Below, piece by piece: positions 1-64,000 of a stretch of DNA of 64,000 bases (within the stretch, counting starts at the first letter, position 1; every line of letters starts with the position of its first letter). Source of the stretch: Arthrobacter sp. SLBN-122 (lineage in GTDB: Bacteria; Actinomycetota; Actinomycetes; Actinomycetales; Micrococcaceae); NCBI RefSeq assembly GCF_006715165.1, contig NZ_VFMS01000001.1, positions 3,844,001-3,908,000 on the forward strand. The letters run 5' to 3'. The notes under the pieces are model-generated. The model did not search any database. It was not told the DNA's origin and worked only from the letters and a program-made list of their open reading frames with translations. Made by a program: the position numbers and the translations under genes.

Positions 1-1
1 G

Positions 2-325
2 ACTCAGGCCAAGGAACGACAGGCCGCCGTCGACCTCCTTGCCATCACAGATGATGCCCAGCCTCTGCTGGTCTTGGGCACCGGCTCCTACATTGGAGAA
101 GGCTTTGACTGCCCCAAACTAGATACCCTGTTCCTCGCGGCGCCTGTGTCGTTCAAGGGCAGATTGGTACAGTACGTCGGCCGGGTAATCCGGCCGTACC
201 CAGGGAAAACTGTGTCGACCGTTCACGACTACTACGACGAATCAAGACCCGTACTCGCCGCGTCCCTGAATAAGCGGGCCTGGGTTATGTCTCGCTCGGG
301 TTCCCTGATCCGCGCAAGCCCATAA
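2..325 (+). CDS. DEAD/DEAH-type helicase, C-terminal fragment (cut by window start)
   Basis: The frame is open from the first bases and ends at the stop at 323-325, so only about 107 C-terminal residues are present. The segment GEGFDCPKLDTLFL, then a KGRLVQYVGRVIRP stretch, is the motif V/VI region of superfamily-2 helicases, with the arginine finger in QYVGRVIRP. This form is seen in SSL2-like and type III restriction-like helicases, including those of TOTE conflict systems. Such proteins are DNA-dependent ATPases acting in restriction or element-versus-host defence. The Walker A/B motifs lie outside the window, so the exact family cannot be fixed. The ATG at 74 lies inside the conserved domain and is not the real start. 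Confidence 0.75.
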   Translation, partial: TQAKERQAAVDLLAITDDAQPLLVLGTGSYIGEGFDCPKLDTLFLAAPVSFKGRLVQYVGRVIRPYPGKTVSTVHDYYDESRPVLAASLNKRAWVMSRSGSLIRASP

Positions 326-703
326 GCAGATGACATCGTCCCTAAAACCTTACGGTGTAGTGTCTGCGTTGCCGCTGCCGCTCGGAAGGTTTCGCCGGGA
401 GGACACCTCCGGGCAGGCGAATCGGCCAACGCCAATGAGTCACCTGATCCCGCTTAGTATCATCGAACTATGGACATGCACCCCCAGGTCTCGGAAGATG
501 GCGGACGACGTCCGGGTGCGCCTGCCCCCAAGACGCGCACCACCGAGTCGGCGCAATGTGGCCAACCTGCCCCTTCGCACGTCCAAGGTCATCGGCACAG
601 GCAAGAGATCAGCGCGGGCTTGGACTTCGTGATGAGCCATGACGCCAATCTGCTCAAGCGCCTTGAGGATGTCTGAGGTCCCGACCTACGTGCATCGCCA
701 TGG
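326..703. other. Intergenic stretch without recognisable gene
   Basis: About 380 bases between the helicase tail and the zinc-ribbon gene. Short open frames exist (for example 470-676 on the plus strand), but none has a convincing ribosome binding site, family resemblance or domain. I see no repeat or hairpin that stands out. Confidence 0.5.
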
Positions 704-1288
704 ATGGCAGCTCCCGCTAGCCGACCCAGTAGGTTTAACGACGTGACCGCCTTTGATCCCTTGACGAATTCCCAACCCCAGCCTGGTAGGAATCAGCCGC
801 GAGGAAACTATGGGGAGCGATTTGGCATCCTTGCCAGGTACTCCGGTGTCTGCGGTGTCTGCGGCGCTTCTTGGAGCCCCGGGGACAGGATCTTCAAGTT
901 ACCAAAGTCCCGCCGTTCTACTCAAAACCCGTGGGTCTGCCGAAGCTGTCGCTACCCAGAGAACCGTTCCGAGCCAACACTTGAGGATGTATTCGTTAAA
1001 CTGAACCACCGCAACCACACCGGCCGTACACCGGGGCTCAACCGGCACGACGTCCAACACTTGCTCGCTCTGCACAGATCTCCAGACGGAGAAGCCGCCC
1101 TTACCTTGGATGATCTGCCAGCGATGCACAAGCTCCGGAGAGCGCACGACGAACGAGTTTCGGCAAACCTCAATCGCGCTGAACTCATGGATCTCCTGGA
1201 AGGCTTTGTCCGGAACGGCCTGATTATGCGTGTCGGGCGGAGTTGCTACTACTGCATCCCGTCGAAACGCAGGGTGGCGGACTCCTAG
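704..1288 (+). CDS. Hypothetical protein with a CxxC...CxxC zinc-ribbon-like motif
   Basis: A 194-residue soluble protein. Near residues 48-88 it carries CGVCG and, about 30 residues later, CRSCRYP, the spacing of a small treble-clef or zinc-ribbon knuckle. The C-terminal half is charged and helical, with a possible winged-helix-like end (NRAELMDLLEGFVRNGL, then MRVGRSCYYC). No catalytic motif was recognised. The start is uncertain: there is no good Shine-Dalgarno before ATG 704, and GTG 743 is in frame. Next to a helicase fragment it could belong to a mobile or defence cassette, but that is context only. Confidence 0.5.
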   Translation: MAAPASRPSRFNDVTAFDPLTNSQPQPGRNQPRGNYGERFGILARYSGVCGVCGASWSPGDRIFKLPKSRRSTQNPWVCRSCRYPENRSEPTLEDVFVKLNHRNHTGRTPGLNRHDVQHLLALHRSPDGEAALTLDDLPAMHKLRRAHDERVSANLNRAELMDLLEGFVRNGLIMRVGRSCYYCIPSKRRVADS

Positions 1289-1960
1289 GCCGTCGCAGTC
1301 GTTTTCGCTCCCCACGATCATGAATCATCCGCCAGCGCTTTCGCGGGTCGGTCCTGCGCTGTATGAGCGTGTGGACAATGTCAACAGCTTCTGTCTCGGA
1401 CTGCGTCATACAAACCCCGGAATCCTTCGGATTCCGCATGTTCTCACCGGTTCCCAGTGTTCACAAGGGCTGGAATGCAGTTCGAGTCCCACCTCGGGCA
1501 CAAGGCTTTCCCTCGTCAGAGGCGATTTTGCTTTGACGTGCTGACCAAGCCAGTGGTGGCGTCTCTCTGGCGGGTTGGTTCGCGGGTTGTGGTCTGGCTG
1601 CCGCGGAGGCCTGTTCAGGTGTGTGGGGTGGCGGGTTCAGGACCCTGGCTGGTGGGCCTTCCGCTTCCTGTTTACTGGGTTCTTGCGTTTCCTCGTTTCG
1701 GTTCTGTCGGGTGGGCCGGTATTGGCCTACACCTATTCATGTGCCGGGGGAGCCCGGGACAACATGACTGTTCCGGACCTGCTCTAGGCGCCGCCGCATG
1801 CCGCCCTGGAGGACCGCTGGAAAGGATGGCCTGCGTCTTTTGTCCTATCAAAGAGGGTGTGTACAGTGTCCACACCTATACAGACCGGGCTGGATTTTTT
1901 TGGAGCGGTGCCGACGTCGGACGTGGCGCCCGAAGTCCTTGCCGACGTCGAGAAGCGCCC
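1289..1960. other. Gene-poor stretch holding repeat copy 1
   Basis: About 670 bases with no supportable gene. Apart from the tRNA-3'-end-like repeat at 1426-1501 it is a G/T-rich segment (about 1560-1790) whose open frames are tryptophan- and glycine-rich and match nothing I know. It reads like decayed mobile DNA. The long plus-strand frame running into 1961-2365 is antisense to the monooxygenase gene. Confidence 0.5.
1426..1501 (+). repeat. tRNA-3'-end-like dispersed repeat, copy 1
   Basis: A 76-base unit beginning CTTCGGATTCCGCATGTT and ending at 1481-1501 with TTCGAGTCCCACCTCGGGCAC, the T-loop and acceptor 3' strand typical of a tRNA. The 5' strand of the T-stem and the 5' acceptor strand needed for folding are absent, so it is not a functional tRNA. 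Two related copies lie at 25298 and 32396 in the same orientation. Similarity to copy 2 continues past the tRNA-like end into a T-rich tail (TTTCCCT..GTCAGA). Likely an attachment-site scar or an element-borne repeat. Confidence 0.7.
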
Positions 1961-4369
1961 TTAGATGCTTGCCGCCTGACGGTCTACGGAGACCCTCGTG
2001 AGGAAGTCCTCGACTACGGCCGCGAACTCGTCAGGCCGTTCGATCTGCGGCATGTGTCCGGTCTTGGCGAAGACGTGCGACTCGGCGCGGGGCAGCGCCG
2101 CGGCGGCCGCTTCAAGGTGGCCGAACGGCAGGATGTGGTCGTGGTCGCCCCACACCACCAGCGCCGGAACGTCGGACTTGGCGAGCGCCCCGATCAGCTC
2201 GGTCCGCCACTCGGACCGGACACCGGAGATCGTTCCCAGGTCGCGGGCGACGTCGACCAGCGTCCGGCGGTGCGCCTCCCGTTGCGACAGGGCGAGCGCG
2301 TGGCCGATGCGGTCGTCCGTGACCAGCGTTTTGTTATAGAAGAGCGACTGGACGGTCCGGCGTGATGCTTTTTCATGGGGCCGCAGGAGCAGGGCCGCGA
2401 GCGGGCGGACCGCAAGGAGGCGAAGGACCAGTGCCACTTCCTTGCCGAATCCGGCGCTGTTGGCCAGCACGAGTGCGGAGACGCGGACCGGATGGTCGGC
2501 GGCCAGCTTCATGGCCACGGCACCGCCGAGCGAGTTGCCCATCACGGGCAGCGGCCCGGAAACCCCGACGGCGTCCAGGAAGGCCGGCAGGATCCCGGCC
2601 AGCTTCGCGAGCGTCGTCGTGCCGGGGAGCCGTTCGGAGTACGCGAAGCCGGGAAGGTCGACGCTGTAGACCGTGTGGCGGTCCGAGAGCCGCTCGTGCT
2701 GTTCGTTCCAGTCCTCAAGGCTCTGGCCGATGCCGTGCAGCAGCAGGACCGGTTCCCCGCTGCCGGTCTTCCGGTAGCGCAGGCGTGTCCCCGCGACGGT
2801 GACATGGCCCGTTCCCGGCAGCGCGAGGGGATCCCGGGCCGGGGCCGCGGGTTGCCGGACGGTTTCCCGCACCGGCTGCCCGCGCTGGCCGAACCGGACG
2901 TGGTCGGTCAGCCTGCCGGCCCGGAGCAGGGCGAAGTCGCGGAAGTAGTTTTGGTGCAGCCGCCACGGCGAGCCTGCGCCCTGCCGGGGCAACTGGTCGG
3001 CGCCGCGGAAAATGTAACCGGCCTTCAGGTCGATCAGCGAGGACAGCGTGCCGTTGGCGACGTCGGCGGGTGCCACGGGTACCACCCACTGGAGGTTCCG
3101 GCGGTCGAGCTGCTTGATCAGCCTGCAGATGTAGCCGGCCACCAGGTCCGCCTTCAGGGTCCAGGACGCGTTGGTGTACCCGATGGTGAGGGCGAAATTC
3201 GGGACCCCCTCCAGCATCATGCCTTTGTAGGTGAGGGTTCTGCCGATGTCCACGGGCTCGCCGTCGACGGAGAGCTTCATGCCGCCGATCACCAGCAGGT
3301 TCAGTCCCGTGGCCGTGACAATGACGTCGGCGGGCAGCGATGTGCCGGATGCCAGGTCAATCCCGTCCGGGGTGATCCGGGAGATCGTGTCGGTCACGAT
3401 CTCGGCAGTGCCGGCGCTGATGGCCCGGTACAGGTCCCCGTTGGGGATCGCGCAGACCCGCTGGTCCCACGGCTGGTACGACGGGGCCAGGTGCGTGTCC
3501 ACCGGGAAGCCCGCCGGCAGTTTGGCTACTGCCGACTTGCGCAGGATCGCCTTCATCGTCTCGGGCCGCCGTCGGCTGAGCTGGTAGGTGAACATGGAGA
3601 AGAGAATGTTCTTGGAGCGTACGACGTCGTACGCCAGTTGCGCGGGCAGCTTGCCTCGGAGGCGGTCGGCCAGGTGGTCCCGCGCGGGCACGGGGGCGAT
3701 GTAGGTGGGGGAGCGCTGCAGCATCGTCACCTTGGCGGCCGACTTTGCCATGGACGGCACCAGCGTCACGGCTGTGGCGCCGCTGCCGATGACCACCACC
3801 TGCTTTCCCTCATAATCGAGGTCGGCCGGCCAGTGCTGCGGGTGGACGATCGTTCCGGCAAAGGTGTCGGCCCCGTCGATGGCCGGGGCGAAGCCCTCGT
3901 CATAGCGGTAGTAGCCGGAACAGACGGATAGGAACGAGCAGGTGAAGGTGACCTGCTCGGGGGAGGAGGCGGTGTCGCCGGACCGGAACTCGCCGCCGGA
4001 GGTGTGGACCGCCGTCACGGTCCACAGTGCGGTCTCGCTTGACCATGCGGCGGAAATGACCCGGGTGTTCAGCCGGATCCGCGGCGCCAGCCCCTCGTCG
4101 GCGACAGTTGCCTCGATGTACTCGCGGATGGACTCGCCGTCCGCGATCGCCTTGGCGCCCGCCCAGGGCCGGAAGGAGTAGCCAAGCGTGTACATGTCGC
4201 TGTCGGACCGGATCCCGGGGTACCGGAACAGGTCCCAGGTCCCCCCGACGGCGTTCCGCGACTCCAGTACGGTGAAGGTTTTTCCGGGTACCTCGCGCTT
4301 CAGCCGGCTGGCGAAACCCACGCCGCTCAGCCCGGCGCCGACAATCAACACATCTACGTGCTCGCTCAT
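1961..4369 (-). CDS. Baeyer-Villiger-type flavin monooxygenase fused to alpha/beta hydrolase
   Basis: An 802-residue two-domain enzyme. Residues 1 to about 500 form a class B flavin monooxygenase: FAD fingerprint GAGLSG at 11-16, the Baeyer-Villiger motif FAGTIVHPQHWP from 170 (FxGxxxHxxxW), and the NADPH Rossmann motif GSGATA at 195-200. After a Pro/Ala linker, residues about 522-802 are an alpha/beta hydrolase with oxyanion HG, nucleophile Ser613 in GNSLGG, and a C-terminal His near 772 in KTGHMPQIERP. Stand-alone enzymes of the first family turn ketones into esters or lactones, and the second hydrolyses esters, so the fusion would carry out both steps. It is divergent from a TetR gene with palindromes between them. 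The substrate is unknown. Confidence 0.9.
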   Translation of the reverse strand: MSEHVDVLIVGAGLSGVGFASRLKREVPGKTFTVLESRNAVGGTWDLFRYPGIRSDSDMYTLGYSFRPWAGAKAIADGESIREYIEATVADEGLAPRIRLNTRVISAAWSSETALWTVTAVHTSGGEFRSGDTASSPEQVTFTCSFLSVCSGYYRYDEGFAPAIDGADTFAGTIVHPQHWPADLDYEGKQVVVIGSGATAVTLVPSMAKSAAKVTMLQRSPTYIAPVPARDHLADRLRGKLPAQLAYDVVRSKNILFSMFTYQLSRRRPETMKAILRKSAVAKLPAGFPVDTHLAPSYQPWDQRVCAIPNGDLYRAISAGTAEIVTDTISRITPDGIDLASGTSLPADVIVTATGLNLLVIGGMKLSVDGEPVDIGRTLTYKGMMLEGVPNFALTIGYTNASWTLKADLVAGYICRLIKQLDRRNLQWVVPVAPADVANGTLSSLIDLKAGYIFRGADQLPRQGAGSPWRLHQNYFRDFALLRAGRLTDHVRFGQRGQPVRETVRQPAAPARDPLALPGTGHVTVAGTRLRYRKTGSGEPVLLLHGIGQSLEDWNEQHERLSDRHTVYSVDLPGFAYSERLPGTTTLAKLAGILPAFLDAVGVSGPLPVMGNSLGGAVAMKLAADHPVRVSALVLANSAGFGKEVALVLRLLAVRPLAALLLRPHEKASRRTVQSLFYNKTLVTDDRIGHALALSQREAHRRTLVDVARDLGTISGVRSEWRTELIGALAKSDVPALVVWGDHDHILPFGHLEAAAAALPRAESHVFAKTGHMPQIERPDEFAAVVEDFLTRVSVDRQAASI

Positions 4370-4390
4370 GCTGCCAAGTTATCGACTTAA

Positions 4391-4416
4391 TGTTGAGATA
4401 GTCAACACCGTGTTGA
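4391..4416. promoter_or_regulatory. Overlapping palindromic operator between monooxygenase and TetR genes
   Basis: Three alternating half-sites: TGTTGA 4391-4396, TCAACA 4402-4407 and TGTTGA 4411-4416. They form TCAACA-CCG-TGTTGA (perfect, 3-base spacer) and GTTGA-GATAG-TCAAC (perfect, 5-base spacer). The array fills the 69-base divergent intergenic gap, so it probably binds the adjacent TetR protein and represses both directions. Confidence 0.65.
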
Positions 4417-4438
4417 GAACCGGGGCTAGGATGGGCGC

Positions 4439-5071
4439 ATGGCTCAAAGAGGAAGACGCAGCGCGAGGGTTTCGGGCGATGAGCGGCAGGACGCAATCCT
4501 GGTCACCGCGGAGGCCCTCCTGGCCAGCCGTACCTTTGATGACGTCTCCATCGAGGATCTGGCCCGGGGTGCCGGCATTTCGCGCCCCACGTTCTACTTC
4601 TACTTCCCCTCGAAAGATGCCGTGCTGCTGGCCCTGCTGGACCGGGTTATCACCGAGGTCGAGCATCGGGTGGGGCACCTGCCGCGCGATTTCGAGAGCG
4701 ACCCCGCGGGTGCGTGGACCCGTTCCATCGGAATGTTCGTTGAGGTGTTTGTCTCGCACCGCGGTGTGTCGACCGCCGCCATCGGGGCGCGCGCCCGCAA
4801 TGACGAGGTGCGCGGGCGGTGGTCCAAATCCATGCAGTCCTGGGTCGACTTCTCAAGCGACGTCATCCGTGCCGAGCAGGCCCGCGGGGCCGCGCCTGCG
4901 GGCATCGACGCGCACGACCTCGCGGTGAGCCTGAACCTGATGAACGAACGGGTCATTACTGCTGTCCTCAACCGGGAGAGTCCCGCCATCGCGGAGACCG
5001 CCGCCCTGGACGTCCTGGCAACCATCTGGATCCGCAGTATTTACGGGTCCGACAACCCAGGCAGCCGCTAA
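4439..5071 (+). CDS. TetR/AcrR-family transcriptional regulator
   Basis: A 210-residue protein with the TetR N-terminal helix-turn-helix at about residues 17-62. The recognition region is DVSIEDLARGAGISRPTFYFYF followed by PSKDAVL, close to the EthR/FadR-like family consensus. The C-terminal ligand domain is helical and unremarkable. It is divergent from the monooxygenase-hydrolase fusion and 24 bases upstream of the hydroxyacyl-CoA dehydrogenase, so it likely controls both from the palindromes at 4391-4416. TetR partners of Baeyer-Villiger enzymes commonly sense the substrate or a fatty-acyl ligand; here the inducer is unknown. Confidence 0.9.
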   Translation: MAQRGRRSARVSGDERQDAILVTAEALLASRTFDDVSIEDLARGAGISRPTFYFYFPSKDAVLLALLDRVITEVEHRVGHLPRDFESDPAGAWTRSIGMFVEVFVSHRGVSTAAIGARARNDEVRGRWSKSMQSWVDFSSDVIRAEQARGAAPAGIDAHDLAVSLNLMNERVITAVLNRESPAIAETAALDVLATIWIRSIYGSDNPGSR

Positions 5072-5095
5072 GGCCCGCGCCGAAAGGAAACCATA

Positions 5096-5950
5096 ATGCC
5101 CTCCATCAAGACGCTCACCGTGCTCGGCACCGGAGTGCTCGGCGCCCAGATAGCCTTCCAAGCCGCATTCCACGGTTTCGCGGTCACCGCCTACGACGTC
5201 GACGAGGACGCGCTTGCCAAGGCGCGGGACCGTTTCACCCGCCTCGCCGGCATCTACCGGGCGCAGGTAGCCGGCGCCTCCGAGGGCAAGACCGAAGCAG
5301 CCCTGGCAAACCTCCGCCTCACCGCAGACCTCGGGGACGCCGTCGTCGACGCGGACCTTGTGATCGAAGCCGTTCCCGAGCTGCTGGAACTCAAACGCGA
5401 CGTCTACCGCAAGCTCGCGGAGCTGGCGCCGGCCAAGGCCATCTTCGCGACCAACTCCTCCACCTTGCTGCCCAGTGACCTGAAAGACTTCACTGGACGC
5501 CCGGACCGCTTCCTCGCACTCCACTACGCCAACAACATCTGGGCGCAGAACATCGCCGAGGTCATGGGCACTGCGGAGACGGACCCGGCGGTGTACGCCG
5601 CTGTCGTCGACTTTGCCCGGAGCAGCGGACTGGAACCGATCGAGATCAAGAAGGAGAAGGCCGGCTACGTCCTGAACTCGCTGCTGGTTCCGCTGCTGAA
5701 CGCGGCCGCCGGACTGCTGCTGCAGGGCGTCGCCGACCCGCACACCATTGACAAGACCTGGCGCATCGCCACGGGGGCCCCGAGCGGACCGTTCCAGATC
5801 TACGACGTCGTCGGCCTCACCACGGCGTACAACATCGCCTCGGCCTCGCCGGATGCCGGTTCCCAGGCGTTCGCCCAGTACCTGAAGGAGCACTACATCG
5901 ACCAGGGCAAGCTGGGCGTCGCCTCGGGGGAGGGCTTCTACAAGTACTGA
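5096..5950 (+). CDS. 3-hydroxyacyl-CoA dehydrogenase family protein
   Basis: A 284-residue NAD-dependent dehydrogenase, the usual size of 3-hydroxybutyryl-CoA dehydrogenases. Its N-terminal Rossmann motif is GTGVLGAQIA (residues 11-20), followed by the acidic DVDEDAL segment. ATNSSTLLPSD and LALHYANNIW correspond to the family's NTSxLP and HFxNP regions, although the usual HFFNP is HYANN. The C-terminal all-helical domain is present. RBS GAAAGGAAA precedes ATG 5096, 24 bases after the TetR stop, so the two are probably co-transcribed. With the neighbouring monooxygenase-hydrolase it suggests oxidation of a hydroxyacid derived from a ketone or cyclic ketone. Confidence 0.85.
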   Translation: MPSIKTLTVLGTGVLGAQIAFQAAFHGFAVTAYDVDEDALAKARDRFTRLAGIYRAQVAGASEGKTEAALANLRLTADLGDAVVDADLVIEAVPELLELKRDVYRKLAELAPAKAIFATNSSTLLPSDLKDFTGRPDRFLALHYANNIWAQNIAEVMGTAETDPAVYAAVVDFARSSGLEPIEIKKEKAGYVLNSLLVPLLNAAAGLLLQGVADPHTIDKTWRIATGAPSGPFQIYDVVGLTTAYNIASASPDAGSQAFAQYLKEHYIDQGKLGVASGEGFYKY

Positions 5951-5961
5951 GCCGCTGACCC

Positions 5962-6189
5962 TTAGTGCTGCTGCACTTCTTCCCGTTCCACGTCTTGGAC
6001 CGACCGGGAGAGCAGGCAGAACTCATTGCCCTCCGCATGGGGCAGCACCACCCAGCTGACGTCGGGCCCATCGCCGACGTCGGTGCGTTGTGCGCCGAGG
6101 GCGAGCAAGCGCTCCAGCTCCTCGGCGGTGGAGACGCTGTCGGCGCGCAGGTCGAAATGCAGCCGGTTCTTGACGGTCGGTGTACTCAT
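5962..6189 (-). pseudogene. Truncated VOC/glyoxalase-like protein
   Basis: The 75 codons match only the C-terminal half of the two-repeat VOC (glyoxalase_6) proteins of actinobacteria: KNRLHFDLRA, ELERLLALGAQR, and a DVSWVVLPHAEGNEFC segment with the terminal metal-binding Glu. Full-length members are about 115-130 residues, and the N-terminal beta-alpha-beta repeat is missing upstream of 6189. The opening MSTPTVKNRL overlaps a segment that is internal in intact proteins, so the ATG is probably fortuitous and the gene a remnant. It is convergent with the dehydrogenase. Confidence 0.6.
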
Positions 6190-6270
6190 GCAGTCACCGA
6201 TATCGCTTTGTAGTCCTGTGGAAGTCCCTATCTGCTTACTACTCCTCTGGACGCCGGGGGAGGTGTCGGA

Positions 6271-6504
6271 GTGGATGCGGAATCGGCACCCATTCGTGAG
6301 CCGGGCACTTTCACGATGCCGGATGAACTATGGGATCGGACGCAGTCGGTTTCGGCCGTAATCGGGCCCTTGGCTGCCCGCACGGTCGTTGGCAGGGCAG
6401 CGGTTGATGCTGCCGCCGTGGCCTTGGGCGTATCGCGACGCCAGGTGAGCTCCCGTGGTTATAGGAGTTGTGCAGAGGGCTCCAGAGCACTGGTCGGTCG
6501 TTAG
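6271..6504 (+). pseudogene. N-terminal remnant of a transposase/integrase
   Basis: The reading frame contains LWDRTQSVSAVIGPLAAR, VGRAAVDAAA and LGVSRRQV. This pattern resembles the N-terminal helix-turn-helix of TniA/Tn5090-type (Mu-C family) transposases, where it precedes an RWRAGEG-like segment. After RRQV the resemblance stops and the frame ends 22 codons later, so the DDE catalytic domain is absent. No terminal inverted repeat was found. With the IS5 fragment near 8.3 kb it marks 6-9 kb as a decayed insertion zone. Confidence 0.5.
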
Positions 6505-6626
6505 TCCCCTGCAATATGGTGCTTTTGGTCGCTACGCCTGTTCAAAGGAGGGAGGCATTGAACCTCGGACCGGATCAGGGTCGGATTACTGAGGATAGGC
6601 AGCTGACGAAGTCGGATCCGTCTGAC

Positions 6627-6938
6627 TCAGACTTCTGGAACGTCGAGGGGTAAGCCCTGTCTTCGCCGTTTCCGATCTGCGGCGAACGAGCGATTGAGAT
6701 TCCAGTACGACGGAACCCACAACACAAAATAGACGAGCACAGCTAGTGCCATCATTCCCAAAGGGATGAGAAAGGACGGCCCCGTAACCGTCGGGATGCT
6801 CGCCACGGTGACCATGAGGAGGACCAGCACTCCGAACAGTACTCGGGTCCGGATCAGTATGTCCCTTTGAAACCTGTCAAAAGCGTCCAGACTTGCCCTG
6901 CTGTACTTACCGGCGGCCGCTAACGCATCCGAATACAC
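6627..6938 (-). CDS. Small two-TM membrane protein, hypothetical
   Basis: A 103-residue protein starting at GTG 6938. It has two hydrophobic helices, LFGVLVLLMVTVASI and LGMMALAVLVYFVLWVP, after an amphipathic N-terminal segment, and a basic tail ADRKRRRQG. The positive-inside rule puts both ends in the cytoplasm. No family was recognised. The composition is normal for the host, so the gene may be real, but the ribosome binding site is weak. Confidence 0.5.
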   Translation of the reverse strand: MYSDALAAAGKYSRASLDAFDRFQRDILIRTRVLFGVLVLLMVTVASIPTVTGPSFLIPLGMMALAVLVYFVLWVPSYWNLNRSFAADRKRRRQGLPLDVPEV

Positions 6939-7009
6939 AATTCACCCGCACTCTCTTCGCATGGTTGTGTCTGCCCAAACTGCCAAGGTTCGTCGGCCGT
7001 TTCTTGGGG

Positions 7010-7243
7010 TCATCCGTCAAGTTCAGGCTGATGGTCTGGCACCGGCGCCAGCTCTCCGGAGGGTAGGTCGGCGAAGTCATACCAGACGCGGTCTGTGCCG
7101 TTGAGTGGTCGGTTCGCCGATTCCAAATCGGCAATCTCCGGCACTCCGAAGCGGAAGGCGATCTGACGCTCTCTGTCCCCGGTTGCGCACGGGAGGCTGA
7201 AACGGACGCGCGCCTTCCGGCTCAGCGAGACTGCGGTTGTCAT
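7010..7243 (-). CDS. Hypothetical small soluble protein
   Basis: The 77 codons include a plausible beta-rich stretch (ARVRFSLPC, RQIAFRFGVPE, RVWYDFADLPSG) and an acidic end. No Shine-Dalgarno was seen before ATG 7243 and no domain was recognised. It overlaps another minus-strand frame at 6907-7134; this frame has the better amino-acid composition. Low confidence that it is expressed. Confidence 0.3.
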   Translation of the reverse strand: MTTAVSLSRKARVRFSLPCATGDRERQIAFRFGVPEIADLESANRPLNGTDRVWYDFADLPSGELAPVPDHQPELDG

Positions 7244-7280
7244 ATCGACCAGCCACGGGGGTTGAAGCTGGCGGGATCTG

Positions 7281-8105
7281 TTACATGTGGGTGTGGAGGT
7301 AGTGAAGAATCGCGCGCGCCGTTTCCTCCGGTGCGCTCATATGGGGGCAGTGCCCGGTGGCCTGGAGCTGCATCAGGGTGCTGTGTTCCAGGTTCTTGTG
7401 GAGGTAAGCGCCCACTTCGGGTGGGGCAAGCCTGTCGTCGGAGCATTGCAGAATTAGGCAGCTGGTGTGCAGCTTTCTCAGTTCCGGGCGGGAGTCGGAG
7501 AAGAAGGTCACTTCGGCGAAGTGCCGTGCGATGGCCGGATCTGTCCGGCAGAAGCTAGCGCTCAGGTCCTCCGCTAATTCCGGCTCTTGCGGGTTGCCCA
7601 TGATTACGGGAGCCAGGGCCGCGGCCCAGGCGAAATAGTCGCTGTCCAGAGATGCCAGCAGGCCCTCGATGTCTTCCCGCGTAAACCCGCCAACGTATCC
7701 GTCGTATGGGTCATTGGTATGACGGGGTGAAGGAGCAAGCAGGATCAGGTGGGAAAACAGGGTTGGTTCCTGTGCGGCGGCGACCACAGCGATCATTGTG
7801 CTGACACTGTGTCCCACCAAGGTGACGTCCTGAAGTTCGAGGGCGGCGCAAATCTCCAGCAGGTCCGTCGCGTACCCATCCAGGGACGCGTACTTATCCC
7901 AGTCGTAGGCGCTGATGTCGGAGTGTCCTGCACCAACATGATCAAAAAGCACTAGCCGGTAGTGATCAACGAAGTAGGGGACCAGCTTTCGCCATACCGC
8001 TTGGTCGCAGCCAAAACCGTGGGCAAACATCAACACGGGCCCGTCATCCTGACCCAATACGGTGATATTGTTCCGGTCGATTACCGCAGTATCTGCTTTG
8101 ATCAC
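7281..8105 (-). CDS. RsbQ/D14/KAI2-like alpha/beta hydrolase
   Basis: About 274 residues from GTG 8105, preceded by AGGGAG; an upstream GTG at 8123 has no RBS. It matches the RsbQ lineage: FAHGFGCDQAVWR (oxyanion loop), FDHVGAGHSD, nucleophile in VGHSVSTM (Ser at about 100), YVGGFTREDIEGLL lid helices, acid in CSDDRLAPPEVG and catalytic His in GHCPHMSAPEE. In Bacillus, RsbQ works with the PAS-phosphatase RsbP to activate sigma-B under energy stress, and plant relatives perceive karrikins and strigolactones. No RsbP-like PP2C gene is adjacent, so the role here is open. Confidence 0.85.
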   Translation of the reverse strand: MIKADTAVIDRNNITVLGQDDGPVLMFAHGFGCDQAVWRKLVPYFVDHYRLVLFDHVGAGHSDISAYDWDKYASLDGYATDLLEICAALELQDVTLVGHSVSTMIAVVAAAQEPTLFSHLILLAPSPRHTNDPYDGYVGGFTREDIEGLLASLDSDYFAWAAALAPVIMGNPQEPELAEDLSASFCRTDPAIARHFAEVTFFSDSRPELRKLHTSCLILQCSDDRLAPPEVGAYLHKNLEHSTLMQLQATGHCPHMSAPEETARAILHYLHTHM

Positions 8106-8123
8106 ATTCTCCCTGACCCTCAC

Positions 8124-8942
8124 GTAGGGTGGCGTCCTCTCCCAGACTATGCAGGGGAAGGAGAGAATCCTAGGGATCCTGCCACTGTGACCTTCAGGGG
8201 CGTCGATTCAGCTCAGGCGGTGCGGCTTACCTGATTCCTCGCTGAGCGACAATCGAGCTAGGGTGTGTCTCCTTATTGGCGTAGCCAGATGAGAACATAA
8301 TAAAGGGCGACCCGGAGCGGTAGGTGACGGCGAGTTTGTCGTATCGGGTGGCGATGCTGCGCCATTGCTTGGTCCTTGCCCGCCCTATACCGGGGCGTGG
8401 GACCTTTGCGTCTATGACGTGCGGGAAACTTCCGTCCTGGTCCAATGATGAACGTCAGCGGCCGCCCTTTCCCGTCGCACGCAACTTCAGGTCCGCGCCG
8501 AACTCAAGGGCTGCGAACAGGGCACGACGGAGCCATGTCGGACCGTGCGGTATAAGACCGGCTCAGGACACCGGGCCTCACCCTCTGTACCAGGCGAGAA
8601 TATTCATTCCATCGGGAAACCAGTCCGCTCGCGAGGAGTCCAGTCCATCGGGTAGCCGCATTCCTCTCTGGGAACCGAATGAGGGTTTAGGTTGCTTGGG
8701 CGACCAGAACGACCACCAGGTGCTCGGATCCGTGGTGATAATCGACGTCCCACGGTATGGGCGGGAAAATGTGTCGTCGACTCCTGGCGGAGACCTGCTG
8801 GACCGACGGCGGGGGATCGCCCAGGGTCCAGCGACGGAGAGGCGAGCAAGTGCGCGCGCAGAAAACATGCGATTTCCGATTACCGAGGCACTGGCAGCGC
8901 CAGTGCACAACCCGTACAACACCAAAAGAATCTCGACAAAAC
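8124..8942. other. Degraded stretch without intact gene
   Basis: About 820 bases with several open frames on both strands, none with a domain or credible start. The only recognisable content is an IS5-family transposase fragment (8309-8375, minus). The short motif CCATCGGG occurs twice between about 8600 and 8660 with no clear function. I read it as scar DNA left by insertion and deletion. Confidence 0.5.
8309..8375 (-). pseudogene. IS5-family transposase C-terminal fragment
   Basis: The minus-strand translation TKQWRSIATRYDKLAVTYRS is close to the conserved end of the DDE domain of IS5-group transposases, where the family reads KQWRGLATRYDKTA..Y. This block normally carries the catalytic Glu helix and is followed by 10-20 more residues. 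Here neither side continues as transposase, so only about 22 codons survive. No inverted repeats or target-site duplication were identified. Confidence 0.6.
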
Positions 8943-8985
8943 GCAAGGGCCTGAGCCCGGTGCAATACCGTACTCAGGCCCTTGC
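8943..8985 (-). terminator. Hairpin terminator of the MFS gene
   Basis: A perfect 13-base-pair stem, GCAAGGGCCTGAG (8943-8955) with CTCAGGCCCTTGC (8973-8985), 17-base loop. Read on the minus strand it lies about 80 bases past the MFS stop and is followed by GTTTTG. Confidence 0.75.
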
Positions 8986-9062
8986 GGCTTAGGCTTTGGC
9001 CAGTCCAACTTTCGGCGACCAGTTCAATGCGGGGTGTGGCGTTTAAATGCGCTCTTAGCTCG

Positions 9063-10460
9063 TCACTTCAAGGTGCCAGGTTTGGCAGCGAGATCGCGCC
9101 CGGCCATGCCCGGGAAAGCAGTCGCGGCCGTGAGGACCGCCGTCTCCCGCGCACTCTGCTGCACCTCGTCGAGTTCCTTGAGCGTGTACTTTTTGGTCTC
9201 CTTGGCGGTAAGGGCTGAGATCCCAGCCAGGACCATGAACCCGAGCGCGACCATGGACGGGCCGACCCAGTCTTTCAGGTCGGGGCCAGCGAGTGCTGTC
9301 GATAGAACGGGGCCGATGACGCCCGAGATGGCGAAGCCGATCTGGGTGCCCAGGGCGAGTCCGGAGACGCGCAGCCGGCCGGGGAACATCTCTGCGAAGA
9401 ACGAGGGCCAGGACGCGTTCACCATTGAGTAGAAAAGGGAGTAGTTGATGATGCCAAACAGGAAGATCAGCGACCAGTTGCCGGTCGTGATGGACCAGAG
9501 GTAGGGCACCATGGTGATGCCTACGCCGCCCGTTGCGATGAGGAACATCGTTTTGCGGCCGATCTTGTCCACAAGGAATCCTGCCAGTGGGGTGATTCCG
9601 AGGGCAATCACAGCCGAGACTGTGGTTGTCAGGAGCATGGTCGGCTTGTCCAGCTTGTATCCGGCGGTACCGAATGCCACCGAGAACGTTTGCATCATAT
9701 AGCTCGTGCCCGCGATGAGCGCACAGAATACGATCCGCAGCACCGCGCGCCAGTGGAAGCGCAGAAGGTGCCTGAGGGGGGCGACGTTCACCTTGGCGGC
9801 CTGGACCTTTACGAACTCGGGCGGCTCCTGGATGTGGCGGCGGATCAGGTACGCGGCGACGACTACGACGGCGGAGGCCCAGAACGGAAGCCGCCAACCC
9901 CAGGTCAGCAACTGCTCCGAGGGCATAGCGGCGATCGGGATGAAGACCAGCAGTGTGAGCAGCGTGCCGGAGGAGGAGCCCAACGTGGTGAAGCTCGCGA
10001 GGAACCCGCGGCGGCCCTCGGAAGCATGCTCCAGGCTCATGGTGATGGCACTGGGCTGCTCTCCGGAAAGGCACAGTCCTTGGATGACGCGGATCAGCAC
10101 GAGCAGGATCGGAGCCAGAGGACCGATCTGGGCGTACGTGGGCAGGCACCCGATCAGGAAGGTACAGCCGCCGATGCCGAACAGTGTGATCATCATGACG
10201 AATTTACGGCCACGGCGGTCACCCATCGGCCCCAAGATGAGTGAACCGAGGGGGCGTACCGCGTAACCGACTGCGAAGGTAATCATGGCGAGCAGCACGC
10301 TGATGCCCTGGGGTAGCTCGGGCGAGAAGAAGAGGACGTTCAGAATCAACGCGGACGAGGTGCCGTACACGGCGAAGTCGTAGTACTCCAGCGTTGTGCC
10401 GATCCAGGCCGCGACTGCGGCCCTGACCGGGGTCTTCTTCGGAAGTATGGTTTCAGTCAT
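9063..10460 (-). CDS. MFS transporter, metabolite:H+ symporter (MHS) type
   Basis: A 465-residue carrier with 12 predicted membrane helices. The loop 2-3 signature GDRRGRK and the N-terminal TTLEYYDFAVYG segment are typical of the MHS subfamily (ShiA, KgtP, ProP relatives), whose members import carboxylates, shikimate, citrate or betaines with protons. ATG 10460 was chosen because it follows GGAGACGAA and starts the family-like sequence; the open frame continues 57 codons upstream without resemblance. The gene stands alone, with a strong terminator downstream. Its substrate cannot be told from sequence. Confidence 0.85.
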   Translation of the reverse strand: MTETILPKKTPVRAAVAAWIGTTLEYYDFAVYGTSSALILNVLFFSPELPQGISVLLAMITFAVGYAVRPLGSLILGPMGDRRGRKFVMMITLFGIGGCTFLIGCLPTYAQIGPLAPILLVLIRVIQGLCLSGEQPSAITMSLEHASEGRRGFLASFTTLGSSSGTLLTLLVFIPIAAMPSEQLLTWGWRLPFWASAVVVVAAYLIRRHIQEPPEFVKVQAAKVNVAPLRHLLRFHWRAVLRIVFCALIAGTSYMMQTFSVAFGTAGYKLDKPTMLLTTTVSAVIALGITPLAGFLVDKIGRKTMFLIATGGVGITMVPYLWSITTGNWSLIFLFGIINYSLFYSMVNASWPSFFAEMFPGRLRVSGLALGTQIGFAISGVIGPVLSTALAGPDLKDWVGPSMVALGFMVLAGISALTAKETKKYTLKELDEVQQSARETAVLTAATAFPGMAGRDLAAKPGTLK

Positions 10461-10783
10461 TTCGTCTCCGTTGGCGATGGGTGAACACCGGCTGCCGCTA
10501 CACCTGGGCTCTCGGAGCGAGATCTCGAGTGGGATGTCCGGCTGGTCCTGCTGTGAGCTCTCTCGCAAGTCGTATTTACGGCTTTGCGGACTGGCCTCAG
10601 AAATCAAGTTAACGTTTGCGGTGTGGGTCACACAAAGTCCGCTTTTGTGTCCCTACATAGCGATTCGTTATGGCCTGGAGTCGAAAAAACGGAGACCGCT
10701 GGTCCCTCCATAGGACTCCTTCACAGCATTGGTTGGTAAATGAACTGGATCTCAACGAAGTGGGTTTGACGCGGGGCGGGCCT
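10461..10783. promoter_or_regulatory. Upstream region of MFS gene with overlapping palindromes
   Basis: About 320 non-coding bases. At 10621-10633 is GTGTG-GGT-CACAC and, overlapping it, CACAAA-N7-TTTGTG at 10631-10649, both perfect inverted repeats. They lie about 160-190 bases upstream of the MFS start and could be operators of an unlinked regulator. Nothing else stands out. Confidence 0.4.
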
Positions 10784-11706
10784 TTACACGACGCCGTACC
10801 GCTTCCTCAACCAGTTCGGACATCCATGGCCGGTGGCCCCGGTGAAACACCATCCCCGGGGTAGTCCCTCGATGGAATGGACGGAGCCGGCAATGTCGAT
10901 GGTGATGCGGCCGTCGCCGAGCGGGGCGTTGGAGATGTGCAGGTCCCCGAAGGACTGGGGAAGGACGGGATCGAGCCAGACTCCACCGGCTGAGACAACC
11001 CGGTCATAACGCATGAGGCTGGACACGATCTGGATGGGTGCGGTGGCTGCCCATGCCTGGGGCGAGCAGGCGGTGGGGTATGGAACGGGAGTGGTGAGGT
11101 GGTCACGGCTGAAACCGCAGAACAGTTCCGGGAGGCGGCCGACACCCGATATTGGAGGGTGTTACCGGAAACGTCGGCGCCAGGAGCGTGGATAGCGGTG
11201 CCCTTGCGGACGTCCTGCCAGCTGCCCCGAATGGTGAGCATTCCGTCGTCGGCTTCCCGTGTTTCCTCCCAACGTCGCCGGATCCGTGCCTCCTTCACCT
11301 CGAAGAGGTCCGCGTAGTAGGCCCCTGTTTCCAGGACGATGAGGCACTCAGCAGGCTCCTGGGAGTAGTTGTGGACGGTGAGCTGCTCCTGGAGGCCGGC
11401 CCCCACTTCCCGCAACCGTTCCACGATAAGTGGGCTGTCCGCGTAACCGTCGGACCGGGGGATCCTTGCAACAAATGCGGCACGGAACGGCTCCTTTGTC
11501 TCCGCTGTGAGCGGTTCAAGCACCTTTCCATCCACTGTCAGGCGCCAGATTGACAGGATCCTGACATCGGCCACGAAGAGGCCATGCAGCGGATCGGCTT
11601 GAATATCCCCGTTGGATGACGAAATACAGAAGGATGAGCCCTCGACAAACGTCACAGAGCCAGCCCCCAGTGGACCGGCCGCCGTATCCGCATTCCACCC
11701 AGCCAT
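10784..11706 (-). pseudogene. Glycogen-debranching (amylo-alpha-1,6-glucosidase) family gene with large internal deletion
   Basis: The first about 185 codons from ATG 11706 encode the GDE_N_bis N-terminal domain (SVTFVEGSSFCISSSNGDI, HGLFVADVRILS, LQEQLTVHNYS). Near 11140-11150 the protein jumps, in another frame, to the C-terminal end of the same family: GRLPELFCGFSRD, then VPYPTACSPQAWAAT, continuing to the stop at 10784. The central (alpha/alpha)6 catalytic domain with the Asp/Glu residues is missing, so roughly 350-400 codons were lost and the frames no longer agree. The product cannot be active. Intact homologues are about 650-720 residues. Confidence 0.8.
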
Positions 11707-11909
11707 TCCGGCCTCCTCCGCGCCTTACCGAAGCGCCGTACAGGCAGACATCATGCTTGCGGCGGCCTCTTCGAAAAGACGCTACGCTTGCTTGCCAGTC
11801 GCGGCCAGAGCGGAGGCGCGAAGCTAAGCCGGAGCTCCTCGGCGCCGGTGTCCGCAAGGGACAACTGGTCGGAAGGCGGCGGGCCGCGGATCAGATCCGC
11901 CGGGACGGA

Positions 11910-12446
11910 TCATCCTGACTGGGCCACACGCAAACCCACGCCCCTGGTCATCTTGCGGATCTCGTCGGACTTCAGTCCGCTTGCGCCGGCCAGTTGGTAG
12001 TCATCAAGGAGTCGGGACTTCCTGGCCATGGCCAGTACCTGCGTGCGTTCTTCTTCCGCGGCATTCCGCGTGCCATCGGCCGCCGCCAACTCCGCAGTTA
12101 ATCCGGCAATGAGGCGAAGATGTCCGCTTCGGGTTTGGTCTGTGGGGTACAGCTCGCCGCGTGCCAGCGCGGCAGAGCGAACACTGGCGGCAGGCAGGCC
12201 GGCGGCCTTTGCGACGGCGGCAACCTTTACGCCGTCACACAGGGCCTGGGCAATGCAGTCACCCAGCTCCGCGGTGAGGGCACGCACCCTGCTGGACCGG
12301 AGCGCGATGGTCGTCCGCAGTTGGGCCAGCATGGCCAGGGCTTGCTCCGCGCGGGCAGTGGTGGGGTCCGCCTTCGGCCCGCCCCGGTACCGGTAGGCGG
12401 CCACCCCGGTTCCGCCCGTCCCGGTGCCGGCTGTACGCAAAAGCAT
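11910..12446 (-). CDS. Hypothetical protein with HTH-like segments
   Basis: 178 residues from ATG 12446, chosen because AGGA sits 4 bases upstream; the frame extends 25 codons further without an RBS. The protein is Ala-rich and helical. GVKVAAVAKAAGLPAASVRS resembles a helix-turn-helix of sigma-70 region 4 or of small actinobacterial DNA-binding proteins, and a second similar segment, AGASGLKSDEIRKMTRGVGL, closes the chain. No ligand domain. A DNA-binding role is plausible but unproven. Confidence 0.55.
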   Translation of the reverse strand: MLLRTAGTGTGGTGVAAYRYRGGPKADPTTARAEQALAMLAQLRTTIALRSSRVRALTAELGDCIAQALCDGVKVAAVAKAAGLPAASVRSAALARGELYPTDQTRSGHLRLIAGLTAELAAADGTRNAAEEERTQVLAMARKSRLLDDYQLAGASGLKSDEIRKMTRGVGLRVAQSG

Positions 12447-12806
12447 CCGTTCCTGAATCTCTCTACCCGGCACCACTGCTCCTTGTCTCCGTGGTGTTTC
12501 ACTGTCAGCGCCACGTCCCATGGATAGGGGGCTTTTCCCATTGTTCGCCCCGCAGGGCCTGAAAGGACCGTCGCCGGGGCCGGCGCTGTTCCGGCTTTGG
12601 GTCCGCTGTCCACCCTGCAGGTTACGCGGCTGGCAAGCCCGGCAGGCAATACCGAAAGTGCGTGGAGCAATACGGAAAAGTTCTGGCTGCTCCCGTCATA
12701 AGGGCTGCTTATCTGTCCACGCACTTTAGGTCTTATCCAAGAGGGCGGCTCCTTCCCTAGGCTCGAATGAACCACCCTCATCCGTACCGGAAGCCTGGAA
12801 GAGAAC
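12447..12806. other. Intergenic region upstream of the aminotransferase
   Basis: About 360 non-coding bases between divergent genes. Its last 150 bases are less GC-rich and contain the LysR-type box at 12698-12712, which makes this the likely promoter region of the aminotransferase-aldolase pair. Nothing else was recognised. Confidence 0.5.
12698..12712. promoter_or_regulatory. LysR-type operator upstream of aminotransferase
   Basis: ATAAGGGCTGCTTAT, an inverted repeat ATAAG-N5-CTTAT with the T-N11-A signature of LysR-family boxes, 95 bases before the aminotransferase start. A copy matching at 13 of 15 bases lies at 15259-15273, next to the LysR gene of the same island. Confidence 0.6.
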
Positions 12807-14015
12807 ATGCCTGAATTCGTGCCCGCATCACGCGTAACCCGTATCAAATCCTCACCCAGCGTTGCCGCGGCGGCCCGTGTGCGGGAGCTCAAGGCCGAGG
12901 GCCGCCGGATCCTGGACCTGACGGTCGGAGAATCGGATTTCGACACGCCGCAGCACATCAAGGACGCTGCCATCGCAGCCATCGGCCGCGGTGAAACCAA
13001 GTACACGTCGGTTACCGGGACGCCCGAATTGCAAAAGGCCATCCTGCAGACGCTGCAGCGCAAAACCGGCCAGCAGTACACCCCGGCTGAGATCACCATC
13101 GGCGGCGGCGGGAAGCAGGTCATCTTCACCGCATTCATGGCCACCCTGGACCAGGGCGACGAGGTTGTCATCCCCGCACCGTACTGGGTCTCCTACCCGG
13201 ACATGGTGCTCGCCAACGAAGGCACCCCCGTCATCGTTTCCTGCGGCGGAGAAACCGGCTTTAAACTCACCCCTGCGGCCCTGGCAGGGGCACTGACGGA
13301 GCGCACCAAATGGGTCATCCTCAACACGCCGTCCAACCCCACAGGAGCTGTCTACTCCCGCGAGGAACTGGCCGGCCTGGCCGCCGTCCTTCAGGACCAT
13401 CCGGCCGTCTACGTCCTCACCGATGAGATCTACGACGAGATCCACTTTGGGGAGGAGCCCGTCACCAGCCTGGTGGCCGTTGCTCCTGAGCTCAAGGACC
13501 GGGTGCTAATTACCAATGGCGTTTCCAAGGCCTATGCCATGACGGGCTGGCGCCTGGGCTATGCCGGTGGGCCGGCGCCCCTGGTGGCTGCCATCAACAA
13601 GCTGCAGTCCCAGATGTCCTCCTGCCCGTCCTCCATCAGCCAGGCGGCTGCCGCCGCTGCACTCACCGGAGACCAGGCATTCGTCCGCGAAAGCGTGGAC
13701 GTGTACCGCGAACGGCGCGACGCGGCCATCACCGGGCTGAACGCCGTCAACGGCCTGCAGTGCACGACGCCGGATGGAGCCTTTTACGCCTACGTCAACT
13801 GCGCAGGGGTCGTCGGCAAGACGACGCCCGATGGCAGGCAAATCACCAACGACGAGGACTTCACGCTGTACCTGCTGGAAGCAGCATCTGTTGCCGTCAT
13901 CCAGGGTTCGGCCTACGGACTGAGCCCATATTTCCGGATCTCCTACGCCAACGGGCTGCCGGTGATCGAGGAATCGATTGCCGCCATTGAAAAGGCCGTC
14001 ACGGCACTGGCCTGA
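12807..14015 (+). CDS. PLP-dependent class I aminotransferase (aspartate aminotransferase-like)
   Basis: A 402-residue fold-type I aminotransferase. The Schiff-base lysine is Lys241 in NGVSKAYAMTGWRLGY, with NTPSNPTG (residues 173-180) and DEIYDEIHF (206-214) as the cofactor pocket and FRISYANG with the substrate-carboxylate Arg near the C-terminus. RBS GGAAGAGAAC precedes ATG 12807. It lies 45 bases upstream of a RraA/HMG-type aldolase, so the pair probably degrades a 4-substituted 4-hydroxyglutamate-like amino acid: transamination to a 4-hydroxy-2-oxo acid, then retro-aldol cleavage to pyruvate or oxaloacetate products. That pathway is inferred from adjacency only. Confidence 0.9.
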   Translation: MPEFVPASRVTRIKSSPSVAAAARVRELKAEGRRILDLTVGESDFDTPQHIKDAAIAAIGRGETKYTSVTGTPELQKAILQTLQRKTGQQYTPAEITIGGGGKQVIFTAFMATLDQGDEVVIPAPYWVSYPDMVLANEGTPVIVSCGGETGFKLTPAALAGALTERTKWVILNTPSNPTGAVYSREELAGLAAVLQDHPAVYVLTDEIYDEIHFGEEPVTSLVAVAPELKDRVLITNGVSKAYAMTGWRLGYAGGPAPLVAAINKLQSQMSSCPSSISQAAAAAALTGDQAFVRESVDVYRERRDAAITGLNAVNGLQCTTPDGAFYAYVNCAGVVGKTTPDGRQITNDEDFTLYLLEAASVAVIQGSAYGLSPYFRISYANGLPVIEESIAAIEKAVTALA

Positions 14016-14060
14016 CCCAACCATCCAATTGCCTAATCTTTCAACAACCAGGAGCACCCC

Positions 14061-14756
14061 ATGATCCACGTCAAAACGAAATTCGATCGGCCCTCGGAGG
14101 ACGCCATTCAGCGCCTTTCCAAGTTCTCCTCCGCTACCGTGCATGAAGCACAGGGCCGCAAGGGCGCCCTGAGCTCCAGGATTAAGCCCATCGAGCGCAG
14201 CATGACGTTCTGCGGACCCGCCGTCACCGTGGTCTGTGCACCACGTGACAACCTCATGCTCCAGGTGGCCATCCACTATGCGCAGAAAGGCGACGTTGTC
14301 CTGGTAGCAGCGGGCGAGTACGAGGAAGCCGGGACATTCGGCGATGTGCTGGGCAACGCAATGAAGGCGAAAGGCCTGGCAGGCATGGTCACGGATTCCG
14401 GTGTCCGCGACACCAAGGACCTGATCGAACTCGGCCTGCCGGTGTTCTCCGGCAGCGTCTGCATCAAGGGGACCGTCAAGGAAACCATTGGCCCCATCAA
14501 CCATCCCCTGGTGTTCGGCGACGAAATCGTCTACCCGGGCGATGTCCTGCTGGGTGACGCTGACGGCGTGGTGGTGGTCCGGAAGGATGAGATCGAGGAG
14601 GTCATCCGCCTGTCCCAGGCACGGGTGGACGCCGAGGACGACCTCATCCGCCGGTACAAGGATGGCGGCACCACCATAGAGTTGTGCAAACTGACTGACG
14701 TGCTGAAGGCCAAGGGCCTGCTGGTGGAGGACGCCGAACTGGAGCCGGCCCTGTAG
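14061..14756 (+). CDS. RraA-fold aldolase (4-hydroxy-4-methyl-2-oxoglutarate / 4-carboxy-4-hydroxy-2-oxoadipate type)
   Basis: 231 residues of the class II pyruvate aldolase family (HMG/CHA aldolase; LigK and ProA relatives), which shares the RraA fold. Landmarks are SSATVHEAQGRKGAL, CGPAVTV, VVLVAAG, the catalytic DSGVRDTKDLIELG with the key Arg-Asp pair, and GDADGVVVV. The length and the C-terminal helical extension (residues 180-231) fit CHA/HMG aldolases rather than the shorter RNase E regulator RraA, and there is no RNase E context here. Expected reaction: divalent-metal-dependent retro-aldol cleavage releasing pyruvate, often with oxaloacetate decarboxylase activity. It is co-directional with the aminotransferase. 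Confidence 0.85.
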   Translation: MIHVKTKFDRPSEDAIQRLSKFSSATVHEAQGRKGALSSRIKPIERSMTFCGPAVTVVCAPRDNLMLQVAIHYAQKGDVVLVAAGEYEEAGTFGDVLGNAMKAKGLAGMVTDSGVRDTKDLIELGLPVFSGSVCIKGTVKETIGPINHPLVFGDEIVYPGDVLLGDADGVVVVRKDEIEEVIRLSQARVDAEDDLIRRYKDGGTTIELCKLTDVLKAKGLLVEDAELEPAL

Positions 14757-14776
14757 TCACCTATCCCCATCGATTG

Positions 14777-14820
14777 CTGGGTATTTGTCGTTATGACCCC
14801 TTAAAACGGCAAATACCCGG
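14777..14820. repeat. Long hairpin after the aldolase gene
   Basis: Arms 14777-14792 and 14805-14820 pair over 16 bases with two G-U wobbles (CTGGGTATTTGTCGTT against the complement ending AAATACCCGG), 12-base loop. There is no T-run after it. It lies 20 bases past the aldolase stop and before a second, terminator-like hairpin. Confidence 0.65.
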
Positions 14821-14843
14821 CATTCGACACGGTTAAGCCAAGA

Positions 14844-14880
14844 GGCCCGGGGTTCCTTTCGGAACTCCGGGCCTTCCTCT
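14844..14880 (+). terminator. Rho-independent terminator of aminotransferase-aldolase unit
   Basis: A 13-base-pair stem, 14844-14856 with 14861-14873 (GGCCCGGGGTTCC paired with GGAACTCCGGGCC, one G-U), tetraloop TTTC, followed by the pyrimidine run TTCCTCTT. Confidence 0.75.
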
Positions 14881-14904
14881 TGCCGCTTTAGAGTCGATGA
14901 GCCG

Positions 14905-15147
14905 TCAGTTCATGCCGGGCAGGAGGTAGGCGGGCGGCCCTGCCTGCGCGTCCTCCAGATACCACATGGTGGTGCCGCGCCTGCCTGGGGGCATCATGCT
15001 TCCCTCGAACACGAAGACGGGCTCAGTGGCGGCCCCGTCCTCGGGACGCCAAAAACCGTTGGTGGGGCAATGTGAACCGGTGCTGGCTTTCAGCTGGATT
15101 CTTCTTTCAGCTGTCTTCCGGTAGTGCAGGCTGGTGATCTTCTTCAT
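14905..15147 (-). CDS. Small conserved-looking protein, unknown function
   Basis: 80 residues, RBS GGAG before ATG 15147. The chain contains ASTGSHCPTNGFW, then VFVFEGSMMPPGR and TTMWYLED. This GxxCPxxGxW...F..G..MP arrangement recurs in small beta-rich proteins of Gram-positive and proteobacterial genomes whose function I cannot name. One Cys, no signal peptide, no membrane helix. A LysR-type box (15259-15273) sits upstream, so it may belong to the same regulon as the catabolic genes around it. Confidence 0.55.
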   Translation of the reverse strand: MKKITSLHYRKTAERRIQLKASTGSHCPTNGFWRPEDGAATEPVFVFEGSMMPPGRRGTTMWYLEDAQAGPPAYLLPGMN

Positions 15148-15258
15148 GGCTGGGCTCCAGGGAATTTATTGCCGCGGTATCGCCTTCAGCGAAACCTTTA
15201 TGGCTTTTATCCTAGAACGCACGCAATTCCATGAATAAGACTAAAGCGGCGTGACCTG

Positions 15259-15273
15259 ATAAGGCCCGCTTAT
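15259..15273. promoter_or_regulatory. LysR-type operator upstream of the small 80-residue gene
   Basis: ATAAGGCCCGCTTAT, inverted repeat ATAAG-N5-CTTAT, 13 of 15 bases identical to the site at 12698-12712. It overlaps the last codons of the LysR gene and precedes the minus-strand gene ending at 14905. Confidence 0.6.
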
Positions 15274-16220
15274 GATGCCTCGAACGGTGCGGCGGGGAGC
15301 GGGGAATATTTACTCTGGAGCATTTCCTGCAGCATTTCCTTGAGTACCAGCAGGACGGCGGACGCGGCTTCCGACAAAGGTTCATGATCGGGCGTGCACA
15401 ACGCAATCCTGCACTGCAGTGCAGGCTCAATGATCCTCAGGACCCGGAAGTCCTCCTCATGGAACAGGGCGTCCGCCGCTGACTTGGGCAGGATGGTCGC
15501 TCCGAGGTCGGTGCGCAGCAGCCGGGTGAGGGAGGGGACGGATTCCACTTCGCCCACCAGCTTCAGCTTCAACCCCCTGCTGTCGATGCCCGCCTGAACC
15601 ACCTGCCGAAGGGTGTGGATCTGTTCCGGCAGGAAGAGCCCCACGGCAGCCACCTCGTCCAGCGTGATGGTGTTCGCTGTGGACGCTACCGGGAGCTCCC
15701 GGCGGGAGTTCACAATAAGGTACAGGTCCTCGACGATGAGTGTGGTGAACTGCACCCCGCGGATGGGCCCTGGTTCATAGATGAGCGCCATGTCCAACCG
15801 TCCGTTTTTTATGGCCTCACTCAGCACACCGCCGTAGATCTCGGTCAGGTGCAGCACGATGTCCGGGTAGCGGCGTCCCACTTCGCTGATGATCCGGGGA
15901 GTGAGGCTTGAGGCCATGCTGTAGGGAGCGATCGCTATGGAGACGCGGCCCGAAGGCGCCGCTCCTGACGCTGCCACATCTATCCTGGCCTGCTCCACGA
16001 GCCGCAGGATGGTCTGCGCGTGCCGGTACAGGGTATGGCCGGCCGCTGTGGGCTCCACCCCCTGCTTGCTCCGGATCAGGAGCCGCTGTTTCAGCTCCGT
16101 TTCAAGGGCCGACACCTGCTGGCTCAGCGCGGGCTGGGCCACGTGGAGGGCGGCGGCCGCCTTGGTGATGCTTCCTGAGTCGACGATCTTGACGAAGTAC
16201 GCCAGCTTCCGGGTGTCCAT
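15270..16220 (-). CDS. LysR-family transcriptional regulator (Nac/CbbR-like)
   Basis: 316 residues from ATG 16220, chosen for AGGAG 6 bases upstream; an in-frame ATG at 16265 has no RBS. The N-terminal winged HTH reads DTRKLAYFVKIVDSGSIT, then AALHVAQPALSQQV. Residues about 90-300 are the type 2 periplasmic-binding fold that senses a small metabolite. The gene is divergent from the pxp operon across a 396-base AT-rich intergenic region and close to the two ATAAG-N5-CTTAT boxes. It is the best candidate regulator of both the pxp genes and the aminotransferase-aldolase pair. The effector is unknown; 5-oxoproline or a related amino acid is a guess. Confidence 0.9.
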   Translation of the reverse strand: MDTRKLAYFVKIVDSGSITKAAAALHVAQPALSQQVSALETELKQRLLIRSKQGVEPTAAGHTLYRHAQTILRLVEQARIDVAASGAAPSGRVSIAIAPYSMASSLTPRIISEVGRRYPDIVLHLTEIYGGVLSEAIKNGRLDMALIYEPGPIRGVQFTTLIVEDLYLIVNSRRELPVASTANTITLDEVAAVGLFLPEQIHTLRQVVQAGIDSRGLKLKLVGEVESVPSLTRLLRTDLGATILPKSAADALFHEEDFRVLRIIEPALQCRIALCTPDHEPLSEAASAVLLVLKEMLQEMLQSKYSPLPAAPFEAS

Positions 16221-16260
16221 AGCACTCCTCTTTTCCAGCGGGGACGGCACAGCATGCGGG

Positions 16261-16306
16261 GTCATACGTTGGCGCTATGGCGGGACAGGCATTACGTCTT
16301 TGTGTG
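16261..16306 (+). repeat. Imperfect direct repeat, left copy
   Basis: Starts GTCATA and ends CATTACGTCTTTGTGTG. The partner at 16511-16557 starts GTCATAACC and ends CATTCGTCTTTGTGTGG. The last 12 bases, CGTCTTTGTGTG, are identical; the middle is diverged. Confidence 0.55.
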
Positions 16307-16510
16307 ATCCGAGTCTCGGGCATAGGTTAATTGCAGATGACTTTCCAATGACCAAGACATTCTATCCCCGCCCAGCCATCGCCGATTTTGATGATGGCAT
16401 ATGTTTTTTGCATAAGCAGGGAAAGAGCTTATTGGCAGAACCATTTTTACAGTTACGAAACAAGAGCCGCGGTACATTCCTTAAGGTTGATGCCAATAGC
16501 GCCGGTGAAC

Positions 16511-16557
16511 GTCATAACCGCTCCCTATAGGGAGATACCGCATTCGTCTTTGTGTGG
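16511..16557 (+). repeat. Imperfect direct repeat, right copy
   Basis: Second copy of the unit at 16261-16306, 250 bases downstream, ending 60 bases before pxpA. It contains the small palindrome CTCCCTATAGGGAG. Confidence 0.55.
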
Positions 16558-16616
16558 CTCAAATTCCGATGCCACACTCATTTACACCCGCAGTACCCGG
16601 CAGAGAAAGGCCCGTA

Positions 16617-17402
16617 ATGCCCACAGTCGATCTCGTAGCGGATCTTGGTGAAGGTTTTGGTGCCTACTCGATCGGTGACGACAAAGCCCTGCTGGAGATC
16701 GTGTCCAGCGCCAACATCGCCTGCGGCTTCCACGCAGGGGACCCTGACATCATGGATGCCACGGTGGCTGAATGTGTCAGGACGGGAGTTGGCATCGGCG
16801 CCCATCCGAGCTTCCCGGATCTCCGCGGCTTTGGCCGGCGGGCCATGGACCTCACAGCTGACGAAGTCCGCACCGACGTCATCTACCAGCTGGGAGCCCT
16901 GTCAGCGTTTGCCGCCTACCACGGCGGTTCCGTCTCCCACCTTGCCCCGCATGGCCGGCTGGGAAACCTGGTGGCAACGCGGGCCGACTATGCCCGAGCC
17001 GTAGCGGATGCCGCCGTGCGCGTGGATCCCGCCCTCATCATCCTGGCGCAGGACGGTGAACTCGCCACCGCTGCCGCGGGGCGCGGCCTGCGGGTGGCCA
17101 TCGTCGGCATCGCCGACCGCGCCTACCAGGATGACGGCATACTGGTGCCGCGCAGCCAGCCCGGCGCCGTGATCCACGACCCCTCCGTCATCGTCAAGCG
17201 CACTGTGCGGATGGTCTGTGAAGGACTGATCGAGACTGCCTCCGGCAGGGACATCTCCATCCAGGCAGACACGGTGCTGCTGCACGGCGACAATCCCGGC
17301 GCCGTCGAACTGGCCCGGCTGATCCGCAGCGAACTTATTGCCGCCGGCGTCACCATCGCCCCGCTGGCAGAGGTACTCGCCGCAAAGCAAAAGGTGTCCT
17401 GA
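16617..17402 (+). CDS. pxpA: 5-oxoprolinase subunit PxpA (LamB/YcsF family)
   Basis: 261 residues from ATG 16617, after GAAAGG; the upstream ATG at 16554 adds residues foreign to the family. Signature motifs of LamB/YcsF proteins: LVADLGEGFG, SSANIACGFHAGDP (metal-binding His/Asp), GIGAHPSFPD and HLAPHGRLGNL (usually HVKPHGALYN). In the ATP-dependent PxpABC complex this subunit carries out ring opening of 5-oxo-L-proline to glutamate. It is first in a tightly packed pxpA-pxpB-pxpC-MFS operon, 2 bases before pxpB. Cytoplasmic. Confidence 0.92.
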   Translation: MPTVDLVADLGEGFGAYSIGDDKALLEIVSSANIACGFHAGDPDIMDATVAECVRTGVGIGAHPSFPDLRGFGRRAMDLTADEVRTDVIYQLGALSAFAAYHGGSVSHLAPHGRLGNLVATRADYARAVADAAVRVDPALIILAQDGELATAAAGRGLRVAIVGIADRAYQDDGILVPRSQPGAVIHDPSVIVKRTVRMVCEGLIETASGRDISIQADTVLLHGDNPGAVELARLIRSELIAAGVTIAPLAEVLAAKQKVS

Positions 17403-17404
17403 CT

Positions 17405-18136
17405 ATGACCACAACGATAATGAAAACGCCAACAGCACTGGACATCTACGAGTCAGGTGACGCCGCCCTGCGCGTGGTGGCACGGTCCGGTGACGCGGAA
17501 GCGAACTGGTCCACCGTCCACTCGTTGGCCGGTTGGCTGGCCACCGCCGGCGTCGACGGGATTTACGGCGCCGTTCCCACCTACGACTCGGTCCTGGTGG
17601 AATTCGACCCCTACCTCACCTCCGCGCGCCAGGTCCGGGCAATCGTCCTCCTGGGAATGCGCCAGCTGGACTTCACCGGCACCGCCACGCGGGAACCCCG
17701 CCGTTTCGAAGTTCCGGTGGTTTACGGCGGCGACTACGGGCCCGACCTGGACCGTGTGGCAGACCACCAGGGCCTGGACGTTGAGGACGTCATTGCCAGG
17801 CACACGGCAAAGACTTACGTCATCCGTTGCCTCGGGGCGCCGGCAGGTTCTCCGATGATGGATGGGCCGGACTTCCCGGTCCCCGTCCCCAGGCTCAAGG
17901 ACCCGCGGCTGACCGTTCCCGCCGGGGCCGTATCCGTCGCCGGACGCCAGGCCGTGATCGCGCCCGCAGCGGCACCGGGTGGCTGGTGCGTCATCGGGCA
18001 GACCCCCCTGACAGTCCTGGACGCAGCACGCGAACCTCTGGTGCCTTACGTCCCCGGCGACGAACTGCGCTTCTACCGGATTTCCGCGGATGACTTCGAA
18101 AACTTCGCGGGGCAGTTCCTGGAGGCCCGGCCATGA
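17405..18136 (+). CDS. pxpB: 5-oxoprolinase subunit PxpB (KipI/allophanate hydrolase subunit 1 family)
   Basis: A 243-residue AHS1-domain protein. It shows the family segments WLATAGVDGIYGAVPTYDSV, LVEFDP, FEVPVVYGGDYGPDLDRVA and PAGAVSVAGRQAVI, and ends with GDELRFYRIS. With PxpC it forms the ATP-dependent phosphorylating part of 5-oxoprolinase. The Bacillus relative KipI inhibits the sporulation kinase KinA, but adjacency to pxpA and pxpC points to oxoproline metabolism. Its stop overlaps the start of pxpC by 4 bases. Confidence 0.92.
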   Translation: MTTTIMKTPTALDIYESGDAALRVVARSGDAEANWSTVHSLAGWLATAGVDGIYGAVPTYDSVLVEFDPYLTSARQVRAIVLLGMRQLDFTGTATREPRRFEVPVVYGGDYGPDLDRVADHQGLDVEDVIARHTAKTYVIRCLGAPAGSPMMDGPDFPVPVPRLKDPRLTVPAGAVSVAGRQAVIAPAAAPGGWCVIGQTPLTVLDAAREPLVPYVPGDELRFYRISADDFENFAGQFLEARP

Positions 18137-19146
18137 CCGGTTCCCTGATCATCCTGCAACCGGGCTACTCCGTGGTCACCGACCTCGGCCGGACGAAGGG
18201 GCCCGCCTACGGACTTCCCGTTAACGGCGCCCTGGACCAGTCTTCCGCCAAGGCCGCAAACATCCTTGCCGGCAACGAAGACAACGTCCCCCTGCTGGAA
18301 CTCACGGCGCTGGACTTCCGGATGCGCGCCACCACTGACCTGCTGATCGCCGTCACCGGAGCGCCCCTGGACCTCACAGTGGGTGGACGCGAATGCCCCC
18401 AGTGGGAACCGGTGTCCGTCCGGGCCGGCGAGGTCGTGGCCGTACGGGGCATCCGGACCGGACTGCGCGCCTACATCGCCGTCCACGGATCCTTCACGGT
18501 CCCCACCCTGCTGGGAAGCTGCGCCCCTGACACTGTGGTGGGCTTCGGTTTGAAGCTCATGGAGGGCTTCCGCCTCGAAACGCGGAAGACCACGGCTCCC
18601 ATCACCCAGCCCTATTTCGGTCTGCCGCTGTTCCGGCTGGGCCTTACCAAACCCGTCTTCACAACCAACCCGGTCATCGACGTCACGGACGGGCCGGACG
18701 TGGCGGAATTCGGGGACACGGCAGACCTGCTGTTCACCACGCAGTACACCGTGAGCCCCCGCAGCAACCACATCGGGCTGCGGCTCGGCGGTGCCCTTCC
18801 CGAGCGTCAGCTCACGTCCGAAGTGCTCTCCCGCGGCGTTCCGGTCGGGGCCATCGAGGTCCCGTCCCGCGAAGAGCTGCTGGTGCTGCACCGGGGACGT
18901 GGCGTGACGGCGGGCTACCCGGTCCTGGCAGTGGCCACGAGCCGGTCACTGGACATCCTGGCGCAAGCCAGGCCTGGACACACCATCACCTTTCGAAAGA
19001 CAACCGTGGCTGAAGCAACAGCCACGCATCGCGCAGCCTGCCTGGAACTGGGCAGACTCCGGAACACCGTCAATACGGTCTTCGGACTCCTCGGCATCGG
19101 CGCCGGCCAGCGCTGGCACGAACTCAGCCCAGCGTCAGGAGCCTGA
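18133..19146 (+). CDS. pxpC: 5-oxoprolinase subunit PxpC (KipA/allophanate hydrolase subunit 2 family)
   Basis: 337 residues of the AHS2 (biotin-dependent carboxyltransferase-like) domain. Family landmarks: IILQPGYSVVTDLGRTKGPAYGLPVNGALDQ at the N-terminus, NEDNVPLLELT, GAPLDLTVGG, and SNHIGLRLGG in the second half. It starts at an ATGA overlap with pxpB, implying translational coupling and a fixed subunit ratio. The PxpABC complex recycles 5-oxoproline, a cyclisation product of glutamine and glutamate, to glutamate. Confidence 0.92.
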   Translation: MTGSLIILQPGYSVVTDLGRTKGPAYGLPVNGALDQSSAKAANILAGNEDNVPLLELTALDFRMRATTDLLIAVTGAPLDLTVGGRECPQWEPVSVRAGEVVAVRGIRTGLRAYIAVHGSFTVPTLLGSCAPDTVVGFGLKLMEGFRLETRKTTAPITQPYFGLPLFRLGLTKPVFTTNPVIDVTDGPDVAEFGDTADLLFTTQYTVSPRSNHIGLRLGGALPERQLTSEVLSRGVPVGAIEVPSREELLVLHRGRGVTAGYPVLAVATSRSLDILAQARPGHTITFRKTTVAEATATHRAACLELGRLRNTVNTVFGLLGIGAGQRWHELSPASGA

Positions 19147-19187
19147 ACACCATGAATGCTTTTCCCAAGGCCATTAAGGAAGACGAG

Positions 19188-20528
19188 ATGTCAACATCAA
19201 CACATGCGGTAGCACCGCAGCACGACCGGCTGACTGCGAAGCAGGCACGCAAGGTTGTCACCGCCGGCTGCGTGGGCATCTTCGTGGAGCTCTACGACAA
19301 CGGCATTTTCGCCTTCATGGCCGGAACCCTGGCCCTGGTGTTCCTGGCACCGGGCAACCCGGACAACGCCCTGCTGTTCGTCTTCGCGGGCTACGCCGTG
19401 TCCTTCTTCGTCCGCCCGCTCGGCGCTGTCGTCTGCGGATACCTGGGTGACCGGATCGGCAGGCAAAAGCTCCTGGTCTTCGTGATCCTGCTCATCAGCA
19501 TCGCCACCGCCGGCATCGGCGTACTGCCGAACTACGCGGCCATCGGCATCGCGGCTCCCATCCTGCTGGTCCTCCTGCGGCTCCTGCAGGGCTTCTCGGT
19601 AGGTGGCGAGGCAGCCGGCGCCATGACCTTCCTCGCCGAGCACGCCCCCGAAGGCAAGCGCGGCGTCATCACCTCCTACGCCCAGATCGCCTCCTTCGCC
19701 GCACTCCTCACCGGCACCCTCGTGGCGTACTCCATGTCTCCCTGGCTCACCCAGGCGGCGATCGACGGCGGCGGCTTCGGTGCCTTCGCATGGCGCATCC
19801 CGTTCCTGGTCGCCATCCCCATGGGGGTCATCGGCTGGTACATCCGCAAGGCCATCAGCGACACCCCCAACTTCGTGAAGCTGAAGGAAGAAGGCGGCCT
19901 GTCCAAGAACCCGCTCAAGGAAGCCTTCAAGTCCGCCGAACACCGCCGCGCCATGCTCCTGGCCCTGTTCATCCCCCTGATGAACGGCTCCGGCTACTAC
20001 GTCCTGTTTTCCTACATGCCCACCTTCCTGAAGGGCAAGCAGCTGAACTTCACCATCGGCGAGGCCCTGCTGGTCACCGCCTGCAGCCTGGTGGTCATCT
20101 GCATCGCCATCCCGTTCATGGGCGCCCTGTCCGACCGCATCGGACGCAAGAAGGTCATCGCCGGCTCGGCCATCGCCATGGCCGTCCTGGGCATCCCGTC
20201 CTACGCACTGATCGCCACCGGCAACATGGGCCTGGCCATCCTGGGCGCGTCCATCATGGCCGTCGTCTTCGCCGGCCACACTGCGGTCATCCATATCCTG
20301 ATCGTTGAACTGTTCCCCACCCGTGTCCGCTACTCCGCCTACGGCCTGGGCTACAACATCTCCTCGGCCCTGTTCGGGGGGACCGCGCCGCTGCTGATGA
20401 CCTGGCTGATTTCGGAAACCCACAACATCTACATGCCCGCCTTTTATGCAGTGATCACCGCGCTGGGCACCCTCGCCGCGGTGAGCACCGTCAAGGACCG
20501 CGCCCACGAACCACTGCGCGACGCCTAA
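19188..20528 (+). CDS. MFS transporter, MHS type, in pxp operon
   Basis: 446 residues from ATG 19188, after AAGGAAG; the ATG at 19152 lacks an RBS. There are 12 membrane helices, with GDRIGRQK in loop 2-3 and DRIGRKK in loop 8-9, and an N-terminal IFVELYDNGIFAFMAG region like that of MHS carriers. It lies 41 bases after pxpC with no terminator between, so uptake of 5-oxoproline or a related carboxylate by proton symport is the likely job. A role in uptake for the downstream idonate genes is the alternative; the hairpin at 20543-20581 argues against it. Confidence 0.85.
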   Translation: MSTSTHAVAPQHDRLTAKQARKVVTAGCVGIFVELYDNGIFAFMAGTLALVFLAPGNPDNALLFVFAGYAVSFFVRPLGAVVCGYLGDRIGRQKLLVFVILLISIATAGIGVLPNYAAIGIAAPILLVLLRLLQGFSVGGEAAGAMTFLAEHAPEGKRGVITSYAQIASFAALLTGTLVAYSMSPWLTQAAIDGGGFGAFAWRIPFLVAIPMGVIGWYIRKAISDTPNFVKLKEEGGLSKNPLKEAFKSAEHRRAMLLALFIPLMNGSGYYVLFSYMPTFLKGKQLNFTIGEALLVTACSLVVICIAIPFMGALSDRIGRKKVIAGSAIAMAVLGIPSYALIATGNMGLAILGASIMAVVFAGHTAVIHILIVELFPTRVRYSAYGLGYNISSALFGGTAPLLMTWLISETHNIYMPAFYAVITALGTLAAVSTVKDRAHEPLRDA

Positions 20529-20542
20529 CCCCTTCCAACCCG

Positions 20543-20581
20543 GGGCTCTTGCGTCCAGCCCCTTGCCGGACGCAAGGGCCC
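20543..20581 (+). terminator. Hairpin after the pxp-MFS operon
   Basis: A 14-base-pair stem, 20543-20556 with 20568-20581 (GGGCTCTTGCGTCC against GGACGCAAGGGCCC, one G-U), 11-base loop. The T-run is poor, so it may attenuate rather than fully terminate before the SDR gene. Confidence 0.55.
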
Positions 20582-20608
20582 GCCCGACTTCTATACTTTG
20601 GAGTACCA

Positions 20609-21370
20609 ATGCCCTTTTCCGATTACACCACCGCCCTCGTCACCGGAGCATCCACAGGCATGGGCGCTGCCATCGCCGAACGGCTGGCCAAGCGGGGCCT
20701 CACCGTCCACGCGGTGGCCCGCAACGAGGAACGCCTCGCCGAGCTTGCCGACCGCACGGGAGCAGTCCCGCACGTGGTGGACCTGACCGACACCGCCGCC
20801 TTGTCCGCCGTCGTCCGTGACCTGAAAGTGGACGTCCTGGTCAACTGCGCCGGCGTCTCCAGGCCGGGCAACATCCTGGATTCCTCCGAGCAGGACATCG
20901 ACGAACTGGTGGACGTCAACCTCCGCGGGCTCCTCCAGCTCACCCGGCTGGTCCTGCCCGGCATGGTGGAACGGGACCTCGGCCACGTGGTCAACATCAG
21001 CTCCATCGCGGGCACCTACAACTTCTACGGCCACACCGTGTACCACGCCACCAAGGCCGCCGTGCACCAGATTTCCAGGCAACTCCGAAACGACACCGTG
21101 GGCAAGCGCATCCGCGTCACAGAAATCTGCCCGGGCCGCGTGGAGACCGAGATCTTTGGCCGGAACATGGGCGGCAGCCCCGAGGCGATGAAAGAAGCCT
21201 GGCAAACGTACTACGAGGGCTACGAATCGCTGACCACCGACGACATCGTCAACGCCCTGGACTACGCCATCGAAACCCCGCGGCACGTTAATGTAGGCAT
21301 GCTGGAACTCATGCCCACCTTCCAGGTCCCCGGCGGCCTCACCTTCGACCGTCGCGGGGACTCCGACTAG
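20609..21370 (+). CDS. Short-chain dehydrogenase/reductase, YdfG-like
   Basis: 253 residues from ATG 20609, with GGAG 6 bases upstream; a 20-codon in-frame extension has no support. Classical SDR motifs: TGASTGMG (NADP-binding), NCAGVSRPG, NISSIAG with the catalytic Ser, YHATK with Tyr and Lys, and CPGRVETEIF. It belongs with the 3-hydroxy acid/L-allo-threonine dehydrogenase (YdfG) group that oxidises serine, 3-hydroxypropionate and similar compounds. It opens the sugar-acid gene block (2-hydroxyacid dehydrogenase, idnO, idnD, gluconokinase). Confidence 0.85.
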   Translation: MPFSDYTTALVTGASTGMGAAIAERLAKRGLTVHAVARNEERLAELADRTGAVPHVVDLTDTAALSAVVRDLKVDVLVNCAGVSRPGNILDSSEQDIDELVDVNLRGLLQLTRLVLPGMVERDLGHVVNISSIAGTYNFYGHTVYHATKAAVHQISRQLRNDTVGKRIRVTEICPGRVETEIFGRNMGGSPEAMKEAWQTYYEGYESLTTDDIVNALDYAIETPRHVNVGMLELMPTFQVPGGLTFDRRGDSD

Positions 21371-21436
21371 AGCTGCCCCCACGACGCCCAAACCCGCGGA
21401 ACTACCTTCCCACCGCCCAACCGATAGGCCCCCCAG

Positions 21437-22378
21437 ATGCAGTTAGTACGAACCGTCAGTTTCCCCGAACCCCAGCTCCTGGCTGACCTCTCACCACTCC
21501 CCGAAGGACTGCGGGGCGTGGTGTGGGACATGAAGGACGAGCCGGGGGAGGAGCTGGGTGGCATCGACGGCGTCATCCTGCCGTACATCAACGCCGGGGC
21601 AGTCCTTGATTCCCTGGCCAAGGTCCCGGACCTTAAGTTCGTGCAGACGCAGTCAACAGGGTACGACGGCGTATGCGAGGCTGCCGGGCCGGGCGCCGCA
21701 GTGGCAAACGCCTCGGGCGTCCACGCAGCTGCCACCGCGGAGCTGGCCGTCGGCCTCATTCTTGCCAAGCTGCGGGGCATTGACCAGGCCGTCAAGGACC
21801 AACAGATTGAAAGCTGGAAGCCGCAGCGCCGCCAGTCTTTGGCTGACCGGAAGATCCTGCTGCTGGGAATCGGGGGCATCGGCAAGGAACTCGCCCGCCG
21901 GCTCGAGCCCTTCGAAGTCACCGTGACCCGGGTGGGAAGCTCAGCCCGGACGGACGCGGACGGACAGGTCCACGGTCCGGAAGAACTGGTGGACCTCGCC
22001 GCCGGCCACGACATCCTGGTCTCCGTCCTGCCGCTGAACGACAAGACCCACCACCTGGTGGGCCGGGATGTCCTGGCCGCCCTGCCGCACGGCGCCCTCG
22101 TGGTGAACGTGGGCCGCGGGGCGGTGGTGGACACCGCCGCCCTGGCCCGGGAAGTGGTGTCCGGCCGCCTGCAGTGCGCCATTGACGTCGTCGATCCCGA
22201 ACCGCTGCCCGCCGGCCACCCGCTGTGGTCCGCGGAGAACGCACTCATCACCCCCCACATTGGCGGTAATGCGTCAGCGTTCGAACCGCGGATCCTCAAG
22301 CTCCTGAAGCGCCAGCTTGAGGCCCTCGCCGCCGGTGAAACCCCGGCCAACCTCGTTCAGGAAGGCCCTTTCGCATGA
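21437..22378 (+). CDS. D-isomer-specific 2-hydroxyacid dehydrogenase
   Basis: 313 residues. NAD-binding fingerprint GIGGIGKELARRL (residues about 140-152). The catalytic triad of the family is visible: Arg in NVGRGAVVDTAAL, Glu in DVVDPEPLPAGHPLW, His in LITPHIGG. The family includes glyoxylate/hydroxypyruvate and 2-ketogluconate reductases; in an idonate/gluconate gene cluster, reduction of a 2-keto sugar acid is the most likely job. It overlaps the next gene by 4 bases (ATGA). Confidence 0.88.
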   Translation: MQLVRTVSFPEPQLLADLSPLPEGLRGVVWDMKDEPGEELGGIDGVILPYINAGAVLDSLAKVPDLKFVQTQSTGYDGVCEAAGPGAAVANASGVHAAATAELAVGLILAKLRGIDQAVKDQQIESWKPQRRQSLADRKILLLGIGGIGKELARRLEPFEVTVTRVGSSARTDADGQVHGPEELVDLAAGHDILVSVLPLNDKTHHLVGRDVLAALPHGALVVNVGRGAVVDTAALAREVVSGRLQCAIDVVDPEPLPAGHPLWSAENALITPHIGGNASAFEPRILKLLKRQLEALAAGETPANLVQEGPFA

Positions 22379-23145
22379 GCGCGCTTTTTGACTTGACCGG
22401 CCGGGTTGCCCTGGTGACGGGCTCCAGCAGGGGCATCGGTTCGGCACTTGCAAGGGCGTTGGCCGACGCCGGAGCAACAGTAGTGCTCAACGGCGTCAAT
22501 GAGGAACGGCTCAAGGACGCCGCCGCGGCAATGGCCGCGGCCTTCCCGCCGGGCCGCGTCCACAGCATCGCATTCGATGTGACCGACGACGACGCGGCCG
22601 CCCGCAGCATCCGCTGGATCGAGGAGAACGTGGGCCCGCTGGAAATCCTGGTGAACAACGCGGGGATCCAGCACCGGGTGCCAATGCTGGACCTGGACGT
22701 CGCGGACTGGGAACGAGTCCTTTCCACGGACCTCACCAGCGCATTCCTGGTGGGCAGGGAAGCCGCGCGGCACATGATCACCCGCGGCCGTGGCAAGATC
22801 ATCAACATCTGCTCCGTCCAGACGGACCTGGCCCGTCCGACCATCGCCCCGTACATTGCGGCAAAGGGCGGGCTGCGGAACCTTACACGCGCTATGACGG
22901 CAGAGTGGGCCGCCTCCGGGTTGCAGATCAACGCGGTTGCACCCGGCTACATCCACACCGAGATGACCCAGAACCTCGTTGATGATCAGGCCTTCAACTC
23001 CTGGATCCTGGGCCGGACGCCCGCCCACCGGTGGGGCACCGTTGAGGACCTCGCCGGTCCTGTGGTGTGGCTTGCTTCAGATGGCTCGAACTTTGTGAAC
23101 GGACAAACCATCTTCATTGATGGTGGAATGACAGTGGTGGTGTGA
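22375..23145 (+). CDS. idnO: Gluconate 5-dehydrogenase-like SDR
   Basis: A 256-residue SDR with TGSSRGIGSAL (cofactor), NNAGIQHRVPMLDLD, ICSVQTDLARP, catalytic YIAAK and APGYIHTEMT, closing with GQTIFIDGGMTVVV. The segment NNAGIQHR and overall length match gluconate 5-dehydrogenases (IdnO/Gno), which interconvert 5-keto-D-gluconate and D-gluconate with NADP(H). The four-base overlaps with the genes on both sides place it in one coupled operon with idnD and the gluconokinase gene. Confidence 0.88.
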   Translation: MSALFDLTGRVALVTGSSRGIGSALARALADAGATVVLNGVNEERLKDAAAAMAAAFPPGRVHSIAFDVTDDDAAARSIRWIEENVGPLEILVNNAGIQHRVPMLDLDVADWERVLSTDLTSAFLVGREAARHMITRGRGKIINICSVQTDLARPTIAPYIAAKGGLRNLTRAMTAEWAASGLQINAVAPGYIHTEMTQNLVDDQAFNSWILGRTPAHRWGTVEDLAGPVVWLASDGSNFVNGQTIFIDGGMTVVV

Positions 23146-24236
23146 TGACTCTGAATACGCACTTGGGGGCAGGCCTTGAAGAACTGCCTGTCACGGGCCC
23201 GGCCCTGGTGGCGCACGCCGCAGATGACCTGCGTATCGACGAGGTCCCGCTGCCGCAGCCCGCAGCTGATGAAGCGGTGGTGGAAGTTCTGTACGGCGGG
23301 ATCTGCGGTTCGGACCTGCACTACTGGCTGCACGGTGCCGCGGGGGAGTCCATCCTCAAGGCCCCCCTGGTGCTGGGCCACGAAATCTCCGGCGTGGTGG
23401 TGCGCCCGGCAGCGAACGGTGAAGGGCCACAGGCCGGGACCGCCGTGGCCGTCCACCCCGCAACGCCCGGCCCTGGCGCGGCTAAGTATCCCGCAGACCG
23501 GCCCAACCTTTCACCCGGATGCACGTATCTGGGCAGCGCTGCCCGCTACCCCCACACGGATGGTGCCTTCAGCAGGTACGTGAACCTTCCGGTGCGGATG
23601 CTTCGAGCCCTTCCCGCGGACATGGACCTGCGCACCGCGGCCCTTGTCGAACCCGCGTCCGTGGCTTGGCACGCAGTCTCCCGCGCCGGCGACGTCCGCG
23701 GAAAGACGGCGCTCGTCATCGGTTCAGGGCCCATCGGCGCCCTGGCCGTTGCCGTCCTTAAGCGTGCCGGCGCCGCCCGGATCACCGCCGTCGACCTGCA
23801 CCCGAAACCGCTTGGGATCGCCACGGCCGTCGGCGCTGATCAGGTGATCAACGCCGCGGACGCCACAGCGATCGCCGCGGTGGAGGCGGACATTGTCATC
23901 GAGTCCTCCGGCAGCCACCATGGCCTGGCGTCAGCCATCCAGGGCGCGGTGCGCGGCGGAACCGTGGTGATGGTGGGCCTGCTGCCCACCGGCATGCAGC
24001 CGGTCCCCATCTCGCTGGCCATCACCCGCGAACTGGACCTCAAAGGCTCCTTCCGCTTCAACGACGAGATCGACCAGGTGATCGCCGCCCTCGCGGACGG
24101 ATCCCTGCACATCAGCCCCGTCATTACCCACGAATTCCCGCTGGCCGACGCCCTGCACGCGTTCGAGGTAGCGAAAGATTCCACCAGCTCCGGCAAAGTG
24201 CTCCTCTGCTTCGGGGAACCCGGGGACGTCCGGTGA
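23142..24236 (+). CDS. idnD: L-idonate 5-dehydrogenase (zinc MDR family)
   Basis: A 364-residue medium-chain dehydrogenase. The catalytic zinc ligands are in GGICGSDLHYW (Cys) and LGHEISGVV (His, Glu). The usual four-Cys structural zinc lobe is replaced by a Pro-rich loop (PADRPNLSPGCTYLGSAA), as in bacterial L-idonate dehydrogenases. The Rossmann motif is IGSGPIGALAVAVLK. Expected reaction: L-idonate + NAD(P)+ to 5-keto-D-gluconate, then reduced by IdnO and phosphorylated by the downstream kinase. Starts in a 4-base overlap with idnO. Confidence 0.88.
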   Translation: MMTLNTHLGAGLEELPVTGPALVAHAADDLRIDEVPLPQPAADEAVVEVLYGGICGSDLHYWLHGAAGESILKAPLVLGHEISGVVVRPAANGEGPQAGTAVAVHPATPGPGAAKYPADRPNLSPGCTYLGSAARYPHTDGAFSRYVNLPVRMLRALPADMDLRTAALVEPASVAWHAVSRAGDVRGKTALVIGSGPIGALAVAVLKRAGAARITAVDLHPKPLGIATAVGADQVINAADATAIAAVEADIVIESSGSHHGLASAIQGAVRGGTVVMVGLLPTGMQPVPISLAITRELDLKGSFRFNDEIDQVIAALADGSLHISPVITHEFPLADALHAFEVAKDSTSSGKVLLCFGEPGDVR

Positions 24237-24778
24237 GCGGCCACCTGCCTCCATTGGTGGTGATGGGGGTATCCGGCTGCGGTAAGTCCACCGTCGGAAC
24301 CCTGATGGGCCAACGACTGGGGATGCCGTTCTTCGACGGGGATGACTTCCACCCCGTAGCCAATAAGCAGAAGATGGCTGCGGGGGTTGCGCTCACAGAC
24401 GCCGACCGTGAGCCGTGGTTGGGCCGGCTGGGGGAGTTGCTTGCAGGAAAGGGCGACGGCGGCACATCCGTTCCGCCGATCGTCGCCTGCTCGGCCTTGA
24501 AACGACGTTACCGGGACTTGCTGCGAAGCTGCGCTCCGGATGTTGTCTTCATCCACCTAGCCGGCGACGCAGCCACCATCGGGGCGAGGATGGAAGCGCG
24601 GGCCCACGAGTTCATGCCGCCGGCGCTGCTGGCATCCCAGTTCGCCGCGCTTGAGGAACTGGAAGCGGACGAGGCCCATGTGCTGGGCGATATCACCCAG
24701 CCGCTTGACCCTCTCGTGGAGTCGTTATGCGCGAATCTCGGAGTCATGCCAGCAGTTGCGCACATTGAGGGTGAATAA
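24233..24778 (+). CDS. Gluconokinase (thermoresistant GntK/IdnK family)
   Basis: 181 residues starting at GTG 24233 inside the idnD stop (GTGA overlap). P-loop GVSGCGKST (residues about 11-19), then FFDGDDFHP and NKQKMAAGVALTDADREPWL, the gluconate-binding region of the family, and CSALKRRYRD for the lid. It phosphorylates D-gluconate to 6-phosphogluconate for the pentose phosphate pathway. It is last in the idonate operon, matching the order of steps L-idonate, 5-ketogluconate, gluconate, 6-phosphogluconate. Confidence 0.9.
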   Translation: MSGHLPPLVVMGVSGCGKSTVGTLMGQRLGMPFFDGDDFHPVANKQKMAAGVALTDADREPWLGRLGELLAGKGDGGTSVPPIVACSALKRRYRDLLRSCAPDVVFIHLAGDAATIGARMEARAHEFMPPALLASQFAALEELEADEAHVLGDITQPLDPLVESLCANLGVMPAVAHIEGE

Positions 24779-24797
24779 GTGTGGTTATCACTCACCC
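24769..24797 (+). terminator. Weak hairpin overlapping the gluconokinase stop
   Basis: GGGTGA (24769-24774) pairs with TCACCC (24792-24797), and TAA/TTA can extend the stem inward across a small mismatch. No T-run follows, so it is only a candidate end of the idn transcript. The next 280 bases up to 25083 hold nothing recognisable. Confidence 0.35.
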
Positions 24798-25082
24798 GCA
24801 ATTGGCAGTGATTCATGGCGTACCGCGCTATCTGCTAACTACGGCGATCTATAAGCGGGTCGCGGGTGAGGACTGCACTTCATGGTTGCTTGTCCGAAAG
24901 CCGCGAGAGAAGGCCCGCCGCTCTCAGCAAAACCTCCTGGAACGGGCCAAGAGCCACACATCCATGGCCGGGATCTGAAGTGATCCGGTGCCGCCACCAG
25001 TGGTGTCGGCGCCATAGGAGCCAACCTCCCGAAGCGGCACTGCCAAGGGGTAGGGTGTGCCCTAGCCGACGAAGGAGTCACG

Positions 25083-25286
25083 ATGAGCTACAAATATCGA
25101 ACTGTTCGGGTTCGCGGTACCGAGCTGGTTGGAACAATTGCCAGGAAGCACGGGAGTGCGGCTGACATTTACGAAACGTCCAAAGACCTGAGCACCTCAG
25201 TCGTTCCGGTGTTCTTTGAGGCAACGGGCGAGATTCGTTTCTTCGACAGGTCAGTGCTGGAGGACGTTGCGGCACCAGTCACCTAA
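25083..25286 (+). CDS. Small hypothetical protein
   Basis: 67 residues with a very good RBS (GAAGGAGTCACG before ATG 25083). A soluble, beta-rich chain: YKYRTVRVRGTELVGTIARK, then SVVPVFFEATGEIRFFDRSV. No family recognised; single gene between the idn operon and repeat copy 2. Start quality and composition argue that it is expressed. Confidence 0.55.
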   Translation: MSYKYRTVRVRGTELVGTIARKHGSAADIYETSKDLSTSVVPVFFEATGEIRFFDRSVLEDVAAPVT

Positions 25287-25297
25287 CCCGGCTAGGC

Positions 25298-25373
25298 TTC
25301 GGATGCCGAATGTTTCCGCGACTTCCCAAGGTTTTCAAGCCCTGGAATGTAGTTCGAGTCCCACTTCGGGCAC
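25298..25373 (+). repeat. tRNA-3'-end-like dispersed repeat, copy 2
   Basis: A 76-base unit aligned to 1426-1501: starts CTTCGGATGCCGAATGTT and ends at 25353-25373 with TTCGAGTCCCACTTCGGGCAC. The resemblance continues downstream (TTTCCCTAGGTCAGA, then a T-rich run), as in copy 1. It starts 11 bases after the stop of the small gene. Confidence 0.7.
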
Positions 25374-25974
25374 AGTATTTCCCTAGGTCAGAAACCTTTT
25401 GTCTTTTTTACAATGCATGACTTCCCAGTTCTTATGGCGATACCTTGAGCCCTTGAGTCCGGGCGCAACGCGGGAGTCGGGGACTCGACGCCATCCTGCG
25501 GCTCGCCGCCCGCGGAGGCTCCCTCGACGCCGTCTCACCCTCCGGCAGATAACTACCGGCACCCCTCAACCCGGCCGCCGTCGCCCGCGAAGTGACGCCC
25601 CGGGGCGCTGTCCTGGCTGGCAACAAGGACGGCCTCCCGCCACTGGATCCCACGGCCCTTGCGAGTGTGGCCGTCAGCGGTCACAATGCGGAGGAAGCCC
25701 GCACCCAGGGCGGCGGCAGTCGATACTGTGGCGGAATTTCGGGGAATGCTCACGGACGGCGGAAGTCAATAATGATCGTTTTTGGGTGTCTGTTCCCGGA
25801 AGCTTGCTCTTGCCATTGTTGTCTGACCTGAGTGTGAGAGGTCGCCGAACGCTACAAACGTGCTGTTATGCGCACCAGGGGCCAGGGCTGGCGTTGTGGT
25901 TCCTCGGCAGGTCGTGCAAGAGAGCTCGTGGAGGGCGAGCGTGCCTGGTCCGTGGTGTATCGCAGGCAGATGCC
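25374..25974. other. Non-coding or decayed DNA
   Basis: About 600 bases after repeat copy 2 with no credible gene. Open frames on both strands lack domains and start signals. The first 60 bases are T-rich and continue the repeat similarity; the rest is ordinary GC-rich sequence, possibly an old fragment. Confidence 0.5.
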
Positions 25975-26012
25975 AGAAGCGCCCCAGGAGAGTCGGCTCC
26001 TGGGGCGCTTCT
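25975..26012 (-). terminator. Strong hairpin terminator of the coiled-coil gene
   Basis: A perfect 16-base-pair stem, 25975-25990 with 25997-26012 (AGAAGCGCCCCAGGAG paired with its complement), 6-base loop AGTCGG, 15 bases past the coiled-coil gene stop on the minus strand. Confidence 0.75.
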
Positions 26013-26026
26013 GGGCGTTGGGTTAA

Positions 26027-28081
26027 TCAGACGAGGCACCCACCCAGGGCGATCGTCCCATCGATGACGGCGATGCGGTCCAGGACCGCCTTGTACTGGG
26101 CCTGCAGGCCGCCGACGATGACTTTTTGGGTGGCGACGGCGTCGCGGTTGACCTTCTTGGCGCTCTCCAAGGTCCGCAGGGTTGCGGACTCGGTGACGAT
26201 CTTGGCGTCGAGAGCGTTCAGGTCGGCCTTGGCGGTGGTCAGGGCCGCCTCCTTGTCGCTGATCGCCTTATTGAGTGTGTTTAGCGAGGTCTGCAGCGGG
26301 GTGAGCTGGTTCTGCAGGGACAGGATCGCGTTCTCGGCAGCGGTGATGGAGGTGTTCAGCGTGCCCAGCGTCGTAACCAGCTTGGTGACCTCGCCGTCGA
26401 GCCGGGTGACCTCGGCGGTCTCGTTGGTCACCGCTGTGTTAGCGGCCGTGAGGGTGGTCTGCAGGCCCGGCAGGGCAGCCTCGAGCGCCTTGAGCTCACC
26501 CTGCTTCGTGGTGATCTCCGCCTTGGCGGCGGTCAGATCCCCGGTCAGGCCCGGCAGGGCAGCCTCGAGCGCGGAGATCTCCGCCTTCTTCGAGGTCACC
26601 GCGGCGTTGGCGTTGGTCAGGGCGGTGTTCGCGGCGGTCTGGGCGGCTTTGGCGTCGGCCAGCGTCTCTGTGGCGGAGGTGACCTGCGCGTTGGCCCCGG
26701 CGAGGCTGGTCTGCAGGCCCGGGAGCTGCTGCTGGAGGTTGCTGCTTTCCTGCTGCTTGGCCGACAGCTGGGAGTTCAGCGTCGCCAGCTGACCCTGTAG
26801 CTTGGTCAGGTCGCCGTTCAGGGCGGTGATCAGCGCGGTCTTAGTTGCCGCCTGCTGCTCCGCGGCAGCTATCTCCGCCTTCTTCGCGGTGATCGCGGCG
26901 TTCAGCTCCTGCTTCTTCTTGTCCGAGTTGCCCTTGATTGCCGCGAGCTCGGCCTCCAGGGCGGTGAGCTGCGACCTCAGCGCGGCGGCGTCGGCGACCG
27001 GCATCGCGGTTGCGGCGTCGATCTCTTTCTGCTTCGCGGTGATCTCCGCGTTCTTGGTGGTGATGTCACCCTGCAGCCCGGCGATCTCGCTCTGCAGTAC
27101 AGGGAGCCTGGCCTCGATGGTGCCGATCTGCTGGGTGAGGGTCGTCGCGCCCTGTTCGGCCAAGCGCAAGTTTTCCTCAGCCTTGAGCACGGCGGCAGTC
27201 GCGGCGGCGGCGTTCGCGTCAGCAGTCTTGGCGGCCGCCTCCAGTGTCGGCAGCGCTGCGCGGGCGTCGGCCAGGTTCTTCTCCGCCGCGTCCACAAGCG
27301 CCTGCGCCGCATCCCCCTGGGCGACGAGAGCGGCCAACTCCTGCGTGGCTTTCTCGATCATGGTCACCTGGTTGTTGACCATGGTCTGAGCAGCGGTCGC
27401 AGCCCCAGTCAGGGTCTGCAGGCGGGTCGTCGCGGCGGCCAGGTCGGCCTCCTTAGCCGCCTTGTCGGCGAGGACCTGGGTCTTCTTCGTGTTGAGCCCG
27501 GCGAGCTCGGCCTGCGTGGTGGTGAGCTGCGTCTCCAGCGGTGTGATCTGGTTCACCAGCGCCGACTTCTGGCCCTGAAGCGTGGTCAGCTCAGTGTTCG
27601 CTGCGGCGATCGCGGCGGTCAACGTGGCCTTGTCTGCTTCGAGCTTCGTCAGAGACATCGTCACAGTGTCGATCTGACCGACCAGTGTGGCGTTCTGCGC
27701 GTCCAGCGAGGCGATCTCCTTTTCTGCTTCCGTGATCTGCGCCGTCAGGGTGTTCTGCGTGCTGACCAGCGCGGCCCTCTCGGCGGTCAGGGTCGCTATC
27801 TGCTCCGCGTTCTGACGCGCCGCGGCCTTGAGCAGGTTCGGCTGCACGTTCCCGCGGTACGCGAGTTGGTTCGTCACCCCGTTGCAGGTGCCCGAAACAG
27901 GGGTGGTCTCAGCCGACGCCAGAGGCGCGAGTACCAGCATGCTGCTCAGGACTCCCGGGATGATGACAGCGCTTGAAACGCGGCGGACAAGGAGGGATTT
28001 CGCACTAGCGGAGCGCACATTCAGCCCTGTTGAATTCGCGGTGGGTCCGGTCGCGACGCGAGCCGAAGTTTCCTTGCTCAT
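26027..28081 (-). CDS. Large secreted coiled-coil protein
   Basis: 684 residues from ATG 28081 (AAGGAACACC upstream). A signal peptide follows a basic N-terminus: SSAVIIPGVLSSMLVLAPLASA, then ETT at the likely cleavage. Almost everything from about residue 75 to 665 is heptad-patterned, rich in Ala, Leu, Lys, Glu, Gln and Thr with hardly any Pro or Gly. Near-repeated modules include LEAALPGLTGDL and LEAALPGLQTTL. Only two Cys remain in the mature chain: one just after the signal (SGTCNG) and one at the end (ALGGCLV), able to clamp the rod ends. No LPXTG anchor, SLH domain or enzyme motif. A structural or adhesive cell-surface rod is plausible; function unknown. Confidence 0.8.
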   Translation of the reverse strand: MSKETSARVATGPTANSTGLNVRSASAKSLLVRRVSSAVIIPGVLSSMLVLAPLASAETTPVSGTCNGVTNQLAYRGNVQPNLLKAAARQNAEQIATLTAERAALVSTQNTLTAQITEAEKEIASLDAQNATLVGQIDTVTMSLTKLEADKATLTAAIAAANTELTTLQGQKSALVNQITPLETQLTTTQAELAGLNTKKTQVLADKAAKEADLAAATTRLQTLTGAATAAQTMVNNQVTMIEKATQELAALVAQGDAAQALVDAAEKNLADARAALPTLEAAAKTADANAAAATAAVLKAEENLRLAEQGATTLTQQIGTIEARLPVLQSEIAGLQGDITTKNAEITAKQKEIDAATAMPVADAAALRSQLTALEAELAAIKGNSDKKKQELNAAITAKKAEIAAAEQQAATKTALITALNGDLTKLQGQLATLNSQLSAKQQESSNLQQQLPGLQTSLAGANAQVTSATETLADAKAAQTAANTALTNANAAVTSKKAEISALEAALPGLTGDLTAAKAEITTKQGELKALEAALPGLQTTLTAANTAVTNETAEVTRLDGEVTKLVTTLGTLNTSITAAENAILSLQNQLTPLQTSLNTLNKAISDKEAALTTAKADLNALDAKIVTESATLRTLESAKKVNRDAVATQKVIVGGLQAQYKAVLDRIAVIDGTIALGGCLV

Positions 28082-28782
28082 GGTGTTCCTTAATTCAGGC
28101 CCGTCGGGGGCATGTTGTTTTCTAGTAGAAGTTTGGAGACTCCGCACAACCGTTTCCATTGAGCGCGAATAACCCTGCCGTTCATACGGATCAGCAGTGG
28201 CGGAAGCATTCCCACCAGTCGGGCAGCAATCTGGGTTGCAGTCCTTCAGTGTGGCAGCTGGCCCCCTGGTGAATTAAGGCTACGGCGAAACGAGTCAGGA
28301 AAACCGTCTGCCGGTGTTCAAATGTCTAAACGCTGATTGCGGTCAGAAGAAGACAATGAGACTGCAATCGTAGGGCTATGCAGGACAGCCGTGGCCTGAA
28401 GCAGAAAATCCGCGGGCTGAGCTTCGCCGCACGGTGCAGGCAGGTATAAACAAACCCGATCTAAACATCCTTCGCTGAGGTCGGCACCAGGAATAACTCC
28501 GGAGCAGGTGAGCAGGGGATGAGCGTTACGGGGCCGATGCCCCAGGGTGCCTCGATAGGAGATATTCACCTCACGCTGCATATCCAGCTAAAGACAAGCG
28601 GCCGAACGCGACTAGAAACAGACGCAGTGAATTATCACCCGGCCGTCTTTCACTACCGGCAAGACCTGTCTTTCTAGGTAGTGCGCTTTTTAAGAATCAG
28701 GTAATTGCTACCCGGGCTTTTCGCCAGTTGTCGCATTAGTGTGTTGGGTTCTGCGGTCGAAGAGTGCATTGCAGGGGGGCTG
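28082..28782. other. Long divergent intergenic region
   Basis: About 700 bases between the coiled-coil gene (minus) and the histidine kinase gene (plus). It must hold both promoters, but no clear operator or RNA structure was recognised. A minus-strand frame at 28318-28581 has no RBS or domain and is not called. Confidence 0.45.
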
Positions 28783-30201
28783 ATGTCGGTTGGGGACGGT
28801 CTTGGTGAGGAAAGGCTCCGACACGTCTTGCGGTTGACGCTGGTTGGGTGGGTCCTCGGGCTAACGGTGACGGGCGTGGTGGTGTGGAGCCCTCACGTGT
28901 TGTTTGGGTACCGCAGCCCGGCTGTCCACTTAGTACTGGACTCCGTTGACGGCTGCGTGGCCTTGTTGGTGGCATATTTGCTTGCCGGCCGTTTCAAACG
29001 GCGCAGAAGGCTTCATGACTTGCTGCTCGCTCAAGGCCTGGTGCTTCTAACGGTCGCGGGAACTGGCATGTCGTGGTTAACGGGCTCATTGACTGGGGAT
29101 CGGGACGGAAGCCTTAGCGTTTGGCTTCCCCTTGCGCTTCGGTTCATCGGTGCAGCCCTTATTGTGGCGGCGGCGCTGGTAACCCCGGACCGGGAGTCGC
29201 CGTCGAGATTGGGGTTGCGGACGGTTACCGTACCTGCAGCTCTCGTCATCCTGATGTCGTTGGTCCTCTGGGCAGCTAGGACCCAATTGCCCGTCGCCGT
29301 GGACCCCTCGATAAACACCGCTTCACAACCTCTGTTGTTCGCTGCTCATCCTCTGTTTTTTGCTGCCCAAGCCATGGCGGCATTCTGTTTTTTTGTGGCG
29401 TCTATCGCTTTTACGAGGCGGGCAGCAAATCGTGATGACTCGCTACTGTATTGGCTTGGCCCTGCTTGTGCCGTTGCAGCCTTTGCCCGCGTGAATTACG
29501 CACTCTTTCCCTCGTTGCATACAGATTGGTTCTACACCGGGGATCTGCTGAGGACCGGGTTCTACGTCTTGTTGCTGTTCGGAGCCAGCCGGGAAATCAA
29601 ACAGTACTGGGATGCATATGCCCGTGTAGCTGTTCTCGAGGATCGGAGGCGGCTGTCCCGCGAGTTGCATGATGGGGTCATCCAAGAGCTCGCCCTGCTC
29701 CGGATGGAAGGGCATTCCTTGCCTCCTAATTTTCCGGCCAGGAGCCGGATTCTCGCCGCTTGCGATCGATCCCTGGACGAAGCCCGTGCCGCCGTCCACG
29801 CCCTAGGCCATGGCGGGGACGAGCCCTTAGGCGTCGTACTGCACCGCACAACGCGGGAGTTGGCGCAGAGGTACCGAGTGTCCTTGGACATCCAGATCGA
29901 TGATTCAATCGAAGCCGCTTCGGACCAGCAGCATACGTTGCTGCGTATCATCCGCGAGGCAGTGGCAAACGCGGCGCGCCACGGCCACGCCCGACACCTG
30001 TCCGTGCGATTGGGTAAGGAGGGTGACCGGCGGCGACTGGTTGTAGAAGACGACGGCGAAGGTTTTGACGTCGGCGGCGCCACTGGGGCCAACGCTGGCT
30101 ACGGGTTGGTCAGTATGCGGGAAAGGGCTCGGAACTTGCCTGGGGACCTTGACATTACGTCCCGCCCGGGAGAGGGAAGCGTGGTTACGGTGACATGGTA
30201 G
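28783..30201 (+). CDS. Membrane sensor histidine kinase (HisKA_3, NarL-type partner)
   Basis: 472 residues from ATG 28783, after AGGGGGG. The N-terminal about 270 residues hold roughly eight hydrophobic helices without an obvious extracytoplasmic ligand domain. The dimerisation box has the phospho-acceptor His296 in RRRLSRELHDGVIQ, the HisKA_3 signature. The HATPase domain has EAVANAARHGHA (N box), VVEDDGEGFD (G1) and GYGLVSMRERA (G2). The stimulus is unknown; multi-helix sensors often read the membrane or cell-wall state. Its end overlaps the response-regulator start by 7 bases. Confidence 0.9.
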   Translation: MSVGDGLGEERLRHVLRLTLVGWVLGLTVTGVVVWSPHVLFGYRSPAVHLVLDSVDGCVALLVAYLLAGRFKRRRRLHDLLLAQGLVLLTVAGTGMSWLTGSLTGDRDGSLSVWLPLALRFIGAALIVAAALVTPDRESPSRLGLRTVTVPAALVILMSLVLWAARTQLPVAVDPSINTASQPLLFAAHPLFFAAQAMAAFCFFVASIAFTRRAANRDDSLLYWLGPACAVAAFARVNYALFPSLHTDWFYTGDLLRTGFYVLLLFGASREIKQYWDAYARVAVLEDRRRLSRELHDGVIQELALLRMEGHSLPPNFPARSRILAACDRSLDEARAAVHALGHGGDEPLGVVLHRTTRELAQRYRVSLDIQIDDSIEAASDQQHTLLRIIREAVANAARHGHARHLSVRLGKEGDRRRLVVEDDGEGFDVGGATGANAGYGLVSMRERARNLPGDLDITSRPGEGSVVTVTW

Positions 30202-30839
30202 AACAGCAGCGTTTACGTGTAGTGATGGCTGATGATCACGCTCGCATCAGGGCGAAGGTCCGGCAGGCGCTTGAAGCGGACGGCTGCGAAGTGTGCGGAG
30301 AGGGCTCCACTGCCGCAGAAGCAGTCGAGCTCGCCCTGGAGCACCGTCCGGACGTAGTCCTGCTTGATATCCACATGCCCGGTAACGGGATCTCCGCCGC
30401 CCAGGACATCAGCAGGACGCTACCGGAAACAGCTGTTGTAATGCTGACTCAATCCGCAGACGATGACGACCTCTTCGATTCCCTACGGGCCGGGGCGACG
30501 GGCTACCTACTCAAGACAACGGACCCGCTAACATTGACCGACGTTCTGCGGGGGGTTCTCGCCGGGGAGGCGGCAATGTCTCCCACGCTCGTGACCCGCA
30601 TCCTTCAGGAGTTCAAAGCGCCCGCCCGAAGGGTTTTAAACTGGAAGCCGGCGGCCGTGGCGAAGCTCAGTGCGCGGGAGTGGGAGGTCATGGAGCTTCT
30701 TGCTATAGGACTGGGCACCGAGGAAGTCGCCAATAAGCTCTTCGTCTCTCCAACTACGGTCCGCGTACACGTCTCAGCAGTCCTGCGAAAACTCCGGGTC
30801 AAGGACCGAGAGAGTGCCTTCCGCATGTTGAGGGAGTAG
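30195..30839 (+). CDS. NarL/FixJ-family response regulator
   Basis: 214 residues. The receiver domain has acidic pocket ADD (12-14), phosphorylated Asp58 in VVLLDIHMPG, Thr in MLTQSA and Lys in YLLKTTD. The LuxR-type HTH at about 158-205 reads LSAREWEVMELLAIGLGTEE, then FVSPTTVRVHVSAVLRKL. It partners the upstream kinase (overlapping genes). A likely target is the divergent secreted coiled-coil gene, by proximity alone. A 40-residue linker between the domains (ILQEFKAPARRVLNWKPAAVAK) is slightly long. Confidence 0.92.
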   Translation: MVEQQRLRVVMADDHARIRAKVRQALEADGCEVCGEGSTAAEAVELALEHRPDVVLLDIHMPGNGISAAQDISRTLPETAVVMLTQSADDDDLFDSLRAGATGYLLKTTDPLTLTDVLRGVLAGEAAMSPTLVTRILQEFKAPARRVLNWKPAAVAKLSAREWEVMELLAIGLGTEEVANKLFVSPTTVRVHVSAVLRKLRVKDRESAFRMLRE

Positions 30840-31373
30840 CAGAAAAGATTGTGCAACCAAGTGGTGTATTACGCACTCTGGACACAGACTGTAAGTGCAA
30901 TACGGACCGAAGTTGTGGAATCGTGGCCCCAACCTGATCCGCTCCAGGCTTCAATCAATGCGCATTAGACACGCCTGCATTTCCAGTATCCAAATACACT
31001 CCCAATAGCAGCACGCCCGGCCCTCTGGAAGTCCGCGTTTGGATTTCCTTAGGAGCGGTGCACGCGCACCGGCAATTACGACCGTTTCTGACCTACCCTC
31101 TGCAAGCCTTCGGAAAAGGGCGGTTTCCAACGAACGTCGCAACAGGCCCTATCCGAAGGTGGCCTTTTTAGTGCTGACAAAGCTTGACACCCAGCGGGAT
31201 CCAGGATTGCAGGCGTTCGATCTTGGGATCCTCCAAGAAGCCGCCGGTCCTCTCCCGGCCGTGCTGCGGTCCCACGCAGCACTGCTGCCGGTTTGTACAT
31301 TTGGGGACATGAGAGCGGAAGGCGTGCATGAGTTCCTGGCTGGGGATGCACCGCTCTCGATCCGCGTCCGCGA
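30840..31373. other. Non-coding stretch
   Basis: About 530 bases after the response regulator with no gene I can support. The plus-strand frame from 31039 runs antisense into the hydrolase and lacks any family pattern. No repeat or clear terminator was spotted. Confidence 0.45.
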
Positions 31374-32300
31374 TTACGACCCTGTTTTGGACGCCTGGCC
31401 TGGATTGAACATCCTCAGCCACTCCAGAGCATACCTGGGCGCCGTGTCACCTTCCTCAAGGAAGAATGCCACATGGGATCCCTGCATCCAGTACAGTTCC
31501 GAGCCGTGGATCTGTTCATGCGCGTGTCGTGCGTTCTGTGGAGGGACGCTGGCATCGGCAGCGGCGTGCATGATGAGGGTCGGACACCTAATGGTTTGAA
31601 GGTTCAGCGGGGCAAGCGATGTGAACTCTGCCGAATCGTTGTCGAATCCTATCCGGCGGCTTGCCCACCCGGTGGACGCCATGAGGATGGCTTCGAGATG
31701 AGCCATTCTGACGGGGTCCGATGCGACGACGGCGGCCCTCCCCGCAGCTTCTTCCGGGGAGGAGCGACTGAAGCGCCGGAACAGCATCCTGAGCATCGGC
31801 CCGGCGGCGTGGCGCAGAACCCAAAGCTGTACTTGGAGTGACCAGGTCCTGGCGGACAGGCGGGCAAACGCGAAGGGTGGAATAGGCAGGCAAACGGCAT
31901 CGACCTGGAGCAGCCTGGCAACCCTGTCCGGATGCCGTGCCGCCAGGGCATAAGCTGCAGGGCCCCCGCCGGAGCCCGCGAAGACCGGTAAGTGGCTGAT
32001 CCCGAGCACGTCCAGCAACGCAGCCAGGGCATCCGCCTGTTCTGCCGGCGTTCGTCCAGTGCCCAAGGGGGTCCCCAGGTATCCCGGCCGGCTTGGGGCA
32101 ATAATGCGGAAGCCGTTGGCCCTGAAGAATTCCGTGGCCACCAGTCCCTGGTCCCAGCCGCCCAGCGTTCCGTGGACTGCCAGGAGTGGTTCGCCGTCTC
32201 CGCGGTCGGCGTACTCGATTGGACCGGCACTAGTCATGACCCTGGTGTGGGGGTGAACGAGGCAGGCCTGGAGATCTTCCCGCCGCAATGCGTTCGGCAT
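31374..32300 (-). CDS. Alpha/beta hydrolase
   Basis: 308 residues with an alpha/beta hydrolase fold. Landmarks: LLAVHGTLGGWDQ (oxyanion), APSRPGYLGTP, nucleophile Ser in FAGSGGGPAAYALA, acid in HAAADASVPPQN and catalytic His in MQGSHVAFFLEE. The glycine-rich elbow AGSGGG and the lid sequence place it among esterase or lactonase-like hydrolases of unknown substrate. The start is not certain: ATG 32237 is an alternative within the beta-1 strand region. Stands alone between a two-component system and the fructan locus. Confidence 0.85.
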   Translation of the reverse strand: MPNALRREDLQACLVHPHTRVMTSAGPIEYADRGDGEPLLAVHGTLGGWDQGLVATEFFRANGFRIIAPSRPGYLGTPLGTGRTPAEQADALAALLDVLGISHLPVFAGSGGGPAAYALAARHPDRVARLLQVDAVCLPIPPFAFARLSARTWSLQVQLWVLRHAAGPMLRMLFRRFSRSSPEEAAGRAAVVASDPVRMAHLEAILMASTGWASRRIGFDNDSAEFTSLAPLNLQTIRCPTLIMHAAADASVPPQNARHAHEQIHGSELYWMQGSHVAFFLEEGDTAPRYALEWLRMFNPGQASKTGS

Positions 32301-32395
32301 AGCCGGAAGGCTACCCCCTCGGATGCGCCGCTGAGAAGTATCGCGCCATAGCCCACGCGCGCCAGCTTTACATGCCTCTTACTGCACGCGGACTG

Positions 32396-32467
32396 CTCCG
32401 GATTCCGCATGTTTCGCGTGTCCCCAGTATTTTCAAGGGCGGGAATGTAGTTCGAGTCCCACCTCGG
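32396..32467 (+). repeat. tRNA-3'-end-like dispersed repeat, copy 3 (3' end diverged)
   Basis: Begins CTCCGGATTCCGCATGTT, in register with copies 1 and 2, and shares TTTCAAGGGCGGGAATGTAG and TTCGAGTCCCACCTCGG up to 32467. It then departs from the GGGCAC end. It sits at the downstream boundary of the fructan locus. Confidence 0.65.
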
Positions 32468-32491
32468 CGGGAAACGCCCGGAATCCGCTGT

Positions 32492-32539
32492 GGCAGGCCT
32501 TTCTGCGGACCATGACCCTGGTCTGAGGAAAGGCCTGCC
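32492..32539 (-). terminator. Terminator of the fructan locus
   Basis: A perfect 12-base-pair stem, GGCAGGCCTTTC (32492-32503) with GAAAGGCCTGCC (32528-32539), 24-base loop that itself contains a small hairpin. It lies 18 bases beyond the stop of the last gene of the locus. Confidence 0.65.
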
Positions 32540-32557
32540 GGAGAGTCAGGGCTTGGG

Positions 32558-34153
32558 CTAACCTCTCTCCTTGATTTCGTGAACGGTCAGGTTCCGGAAA
32601 GTGGCGGTTCCTTCATGCGCGTAGAGGCGGATTCCGTTGTCGCCTTCAAGCGGGAATATCCGGTGCGAGTGCACCACCCGACCATCTCCGACGAACATTT
32701 CCACGCTCGTAAGGTCCACGAGGATGCGGACGGTGAGCCGTCCTGTCGAGGGGTCGATTGGAGTCTGGGTTTCGCCGCCGGTCGGGTTGACCGTTGGCCG
32801 CCTGTTGAGATAAACGAAGGGGCCTCGCAGGTATGCGCCGGCGGCTACGTGTCTGCCTCCGCCCGGTGCGCGGCACAGCTCAAGACCCACGTTGGCAGGT
32901 GGGGAAGCGGGGTCCCACACGAGCTCACAGGTCAGGTCGTAAGCGGCTGCGTGGACGTCGAGGTCCCGCGTGCCGCTTACGACTACGTCGCCCAGGACAT
33001 GGCCGCGCTTCCCATAATTTCCCAGCGCAGAGGTGGGGGCGGAGACGAGGTGGTACCCACCGTCCGTCTGTTTGAGGCGGAGGTCGCGCACGATCATGTC
33101 ATCGCCGTTGTAGGCGTCCGTCTCAAGGGTCGGCGTGTTGTGGGGGTAGTCCCAGAAGTTCGCCCAGCCGATTGCCCGGCGTAGGGTCTCGTCTTCCGCA
33201 CCCGAGGCGTCGTGATGCGGATAGGTGACTGCTCCGTAAAAGTCATAGCCGTAATCGAGCCATTCGGGCTCGGGCCGGTCCGGCGTGAACAATGTTCCGT
33301 CGAAGGCGCCTGTCCAGTATGCGTAGGTTGCGGGCAGGCCGCGGCCTTTGCCGTTGGCACTTGTGCCGAGGATCCAGTGGGAGGTGCCGTCGTCAGCAGT
33401 CATCCGGAAGATATCAGGGCATTCCAGCAGCCCCAGATCGGTACGCACGAACTCGCCGACGCGCTGCCAGGACTGCAGGTCGGCGGACGTGTAAAAACCG
33501 AGCTTCTGCCCCTCGGCGTTCGCCATGAACCACCGCCCCCGGTCAGCGTCCCAGATCACTTTGGGATCGCGGAAGTCATGGACTCCGGGGTTCGGCAGCA
33601 CCGGGGCTGTACCGGCGGCCTGGAACGAGCGCCCCCGGTTGGTCGAGTACCAGAGGTATTGGGCCTGGCGGCCTTCGGGTGCCTGCGTCACAAGCGCGAG
33701 CACCGCACCCTCGCCATATCCGGCCGTATTCCGCTCGTCGACCACAAGGGAACCTGACCAGCAGTCGCCGTTGTTGTTGCTGAATTTCGGGATCGCGACC
33801 CCGCGGTCAGTGAACGTGACGTGATCAGTGGTTGTCGCGCGGCGCCATGACGTGCCTCCTCCGCCCTGCAGGTAGTCGGCGTTGTAGAGGTAGTAGTAGT
33901 GGTATTCCCCGTCGATGTAGATGGGGCGCTGAGGGTCGTTCTTCCAGTTGTCGGGGACGCTGAAGTGATAGGTCGGGCGCATCCGGCGTGATCCTTTTGA
34001 CATTGAGTCTCTTGAACCGGGGTCAGGTGTCTTGGTGGTTACGGCGGCGGCGGGCTCGGCGATCGCCGCTGACAGTGCGAGCGATCCGCTGAGTGCAGCC
34101 GCCCCGCTTCCGGTAATGAGTGAACGACGAGAGACCGTGGGCGAACCTTCCAT
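32558..34153 (-). CDS. Tat-exported GH32 fructan hydrolase/fructotransferase
   Basis: 531 residues. A twin-arginine signal opens the protein (SRRSLITGSGAAALSGSLAL, residues 8-27), so the enzyme is exported folded. GH32 five-bladed propeller with all three catalytic carboxylates: nucleophile Asp73 in NWKNDPQRP, transition-state Asp196 in HDFRDPKV, acid/base Glu244 in LLECPDIF. A C-terminal beta-sandwich follows from about residue 385. The KNDPQRP motif and overall pattern are nearer to Arthrobacter levan fructotransferase/levanase-type enzymes than to invertases, so levan is the favoured substrate; hydrolysis versus transfer cannot be told. RBS GAAGGAA. Last gene of the locus, 71 bases after the cytoplasmic GH32. 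Confidence 0.88.
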   Translation of the reverse strand: MEGSPTVSRRSLITGSGAAALSGSLALSAAIAEPAAAVTTKTPDPGSRDSMSKGSRRMRPTYHFSVPDNWKNDPQRPIYIDGEYHYYYLYNADYLQGGGGTSWRRATTTDHVTFTDRGVAIPKFSNNNGDCWSGSLVVDERNTAGYGEGAVLALVTQAPEGRQAQYLWYSTNRGRSFQAAGTAPVLPNPGVHDFRDPKVIWDADRGRWFMANAEGQKLGFYTSADLQSWQRVGEFVRTDLGLLECPDIFRMTADDGTSHWILGTSANGKGRGLPATYAYWTGAFDGTLFTPDRPEPEWLDYGYDFYGAVTYPHHDASGAEDETLRRAIGWANFWDYPHNTPTLETDAYNGDDMIVRDLRLKQTDGGYHLVSAPTSALGNYGKRGHVLGDVVVSGTRDLDVHAAAYDLTCELVWDPASPPANVGLELCRAPGGGRHVAAGAYLRGPFVYLNRRPTVNPTGGETQTPIDPSTGRLTVRILVDLTSVEMFVGDGRVVHSHRIFPLEGDNGIRLYAHEGTATFRNLTVHEIKERG

Positions 34154-34224
34154 GAGTTCCTTCTTGTTTTTGGGCAGCGTCGATGCTGCTGTGTGAGTGG
34201 TTGTTGATGTACAGCCGGGCGTGT

Positions 34225-35781
34225 TCAGGGAAAGAGGCTCCGGGTACCGTCAAAGATGTCCGCCATGGTCCATGCGTCCACGGACAGTATTTGCGCCGTG
34301 CCCTCAGCGCCAAGGCTGACGTGTTCCCCGCCCAGTGTGGGGTAGACGCGGGCCGTGAGCGGGACGCCGTTGGCAAAAATTTCGACGGCGGACCGGTCCA
34401 GGATCACACGCAGGTGCACCCGCCCTTCGGGCATGGGGACCGGTCCGGACCTTTCTTCCACATCAACGGCTGGATCGAGGCTGCTTCGCGTGCGGTCCAG
34501 GCGGAGCGTGCCGTTGGTGGAGCCGTCAGTTGCCCTGAGCAGCTCGATGACCGTTTCCTCGGCGGGGCTGCCGGAGGTGCCCCCGTCCGTGGAGCCCAAG
34601 ACACCAAGTCGCAGCAGGGTGCCCGGATCCAGATGGACGTTCAGTTCGAGGTCGAGTTGCGTGCCGGACAAGCCAAGTTCCAAGGGCGCCAAGCCACCGG
34701 TCAGCACCTGCCCGGGCAGGCGGGCGTGGTCACGGCGCAGCTTCTCGATTTCCGGGACGGGTGCGAAGCGCAGAGAGACGTCGTCTGCAGCCGTGACGAT
34801 TCGCGGCAGGCTCATGACGCCGGACCAGCCGGACTCCACCATGGCGGCATCACTTCGGCCTTCCTGCATCCAGCCGAACATGACACGCCGGCCGGACTCA
34901 TCCTGGAACGATTGGGGTGCGTAGAAGAAGCGGCCGCCGTAGTCGAGCCGGTGCAGCGCCGCGGGCTCGAAGCTGTCCCCGGCGTACCGGCCGGTCCAGT
35001 ACAGCGGATGGCAGGTGTCGCCGTCGTCCCAGGCGGAGAAGACCAGCGTATCCGGTGAGCCGTCAGAAGGTGCAGACCCCAGCGAACCCTGTCCCGCCCG
35101 GAACAGGTCCACGCACTCCCACATGGTCCCCGTCCAGTCAGTGTCGGAGCGATCGCCCTGCGAGGCATCGCCGATGAACAACGGCCCGATATAGTCCCAC
35201 GCACGCAGATCTGCCGACTCGTACAGCAACGCCGTACCGCCGCGCCCACGAATGCCTGAACCCACCAACTGCCGCCACTTCGACCCTTCACGCCAAACGC
35301 AGTGATCGCGGTAGGCCGTGATGTCCACTCCAGCCGGCGGTGCTGAGATCACGGGATTTCCGGGGTCCTTGGTCCAGCTCAAAAGGTCCGGGGATCCTAC
35401 GGCGACGCAGGGCAGCTCCTTGCCCTCGGACCGCCCCGAATACACCAGGGTGGGCGTGCCGCCGTCGTTCACTAAGACCCCGGACCAGCAGCCCTCGGCG
35501 TCCGGCCCCTCGGACGGTTCCAGGGCAACAGGCTGGTCCGTCCATGTGACAAGATCGGTGCTGGTGGCGTGGCCCCACCGGATGCTGTGGTGGAAAGCGC
35601 CCTCCGGGTTGTACTGGTAGAAGAGGTGGTAGGTGCCGTTCCATTGGCTGACGCCGTTGGGATCGTTGAGCCAGCCGGCCGGTGACACGAAATGGAAGCG
35701 CGGCCGGAGGGGATCGGCCTTGGCGCGGGCGGTCAGCTCATCCTGGGGAACGGTGGCGAGCGGGTGGGTCAGGTCAGTCAT
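34225..35781 (-). CDS. Cytoplasmic GH32 beta-fructofuranosidase-like enzyme with RDH variant
   Basis: 518 residues from ATG 35781, in an ATGA overlap with the upstream ABC ATPase gene. No signal peptide. Nucleophile Asp40 in GWLNDPNG and acid/base Glu222 in MWECVDLF are intact. The normally invariant RDP motif reads AYRDHCVWREG (Asp159 kept, Pro replaced by His). C-terminal beta-sandwich from about residue 330. Expected to hydrolyse imported sucrose or fructo-oligosaccharides to fructose and, where present, glucose. Co-transcribed with the peptide-type importer, which links that importer to fructo-oligosaccharides. Confidence 0.88.
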   Translation of the reverse strand: MTDLTHPLATVPQDELTARAKADPLRPRFHFVSPAGWLNDPNGVSQWNGTYHLFYQYNPEGAFHHSIRWGHATSTDLVTWTDQPVALEPSEGPDAEGCWSGVLVNDGGTPTLVYSGRSEGKELPCVAVGSPDLLSWTKDPGNPVISAPPAGVDITAYRDHCVWREGSKWRQLVGSGIRGRGGTALLYESADLRAWDYIGPLFIGDASQGDRSDTDWTGTMWECVDLFRAGQGSLGSAPSDGSPDTLVFSAWDDGDTCHPLYWTGRYAGDSFEPAALHRLDYGGRFFYAPQSFQDESGRRVMFGWMQEGRSDAAMVESGWSGVMSLPRIVTAADDVSLRFAPVPEIEKLRRDHARLPGQVLTGGLAPLELGLSGTQLDLELNVHLDPGTLLRLGVLGSTDGGTSGSPAEETVIELLRATDGSTNGTLRLDRTRSSLDPAVDVEERSGPVPMPEGRVHLRVILDRSAVEIFANGVPLTARVYPTLGGEHVSLGAEGTAQILSVDAWTMADIFDGTRSLFP

Positions 35782-36887
35782 GCGGAGGCCTTTTCTTGGG
35801 CGTTCGACGCCGGGAGGTTGGGTTGCGTCGGTTCGCCCGCCAGGGCATGGCCGTCGCTGCCGGCCCACGGCCGGTAGAGGTGGCAGCGCACCCAATGGCG
35901 GTTTCCGGGATCTCCAACCTGATGCCGCACGGGTTCTTCGGCCGAACAGCGCTGGTCCGGGTCGCCGTCGTAAGCGCAGCTCGTCGAAGCCATGACCGCT
36001 TGCCGCAGTTCGGCCCGGCGGACAGGATCATACGAGCCCGCCAGGGCAGGATCCGGCACAGCCGATACCAGAAGTTGGGTGTAGGGGTGCGCTGGGTTTG
36101 AGAGCAAGTCCAGGGACTCGCCCTCCTCAACCAGTTCACCGGCGAACATGACTGCCGTCCGGTCCGCCAGGTAGCGGGCGGACGCGAGGTCGTGGGTGAT
36201 GTAGAGCATGGAGATGCCCTGCTCGTCGCGGAGCTTGCGCATCAGGTTCAGCACGCCGATCCGGACGGAGACGTCGAGCATGGAGGTGGGCTCGTCGGCC
36301 AGGATGACCTGGGGTTCAACGGCGAGGGCCCGGGCAATCGCAACGCGTTGGCGCTGACCGCCGGAGAGCTCGTGCGGATACGAGTCCAGCATGTCAGCCT
36401 GCAGGCCAACAGTGGTCATGAGTTCTTCGAGCCGGAGCCGGGTCTCCTTCCCGGAATCGCCGCCCTTGCCGTGGATTGCCAGCGAACGCCGCAGGAAGTG
36501 CTCGATCCTGTGCGCCGGGTTCAGTGAACCGAAGGGGTCCTGGAAGACCATCTGCAGCTGGGACCGGAACGCACGCGACGCCTGGAACCGGTCCCGCTTG
36601 AGGATGTCGACGCCGTCAACGAGGATCGCTCCGGAGCCCGGCTCCTCGAGCCGGGCAACGCAGCGCGCCAAGGTGCTCTTGCCGGAACCTGATTCCCCTA
36701 CAAGCGCCACGATCTCGCCGCGGTTAATAGTCAGGTCCACACCGTGCAGGGCGCGGACCGACCCCCGGGAGAACAACCCGCCAATCGGGAAGGACTTGCC
36801 CAACCCACGGATTTCAAGGGCGGGGGTGGGGACGGTGGAATCAGCCGTGGGGGAACCAGCGGCCGGGGACGTTAGGGAGTGGCTCAT
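35778..36887 (-). CDS. ABC transporter ATPase, Opp/Dpp family (DppF/OppF-like)
   Basis: 369 residues. Walker A GESGSGKST, Q-loop MVFQDPFGSLNP, signature LSGGQRQRVAIARAL, Walker B VILADEPTSMLD and switch His in YITHDLASAR. The C-terminal Opp/Dpp extension includes HPYTQLLVSAVPDP and then a Cys-containing block (SCAYDGDPDQRCS), often an Fe-S site in DppF proteins, here with two Cys only. Powers one half of the importer with the next ATPase. ATGA overlaps with neighbours on both sides. Confidence 0.9.
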   Translation of the reverse strand: MSHSLTSPAAGSPTADSTVPTPALEIRGLGKSFPIGGLFSRGSVRALHGVDLTINRGEIVALVGESGSGKSTLARCVARLEEPGSGAILVDGVDILKRDRFQASRAFRSQLQMVFQDPFGSLNPAHRIEHFLRRSLAIHGKGGDSGKETRLRLEELMTTVGLQADMLDSYPHELSGGQRQRVAIARALAVEPQVILADEPTSMLDVSVRIGVLNLMRKLRDEQGISMLYITHDLASARYLADRTAVMFAGELVEEGESLDLLSNPAHPYTQLLVSAVPDPALAGSYDPVRRAELRQAVMASTSCAYDGDPDQRCSAEEPVRHQVGDPGNRHWVRCHLYRPWAGSDGHALAGEPTQPNLPASNAQEKASA

Positions 36888-37846
36888 CGCGCGGCTCCTG
36901 CCAGGTTTGCGGAATCAATCACTGGCGCGTCGGCACCAAGCGGGGCCACGAAATGACCGGGTGCCGCCTCGGTGAGGTCCGCTATGTTCCGGAACTTCAC
37001 GCCGTCGGGCAATCCCGTCAGTGGTACACGCGGCCCGGTGAGCGGCGGGAATGCGCCCATTAGCGCCTGGGTGTAGGGGTGGCGGGGGGCGGCGTAAACG
37101 TCCTGGGCCTTCGCGGTCTCAACGATCCTCCCGCCATACATCACGGCCATGCGGTGTGACAGTTCCACCATGAGCGACATGTCGTGCGTGATGAAGAGGA
37201 CGGAGAAGCCGAGCTCGCGCTGAAGCTCCTTGATCTGCGCCATGATCTCCTGCTGCACCACCACGTCCAGGGCGGTGGTGGGTTCGTCAAGGATCAACAG
37301 GGACGGCTTCAGCGCCACGGCCATCGCTATGACAGCACGTTGACGCATGCCGCCCGAGAGCTGGTGCGGGTAGGACTTGAGGCGCGCGGGATCGATCCTC
37401 ACGAGTTCAAGCAGTTCACCCGCACGGCGCAGGGATTCCTTCCGGGAGTAGCCGGCGTGGGTGGTGAAGATGTCCACGATTTGTTCGCCGATGGTCAACA
37501 CCGGATTGAGCGAGTTCATGGCTGACTGGAAGACCATGGCCACGTCCTGCCAGCGGAAGCGCCGCAACTCCTCCGGGCTCATGGCCAGGACGTCCTTGCC
37601 GCCGAAGGAAATGCTGCCGCCGGCGATCTTCGCGGGATCCTTGAGCAGCCGCATGATCGAGTTCGCGATGGTGGACTTCCCGCAGCCCGACTCTCCCGCG
37701 AGGCCGAACACCTCACCGGTGCCGATGCTGAAGGAAACACGGTCGACGGCGGTGGTGGAGCGGGTGTCGCCGATGTACTTGACGGTGAGGTCCTTGACGT
37801 CCAGGACGGGTTCGTGGGAGCCGAAGGACACTTGGGAGATGGTCAT
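36884..37846 (-). CDS. ABC transporter ATPase, Opp/Dpp family (DppD/OppD-like)
   Basis: 320 residues from ATG 37846 (AAAGGAG upstream); an open extension of 47 codons is antisense-like and rejected. Walker A GESGCGKST, Q-loop MVFQSAMNSLNP, signature LSGGMRQRAVIAMA (the OppD form), Walker B LLILDEPTTALD, then FITHDMSLM. HPYTQALMGAFPPL is the oligopeptide-family C-terminal motif. Forms the heterodimeric motor with the downstream ATPase. Overlaps the permease stop by 4 bases. Confidence 0.9.
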   Translation of the reverse strand: MTISQVSFGSHEPVLDVKDLTVKYIGDTRSTTAVDRVSFSIGTGEVFGLAGESGCGKSTIANSIMRLLKDPAKIAGGSISFGGKDVLAMSPEELRRFRWQDVAMVFQSAMNSLNPVLTIGEQIVDIFTTHAGYSRKESLRRAGELLELVRIDPARLKSYPHQLSGGMRQRAVIAMAVALKPSLLILDEPTTALDVVVQQEIMAQIKELQRELGFSVLFITHDMSLMVELSHRMAVMYGGRIVETAKAQDVYAAPRHPYTQALMGAFPPLTGPRVPLTGLPDGVKFRNIADLTEAAPGHFVAPLGADAPVIDSANLAGAAR

Positions 37847-38781
37847 TTTGCGGCGCTCCTTTCGGTGTCTTTCGGGGTTTTGATCTTCCGCAGCCGCGGA
37901 TTGGTGACCTCGTCCACCGCATAGTTGATAAGGGCAAGGGCGAAGGCGACAAGAGCGATGCAGACGCCCGAGGGCACGAACACCCACCAGCTGCCGGTCA
38001 GCAGGGCGCCTTCGTTGCCTGCCCAGAAGAGGTTGTTTCCCCAGGAGACCGTGCTGGCATCGCCCAGGCCCAGGAACTCCAGGCCGGCCTGCGCGCCGAT
38101 GCCGTAGATCACGCAGGCCAGCAGGGTCCCCATGACGATCGAGGCCATGTTGGGCAGGATTTCGCGGAACATAATCCTTCCGGCCCGTTCGCCGGACACC
38201 ACGGCCGCAGCCACAAAGTCCTTGGAACGGATGGATAGGGCCTGGGAGCGCAGGACGCGTGCAGAGCCTGCCCAGCCGGTGACCACCAGAACAAGAATCA
38301 CCGTGCCCAGCCCAGGAGGCAGGAACGCCGCCAGGATGACCAGCAGCGGCAGGCCGGGAAGGAGCAGGAAGACGTTGGTTACCAGGGACAGCGCTTCGTC
38401 GATGAACTTCCCGAAGTATGCCGAGGCAAGTCCCACCAGGATGCCGATGAAGGTGGACGCGAAGCCCACGCTCAGTCCCACGAACAGGGAACTGCGGGAA
38501 CCGTGGACGGTCAGTGCGAGCACGTCCTGTCCCTTGGCTGTAGTTCCCAGCCAGTGCTCGGCTGACGGTTCCAGCGAGGCCATTGCGGTGATCCGCGACG
38601 GGTCGCCGGGGAAGAGCACTGGTGCCAGCAGGGCCAGTGCGATGAAGACGAGCATCACGGCCATGCCTGTGAGGGCTTTTTTGTTGCTGATGAGGCCGTG
38701 GACGAAGCTGCGGTTCGGCTTGCGGGCCGACGGGGTCTTGTCGGCCGTTTTGCCGGGTTGCTGCAGGATTGCGGTTGTCAT
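37843..38781 (-). CDS. ABC transporter permease, DppC/OppC-like
   Basis: 312 residues from ATG 38781. An N-terminal cytoplasmic arm and first helix (LTGMAVMLVFIALALLAPVLF), the OppC_N segment PSAEHWLGTTAKGQDVLA, then five more helices. The BPD signature loop that contacts the ATPase reads AAVVSGERAGRIMFREILPN. It pairs with the DppB-like permease. The ATGA overlap with the ATPase gene indicates coupled translation. Confidence 0.9.
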   Translation of the reverse strand: MTTAILQQPGKTADKTPSARKPNRSFVHGLISNKKALTGMAVMLVFIALALLAPVLFPGDPSRITAMASLEPSAEHWLGTTAKGQDVLALTVHGSRSSLFVGLSVGFASTFIGILVGLASAYFGKFIDEALSLVTNVFLLLPGLPLLVILAAFLPPGLGTVILVLVVTGWAGSARVLRSQALSIRSKDFVAAAVVSGERAGRIMFREILPNMASIVMGTLLACVIYGIGAQAGLEFLGLGDASTVSWGNNLFWAGNEGALLTGSWWVFVPSGVCIALVAFALALINYAVDEVTNPRLRKIKTPKDTERSAAK

Positions 38782-38792
38782 GATTTGGTCCC

Positions 38793-39770
38793 CTAGTTGC
38801 TGCGCACGCGCGGGTCGAGGCGGACGTAGAGGATGTCCACCAGGAAGTTCGCCAGCAGAACGGCGGCGGTGATGGTCAGGAACAGGCCCTGCATGAGCGG
38901 GTAGTCGAGGCCTTGGACGGCATTGAGGAGCTGATAGCCGACGCCGGGGTAGGCGAACACCACCTCGGTGAGCAGCGCACCGCCCACCACGAATCCCAGT
39001 CCCATGCCGAAGCTTGTGACTGACGGGAGCATGGCGTTGCGTGCCGCATACCGGAGCATGATGCGGCCCGGACGGAGTCCCTTGGCTTCGGCCATGGTGA
39101 TGTAGTCCTCGGAGTTGGTGGCAATCATGGTGTTCCGCATGCCCAGCATCCAGCCTCCGATGGAAACCAACACGATAGTCAGTGCCGGAAGCACAAGGTG
39201 GGCACCGACGTCGCCGATGAACTCCCACGTGAACCCGGGCTCCAAACCGGCGGTGAAGGCGTGCCGGATGGGGAACCAGTTCAATACAACGCCGAACAGG
39301 TACAGGGCGCCCATCGCGAGCCAGAAGTAGGGGAACGAGCCGATGAATACCAGCAGCGGTGGAAGTGCGGAGTCGACCGCGCCGCCGCGGCGCCAGGCTG
39401 CAAGGACACCCAGCAGGTTACCCACGACGGCGGCAATCACCAGGGCGGTTCCGCCGAGCAGGAGGGTCCAGCCGATCTGGGACGAAATGACCTCGGTGAC
39501 CGGAGTGGGGAACCGGGAGATGGAAACGCCCATTTGCCCGGTGAAGATGTTGGTCATGTAGCCGATGTACTGCTCCCAGAGGGGCCGGTCGTCAACGCCG
39601 AGCAGCTTGCGCAGGGCCTCGATCTGTTCAGGCTGCATTCTGTCCTGGGAACGGGCGAACATGCGGGAGACGGGATCCCCCGGCATGAAGCGCGGGAGCA
39701 GGAAATTCAGGGTGATGGATGCCCAGAAGGCGATCAGGTAGAAACCCAGGCGGCGCAGGATGAAGCGCAC
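38793..39770 (-). CDS. ABC transporter permease, DppB/OppB-like
   Basis: 325 residues with six membrane helices. The N-terminal helix MRFILRRLGFYLIAFWASIT is followed by the family LPRFMPGDPVSRM motif. The permease loop reads MAEAKGLRPGRIMLRYAARN. Partner of the DppC-like permease 11 bases downstream. The family usually imports peptides or nickel, but members in fermentative and soil bacteria take up oligosaccharides, and the surrounding GH32 genes suggest that here. Confidence 0.9.
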   Translation of the reverse strand: MRFILRRLGFYLIAFWASITLNFLLPRFMPGDPVSRMFARSQDRMQPEQIEALRKLLGVDDRPLWEQYIGYMTNIFTGQMGVSISRFPTPVTEVISSQIGWTLLLGGTALVIAAVVGNLLGVLAAWRRGGAVDSALPPLLVFIGSFPYFWLAMGALYLFGVVLNWFPIRHAFTAGLEPGFTWEFIGDVGAHLVLPALTIVLVSIGGWMLGMRNTMIATNSEDYITMAEAKGLRPGRIMLRYAARNAMLPSVTSFGMGLGFVVGGALLTEVVFAYPGVGYQLLNAVQGLDYPLMQGLFLTITAAVLLANFLVDILYVRLDPRVRSN

Positions 39771-39808
39771 GGTTTCCCTCCATTTCGGGAATTGCGGAAA
39801 GTTTGGGG

Positions 39809-39834
39809 CTGGCCGCCGGTTATCCGGCGGCCAG
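39809..39834 (-). terminator. Attenuator-like hairpin between binding-protein and permease genes
   Basis: CTGGCCGCCGG (39809-39819) pairs perfectly with CCGGCGGCCAG (39824-39834) around the loop TTAT, 11 base pairs. In the 136-base gap after the binding-protein stop it would stabilise that message or limit read-through, giving excess binding protein over permease. No T-run. Confidence 0.55.
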
Positions 39835-39906
39835 CTGGTGTGGGTGGGCCCACGCCGCCCGGGTTCCCTGGCCGAACCGAAGCGGGGCCAGGGAGGCGGT
39901 GGCGAG

Positions 39907-41574
39907 TTACTTGCGCGGTTCCAGCGTGGTCAGTACCAGCACCGTGGTGGGCGACTTTACCGAGAGCGTGGCGTAAGGGTTCTCCTGGGTGGGCCAGCCC
40001 GTGAAGCGGGTGTCGTTGAAGGCGCCCCACTCCGGGCCGGAGAACAGCGGCACCAGCGGTGCGGCGTCGTTGTATTCTTCCTGCAGCTTGTTGGCGATGT
40101 CCTTCTGCTTGGACTCGTCGGCCTCTGCAGCGAATTCTGCCAGCAGGGCATCGGCTTTGGTGTCGCCGAAGCGGTGGTAGTTGTCGAACGTCTTGGTGCC
40201 CACCGGCTTCACCGTGGCTGTGCCCATGGAGGCGTTGAAGTACTTGTACGGGCTGGGGTCGTTGGCGCTCCACACGATGCCGGAGTCGAAGTCTCCGGTC
40301 TCGTATCCGGCAACCACGGCTGCCCAGTCGGGGGACTCCACCTTGGCAGTGACGCCGACCTCTGCCAAGTTCTGGGCAATCACGTTGGCCACCGAGAGCC
40401 AATCGGAGGAGGTTGCGCCTACGGAGATCTTGAACTCGAACGGCTTGCCGTCCTTGAGCGCGCGCTTGCCGTCGGCACCCTTGGGGTAGCCCGCCTTGTC
40501 CAGAAGCTCGTTGGCCTTTTGGGCATCCAGCTTGGTCCAGGTGCAGTTGTCCTTAACCTCGTTGTTCTTCCAGGTCTCGTAGTTGCCGGATAGTCCTGTG
40601 CAGTCTGCAGGCTTGGCGTAGCCGCTCATGCCGATCTTCGTGACCTGGTCCCGGTCAACTGCCATGCTCAAGGCCTTGCGGACATCCACATCGTTGAACG
40701 GTGCCTTGGTGGTGTTGAGCTGCCAGTTGATCATGGCGCCCGTTGGCGGGAACCAGTAGTGCCGGTGATCCTTGTCCTTCGAGACGAAGGTCTTTTCGAT
40801 GTTCGGGATGTACTGCGGCGCCCAGTCCACGTCCCCATTCGCGGCGGCGAGGTTGGCGCCATCATTCCCGGCAAAGGCGAGCATCTTGACACCGGCGATC
40901 TTCTGCTTTTCCGGCTGCCAGTAGTTGGGGTTCTTTTTCAGCACGAAAGACTGGGCCTGGAAGCTGTCCACCTCCGTGTACGGCCCGGTGCCGACCGGCT
41001 TGGCGTTGGCGTCCTTCTCCGGATCGGGCAGCGCGGACCAGATGTGCTTGGGCAGGATGCTCAGCTGACCGACGTCGTAGAAGGCGGGGGACCAGGGCTT
41101 GTTGAAGTTGAACGTGACCTTGTTGCCTTCTGCGGTCACGCCATCAAGGTATTCGTAGCCGCCCTTTAGTTTCTTCTGAAGCTCGAAGGTGTACGCGACG
41201 TCGTCGGCAACGAACGGCTGGCCATCGGACCACTTCACTCCATCGCGCAGGGTGAAGGTAATGGACTTGCCGTCGTCGGCGGCCTTCCATTCGGTGGCCA
41301 GCCATGGCACCGTGTCACCCTTGGCCGGGTTGAAGATCACCAGTGACTCATAGATGGACTGCTGGACCATCGGGTTGACGGTGGGTGCAAACGGGTTGAA
41401 GTTCTGGACGAACGTGCCCATGTCCTCACGCGGGATGGTGAGAAAGGCGCTGGCGTTCGCCGCGGCGTCGGTGCCGGCAGGCTTGTTGGCTGCACAGCCG
41501 GTCAGCAGAAGTGTTCCTACCGCCAGTCCGGCCGCCGTCACGCGGGCAGCCCTCAGGAATCGGTGTTGTGTCAT
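39907..41574 (-). CDS. ABC substrate-binding lipoprotein, family 5 (peptide/oligosaccharide)
   Basis: 555 residues. A lipoprotein signal with lipobox LLLTGC at residues about 22-27. Mature SBP_bac_5 fold: IYESLVIFNPAKGDTVPWLA, FTLRDGVKWSDGQPFVADDV, VGTGPYTEVDSF, DVRKALSMAVDR and a long C-terminal lobe. Family 5 proteins bind peptides, nickel or, in a subset, oligosaccharides. Several aromatic residues occur where the pocket should be, but specificity cannot be read from sequence. First transporter gene after the LacI regulator gene in the second half of the locus. Confidence 0.9.
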   Translation of the reverse strand: MTQHRFLRAARVTAAGLAVGTLLLTGCAANKPAGTDAAANASAFLTIPREDMGTFVQNFNPFAPTVNPMVQQSIYESLVIFNPAKGDTVPWLATEWKAADDGKSITFTLRDGVKWSDGQPFVADDVAYTFELQKKLKGGYEYLDGVTAEGNKVTFNFNKPWSPAFYDVGQLSILPKHIWSALPDPEKDANAKPVGTGPYTEVDSFQAQSFVLKKNPNYWQPEKQKIAGVKMLAFAGNDGANLAAANGDVDWAPQYIPNIEKTFVSKDKDHRHYWFPPTGAMINWQLNTTKAPFNDVDVRKALSMAVDRDQVTKIGMSGYAKPADCTGLSGNYETWKNNEVKDNCTWTKLDAQKANELLDKAGYPKGADGKRALKDGKPFEFKISVGATSSDWLSVANVIAQNLAEVGVTAKVESPDWAAVVAGYETGDFDSGIVWSANDPSPYKYFNASMGTATVKPVGTKTFDNYHRFGDTKADALLAEFAAEADESKQKDIANKLQEEYNDAAPLVPLFSGPEWGAFNDTRFTGWPTQENPYATLSVKSPTTVLVLTTLEPRK

Positions 41575-41652
41575 GATGGTTATCTCTTTCCTATCTTCAT
41601 CAGCAAGGTGAAGGGGTGGGGGAGGGGTTGCTCTTCGCTATTGATTTCGCGG

Positions 41653-42723
41653 TCAGACCGAAGAGCGTTCTAGCAGCGGACAGTCGACTAATTGCTGGTC
41701 GGCAATTATCGGCTGTCCTGCTGTCAGTGCTGCGAGCGTCTGGACTCCCAGGGCGCCCATTTTTTCAAACGGCAACGCAACCGTGGTCAGCTTAGGCCTG
41801 AGGTAGGCCGCAATCAGTTCCTGGTTGTCGAAGCCAATCACGGCGATGTTTCCGGGGATGGTCAGGCCCCGTTCCTTGATGGCGTCGTAAGCGCCCATCG
41901 CCATGCGGTCGTTGAGGCAGAACAGAGCGGTTGGCCTGTCCTCCTGCGGGTAGCGGTCCAGGATGCGGCACGCGGCCTCATACCCGCCGTCCGCCGTTGC
42001 ATATCCAGACACCACGAGCTCGGGGTCCAGCTCCAGTCCGGCTTCGGCGAGTGCTTCGCGTGCACCCGCCAAACGCCCGATTGCTGCGGGAATGTTCGGA
42101 TCCAGGTTGATGACTCCGATCCTGCTGTGGCCGGCCCGGAGCAAACGTTCGACGGCGACGCGGCCGCCGGCACGTTCGTCCGGGACGATCGAGGGCAGCT
42201 GTCCGTCGGCGTCGAAGCAGTTGATCAGGACGGTGGGTACTTCCTTGGTGCTTTCCGGCACGTGCACGCCACGGTGGAACGTGGCTGCGTAGAGAAGTCC
42301 TTCCACGCGCTGCTCCAGCAGCTTCTCGGTCGCGGCGTCTTCCATTCCCTGGTTGGGTCCTACGGCATCGGCCTGGTCGGAGGGTGCGATGAGCAGGAAC
42401 TTGCGGTCCAGCCAGGCCTGGTCTTGTGCGCCTTTGATGATGTCGACGGCGAATGGTGCCGTCACAATCTCGGTGACAATCCCGTACCAGTCACTTCGCT
42501 GGGATGCCAGTGCACGTGCTCCGGCATTAGGGCGGTAGCCCAAGGCCTGAACAGCTTCGTTGATCCGGGCGCGGGTTTCCTCGGAGATGCTGGCATTTGC
42601 GCGGTTACTCAGGACGAACGAAACCGCGGTCCGGGAAACACCGGCGTACTTGGCAACATCATTCATGGTGACACCCCGCTGCCGCGCGGCCCCGGTATGG
42701 TTCGAGGTGGTGGTTTTCGCCAT
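41653..42723 (-). CDS. LacI-family transcriptional regulator 1
   Basis: 356 residues from ATG 42723; the 48-codon extension upstream lies in the operator region and is not coding. N-terminal HTH VTMNDVAKYAGVSRTAVSFVLSNR with hinge helix INEAVQALGYRPNAGARALA. The effector domain is the ribose-binding-like fold, with VIGFDNQELIAAYLRP near the end. First gene of the operon comprising the family 5 importer and two GH32 enzymes, directly downstream of the paired palindromes at 42761-42804. Autoregulation and repression of the operon, relieved by a fructan breakdown product, is the expected mode. Confidence 0.92.
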   Translation of the reverse strand: MAKTTTSNHTGAARQRGVTMNDVAKYAGVSRTAVSFVLSNRANASISEETRARINEAVQALGYRPNAGARALASQRSDWYGIVTEIVTAPFAVDIIKGAQDQAWLDRKFLLIAPSDQADAVGPNQGMEDAATEKLLEQRVEGLLYAATFHRGVHVPESTKEVPTVLINCFDADGQLPSIVPDERAGGRVAVERLLRAGHSRIGVINLDPNIPAAIGRLAGAREALAEAGLELDPELVVSGYATADGGYEAACRILDRYPQEDRPTALFCLNDRMAMGAYDAIKERGLTIPGNIAVIGFDNQELIAAYLRPKLTTVALPFEKMGALGVQTLAALTAGQPIIADQQLVDCPLLERSSV

Positions 42724-42760
42724 TGAATGCTCCGTGGTGGTGGTGATGCTGCCAGGATAG

Positions 42761-42804
42761 GTAACGCGCGTTACTTGCGCATAAATAGAGGTTACGCGCG
42801 TTAC
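42761..42804. promoter_or_regulatory. Two LacI operators upstream of LacI regulator 1
   Basis: GTAACGCGCGTTAC at 42761-42774 is a perfect 14-base palindrome with the central CpG typical of LacI/GalR sites. GTTACGCGCGTTAC at 42791-42804 differs by one base. They are 30 bases apart, about three helical turns, so both face the same side of the DNA and could bind a tetramer or two dimers cooperatively. Confidence 0.75.
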
Positions 42805-42884
42805 TAGATCTGTGTCAAGGGTTACATTTCCGCGTGCGAGGTGACCGCTGCCGACGATCAGAGCCACGGCACCGAGGGTACGTG

Positions 42885-43841
42885 CTAAGCGTGCGAACGC
42901 AGCTGGGGCTGATGCTGAAGCTTTGTGCGGAGTTCATCTTCAGTTGGAGGCCGGGCACCGGCCCGGGATACGGTGATCGCGGCCGCAGCGGCCGCCGTGC
43001 GTCCCAGCTGGTCGAGGACCGCGGGCGCGAGGCGACCGGTTCCGCGGGTGAGGAGTCCCAGGATCAGGGCTGACATATAGGAATCGCCGGCGCCGATGGT
43101 GTCAGCAACAGAGGTCTTTGCTGCAGGGATGCTGAGGGTCGTGGTGGATGTCGCGAGCAACGAGCCTGATGAGCCCTTGGTGATGGTAGTAAGGTCTGCT
43201 CCCAAACCCAGGATGTGTGTTGCGGTTTCCTCCAGGGTCTTTTCCGGGTAGAGCCATTCGGCGTCCTCATCGCTGAGTTTGACGACGTCCGTGAGGTGTA
43301 CCAGGTCCTCGAAAGTGTGCCGCGCTTCGCCGTGGGTTCCGAGCAGGGCCGGCCTGATGTTGGGATCGTAGGTGATGATGCAGTCGCTGCCGAATTCCTG
43401 GAGCATGGCTTTGACGCAGCTGGCGCCCGGTGAAAGGAAACTCGCGATCGAACCGGTGTGAAGGACCTTGGGCGGGGCGGGTGCCAGGTCCATCGGTTCC
43501 ACATCCCAGGTGATGTCGAAGGCGTAGCTGGCCGAACCATCGCGGGCGATCGTAGCGGTCGCCGTTGACGTTCTCTCCGGTGACCGGGAGCCGGGCAAAA
43601 GCGTCACGCCGGCGCTGGTGAGGTGCTCCTCGAGCGCATCACCGCGGCGGTCAGCGCCCATGGAAGTAAGCAGCCCGGTGCTGACTCCGAGCCGGGCAAG
43701 GCCGTAGGCGACGTTGGCCGGCGAGCCGCCTGGATGTTCATTAGTCCCCTCAGGCGTGGTCACGACGTCGATAAGGGCTTCCCCGATAACGACGACGTCC
43801 AGCACCGGCCGCGGAGGGGTGGGCTTGCCGTTGTTCTGCAT
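42885..43841 (-). CDS. PfkB-family carbohydrate kinase, probable fructokinase
   Basis: 318 residues. Ribokinase-fold signatures: VVIGEALIDVV with HPGGSPANVAYGLARLG at the N-terminus (substrate GG motif) and DTIGAGDSYMSALI (residues 247-260) with catalytic base Asp253 and the anion hole. Among PfkB enzymes the GEALIDVV...GGSPANVA form is typical of fructokinases. It would phosphorylate fructose released by the cytoplasmic GH32 enzymes to fructose-6-phosphate. Last gene of the first half-locus, 28 bases after the GH32 gene; RBS AAGGAAAA. Confidence 0.9.
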   Translation of the reverse strand: MQNNGKPTPPRPVLDVVVIGEALIDVVTTPEGTNEHPGGSPANVAYGLARLGVSTGLLTSMGADRRGDALEEHLTSAGVTLLPGSRSPERTSTATATIARDGSASYAFDITWDVEPMDLAPAPPKVLHTGSIASFLSPGASCVKAMLQEFGSDCIITYDPNIRPALLGTHGEARHTFEDLVHLTDVVKLSDEDAEWLYPEKTLEETATHILGLGADLTTITKGSSGSLLATSTTTLSIPAAKTSVADTIGAGDSYMSALILGLLTRGTGRLAPAVLDQLGRTAAAAAAITVSRAGARPPTEDELRTKLQHQPQLRSHA

Positions 43842-43869
43842 GTCCGTTTTCCTTGCTTTTGGTGCTTCC

Positions 43870-45387
43870 CTACGCGAGCTGCGTGACCTTGATGCTGTTG
43901 ATGGTTGCAGTGCCGGCGGCGGCGTAAACGGTGACGTCGGTGCTGGTTTCTGCGGGGAAGATCAGTTCGGTCATGGTGACCTGGCCGTCTTGGGCAAAGA
44001 CTTCAACGGAGCAGTGGTCCACGAAGACCGTGAGGTCGTAGGACCCGTTCCTTGCCATGATTGGAGCGGTGTCTTCGGAGCTGAAGGATGGGTGGAAGTC
44101 TGTCCTCCCGGATTTCCGTCGATCCACGAACAATTTGGCCTCGCCGGGTCGGACGCCGACGCGGGTTCCTTTCGCGGCGTCTCCGCGCAGGATGAGACCG
44201 AATTCCTCTGCGCTTCCGGGGGTGAAACTGACATCAATGCGTTGGACCGTGCCGGCCGCGCCGGCCAGAACCTGCACGCCGTCGTGGATGGTGGTTCCGG
44301 AAAGGCAGAAGGATTCCGGATCGGCCCGGCCACCCCAGTCGCCCGCGGGCTGCTGAACCAGGAGCAGGTCTCCGTCGCGGGTCTGGAGTGTAATTTCGCG
44401 GGCGAGGCTCATGGGGCTGCGCCAGGGCGTGGTGGGGATGTGGTTGGCGTATTCCCAGTTATTCATCCACGCGATCATGAGGCGGCGGTTGTCAGGGGCG
44501 TCGCTGAAGGAGACGGCGGCGTAGTAGTCCCGGCCCCAGTCCAGCCACCGGTATTCGCCCAGCCGGTCCGGGTCCTGGAGTCCTTCGGTCACGGTGCTGT
44601 CCGGGATGAAGGTGGTCCCGTCGAAGCCGCCCACGAAGTACTGGCCGGCTGACCCCCTGTTGGGCCCGCCGGGGTTGAGGTTGACGGTGAGGACCCACTT
44701 GACGTTTTCAGGGTCGCCGTCCACTGGCAGGGGAAACAGGTCTGGGCACTCCCAGACGCCGCCGGTGGCGTTTGCGGGGCCGAAGGTGCTCAGCAGTTTC
44801 CAGTTCTTGAGGTCGTCGGATCGGTAAAGCACCACCTGGAAGTCCGTGGCTTCCACGGCGACCATCACCCAGTAACTCTCCGTGCCGCCGTCGTACCTAA
44901 ACACCTTGGGGTCGCGGAACTCCGCGGACCCACGGCTAAGGACGGGGTTGCCTAGGTATTTTGTCCAGGTGTAGCCCCCGTCCAGGCTGTAGGCCAGGGA
45001 CTGGGCCTGGACACCCTCATACAGCGAGCCCGGCTTGAAGGCACTGGTGTAGATCGCCACGAGCGGGGCAACGGAACCGCTGCCGAATCGGCTGGTGTTG
45101 TGACGGTCGTAGACGATGCTCCCGGAAAAGATGTCTTCATTCTCGTCACAGGCGATGGCGACGGGGTGTTCGGTCCAGGTCAGCAAATCGGTTGAGGTGG
45201 CGTGACCCCATGACATGTTTCCCCAGACGTTATCCAGCGGGTTGTTCTGGTAGTACAGGTGATAGACACCCTCATGAAAAATCAGGCCGTTGGGATCATT
45301 GAGCCAGGTGTTTTTTGCGGTGTAGTGCAGGGCCGGGCGGTAGCTGTCGGCTGTGGCTGCAGTGTGAGTCGAAGTAAGTGTATCCAT
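43870..45387 (-). CDS. Cytoplasmic GH32 fructan beta-fructosidase (levanase/exo-inulinase-like)
   Basis: 505 residues from ATG 45387 (AAGGAACCTC upstream); a very long open frame continues upstream but is antisense to nothing and merely shadows the permease gene. All GH32 catalytic groups are present: nucleophile Asp31 in TWLNDPNGLI, Asp159 in EFRDPKVF, Glu213 in VWECPDLF. The IAWMNNWEYANHIPT segment is typical of levanase/exo-inulinase members. C-terminal beta-sandwich from about residue 350. No export signal, so it acts on oligosaccharides taken up by the CUT1 importer encoded just upstream. Confidence 0.9.
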   Translation of the reverse strand: MDTLTSTHTAATADSYRPALHYTAKNTWLNDPNGLIFHEGVYHLYYQNNPLDNVWGNMSWGHATSTDLLTWTEHPVAIACDENEDIFSGSIVYDRHNTSRFGSGSVAPLVAIYTSAFKPGSLYEGVQAQSLAYSLDGGYTWTKYLGNPVLSRGSAEFRDPKVFRYDGGTESYWVMVAVEATDFQVVLYRSDDLKNWKLLSTFGPANATGGVWECPDLFPLPVDGDPENVKWVLTVNLNPGGPNRGSAGQYFVGGFDGTTFIPDSTVTEGLQDPDRLGEYRWLDWGRDYYAAVSFSDAPDNRRLMIAWMNNWEYANHIPTTPWRSPMSLAREITLQTRDGDLLLVQQPAGDWGGRADPESFCLSGTTIHDGVQVLAGAAGTVQRIDVSFTPGSAEEFGLILRGDAAKGTRVGVRPGEAKLFVDRRKSGRTDFHPSFSSEDTAPIMARNGSYDLTVFVDHCSVEVFAQDGQVTMTELIFPAETSTDVTVYAAAGTATINSIKVTQLA

Positions 45388-45410
45388 GAGGTTCCTTGTG
45401 AGAGTCTGAG

Positions 45411-46322
45411 TTATTTGCTTGCGCCGGCCGTGAGACCTTCGCGCAGGGTGCGCTGGCCGAAGATAAAGACCACCAGTGCGGGCAGCATGGACAGGATCAC
45501 GCCGGCGAGGACCACTGAGATGCTCCCGGTGCCGAGGTTTCCCTGGAGCGTGACCAGTCCGAGGGGGAGGGTGAAGTTCTGTTCGCTGATGGTGAGGATC
45601 AGCGGCCGGAAGAACTCGTTCCAGTGGAAATTGAAGGCCAGGATCCCCACGATTGCCATGCCGGGTACCGCCAGGGGGACGTAGACGGAACGGAAGATCC
45701 GCCATGGTCCGGCGCCGTCCAGGGCGGCTGCTTCTGCGAAGTCGTTTGGCAGACCCAGGAAGTATTGGCGCATCAGGAAGGTGCCGAAGGCGGTGGGAAT
45801 GGCCGGCAGGATCAGGGCCAGCAGGGTGTCGGACAGTCCCATCCCTCGAATGAGCATGAACACCGGGACGATCGTGACCTGAACCGGGACCATCATGGTG
45901 GCCAGCACCAGTGAGAAGATGGCGTTCTTGCCGCGGAAGTCCAGACGGGCGAAGGCGTAGCCGGCCAGGGTGGCGGAAGCCATCTGGCCAAGTGCGATCA
46001 GTCCGGTCACCAAGGCGCTGTTCAGGACCAGGAGGCCCACGTTGATCTGTTTGAACACCTCTTGGTAAGCGGTGAAGTCCGGATTGATGGGCAGGAAGGA
46101 CGGCGGCAGGTTGAAGGATTCCGACGGCGTCCGCAGCGAAGTGGACAGGGTCCACAGGACAGGGCCGAGGGTAAGCGCGGCCGCCACGGCCAGGGCCGTG
46201 TACCTGCCGACGGTTCCAGCAGCGGGCAGGCGGCGGTGGCGGTAGGGCTTGCCGGTGGCCGGTGTGCCGGTGGTGGAACCCGTGTGCTCCTTGGTCCCGG
46301 TGTGCAGGATCTGGCTGGACAT
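45411..46322 (-). CDS. Sugar ABC transporter permease, CUT1 (MalG-like)
   Basis: 303 residues from ATG 46322. Six membrane helices. The EAA loop is EAAALDGAGPWRIFRSVYVP, and the last residues run to LREGLTAGASK, the typical MalG-type C-terminus. A roughly 40-residue Thr/Gly/His-rich cytoplasmic N-terminal tail is longer than usual. Partner of the MalF-like permease 8 bases upstream; no ATPase is encoded in this half-locus, so a shared MsiK-like ATPase elsewhere must drive it, as is common in actinobacteria. Confidence 0.9.
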   Translation of the reverse strand: MSSQILHTGTKEHTGSTTGTPATGKPYRHRRLPAAGTVGRYTALAVAAALTLGPVLWTLSTSLRTPSESFNLPPSFLPINPDFTAYQEVFKQINVGLLVLNSALVTGLIALGQMASATLAGYAFARLDFRGKNAIFSLVLATMMVPVQVTIVPVFMLIRGMGLSDTLLALILPAIPTAFGTFLMRQYFLGLPNDFAEAAALDGAGPWRIFRSVYVPLAVPGMAIVGILAFNFHWNEFFRPLILTISEQNFTLPLGLVTLQGNLGTGSISVVLAGVILSMLPALVVFIFGQRTLREGLTAGASK

Positions 46323-46330
46323 GAGGGACC

Positions 46331-47260
46331 TCACTGGTAGAAGACGAAGCGGCGGCTGAGCCGGAATTGCAGGGCGGTGACGGCAAGGATCAGCACGGTC
46401 AGTACCAGCCCAATGGCCGAGGCTTCGCCGAATTCCAGTTGCTGGAAGGCGGATTCGAAGATCACCATGACGGCCGTGCGGGTGGAATCGCCGGGACCGC
46501 CGTTGGTCAGGACGTAGGGCTGGTCGAAGACCTGCAGGGCACTGATGATGGCCATGACGGAGGCGACGAGCACCGTGGGGCTGATCAGCGGAAGGGTGAC
46601 ATTGCTGAACTGTTTCCAGCCTGTGGCGCCGTCCAGGTTCGCTGCCTCGTGCAGTTCCTTGGGGATGTTGGTCAGCGCGCCGAGAAAGAGCAGGAAGGAA
46701 AATCCGAAGTTTTGCCAGACATAGACCAGGACGACCACGGCGGCGGAGGCCGCGGGGCTGGTCAGCCACGGCACTGCCGGAATGCCGACGAGCGACAGGA
46801 GCCAGTTCACCACGCCGAACTGTTCGTTGAACATGTACCGCATGAAGATGGACACCGACGCGGCGGAAAGGACCAGGGGAAAGAAGAAGGTGGACCGGAG
46901 AAACACTCTGAGCCAGGACGGCATTCTGGCCTGCAGCATGGAAGCCAGGCTGAGTGCGATGCCGAGTTGCAGGATGACTGCGACGACGACGAACACGATG
47001 GTGTTCAGGAAGGACACGCGGACGGTGGGGTCCTGTGCCAGGGAGGCGAAGTTGGCGAAACCGACGAACTGGGGTGCCGAAATGATGTCCCAGCGGAAGA
47101 AAGCCAGGACCAGCGATCCGATGATCGGCAGGAAAGTGAACAGGGCCATCCCAAGCAGCGTGGGCGCAAGGAAGATCATTGCCAGCCATCGCTCAACGAA
47201 TGAGCGGCGCGCTGCCGGTGGTTTAACCGTGTGGCGTGGGGCGGTGGACGTGGTGGTCAT
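46331..47260 (-). CDS. Sugar ABC transporter permease, CUT1 (MalF-like)
   Basis: 309 residues with six helices, first helix LAMIFLAPTLLGMALFTFLP. The EAA loop is EAANLDGATGWKQFSNVTLP. The start overlaps the stop of the binding-protein gene (ATGA at 47257-47260). Together with the MalG-like partner it forms the channel of a carbohydrate importer for oligosaccharides. Confidence 0.9.
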   Translation of the reverse strand: MTTTSTAPRHTVKPPAARRSFVERWLAMIFLAPTLLGMALFTFLPIIGSLVLAFFRWDIISAPQFVGFANFASLAQDPTVRVSFLNTIVFVVVAVILQLGIALSLASMLQARMPSWLRVFLRSTFFFPLVLSAASVSIFMRYMFNEQFGVVNWLLSLVGIPAVPWLTSPAASAAVVVLVYVWQNFGFSFLLFLGALTNIPKELHEAANLDGATGWKQFSNVTLPLISPTVLVASVMAIISALQVFDQPYVLTNGGPGDSTRTAVMVIFESAFQQLEFGEASAIGLVLTVLILAVTALQFRLSRRFVFYQ

Positions 47261-48717
47261 GCGTTCCTCCTCAGGGCCAACTCAAGATCGCGCTGGAGGG
47301 TACCCATCGCGGCCCGCACGTCAGCAGAGCTGCCGCTGACAGCGGTGGAAACGTTCTTCATAAGGGCAGTTTCGACGGCGGCCTGCTGGGGCGGAGCCGG
47401 GATGGGGCCGGAGGTGGGGAATTTGTCGAGGGTGTCGTAGAAAACTTTCCAATGCCTGGGTCCGGTAGCCGCGTAAAAGGACTCATTGACCATCGAACGG
47501 CGGGTGGGAGTGGTGTTCGGCTTGGGTATGGCCAACTGCATCGCCTCGCGGCTGGAGCAGAACTTAACCCATTCCCAGGCGGCATCCTTGTCTTTGGCCG
47601 TGCGCATGATCGCATAGCCGGCAGCGCCGAACTGATGCCGCTGAATCCGCCAGCGGGGGAAGAACTGGACATCGAACTGGTCGGCAGTCATTCCTGCTTC
47701 GTGCAGCCCCTGCGCCCAGTAACCGCCTGCCGGCGTGGCGCCGATGCGGTTGTTGCCGAACAGGCCCACCAGGGCGTTTCCGCCGCCTGATTCAGGCCGT
47801 ACGCCCAGTCCTTCGGACACGAGTTCGCGGAGGTAGTCGAAGGTTTCGATAACCCGCCCGTCCTCGGCGTTAGGAGCCAGCCAGAGGTAGCCGCCGCCGC
47901 GGGTGGCCCGGGCTGGGTCGTTCGGGTAAAAACGGTCCCAAAGCCAGTCCCCGCCGGGAGCCTTGGTTTCGGTAAGGAAGCTGGTGTCGTTGGCGTAGAG
48001 CCACGGCACTACTCCGCCAAAAAGCCGGTTGGTCCAGTAGTACGGGGTGAAGTCGGCCGGGCGTGCTTTCCGCAGGGCGCGGAGGGTCGCGCTGAAGTCG
48101 TCCTGCGTCCAGTTGTCTTTGGGGCGATCAAGGCCTGCCTGGGCAAAGGTGGTGGTGTTCAAATACATGTTCGCCGCGTTCCAGTCCAGCGGAAGCTGGT
48201 ACAGATTGCCTTGGTACATGAAGGCTTCCAGCAGGCTCGGATGGACGTCGTCGAAGTAGTCCCTCATGTCCGCAGCGTCCCGGCGGACATATGCATCCAG
48301 GGGCTCGGCAAGCTTGTCCGCGAACAGCTGGGCGCCCTCGGTGGCCACGTAGACGACGTCAGGCGGTGTTCCAGCGGCCACCATGGTGAGGATTTTGGAA
48401 AAGAAGTCCTTCCAGTCTGCGCCCTGGATGGCCTGAAGTTGCACCGGAATATCGGGGTGGGCGGATGTAAACGCGTTAACCAGCCCCTGGCGGGCTGCAG
48501 CGTCGGCCGAGGTGCCAAGGATAGCGATGTTCAGGGCCTTGCTGCCACGGCCGGGAATATCAGTCCCCGTCAGTCGGGGCCAGGCGCCCACCGTGGCTCC
48601 CGCAACAGCCAGGCCGGTAAGGCCCAGCATGGAACGCCGTGTGAGCTGCGAAAGTCTGCTGCCCGACCACGGCGCAATCGAGGGGGTTGTCTTCCCCGGT
48701 GTCTTTTCAGACGTCAT
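47257..48717 (-). CDS. Sugar ABC transporter substrate-binding protein, CUT1, with twin-arginine signal
   Basis: 486 residues. The N-terminal signal contains LTRRSMLGLTGLAVAGATVGAW (Tat-type RR) and no lipobox Cys, so the protein is exported by Tat and must be tethered otherwise or held by the transporter. SBP_bac_1 fold: LNIAILGTSADAAARQGLVNAF, TPPDVVYVATEGAQLF, LYQLPLDWNAANMYLN, GGYLWLAPNAEDG, with several Trp/Tyr suited to sugar stacking. First gene of the operon SBP-MalF-MalG-GH32-PfkB, directly behind two LacI operators. Confidence 0.9.
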   Translation of the reverse strand: MTSEKTPGKTTPSIAPWSGSRLSQLTRRSMLGLTGLAVAGATVGAWPRLTGTDIPGRGSKALNIAILGTSADAAARQGLVNAFTSAHPDIPVQLQAIQGADWKDFFSKILTMVAAGTPPDVVYVATEGAQLFADKLAEPLDAYVRRDAADMRDYFDDVHPSLLEAFMYQGNLYQLPLDWNAANMYLNTTTFAQAGLDRPKDNWTQDDFSATLRALRKARPADFTPYYWTNRLFGGVVPWLYANDTSFLTETKAPGGDWLWDRFYPNDPARATRGGGYLWLAPNAEDGRVIETFDYLRELVSEGLGVRPESGGGNALVGLFGNNRIGATPAGGYWAQGLHEAGMTADQFDVQFFPRWRIQRHQFGAAGYAIMRTAKDKDAAWEWVKFCSSREAMQLAIPKPNTTPTRRSMVNESFYAATGPRHWKVFYDTLDKFPTSGPIPAPPQQAAVETALMKNVSTAVSGSSADVRAAMGTLQRDLELALRRNA

Positions 48718-48730
48718 TGTCGGCTCCTCC

Positions 48731-48774
48731 TAACACGTGTTAAGTAGCGTAGGTATCTCACCTAACACGTGTCA
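48731..48774. promoter_or_regulatory. Two LacI operators before the sugar-binding protein gene
   Basis: TAACACGTGTTA (48731-48742, perfect palindrome) and TAACACGTGTCA (48763-48774, one mismatch), each preceded by CC and followed by AGTA, 32 bases apart. The first lies 14 bases before the start codon at 48717, so binding would block ribosome-site transcription or promoter clearance. A third version is at the LacI gene 2 promoter. Confidence 0.75.
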
Positions 48775-48923
48775 AGTAGGAGTTTTAGTGGAACCTGGAT
48801 GAACTTGGACTACGGGCGTTGGCTGGCGGGCGATGCGTGGACAGCGGGCTCCCGCCGGCTGGTCAGGTCGTCACTGGGCCTAACATCTTCAGCAGCGAGG
48901 CAACGCGGAATCGGTCCGCCCGG

Positions 48924-49967
48924 TCAGCCTGCCGGGACCGCTGCAGTGGACGCCCGCGGGATGATCCGGCAGGGCATGTAGAGAATGCCTGCTTGCACTT
49001 GCTCAGCTGCCGGGGCTTTTCCTTCTACGGCATCCAACAGCAGGGACATGGCCGCTGCTCCGATTTCGGCGTGCGGAAGTGCCACCGTCGTGAGGGCGGG
49101 AACAAGGTTGGCAGCGAGATTCTGCTGATCGTCGTAGCCCACCACGGACAGATCCTCGGGTACCCGGAGTCCGGCGGCCGCGGCGTAAAGCAAAACGCCG
49201 GTGGCAACCCTGTCGTTGGAGCAAATGACCGCCGTCGGCCGCTCTCTGCCGCCCAGGACGGAGGATGCGGCGCGGTAGCCCTCGTCGATGTCCCATCCGG
49301 TCAGGTGCACATGCTGTTGTTCAAGGCCCAGCCCCGCCTCTTCCATGGCCTCACGGTAACCCTGCTCGCGCTGCGGAGCGGCGGGCGAGCTGAGAGTCCC
49401 GGTCAACAGGGTGATGCGGCGGTGGCCCAGGTCAAGGAGCAACTGTGCCGCGGCGCGTCCGCCGTCGATCTCCGCCGGTATTACCGATCGGAGCTGAGAG
49501 TCGGCATCAGTGCAATTGGCCAGAATGGCTGGCAGAGTGAGCATTGCCGGCGGGGCGGTAATTTCGCGCAGGCTGCCGGTCGCGTACATGATTCCGTCGA
49601 CCTGCCGGTGAGCGAGTTGCTGCGCTGCAGCGCCATCGCGGGCCGTGTCATGTTCGGTGTCCACTACCAGGACCATGTATCCCCGGGCCAGGGCTGCGCG
49701 TGAGGCGCCGCTGATCAGCCGACCGGCGAAAGGGCTGGTAACGATGTCATCCGTAATGATCCCGATCGTTGATGTCTGCTGGTTGCGCAGGCTAAGGGCG
49801 ACGGAGTTGGGGGTGTAATTCAGCTCCGCCGCGGCGCGGAGGATCCGTTCCTGGCGTTCGGCGGTGACGTTGCCGTTTGCCCTGCCGTTCAGTACCAGTG
49901 ACACTGCACTGCGCGAGACCCCTGCCCGTCGTGCCACATCCAGTGCCGTTGCTTTGCGTTTGGCCAT
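48924..49967 (-). CDS. LacI-family transcriptional regulator 2
   Basis: 347 residues from ATG 49967. HTH ATALDVARRAGVSRSAVSLVLNGR and hinge ILRAAAELNYTPNSVALSLR. The effector-binding core includes TSTIGIITDDIVTSPFAGRL and VVGYDDQQNLAANLVP. About 44% of landmarks are shared with LacI regulator 1, but the recognition helix differs (SRSAVSL versus SRTAVSF), in line with distinct operators. It lies upstream of the sugar-binding protein gene, same strand, with its own CCTAAC..GTG site at 50002, and should control the CUT1-GH32-fructokinase operon. Confidence 0.92.
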   Translation of the reverse strand: MAKRKATALDVARRAGVSRSAVSLVLNGRANGNVTAERQERILRAAAELNYTPNSVALSLRNQQTSTIGIITDDIVTSPFAGRLISGASRAALARGYMVLVVDTEHDTARDGAAAQQLAHRQVDGIMYATGSLREITAPPAMLTLPAILANCTDADSQLRSVIPAEIDGGRAAAQLLLDLGHRRITLLTGTLSSPAAPQREQGYREAMEEAGLGLEQQHVHLTGWDIDEGYRAASSVLGGRERPTAVICSNDRVATGVLLYAAAAGLRVPEDLSVVGYDDQQNLAANLVPALTTVALPHAEIGAAAMSLLLDAVEGKAPAAEQVQAGILYMPCRIIPRASTAAVPAG

Positions 49968-50001
49968 GCTGATCCATCCCCTGCCTTTGGGCTTTAGCAT
50001 A

Positions 50002-50017
50002 CCTAACTCGTGTGAGG
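50002..50017. promoter_or_regulatory. Operator-like site upstream of LacI regulator 2
   Basis: CCTAACTCGTGTGAGG, a degenerate copy of the CCTAACACGTGT(C/T)AAG sites at 48731 and 48763, 35 bases before ATG 49967. Suggests autoregulation. Confidence 0.55.
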
Positions 50018-50134
50018 GCAAGGCTGCCTTGGTTTAGACCGCGGTGAGGTGGCGCCTGCAGGTACAAGGAACGTTCTAATGCGCTGTCCGTTGACGCCGG
50101 GCAATCAGGGGAATGTTCGGCGCTCGTCGGTCGC

Positions 50135-50611
50135 CTATGTCGCCGTCGTCTCAGCGTGTCCGAACCGCTCCCGGGCAATTTTGGCGGACGTGCCGAGGGC
50201 AGTACCGATAACCTCCCAAGAGTCCCCGTTTGCGCGGGCGGCGCTGACGGCGGCGTCCAGTTCGGCCTCGGCCTTCACTGCGGCCGAACGGGCAACGGTG
50301 ATCCGGCGGAAGCCGGCGGCGTCCCTGTCCACGCGGGGCGACGGACTCAGGCGAAGGAGCGTACCATCCATCCGCAACGGCGCGGCTAAGCGCTCGACGT
50401 GCAGGACGTACTCTTCTTCGAGTCCGCGCTGAACGTAGAGGGTGAAGACGACCTTTCCTTCGGCGTCGTCAAAGTCCACTTTCCCGTAGCTCTCACTCGG
50501 GCCAACGGGCCACGGGCGCGGCTTCAATCGCCCTCCCGCTTCGTACTGCGTCGGCTCGTGGAGGTGCCCCCCGTGCCGGAAGCCGGGGGCCTGAGCGTCA
50601 CGAGGCGTCAT
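50135..50611 (-). CDS. Hypothetical protein with C-terminal HTH-like segment
   Basis: 158 residues. The middle (KVDFDDAEGKVVFTLYVQRG, then EYVLHVERLAAPL) looks beta-stranded. The C-terminus GDSWEVIGTALGTSAKIARERFG resembles the helix-turn-helix of small actinobacterial proteins (family form: SWAEIGAALGVSRQAAWQRF). The helix before it is Ala/Glu-rich. Possibly a DNA-binding protein; no operon partner. The N-terminal 25 residues are His/Pro/Gly-rich and may start at a later codon. Confidence 0.55.
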   Translation of the reverse strand: MTPRDAQAPGFRHGGHLHEPTQYEAGGRLKPRPWPVGPSESYGKVDFDDAEGKVVFTLYVQRGLEEEYVLHVERLAAPLRMDGTLLRLSPSPRVDRDAAGFRRITVARSAAVKAEAELDAAVSAARANGDSWEVIGTALGTSAKIARERFGHAETTAT

Positions 50612-50822
50612 GCTGACCGTTCTCCTTCAAATTGATCTTGCCGTTGCGCCCCGACGTGTGGTGGCCGTAGCAGGGGGTTCACAACTGGGGCGGGCAGCGC
50701 TTTGTTACAGATACCAGTAGAAGTTACTGCGGGTTCAAGCACACGAGTACCGGGTACTCGATTCTCGCCGCCAAGTGTCGGAAGACCATCCACGTGTACT
50801 GGGGCTACCCCAGGCGAGTTAT

Positions 50823-51311
50823 TTAGTCAGACTGCTTGCGTAGCGCCGTCCAGGCCTGGAAACCGCCGATCAGGTCGGTGGCACGTTTCAGCCCCAGCCG
50901 TTGCAGGGTGTGCGCGGCGAGGCTGGAGCTGTAGCCCTCGTTGCAGACAACTATGATGCGGCGGCCGGGGTCGTCAGCGATTGGGAGCCGGTGGGGGCTG
51001 GAAGGATCGAGCCGCCACTCGAGGACGTTTCGGTCAACGATGACCGCTCCGGGAAGGTCACCGTCGCGGTCCCGCTGATCGACCGGGCGTGTGTCCACAA
51101 CAAGGGCGCCCTCTGCGATCTCCCGCTCGAGATCCCCGGGGTGAACGCGTTCGAGCCCGATGCGGCTCTCAACCAGCAGCTGGTTGATAGTAAGAGTCCC
51201 GGGGGAGTCGCTCGGATCTGAAGTGGGCTGATCGAATGTGACACCGTCGTCGGGAACATCATGCTGCTTCACGGTTTTGCCCGCCTTCTGCTTATCGCTC
51301 CGTCGTTCCAC
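50823..51311 (-). CDS. Rhodanese-like domain protein
   Basis: 162 residues. One rhodanese domain from about residue 52: VHPGDLEREIAEGALVVDTRP (CH2A-like region), PGAVIVDRNVLEWRLDP, active-site loop VVCNEGYSSSLAAHTL with persulfide-forming Cys, and IGGFQAWTALRK at the end. Single-domain rhodaneses carry sulfane sulfur for thiosulfate or cyanide detoxification or tRNA/Fe-S sulfur relay. The first 40 residues are polar and likely disordered, so a downstream start is possible. A relation to biotin synthase 3 kb away is only speculation. Confidence 0.85.
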   Translation of the reverse strand: MERRSDKQKAGKTVKQHDVPDDGVTFDQPTSDPSDSPGTLTINQLLVESRIGLERVHPGDLEREIAEGALVVDTRPVDQRDRDGDLPGAVIVDRNVLEWRLDPSSPHRLPIADDPGRRIIVVCNEGYSSSLAAHTLQRLGLKRATDLIGGFQAWTALRKQSD

Positions 51312-51737
51312 GCTTAAGCGAACGAGGACGTGCTCTTTTTCCTCAATTACAAGCGTATGGAGAGAACCGGGTCAACATGCGCCAGCCGGGAAATAGAGGC
51401 CATGCCGGGTCCTGTTGGTCCCCTCCCGTTGAAACGATATACCAGGCCCAGAACCTGCTCGTCAGCGGAAAGGGGATAATGCACATGGCTACCTAACGTG
51501 CCCCCTTTAACCTCCCCCATTTGGCTCCGATGCAGCCCAGGGTATCCCGGGCGGAAGAACGGCGGACGTACAGTGTTCCTGCCTGGAGGTAATGAAATAG
51601 CCTCCCTTCGTATTCCACCCACAGCATTCCCAACGCCACTAACTGGGCATCGGCAATTCATGGTTACAGCCGGTGCATCTGAAGGAATTTATCAGCAAAA
51701 AGAATTAGTCCACCGACATAACTCTGAGGGGACCGTT
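51312..51737. other. Intergenic region upstream of secreted beta-rich protein
   Basis: About 425 bases between divergent genes. The open frame at 51498 simply continues upstream from the real gene start at 51738 and has no RBS. No operator or hairpin of note was seen. Confidence 0.45.
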
Positions 51738-53024
51738 ATGCGTCTGCTACGCCTTTTAATCGCTCTGTTGCTCGCGGCGGCCGGCGCTGTCGCACTCCCC
51801 GTGCCGGCGCAGGCTGCCGACGTCGGAATTCCCGGGCCGTCCTACGCGGGGGACGGCGTGAAAACCCCGACCGCGGACAAGGCCCAAAGCAAGCTCTGGT
51901 TCCAGGATGGGAGCTGGTGGGGGCTGTTGTGGAGCACGTCGGCACATGCGACGACGATCCATCGGCTGGACGCCGCCACGCAGGCATGGCAGGAGACCGA
52001 AACGGTTGTGGACGCACGGTCCAGTGCGCGCGCGGACGCTCTCTGGGACGCAAAGGACGGCAAGCTCTACGTCGTGTCCGGCACCACGGTGCGCTCCGAG
52101 TGGAACTCGCCACCATCCCAACAGGCGGTGAGCTCCGGGTCCGCAGCGCTTCACCGCTTCAGCTACAACGCGTCGGCGAAGGTGTACTCAGAAGACGCCG
52201 GCTTCCCGGTCACCCTTCACAAGGGGAGCACGGAATCGATAACGGTGGCCAAGGACTCCCTCGGCAAACTCTGGGTCACCTACACCACTGTCTCGTCCGA
52301 CAACACCAACCGTGTTTACGTCAACCGCTCGACGACCAGCGACACGGCGTGGGGCACTCCCTTCGTCCTGCCCACAACCAACGCCCAGGTGCACTACGAC
52401 GACATCTCCGCAGTCACGTCCTTCCAGGGCGACAAGATCGGCATCATGTGGAGCAACCAGAAGCCGGGGCAAAAGAAGTTCTACTTTGCCGTTCACCAGG
52501 ACGGCCAGCCGGACAAGTCGTGGCAGACAGAGGTGGCCTACGGCGGAGGAAAGAACTGCAAAGGCGGATGCGCGAACGACCATCTGAACCTCAGGCAGCT
52601 GACAAGCGACGGCAGCGGCCGCCTCTTCGCGGCGATCAAGACAGCCAACCGAAACGTCGGCCAAACGTTGGTGGCGCTGCTGGTGCGCGACGGCAAGGGG
52701 GACTGGACCAGCGCTGAGTTCGGTCAGGTGCAGGACCTCCATACCCGGCCCATGGTCATGATCGACGAGCAGCACGGCCAGGTCTGGATGTTCGCAGTCG
52801 CACCCGAGGAAGGCGGCACCATCTATTACAAGAAATCGCCGCTTAACAACGTTTCCTTCGCGGCGGGCGCCGGCACGCCGATTATCAGCAGCAGTACCGA
52901 TACCGACATCAACGACCCCACCTCAACCAAACAAAACGTCAACAGCGAGACCGGCCTGGTGGTGTTGGCCTCCGCGAGAAACAACGCCCGCTACTGGCAC
53001 GCCACGATAGACCTCAGGGGCTAA
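51738..53024 (+). CDS. Secreted beta-rich (probable beta-propeller) protein
   Basis: 428 residues from ATG 51738 (GAGGGGACCG upstream). A clear Sec signal peptide: LLRLLIALLLAAAGAVALPVPAQA. The mature chain repeats units of about 50 residues with aromatic and Gly-rich beta strands: SKLWFQDGSWWGLLWSTSAH, LYVVSGTTV, LWVTYTTVSS, GIMWSNQKPG, LFAAIKTANR, VWMFAVAPEE. These look like propeller blades of the sialidase/BNR or YVTN kind, without the SxDxGxTW Asp boxes. One pair of Cys (NCKGGCAN). It could bind or cleave an extracellular polymer; no catalytic triad was recognised. Confidence 0.75.
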   Translation: MRLLRLLIALLLAAAGAVALPVPAQAADVGIPGPSYAGDGVKTPTADKAQSKLWFQDGSWWGLLWSTSAHATTIHRLDAATQAWQETETVVDARSSARADALWDAKDGKLYVVSGTTVRSEWNSPPSQQAVSSGSAALHRFSYNASAKVYSEDAGFPVTLHKGSTESITVAKDSLGKLWVTYTTVSSDNTNRVYVNRSTTSDTAWGTPFVLPTTNAQVHYDDISAVTSFQGDKIGIMWSNQKPGQKKFYFAVHQDGQPDKSWQTEVAYGGGKNCKGGCANDHLNLRQLTSDGSGRLFAAIKTANRNVGQTLVALLVRDGKGDWTSAEFGQVQDLHTRPMVMIDEQHGQVWMFAVAPEEGGTIYYKKSPLNNVSFAAGAGTPIISSSTDTDINDPTSTKQNVNSETGLVVLASARNNARYWHATIDLRG

Positions 53025-53054
53025 AGCAGAACGGGAATCTCTGGGGGTGCCGCC

Positions 53055-53657
53055 CTAACTGTTTCCAACCTCACCGTGGTGGGCCGAGGCGACGAAATGC
53101 TCCACGCGCCGGTCCGGCACCAGCCAGATCAACGCCACGACTGTATAGACGGCAATCCCGAGCAGGGGCTGGGCAAGGGTAAGCGCGATGCCCAGAAGGT
53201 AGATCAGCGGGGACGCTTTGCCCTTCCAGTCCCGGCCAACAGCTTTGGCGAGGGCTCCGTCCCTGCCCTGCACGGCGATCAGCCGGCGTTCGAGGATGAA
53301 GAAGGCGATCGCGGCTAACAGCAGATTGATGCCATAAAGCAGGACAGGGACCTGCATGAAGGCGGATTCATCCATCCACCGTGTCGTAAACGGAAACAGC
53401 GACAGCCAGAACAAAAGGTGGAGGTTGGCCCACAGGATACCGCCGTTCACCCGGCTCGCCAGGTGGATCATGTGGTGGTGGTTGTTCCAGTAGATGCCCA
53501 CGTACACGAAACTCAGCAAGTAACTGAACAAGGTGGGCAGGATGCCGGCCACACCTTCCCACGTTGGTTCCTCGGGCACGTGAAGTTCCAGCACCATGAT
53601 GGTGATGATGATCGCCAGGACGCCGTCGCTGAACGCTTCGAGGCGGTTCTTGTTCAT
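53055..53657 (-). CDS. TMEM175-family (DUF1211) putative potassium channel
   Basis: 200 residues, six hydrophobic helices. The family hallmark RxxxFSD is at the very N-terminus (NRLEAFSDGVLAIIITIMVLEL), followed by YVGIYWNNHHHMIHLA and NLHLLFWLSLFPFTTRWM. Bacterial TMEM175 proteins are tetrameric potassium-selective leak channels. Single gene, convergent with the secreted beta-rich protein gene. Confidence 0.88.
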   Translation of the reverse strand: MNKNRLEAFSDGVLAIIITIMVLELHVPEEPTWEGVAGILPTLFSYLLSFVYVGIYWNNHHHMIHLASRVNGGILWANLHLLFWLSLFPFTTRWMDESAFMQVPVLLYGINLLLAAIAFFILERRLIAVQGRDGALAKAVGRDWKGKASPLIYLLGIALTLAQPLLGIAVYTVVALIWLVPDRRVEHFVASAHHGEVGNS

Positions 53658-53771
53658 GAACTGGGTCCTTTCGGATGGCTCCCTGATGCTGTTTCTTCAG
53701 AGTGCAATCGACCGTTGCGACGCTATGGGCCCGCGAATGGGGGGCTCGCTGCCAGCCAGCCTAACGCGATG

Positions 53772-54032
53772 TCATCTTTGGACGCCTTCCTGGACCAGCG
53801 TTTCCCCGCCCGCTCCATGGCGGGAGCACTCCGCCGTCCAGCCCAGTGGTGTTACCTGTACCTTCATCCGGCGCCCGCAGGCCGCGCAGTAGCGCGGCGG
53901 CTCCATCGTCAGGCGCTCGCCGCAGCGGTGGTGGACGTACGACGGCGGCCCGTCGCCGCCGTCGTACGCCTCGCCGCAGTGTCCGCAAAAGTTTCCCGCG
54001 GCTGAACCTGCGGGGAGCGGAACGCTGTTCAC
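53772..54032 (-). CDS. bsaP: Biotin synthase auxiliary protein
   Basis: 86 residues starting at GTG 54032, which overlaps the bioB stop by 3 bases. A small Cys-rich protein: [31 protein letters not shown] and AECSRH, six Cys in total, with the pattern of the actinobacterial BsaP family found next to bioB. BsaP is known in Corynebacterium and mycobacteria as a protein required for biotin synthase activity, linked to its iron-sulfur cluster. The plus-strand frames here are shadows. Confidence 0.8.
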
Positions 54033-55042
54033 AGCGTCTTCTGGAGTTCCTTGATGGGCATGTTGAGGTCCACAAGCAGGTTCAGGTCTGCGGTGGCGGG
54101 GCGGCCCAGGGTGGTGAGGTAATTGCCCACGATGACGGCGTTGATGCCGCCGAGGAGTCCCTCGCGGGTGCCAAGATCGCCGAGGGTGAGTTCGCGGCCG
54201 CCGGCGTACCTCAGCACGGTGCGGGGCATGGCCAGGCGGAAGGCGGCGATGGCGCGGAGGGCGTCCTTGCCGTCCATGATCTGTTGGTTTTCCAAGGGGG
54301 TTCCGGGCCTGGGGTTGAGGAAGTTGAGCGGTACCTCGTGCGGCTCCAGTGCCGCGAGCTGGGCGGCGAGTTCGGCACGCTGCTCCAGGCTTTCGCCCAT
54401 GCCGATCAGGGCGCCGCAGCACAGTTCCATCCCAGCCTCCTTGACCATCGCGCAGGTCTCCAGCCGTTCGTCATAGGTGTGGGTGGTGACCACTTCGGGG
54501 AAGTAGCTGCGCGCTGTTTCCAGGTTGTGGTTGTAGCGGTGGACGCCCCAGTCCTTGAGCTGGTCCACCTGGCGCTGGGTGAGCATGCCCAGGGAGCAGG
54601 CGATGTTGATGTCCACCTCTGCTTTGATGCGGTCGATGGCGAACTTGATCTGGTTCATCAGCTTGATGTCGGGACCCCGGACGGCGGCGACTATGCAGAA
54701 TTCCGTGGCTCCGGTGGCGGCTGTTTCCTTGGCGGCCTTGACCAGTTCCGGTATATCCAGCCAGACGCCGCGGACGGGGGAGTCGAAGAGGCCGGACTGG
54801 CTGCAGAAGTGGCAGTCCTCCGGGCAGCCGCCGGTCTTGATGGAGATGATTCCTTCCACCTCCACGTCTTCGCCGCAGTGCCGGAGCCGGACCTGGTGTG
54901 CCAGCTCCAGCGCCGCGGGGAGCGCCTCGTCCGGAAGGCGAAGGACCTCTTCGAGCTGGGCCTGGGTCAGGCCGATGCCGTCCTCGAGGACCTGCACGCG
55001 CGCGGTCTCGAGGATCTCATACCTGTTTGGCTGGATCGTCAT
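54029..55042 (-). CDS. bioB: Biotin synthase
   Basis: 337 residues from ATG 55042 (GAAGGA upstream; an in-frame GTG lies at 55057). Radical SAM enzyme: [12 protein letters not shown] (CxxxCxxC cluster) is preceded by GIISIKTGG. The second, sulfur-donating cluster ligands are in [11 protein letters not shown] and [21 protein letters not shown], with Arg in [14 protein letters not shown]. It inserts sulfur into dethiobiotin to give biotin. bioB is followed directly by bsaP; no bioA/D/F genes are present here, as in many actinobacteria where the pathway is split. Confidence 0.95.
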
Positions 55043-55200
55043 TAAGTCGTCCTTCACGTCTACCTGGAATATTCCTCGAAACAGACGCTAGTTCTCCTTT
55101 GACGACTCCGTTTTGGAGAGATTCAACAAAGAATCCGATGGGCGAAGGGAAGTTCCACTCACCCTGATCCACAAAGGGACAGGCTCAGGGCTTTCTTTCG

Positions 55201-55806
55201 TCAACGGGAAGGAAGAAGTAGGCGGACTTGGGTCCTGATGTCCTGCACAATGTCCTCCACGCGGGTGGCGGGATCCGTGCTTCCGGCCATGCCGAGGAAC
55301 ATGATTGCCGAGACGACGTGCGCCGTGGTGGCGGCATCAGCGGCGCTGAGCCTGCCCTTGCGCGCCAGGACGGCAGCGATGGCCTCCTCGGTTTGCGCGA
55401 CGATGTGCAGGGCTTCCCGATGGCGGGGCTCCGTGGAATCGCCGAAGACCATCTCCTTCAGGTAGGTGCGCCCGTTTTCGACCTGGACCCGGTTGCACTC
55501 CACGATCGGCTGCAGGATGGCCATCACGGCATCGAGTTCATCCGGAATGGTTTCAGCAGCGGCGCGGCCCCGCTCCAGCGCTTCGGCGTAGTGGGCATTC
55601 TGCACCAGCAGAAGGAGCTCGCCCTTGGACTTCGCGTAAAGGAACAGGGTCCCGGTGCCGATATCGGCCTTGTCCGCGATCTGCTGTGTCGTCACTTCCT
55701 CAACGCCATGTTCGGCGAACAGCTCACTGGCTGCGGCGGTGATGCGGTCCAGCTTCTGTTGCTTGTTCCGCTCGCGCCGTCCGGGAGGCTGGGAAGGGAC
55801 AGGCAC
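55201..55806 (-). CDS. TetR-family regulator of the downstream-described oxidoreductase cluster
   Basis: 201 residues from GTG 55806, which has AGGAG 6 bases upstream; longer in-frame starts run through the operator and are rejected. HTH near residues 18-60: RITAAASELFAEHGVEEVTT, QQIADKADIGTGTLFLYAKSKGEL. The C-terminal domain is helical. It is the last gene after hydrolase, MDR and SDR genes on the same strand. The palindromes AACTGA-N6-TCAGTT (55823) and AACTGA-N6-TCAGCT (58613) suggest it represses itself and the SDR promoter. Confidence 0.9.
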   Translation of the reverse strand: MPVPSQPPGRRERNKQQKLDRITAAASELFAEHGVEEVTTQQIADKADIGTGTLFLYAKSKGELLLLVQNAHYAEALERGRAAAETIPDELDAVMAILQPIVECNRVQVENGRTYLKEMVFGDSTEPRHREALHIVAQTEEAIAAVLARKGRLSAADAATTAHVVSAIMFLGMAGSTDPATRVEDIVQDIRTQVRLLLPSR

Positions 55807-55822
55807 AGGGACTCCTTGGATT

Positions 55823-55840
55823 AACTGATTGGACTCAGTT
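55823..55840. promoter_or_regulatory. TetR operator upstream of its own gene
   Basis: AACTGATTGGACTCAGTT, a perfect inverted repeat of six-base arms with 6-base spacer, 17 bases before the GTG start at 55806. The same motif recurs at 58613-58630. Confidence 0.7.
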
Positions 55841-55870
55841 ATGAGTATAAACGGCGCGGCTGCACCTGGA

Positions 55871-56737
55871 TCAGTCGCCAAGGAATGCGACGGCGGCACG
55901 CGCGAACGCAGCATGGTGCTGGAAGATGCCCGCGTGTCCGGAGTCGGGGTAGATGATCAGCTCGGAAGCTTTGATCCGGCGGTGCAGGTCATTGGAGAGG
56001 ACGGAGGGCACCATGCGGTCGTTGTCACCGTTGGCGATGAGGGTGGGAATGGCAAGCGTGGACAGGTCCGACGGCGCGGAGCGGCCAAACTTTTGGATTG
56101 CCTTCAGCTGGGTCTGGAATGCGCTGGTGCTGATCGTCTTGTCACGGTCCTCCGTACGTTCCTTTAGCCGGTCAATGAAGGCCTTCGCGGCGGCCTTGCC
56201 GGTGGCGTTGCGGTTGAAGAACAGGAACTCCTTGGGGTCTGACCGCGTCAGGGTGGCGCGGAAGATGTCCCAATAGGTGGTGAAGACCACCTTGTCCATA
56301 TCCTTGCCGCCGCGCGGGCCCGTCCCCGCCAGCACAAGCCTGCGGACAAGGTGGGGATGCTTGAGGGCCAGGTCCTGGGCGATCATGCCACCCATCGAAA
56401 ACGAGAAGGCGTCGATCCTGCTCAAACCAAGCGCGGTGACAAAGCTGTAGGCGTCGTCGGCCATTGCCTCGATGCTGTCCGGAACCCGCCCGCTCGAGGC
56501 GCCGACACCGGGTTGGTCAAAGGTTATGACGTGGCGGTTCCGGGCAATTGGGTCGATGATTCGCGGATCCCAGTTGTCCATCGTCGCCGCGAGGTGCACG
56601 AAGAACACGACAGGGATGCCGCCCTTTGGTCCCAACTCCCGGTAGGAGTAGGTGTTGCCGCCTGCGGTAAGGGATTTGGCAGGTGCTTTAGCGTACGAGG
56701 TGACAGTTGGGTCGTGCGGGGTGCCGGTGCTGTCCAT
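55871..56737 (-). CDS. Alpha/beta hydrolase of the TetR cluster
   Basis: 288 residues. VVFFVHLAATMDNWDP (oxyanion region, where the common HG is HL), FDQPGVGASSG, nucleophile Ser in FSFSMGGMIAQDLALKHP, acid in ANGDNDRMVPS and His in YPDSGHAGIFQHH. The elbow SFSMGG deviates from GxSxG at the first position. Such proteins are often annotated as chloroperoxidase-like or esterase hydrolases. Same strand as, and 44 bases after, the MDR gene. Confidence 0.85.
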   Translation of the reverse strand: MDSTGTPHDPTVTSYAKAPAKSLTAGGNTYSYRELGPKGGIPVVFFVHLAATMDNWDPRIIDPIARNRHVITFDQPGVGASSGRVPDSIEAMADDAYSFVTALGLSRIDAFSFSMGGMIAQDLALKHPHLVRRLVLAGTGPRGGKDMDKVVFTTYWDIFRATLTRSDPKEFLFFNRNATGKAAAKAFIDRLKERTEDRDKTISTSAFQTQLKAIQKFGRSAPSDLSTLAIPTLIANGDNDRMVPSVLSNDLHRRIKASELIIYPDSGHAGIFQHHAAFARAAVAFLGD

Positions 56738-56781
56738 GGCAGTTTTCTCCTGAATGGTCTGGGGTGGCTGGTTGACGGCGG

Positions 56782-57780
56782 TCAGCCGGCGATGGCGATC
56801 ACTGCTTTGCCGCGGGTTCCGCCCTTGGTCAGGGATTCCAGTGCCTGCGGGGTGTGGTCGAAATCGAAGACTTTTCCCACCACGGGGCGCAGCACGCCGT
56901 CGTCCACTAAGGCGCTGATCGTGCGCAGTTGGTCACCGCTGGCATGCATGAAAAGGAACTCATAGCTGACGCCGAGCTTCCTGGCCTGCCGCCGCACCTT
57001 GCTGCTGAGCATGGTTATCGCCACCCGGAGCACCGGGTTCAGGCCGGCTTTGCGGGCAAACGCCGGGTCCGGTGGTCCGGAGATCCCGATGGCCTTGCCC
57101 CCGGGTTTGAGGATGCGGAGCGACTTCTCCAGGTTTTCCCCTCCGAGGCTGTCCAGCACCAGGTCGTAGCCGGTCAGGAGCTTCCCGAAGTCCTGGTTGC
57201 GGTAATCGATCGCGATGTCCGCTCCGAGATCGCGGACGAAGTCGGCGTTGGAGCCGCTGGCTGTGGTTGCGACGGTGGCGCCAAGGTACTTTGCGAGTTG
57301 GATGGCGATCGACCCCACGCCGCCGGCGCCGGCGTGAATGAGCACTTTCTGCCCGGGCTGCACGTTGCCTTGCTCGACGAGGGCCTGCCACGCCGTGAGC
57401 GCAACGAGTGGCAGGGAGCCGGCCTCCTGCATGCTGGCCGTCGCTGGCTTCAGTGCCAGGTCATCCTCAGCGACGGCGATACGCTGGGCGAAAGTGCCGA
57501 TCCTGTCCGTTGCGGGGCGGGCATAGACCTGGTCGCCGGGCTTGAAATCCCGCACCTTGGACCCGGTGCGGATAACGGTACCGGCGAGGTCGTGGCCGAG
57601 GACCAGCGGGAGCTTATAAGGGAGGATCTGCTTGAACTCGCCCAATCGGATCTTGTCGTCCAACTGGTTCAAGCCCGCCGCCTCCACCCGGACCAGGACA
57701 TCCCGGTCCCCGACGACCGGTTCAGCGATGTCCGCTTCGCGCAGCGGTTCCCTGTACTTGTTGATGATGAATGCGCGCAT
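56782..57780 (-). CDS. NADP-dependent zinc-less MDR oxidoreductase (quinone reductase-like)
   Basis: 332 residues. N-terminal GroES-like domain (RVEAAGLNQLDDKIRLGE, LVLGHDLAGTV) and Rossmann domain with HAGAGGVGSIAIQLAKYLGA. The zinc ligands of alcohol dehydrogenases are absent. DLVLDSLGGENLEKSLRILKPGG is the segment typical of quinone/enone reductases. It probably reduces an activated double bond or quinone using NADPH. It sits 72 bases after the SDR gene, presumed co-transcribed from the promoter at about 58.6 kb. Confidence 0.9.
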   Translation of the reverse strand: MRAFIINKYREPLREADIAEPVVGDRDVLVRVEAAGLNQLDDKIRLGEFKQILPYKLPLVLGHDLAGTVIRTGSKVRDFKPGDQVYARPATDRIGTFAQRIAVAEDDLALKPATASMQEAGSLPLVALTAWQALVEQGNVQPGQKVLIHAGAGGVGSIAIQLAKYLGATVATTASGSNADFVRDLGADIAIDYRNQDFGKLLTGYDLVLDSLGGENLEKSLRILKPGGKAIGISGPPDPAFARKAGLNPVLRVAITMLSSKVRRQARKLGVSYEFLFMHASGDQLRTISALVDDGVLRPVVGKVFDFDHTPQALESLTKGGTRGKAVIAIAG

Positions 57781-57852
57781 GCCTTACTGCTCCTCTTGTT
57801 CGGGTTGTTGATCAGGTGGTTGCTGCCGTTGGTGCACGGATATCCGGAAGTC

Positions 57853-58566
57853 CTACGCCCCGGTGTTCGCCAGCTGTGGGTACGTAGCCTCAATGGGGGC
57901 GCTAAGCTGCGCCTTGAGCTGCACGGAGGTTTCGTCGGCAAGAACCTCGTATTCGCCGGCTTCAACCCCATCCATGACGGTCCGGACGAAATCGGCTGGA
58001 TCCATTTTGGGATCAGTGGTGTTGCCGGCCATCGCTGTGTCGACGTATCCCACGTGGGCGCCCACGACATGGACCCCCTTGGGGGCGAGCTCCAGGCGAA
58101 GCGAGTTGGTGGCCGACCAGAGCGCAGCCTTGGTTGCGCTGTAAATGCCGCCCACCGCATACCAGCTCATTGCCGAGTGGATGTCGATGATCATTGGGTT
58201 CGCCTTTGCGGACAGGATCGGCGCGAATGCGCGGGCGAGGAACAGCGGGCCGAGGAAATTTGTCTCGACGTTGTTCCGAATCTCTGCGTCGGTGTGGCTG
58301 AGGATGCCCGGAGTGGCCACGCTGGCTCCGGCATTATTGATCAACACCGTCACATCGCCGGCTGCCTGGGCCGCGGCCTCGATGGAAGCGGGATCTGTGA
58401 CGTCGAGTGCAAGCGGAACGATGCGGTCGTCCTCCCAGTCGCGGGGGTTACGGGCGGTGGCGTAGACCTTGCCCGCGCCCCTCTCGAGGGCGTCGTGGAC
58501 GAAGTGCGAGCCGATACCGCCGTTTGCACCGGTGACCAGGACGACTGCTTGGTTGAATGAGGACAT
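57853..58566 (-). CDS. Short-chain dehydrogenase/reductase, first gene of TetR cluster
   Basis: 237 residues. TGANGGIGSHF (NADP-binding), LDVTDP, NNAGASVATPG, IDIHSAMSW with catalytic Ser, YSATKAAL with Tyr and Lys, VGYVDTAM. Classical SDR, often involved in stress or secondary detoxification clusters. The operator AACTGA-N6-TCAGCT (58613-58630) lies 47 bases upstream of ATG 58566, so transcription probably starts here and proceeds through MDR and hydrolase genes. Confidence 0.88.
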   Translation of the reverse strand: MSSFNQAVVLVTGANGGIGSHFVHDALERGAGKVYATARNPRDWEDDRIVPLALDVTDPASIEAAAQAAGDVTVLINNAGASVATPGILSHTDAEIRNNVETNFLGPLFLARAFAPILSAKANPMIIDIHSAMSWYAVGGIYSATKAALWSATNSLRLELAPKGVHVVGAHVGYVDTAMAGNTTDPKMDPADFVRTVMDGVEAGEYEVLADETSVQLKAQLSAPIEATYPQLANTGA

Positions 58567-58612
58567 TGCGTAAACCTTCTTCTGATGGGCAGCAAAGACT
58601 GATACTGCTCAT

Positions 58613-58630
58613 AACTGAGCGTACTCAGCT
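58613..58630. promoter_or_regulatory. TetR operator upstream of the SDR gene
   Basis: AACTGAGCGTACTCAGCT, inverted repeat with the same arms and 6-base spacer as 55823-55840; 1 mismatch in one arm, and the core extends to ACTGAG-CGTA-CTCAG-type symmetry. Confidence 0.7.
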
Positions 58631-58679
58631 AATATTCCCGCCAGAAGATGACACTGGCTCTGCGACCGGGAGGCACGCC

Positions 58680-59219
58680 TCAACCGGTTACGCGTACTCC
58701 GCCCACTGCGCCTGTCCATGGCGTGTCGCCAGGAACGGGCAGCACCAAATGAGCGAAAACGAATCCCTGCGCAAGTGCGATCACCCGTGAGGTAACTTCG
58801 CTGCAATCCAGCACCAACTCCATCGGCTGAAAGGGGGCACCCGGATGCTCCTGTCCTACGGAGACTGTTGCGCCGGGAGCACCGACGCAGGCTGAGGTGA
58901 CGGTGTACTGCCCCGCCGCCGGCACTTTCGCCATCGCTCCGAAGCCCCTCACCGGGCCGTCGAGGGGTCCTTCCTCAAGAAGGACTACTGGCCCCTGGGC
59001 AACCCCAAGGAGCCGATCCAGCTCGGCGTAGTTCTCTACCTCGCGCTCCAGCACCAGCGGGTCAACGTAAGGAACCGCGGACGCCGCCGACGACGCCGGG
59101 CCGGTTGTGGGAGTGTGATGGGGCTCGTTGTAGTCGTAAGAGCACCCCGCGGCTCCGCCAACGGCAATCAGCAGGCACAAGGCAACGGCAAGACCATGTT
59201 GCCTGTCCTTCCTTCCCAT
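58680..59219 (-). CDS. Putative lipoprotein, unknown function
   Basis: 179 residues from ATG 59219; the open frame continues far upstream but that part is antisense to the 59424 gene. A lipoprotein signal peptide: HGLAVALCLLIAVGGAAGC, with lipobox Cys about residue 26. After a Thr/Ser/Pro-rich linker the mature domain contains VPAAGQYTVTSACVGAPGA and LVLDCSEV, like small secreted beta-sandwich proteins of actinobacteria. Its position between the SDR operator and the ABM-like gene gives no functional clue. Confidence 0.7.
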   Translation of the reverse strand: MGRKDRQHGLAVALCLLIAVGGAAGCSYDYNEPHHTPTTGPASSAASAVPYVDPLVLEREVENYAELDRLLGVAQGPVVLLEEGPLDGPVRGFGAMAKVPAAGQYTVTSACVGAPGATVSVGQEHPGAPFQPMELVLDCSEVTSRVIALAQGFVFAHLVLPVPGDTPWTGAVGGVRVTG

Positions 59220-59423
59220 CTGTCCATGGTGGCGATGCCCGCGGCCGGAGGCAATGGTGCGGCGATTGACAGCACCCCCCGGGCCGGAGTAATACAGCCA
59301 GTGGCGGCTCCAATCCGGGGCCGACGCAGACAATTGTGCATGCACCGGCAGGGCAGAATTGCCGTTCGCCATTGAGGGACCGGGCCCAGTCAATGGTGCG
59401 GCACGCTTCAAAGGAGAAGCGCT

Positions 59424-59687
59424 ATGACTGTTGCCCATATCCTTCACCGTGTTGCCGACTACGACGCGTGGCGCAAAGTTTACGACTCGGTCGGTGACAT
59501 GCAGAAAGACGGCGGGGTGACCCGGGAATCGGTCCACCGTATGATCGACGATCCGAACAATGTCCTCGTCATTCATCATTTCGATAGCCTGGAGACCGCA
59601 AGGGCGTTCCTCGGCAGAAGTGACCTCAGGGATGCCATGCACCGCAGCGGTGTCCAGGGAGAACCGCGCATCGAGCTCTTCGAATAA
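59424..59687 (+). CDS. Small ABM/DUF-like protein
   Basis: 87 residues, AAAGGAG before ATG 59424. Segments AHILHRVADYDAWRKVYDSV, VHRMIDDPNNVLVIHHFDSLETARAFL and ELFE are typical of dimeric alpha-beta barrel (antibiotic biosynthesis monooxygenase-type) proteins, a ferredoxin-like fold of about 90 residues. Such small members are heme- or substrate-binding or of unknown role. Single gene with a hairpin after it. Confidence 0.7.
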   Translation: MTVAHILHRVADYDAWRKVYDSVGDMQKDGGVTRESVHRMIDDPNNVLVIHHFDSLETARAFLGRSDLRDAMHRSGVQGEPRIELFE

Positions 59688-59702
59688 CGCCAATCCTGAA
59701 GT

Positions 59703-59733
59703 TCCTTCCGTGCGGGCTTTGCCCCCGGAAGGA
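59703..59733 (+). terminator. Hairpin after the ABM-like gene
   Basis: TCCTTCCG (59703-59710) pairs with CGGAAGGA (59726-59733), with an inner GGGC-TTT-GCCC stem. There is no U-run, so termination strength is uncertain. Confidence 0.5.
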
Positions 59734-59902
59734 CCCGCCGATGGCGGTTTGACTGTCGACAATCAACCCAACCTCAAGATTGGAGCAATAAGTCCCGATG
59801 ATGGACGAAATAGCTTCCGTCTTCCCGTAGTGCTTTTTAGAGTGTCCGTACAGGCATTACGTCGGGGGACATTCCCCCGAAAGAGCAGGTCAAGGGGAGG
59901 CC

Positions 59903-60115
59903 ATGAGCACAAGCAAGCCGCTGACACCCAAGGACGCCCGTGCTGCAGCCCCGGGAATGGGCGGACCTCCTGTACCCGCACCGCCCAAACAGCCCTTGGT
60001 AGCACCCAATGCCGTTCATCAAACGTCGACGTCCAGAGGACGTGAACATGAGGTGCAGCGCCTGATCCGTGACCTCGCCGTGCTTGCTGCCACGCGCCGC
60101 CCGAAGGCCTCGTAA
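59903..60115 (+). CDS. Small hypothetical protein upstream of formate dehydrogenase
   Basis: 70 residues with good RBS (AAGGGGAGGCC before ATG 59903). The N-terminal half is Pro/Ala-rich (GMGGPPVPAPPKQPLVAP) and the C-terminal half charged and helical (REHEVQRLIRDLAVLAATRR). No known motif. It precedes the selenoprotein FDH gene by 87 bases on the same strand and may be co-transcribed with it. Confidence 0.5.
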   Translation: MSTSKPLTPKDARAAAPGMGGPPVPAPPKQPLVAPNAVHQTSTSRGREHEVQRLIRDLAVLAATRRPKAS

Positions 60116-60202
60116 GCGCGATGCAGCAGCGCTGCGTCGCGGAGGAGGACGCGCCCAACTTTCTTCTGTCACTGCCGCTGTCCTTTGGGATATGCTCCTG
60201 AA

Positions 60203-63200
60203 ATGGCACCGCGAAGTTTTCTTCAATGGCCGGTCGTCCGTCAGTTGACCACGGGCGACCTACTGGGGCGCGGGCCGTCTGTGACCTCGCCCCGCACGCA
60301 GGCAATCGCTCCACGGACGGCCACCGCAGACCGCGTGGTGCAAAGTGTGTGCCCGTATTGTGCTGTTGGATGCGGGCAGCGGGTTTACGTCAAAGACGAA
60401 AAAGTCATCCAGATCGAGGGAGATCCGGATTCACCCATTTCCCGCGGTCGTCTGTGCCCCAAGGGCTCTGCCAGTGAGCAGTTGGTCAATTCTCCGGGCC
60501 GGCAAACAAAAGTGCTTTACCGTGCACCGCGTTCCACTGAGTGGGAACATCTGGACCTGGCTACGGCAGTTGAGATGGTGGCGGACCGCTTCATCGAAAC
60601 CCGCCGCAGGACGTGGCAGCAGGAAGATGACCAAGGCAGGCTTCTCCGCCGCACCATGGGCATAGCCTCGTTGGGCGGCGCCACCCTGGACAACGAAGAA
60701 AACTACCTGATCAAGAAACTCTTCACAGCTGCAGGGGCGGTGCAGACCGAGAACCAGGCCCGCATATGACACTCCGCAACGGTTCCCAGTTTGGGAGCCT
60801 CGTTTGGACGCGGTGGTGCAACGCAATCACTGCAGGACATGGCTAACGCTGACTGCATCATCATTCAGGGTTCCAACATGGCCGAGTGCCACCCGGTGGG
60901 GTACCAGTGGGTGGCGGAAGCGAAGGCCCGTGGTGCGAAGGTTATCCACATCGATCCGCGGTTCACGCGCACGTCGGCGGTTTCGGATAAGCACATTCCC
61001 ATCCGTGCAGGTTCTGATGTTGTGCTTCTGGGCGCCCTCATTAACTACGTGATCAGCAACGACCTCTGGTTTAAGGAGTACGTCGGCGCGTACACCAACG
61101 CAGCCACACTGGTTCACGAGGACTACCGCGATGCCGAGGACCTGGGCGGCCTGTTCTCCGGTTTCGATCCGGAGAAGCGGGCGTACGATACGTCGTCGTG
61201 GTCTTATGCAGAACAAGGGGAGGGAAGCATTGACGACCCCGGGCCCGGCTCCGAACACGGCGAGAATGCTACGGCCCGTGCTGCCGGCCATGCCTACGGC
61301 AGCGGCGGCCCGCCCTTGGAGCACGCGGAAGTGCAGCGTGACGATACCCTGCAGGACCCCCGGACGGTCTTCCAGATCGTAAAGCGGCACTACGCCCGCT
61401 ACACCGCGGAGATGGTCAGGGACATGTGCGGTATCGACGTCGCTGACTTCGAGTACCTGGCCCGTGCCATTACGGAAAACTCAGGACGCGACCGGACCAC
61501 CTGTTTCGCCTACGCTGTCGGCTGGACGCAGCACTCCCTGGGAGCCCAGTTCATTCGGGCCGCAGCCATCCTGCAGCTTCTGCTCGGAAATATGGGACGC
61601 CCTGGCGGCGGAATTATGGCCCTGCGCGGCCATGCCAGTATCCAGGGTTCCACCGACATCCCCACCCTGTTCAACCTGCTGCCCGGATACCTGCCGATGC
61701 CCAGTGCCGGCCGCCATGACAGCCTTGACGAATACCTGGAAGCTGTGGGGTCGAAACAGCAGAAGGGCTACTGGGCTGATGCCGACGCCTACACCATCAG
61801 CCTGCTCAAGGCCTGGTGGGGCGACGCCGCGAACGAGGACAACGATTGGGCCTACGACTACCTGCCCAGGCTCACCGGTGCCCACGGTACCTACGAGACC
61901 GTCATGGGCATGCTCGAGGACGAAGTGGAGGGCTACTTCCTGCTCGGGCAGAACCCTGCCGTGGGCTCTGCCCACGGCCGCATGCAACGGCTGGGCATGT
62001 CGCATTTGAAGTGGCTCGTGGTGCGCGACCTGAATCTCATCGAGTCGGCAACGTGGTGGAAGGACGGTCCGGAAATCGAATCCGGCGAGCTGCGCACCGA
62101 GGACATCGAAACTGAGGTGTTCTTCCTGCCGGCAGCAACCCACGTGGAAAAAGCCGGCTCGTTCACGCAAACCCAGCGGCTGCTGCAGTGGCGGCACCAG
62201 GCGGTGGCACCACCGGGGGAGTGCCAAAGCGAACTGCAGTTCTTCTTCGAGCTGGGCCAACGGATCCGGGAGAAGCTGGCCGATTCACAGGACGAGCGCG
62301 ACCGTCCGCTGCTGGACCTCACGTGGGACTATCCCGTGGACGAACACGGAGATCCGGATGCGGAGGCGGTGCTTGCCGAGATCAACGGCCGTCACCTGGC
62401 GGGCCTGGAGGCCGGAAAGCCCCTCTCCGCATATACCGAACTCCGGGCCGACGGTTCCACATCGGCCGGCTGCTGGATCTACACCGGGGTGTACGCCGAC
62501 GGCTTCAACCACGCCGCAAACCGCAAGCCGGGCCAGGAACAGGGGCCGGCGGCGTCGGAATGGGGCTGGGCATGGCCGGCCAACCGCAGGATCCTCTACA
62601 ACCGGGCGTCAGCCGACCCCGCGGGTAAACCCTGGAGCGAACGGAAGAAGTACATCTGGTGGGACCAGGAGCAGGGTAAATGGATCGGGGACGACGTGCC
62701 CGACTTCCCGCTGGAACGGGCACCAGGCAGCCACCCGGACCCCTCCGTTGGCGGGGCAGCTGCCCTTAGCGGTGACGATCCCTTCATCATGCAGGCGGAC
62801 GGCAAGGGCTGGCTGTTCGCGCCGAAGGGACTCATGGACGGACCCCTTCCCACCCACTACGAGGCCCAGGAATCGCCGGTGGCCAACGCGCTGTACCCGC
62901 AGCAGCAGAGCCCGGCGCGGCTGGTGTTCCCCCGCGCCGATAACCTCAGTGCGCCCAGCGCCGGCAGCCCTGGCGCAGATGTATACCCATACGTCTTCAC
63001 CACCTACCGCCTCACCGAGCACCACACGGCGGGCGGGATGAGCCGCTGGCTGCCGTACCTGTCGGAGCTGCAGCCGGAGATGTTCTGTGAGGTCTCGCCC
63101 GAACTGGCCGCTGAGCGTGGACTTGAGCCCTACGGGTGGGCCACCATCATTTCACCCCGATCCGCTATCGAGGCGAAGGTGCTTGTCACCGACCGGGTGA

Positions 63201-63517
63201 GGCCCCTGGCCGTCGGCGGGCACACGGTGCATCAGATCGGGCTGCCTTACCACTGGGGTGTCGGCAGCAATGCCGTGGTCAGCGGTGACGCGGCCAATGA
63301 TCTGCTGGGTGTGACGCTGGATCCCAACGTCCAGATCCAGGAATCCAAGGTGGCCTCCTGCGACATCCGGCCGGGCCGCCGGCCCCGCGGAGAGGAACTG
63401 CTTGCCTTGGTTGCCGAGTACCAGACGCGCGCCGGACTGACCACCGAGACCGGTAACCTGGCCGTCACCGATCAGCCCGGCAGTATTCCGGGAACCGACC
63501 CGACATTGGAGGACTAG
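60203..63517 (+). CDS. Formate dehydrogenase alpha subunit, selenocysteine-containing (UGA at 60767-60769)
   Basis: 1104 residues when the in-frame TGA at 60767 is read as selenocysteine (position 189). The frame on both sides is one protein: before it [4Fe-4S] ligands CPYCAVGCG and CPKGSA; after it FdnG-like sequence (NQARI-Sec-HSATVPSLGASFGRGG). This is the exact spot where FdnG/FdhF-type enzymes carry Sec or Cys coordinating the molybdenum. A SECIS-like hairpin follows at 60781-60799. Molybdopterin-binding domains follow to the C-terminus. It oxidises formate to CO2 with electrons passed to the Fe-S subunit encoded next. ATG 60203 is chosen; TTG 60185 is an alternative. No clear twin-arginine signal. 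Confidence 0.9.
60781..60799 (+). promoter_or_regulatory. Bacterial SECIS-like hairpin for UGA recoding
   Basis: GGTTCCC (60781-60787), loop AGTTT (60788-60792), GGGAGCC (60793-60799): seven base pairs including one G-U. The loop begins 18 nucleotides after the UGA, inside the 16-37 window of bacterial SECIS elements, and contains GU in the apex as SelB-binding loops do. Confidence 0.75.
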
Positions 63518-64000
63518 ATGGGCCAGTTGTCCGGACCGACCGACCCTACCGCCGATGCCCACTGGGAGCACAACCACCCGCGCAAGGGGTTCTTCACCGA
63601 CACCTCAATCTGCATCGGCTGCAAGGCCTGTGAGGTTGCCTGCAAGGAGTGGAACCACAACCCGCAGGACGGCAACCTGGAACTGCTCGGCTCCTCCTAC
63701 GACAACACCGGCTCCCTGGGGGCCAGCACCTGGCGGCATGTGGCGTTCATTGAACAGGGCCAGGAACGCATCGAGGAGGCGCGGGAATCAGGACGCGCCC
63801 TGGTCAGCCTGGGCATGCCGCGGATCGGTCCGCCCCAGGCGGCGCCTGCCGGGACCGATTTTGCGGACGCGGACACCACACCCCCGGACACGGCAGACTT
63901 CCGGTGGCTGATGTCCTCTGATGTCTGCAAGCATTGCACGCACGCCGGATGCCTGGACGTCTGCCCCACCGGAGCGCTGTTCCGCACCGAATTCGGCACC
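63518..64000 (+). CDS. Formate dehydrogenase iron-sulfur (beta) subunit, N-terminal part
   Basis: Starts at ATG 63518, just after the alpha-subunit stop, and runs off the window at residue 161. Ferredoxin-type ligands CIGCKACEVACKEW (CxxCxxCxxxC) near residues 31-44 and CKHCTHAGCLDVCPTGAL at 139-156 mark the four-cluster FdhB/HybA-type electron-transfer subunit. An acidic Pro/Thr-rich insertion lies at about 108-125. It carries electrons from the alpha subunit to a membrane cytochrome or other acceptor encoded beyond the window. Confidence 0.9.
   Translation, partial: MGQLSGPTDPTADAHWEHNHPRKGFFTDTSICIGCKACEVACKEWNHNPQDGNLELLGSSYDNTGSLGASTWRHVAFIEQGQERIEEARESGRALVSLGMPRIGPPQAAPAGTDFADADTTPPDTADFRWLMSSDVCKHCTHAGCLDVCPTGALFRTEFGT

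Follow-up and report, generated by a model that had tools for sequence, protein, structure and literature searches.

The window, a 64,000-nucleotide stretch of DNA from Arthrobacter sp. SLBN-122, a soil-type actinobacterium, covers bases 3844001–3908000 of a 4.47-Mb single-contig genome. Near its end it carries a gene for the alpha subunit of a formate dehydrogenase (FDH) with one in-frame UGA, followed by a gene for an iron-sulfur beta subunit and, beyond the window, by one for an NrfD-type membrane subunit. Genes for the selenocysteine (Sec) machinery, namely selD, a tRNA-Sec with anticodon UCA, selA and selB, are grouped 1.6–6 kb past the window end. The features are listed below; coordinates beyond 64000 are window-equivalent, and hairpin positions are numbered with the base after the UGA as +1.

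60203..63517, + strand: FDH alpha subunit of 1104 residues, Sec being residue 189; putative start ATG 60203, stop TAG; translated with TGA = U
60767..60769, + strand: UGA predicted to be read as Sec (residue 189); opposite the X of 1kqf_A and 1h0h_A; TGA or TGC/TGT in relatives
60781..60799, + strand: putative SECIS hairpin GGUUCCCAGUUUGGGAGCC (+12 to +30 after the UGA); minimum free energy (MFE) −11.6 kcal/mol; covariation; not kept in 12 Cys homologues
63518..64000 and on to 64525 (L010:7519-8526), + strand: FDH beta (iron-sulfur) subunit; 4Fe-4S Pfam families; starts directly after the alpha stop
65627-66652, reverse strand: selD; AIRS domains and the gene order of an annotated relative
66698-66792: tRNA-Sec; 73.5 bits (gathering score 47); anticodon UCA
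66817-68160: selA; SelA match of 331.5 bits
68164-69960: selB; TIGR00475 match of 280.4 bits (cut-off 242.25); SelB-wing_3 also matches

The translated alpha subunit matches the curated actinobacterial formate dehydrogenase family NF041513 (formate_DH_Act) over its full length at 1968.6 bits (cut-off 1400), the match beginning at residue 6, and TIGR01553 at 935.7 bits (cut-off 814.2). No difference from NF041513 was seen, and the matches above the cut-off of that family include TGA and Cys copies alike. In addition, the subunit contains the Pfam domains Molybdop_Fe4S4 (PF04879), Molybdopterin (PF00384) and Molydop_binding (PF01568). Two solved enzymes, E. coli FdnG (1kqf) and 1h0h, match it by sequence. 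With FdnG, from E. coli formate dehydrogenase N, the homology covers two long segments and the Sec positions coincide; in an FdnG-like E. coli gene (L253), a TGA and a stretch with an AGU-loop hairpin likewise occupy the corresponding positions. The NrfD-like membrane subunit counts as a difference from the E. coli FdnG system. FdnG carries a twin-arginine signal; reading the N-terminus of the alpha subunit by eye, we saw no twin-arginine motif.

TGA 60767-60769 is the sole in-frame stop in the frame 60203-63517. An earlier sequence-only reading had proposed that the frame runs unchanged through this codon into a segment matching FdnG around its active-site Sec. Both points were borne out: the translation has NQARI before the codon and HSATVPSLGASFGRGG after it, and in the alignment residue 189 faces the X that is printed at the Sec of 1kqf and 1h0h. 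The same reading had named two observations that would count against it, a normal stop in aligned homologues and a sequencing error at the codon; neither is borne out. Among the family loci, 77 of 78 were readable (L096, whose FDH is cut by a contig end, is without the site); the codon is TGA in 65 of the 77, own copy counted, and TGC in the other 12. Furthermore, a scan of named genomes gave at least 593 matches, of which the best 80 carry TGA at this codon; the later loci L212, L238, L239 and L242 yielded no site. The expectation that automated annotation would split the gene is correct for plain ORF calling, with two ORFs, 60185-60769 and 60791-63517, under the standard code, but not for the one close relative examined, in which a single 3,333-nt CDS spans the TGA.

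The sequence-only reading had also supposed a Sec-decoding machinery, and a genome lacking sel genes would have spoken against it. The full set of selA, selB, selD and tRNA-Sec (selC) was found in the same genome, just beyond the window, and the supposition therefore holds. These four genes are what defines the bacterial Sec-decoding trait, SelD being assigned here through its AIRS domains and the gene order of a relative. The Pfam family SelB-wing_2 (PF09106) has no match in the genome; the identity of SelB is nevertheless firm because TIGR00475 and SelB-wing_3 both match. FdhD is encoded elsewhere in the genome (219.4 bits).

Across the 245 family genomes searched, own included, SelA is present in 62 of the 65 genomes with the TGA form. 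The remaining three, G021, G148 and G167, have their FDH close to the end of a contig or on a short one. G125 is the only genome with SelA but no readable TGA, and a contig end cuts its FDH. The gap between FDH and SelA is 3.6–15.1 kb, with a median of 3.7 kb (56 measured of the 62 genomes with both). Molybdoenzyme matches that contain one TGA (G165 and G104) were considered as further selenoproteins and rejected: the TGA lies a few residues into the match, before the Fe-S motif starts, and these stops are taken as lying upstream of genes that look like other molybdoenzymes. In the group f18, FDH matches have two stops if they reach profile position 1052 or beyond and one stop if they end at 1050-1051. 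We read the second stop as the normal terminator, overrun by the match, because the stop count follows the match end (in coordinates, not in sequence); exceptions outside f18 are G348, G369 and G385, with two stops and a match ending at 1051, and G513:C184, with three TGA.

Downstream of the UGA, positions +12 to +19 can pair with +23 to +30, giving 8 pairs and a 3-nt loop, or 7 pairs and a 5-nt loop from +19 to +23. The stem thus opens with the 12th nucleotide, and 18 nucleotides precede the 5-nt loop, just as the sequence-only reading had placed them. That reading had further called the hairpin stable and SECIS-like, a description that fails on energy alone and stands on comparison across relatives. 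The MFE of the 19 nt is −11.6 kcal/mol, which from the single sequence is not significant: z is −1.46 for a 54-nt stretch, and synonymous resampling gives a fold at least as good in 290 of 5000 cases. A covariance model of the hairpin gave a single match in the genome at E ≤ 10, at 63.6 bits, with 150 of 4303 first-look candidates scored and the site itself in the set from which the model was built; since the model is FDH-specific and scored only those 150 candidates, SECIS of other types may occur in the genome.

The significance of the hairpin rests on comparison among relatives rather than on energy, and there the sequence evidence is convincing. Over 40 distinct family sites, 97.8% of cells are paired, compared with 94.5% after shuffling (reached by 0 of 500 shuffles), and 13 cells are changed on both sides, compared with 2.4 (0 of 500). 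In the same 40 sites, neither the number of double-change pairs (2; as high in 275 of 500 shuffles) nor that of further pair types (5; as high in 500 of 500) is in excess. Structures slid along the family set pair 21.9–66.3% of cells, slide −1 having 9 double-change cells. The Val stem codon is GTT in 65 of 65 family TGA sites and has the lowest entropy among 67 degenerate columns around the site. In synonymous conservation the stem codons for Pro, Gly and Thr come 3rd, 6th and 9th, and that for Leu only 32nd.

Covariation emerges across the phylum. It was counted on distinct 36-mers only, as named loci and other genomes overlap; 16 of the 114 distinct sites (one of them from E. coli) fall outside the VP[SG]L type, leaving 98 actinobacterial sites. 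Two stem pairs covary over three Watson-Crick types: +15/+27 is UA in 60, CG in 25, GC in 7, UG in 5 and UU in 1, and +18/+24 is CG in 85, GC in 7 and UA in 6. The covarying changes are synonymous because these positions are the third positions of the Val, Gly, Pro and Leu codons; accordingly, the Val and Gly codons combine as GTT-GGA (60), GTC-GGG (25), GTG-GGC (7), GTT-GGG (5) and GTT-GGT (1), and the Pro and Leu codons as CCC-YTG (85), CCG-CTC (7) and CCT-YTA (6). The outermost pair, +12/+30, is unpaired in 19 of the 98 sites, and the 19-nt stem is weaker than −7.5 kcal/mol in 6, the weakest being −4.0. In FDH homologues of distant phylum members (L233-L237 and L241) the same codon is TGA, but the peptide reads VAAL or VAGL and the sequence downstream of the UGA is not the same; their SECIS, if any, must therefore differ.

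The hairpin agrees with all four criteria of a bacterial SECIS model given in a legend of PMC13188914, which we applied criterion by criterion. For an upper stem of 4–16 bp with an apical loop of 3–9 nt, the window has 8 bp with a 3-nt loop or 7 bp with a 5-nt loop. The distance from UGA to apical loop, 16–37 nt in the model, is 18 nt for the 5-nt loop or 19 nt for the 3-nt loop. A G is expected in the first two loop positions; the loop is AGUUU, and all 98 distinct VP[SG]L-type sites have G at +20. The MFE limit of −7.5 kcal/mol is reached by the window and by 92 of the 98 sites.

For the E. coli SECIS, U17, G23 and U24 are described, with U17 standing out of the stem (PMC8659212). The loop bases G23 and U24 have their equivalents in +20 G and +21 U, present in all 98 VP[SG]L-type sites (the 16 others uncounted). 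By counting, the equivalent of U17 is +14 (17 in our numbering if the UGA is 1–3), which is U in 98 of 98 sites and is position 2 of the fixed Val codon; the base opposite is A (64 sites), G (30) or U (4). Unlike U17, which is reported out of the stem in that source, the +14 U of the window faces G and is able to pair. The family set had suggested the +15 U of GTT as an E. coli-type bulged U; this candidate was ruled out, as +15/+27 is a true pair across the phylum.

Homologues with TGC in place of TGA occur in 12 family genomes, 11 of them in one genus (g7), and these 12 loci served as the control for the hairpin, L183 and L184 being left out. In the Cys homologues 70.0% of hairpin cells are paired, with no excess over shuffles, the stem codons differ, and −7.5 kcal/mol is reached by 1 of 12, compared with the 92 of 98 distinct TGA sites. 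The control is imperfect because the peptide differs too, at two residues (Pro to Ala/Ser and Ser/Gly to Ala/Gly). Of these twelve genomes, seven carry the TGA form as well (L019-L030 versus L049-L055), and a Cys and a Sec FDH in one genome could possibly be a selenium-dependent pair; in the five Cys-only genomes, SelA is found in none. The phylum listing has 16 TGC rows, of which L111 and L113 are read as chance matches outside FDH, leaving 14 Cys loci plus one with TGT (L240). In a FastTree phylogeny of 133 proteins rooted on E. coli, the 14 Cys forms cluster together (support 94) inside the Sec forms; this nesting, which depends on the root as the tree has one distant outgroup, suggests that the Cys forms descend from one old Sec-to-Cys change.

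These comparisons bear on how the UGA is read. A sequencing error or a real stop, leaving a pseudogene or two separate genes, would account for the two ORFs seen under the standard code, but it is barely conceivable given how regularly relatives have TGA at this codon (65 of 77 family loci and the best 80 of at least 593 named matches), the otherwise open frame, the sel set and the covarying hairpin. Readthrough without SelB, by Trp insertion or near-cognate suppression, would make the hairpin a mere consequence of the coded VPSLGA peptide. That peptide is indeed strongly conserved, and the 290 of 5000 synonymous resamples that fold as well or better fit such a view; the compensating synonymous stem changes over 98 sites, however, do not, nor do the 12 Cys homologues without a kept hairpin (with the difference in peptide noted above), the presence of SelA in 62 of 65 TGA genomes versus 0 of 5 Cys-only genomes, and the Sec of the solved homologues 1kqf and 1h0h. 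We regard SelB-free readthrough as very improbable.

The analysis itself shows an otherwise open frame, homology to known enzymes, where residue 189 lies, a hairpin that is conserved and covaries, and a sel set in the same genome. On this basis the gene almost certainly encodes a Sec-containing molybdopterin-type formate dehydrogenase of the FdnG kind, its in-frame UGA being read by the bacterial Sec machinery. The initial observation is confirmed and its interpretation well supported, and the finding is an ordinary one. By analogy with what is established for these families, we infer expression, Sec insertion, Mo binding and the electron route. SelD would make selenophosphate, which SelA would use to turn Ser-tRNA-Sec into Sec-tRNA-Sec; SelB would bind the hairpin 60781-60799 and bring Sec-tRNA-Sec(UCA) to UGA 60767-60769. 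The selenol of Sec189 would then bind Mo at the active site, and electrons would pass through the Fe-S clusters of the alpha and beta subunits to the NrfD-type membrane subunit. In an organism that is not one of the usual models, the locus places a firmly supported selenoprotein and its decoding kit within ~10 kb. Its relatives offer natural controls, with Cys forms that have not kept the hairpin and some genomes that hold both forms, and together with the Sec loci these controls make actinobacterial SECIS rules readable from sequence.

Actinobacteria with a Sec-FDH next to sel genes have been described before, and the locus belongs to a known kind. As published descriptions have it, a UGA-containing fdnG is clustered with sel genes in Corynebacterium aurimucosum (PMC2830990), and an FDH with an internal UGA is clustered with sel genes in Actinomycetospora chiangmaiensis (PMC7176365), arrangements that resemble the one here. 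The latter source places selD outside the FDH1 cluster and reports that selenite nearly abolished formate accumulation in Actinomycetospora. One survey lists the Sec trait in Arthrobacter and describes FDH and sel genes lying close together (PMC5029168), and plasmid-borne Sec-FDH/sel clusters are likewise in print, fdoGHI and selABCD being placed on the megaplasmid pSymA (PMC8124441). PMC1088965 and PMC1273633 are also cited as prior literature, as is PMC4513850, for a general statement only. The less familiar points are only two: the straight SECIS stem with a loosely paired +14 U, and a copy on a conjugative plasmid.

This plasmid is pYA7-1a (NZ_CP110115.1), which was typed as conjugative (MOBP, MPF_T) and comes from Arthrobacter sp. 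YA7-1. The copy on it is complete (L210:12001-21874), with FDH, FeS and NrfD genes, selD, tRNA-Sec, selA and selB in the same order as here, fdh-FeS-nrfD-selD(reverse)-selC-selA-selB, and its alpha subunit is 90.7% identical; it differs in lying on a plasmid of conjugative type, whereas the island here is chromosomal. A Tn3-family transposase and a recombinase follow its selB, and a site-specific integrase lies upstream.

The chromosomal island might itself have arrived recently as a mobile cassette instead of being a trait inherited in the genus, a question of origin that is compatible with the Sec reading. In favour are the patchy distribution of SelA (6 of 18 own-genus genomes, own included), the plasmid copy near a Tn3 transposase and a site-specific integrase, a 2016 survey that lists Sec-trait transfers into Arthrobacter (PMC5029168), and the GC content of the sel region, 68–70% compared with 62–65% outside the island. 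Against this, no mobile gene was noticed beside the chromosomal copy, where flanking ORFs were only listed, and the patchiness also fits repeated loss; we hold recent acquisition to be possible but somewhat doubtful. An unlikely extension is that the FDH-sel island acts as a self-contained genetic-code cassette that can be transferred and that conjugative plasmids still spread, with a straight SECIS stem, a loosely paired +14 U and a co-evolved SelB. It might then be orthogonal to the E. coli SelB/SECIS pair, because a fully paired stem would be read by a SelB that has co-evolved with it. A literature search on Sec or tRNASec with conjugative plasmids returned an archaeal genetic-tools review, which does not imply that the subject is absent from print.

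The GC figures refer to L010:9628-13961 for the sel region and to 2-kb bins outside the island. A linear plasmid of Streptomyces anthocyanicus (NZ_CP109276.1) carries selD, selA, a SelB-like gene and tRNA-Sec (L212:7774-12115); the incomplete gene table of this 19-kb stretch has no formate dehydrogenase, and no FDH UGA site was found there. Another complete copy of the island lies on a Tsukamurella plasmid typed as non-mobilizable.
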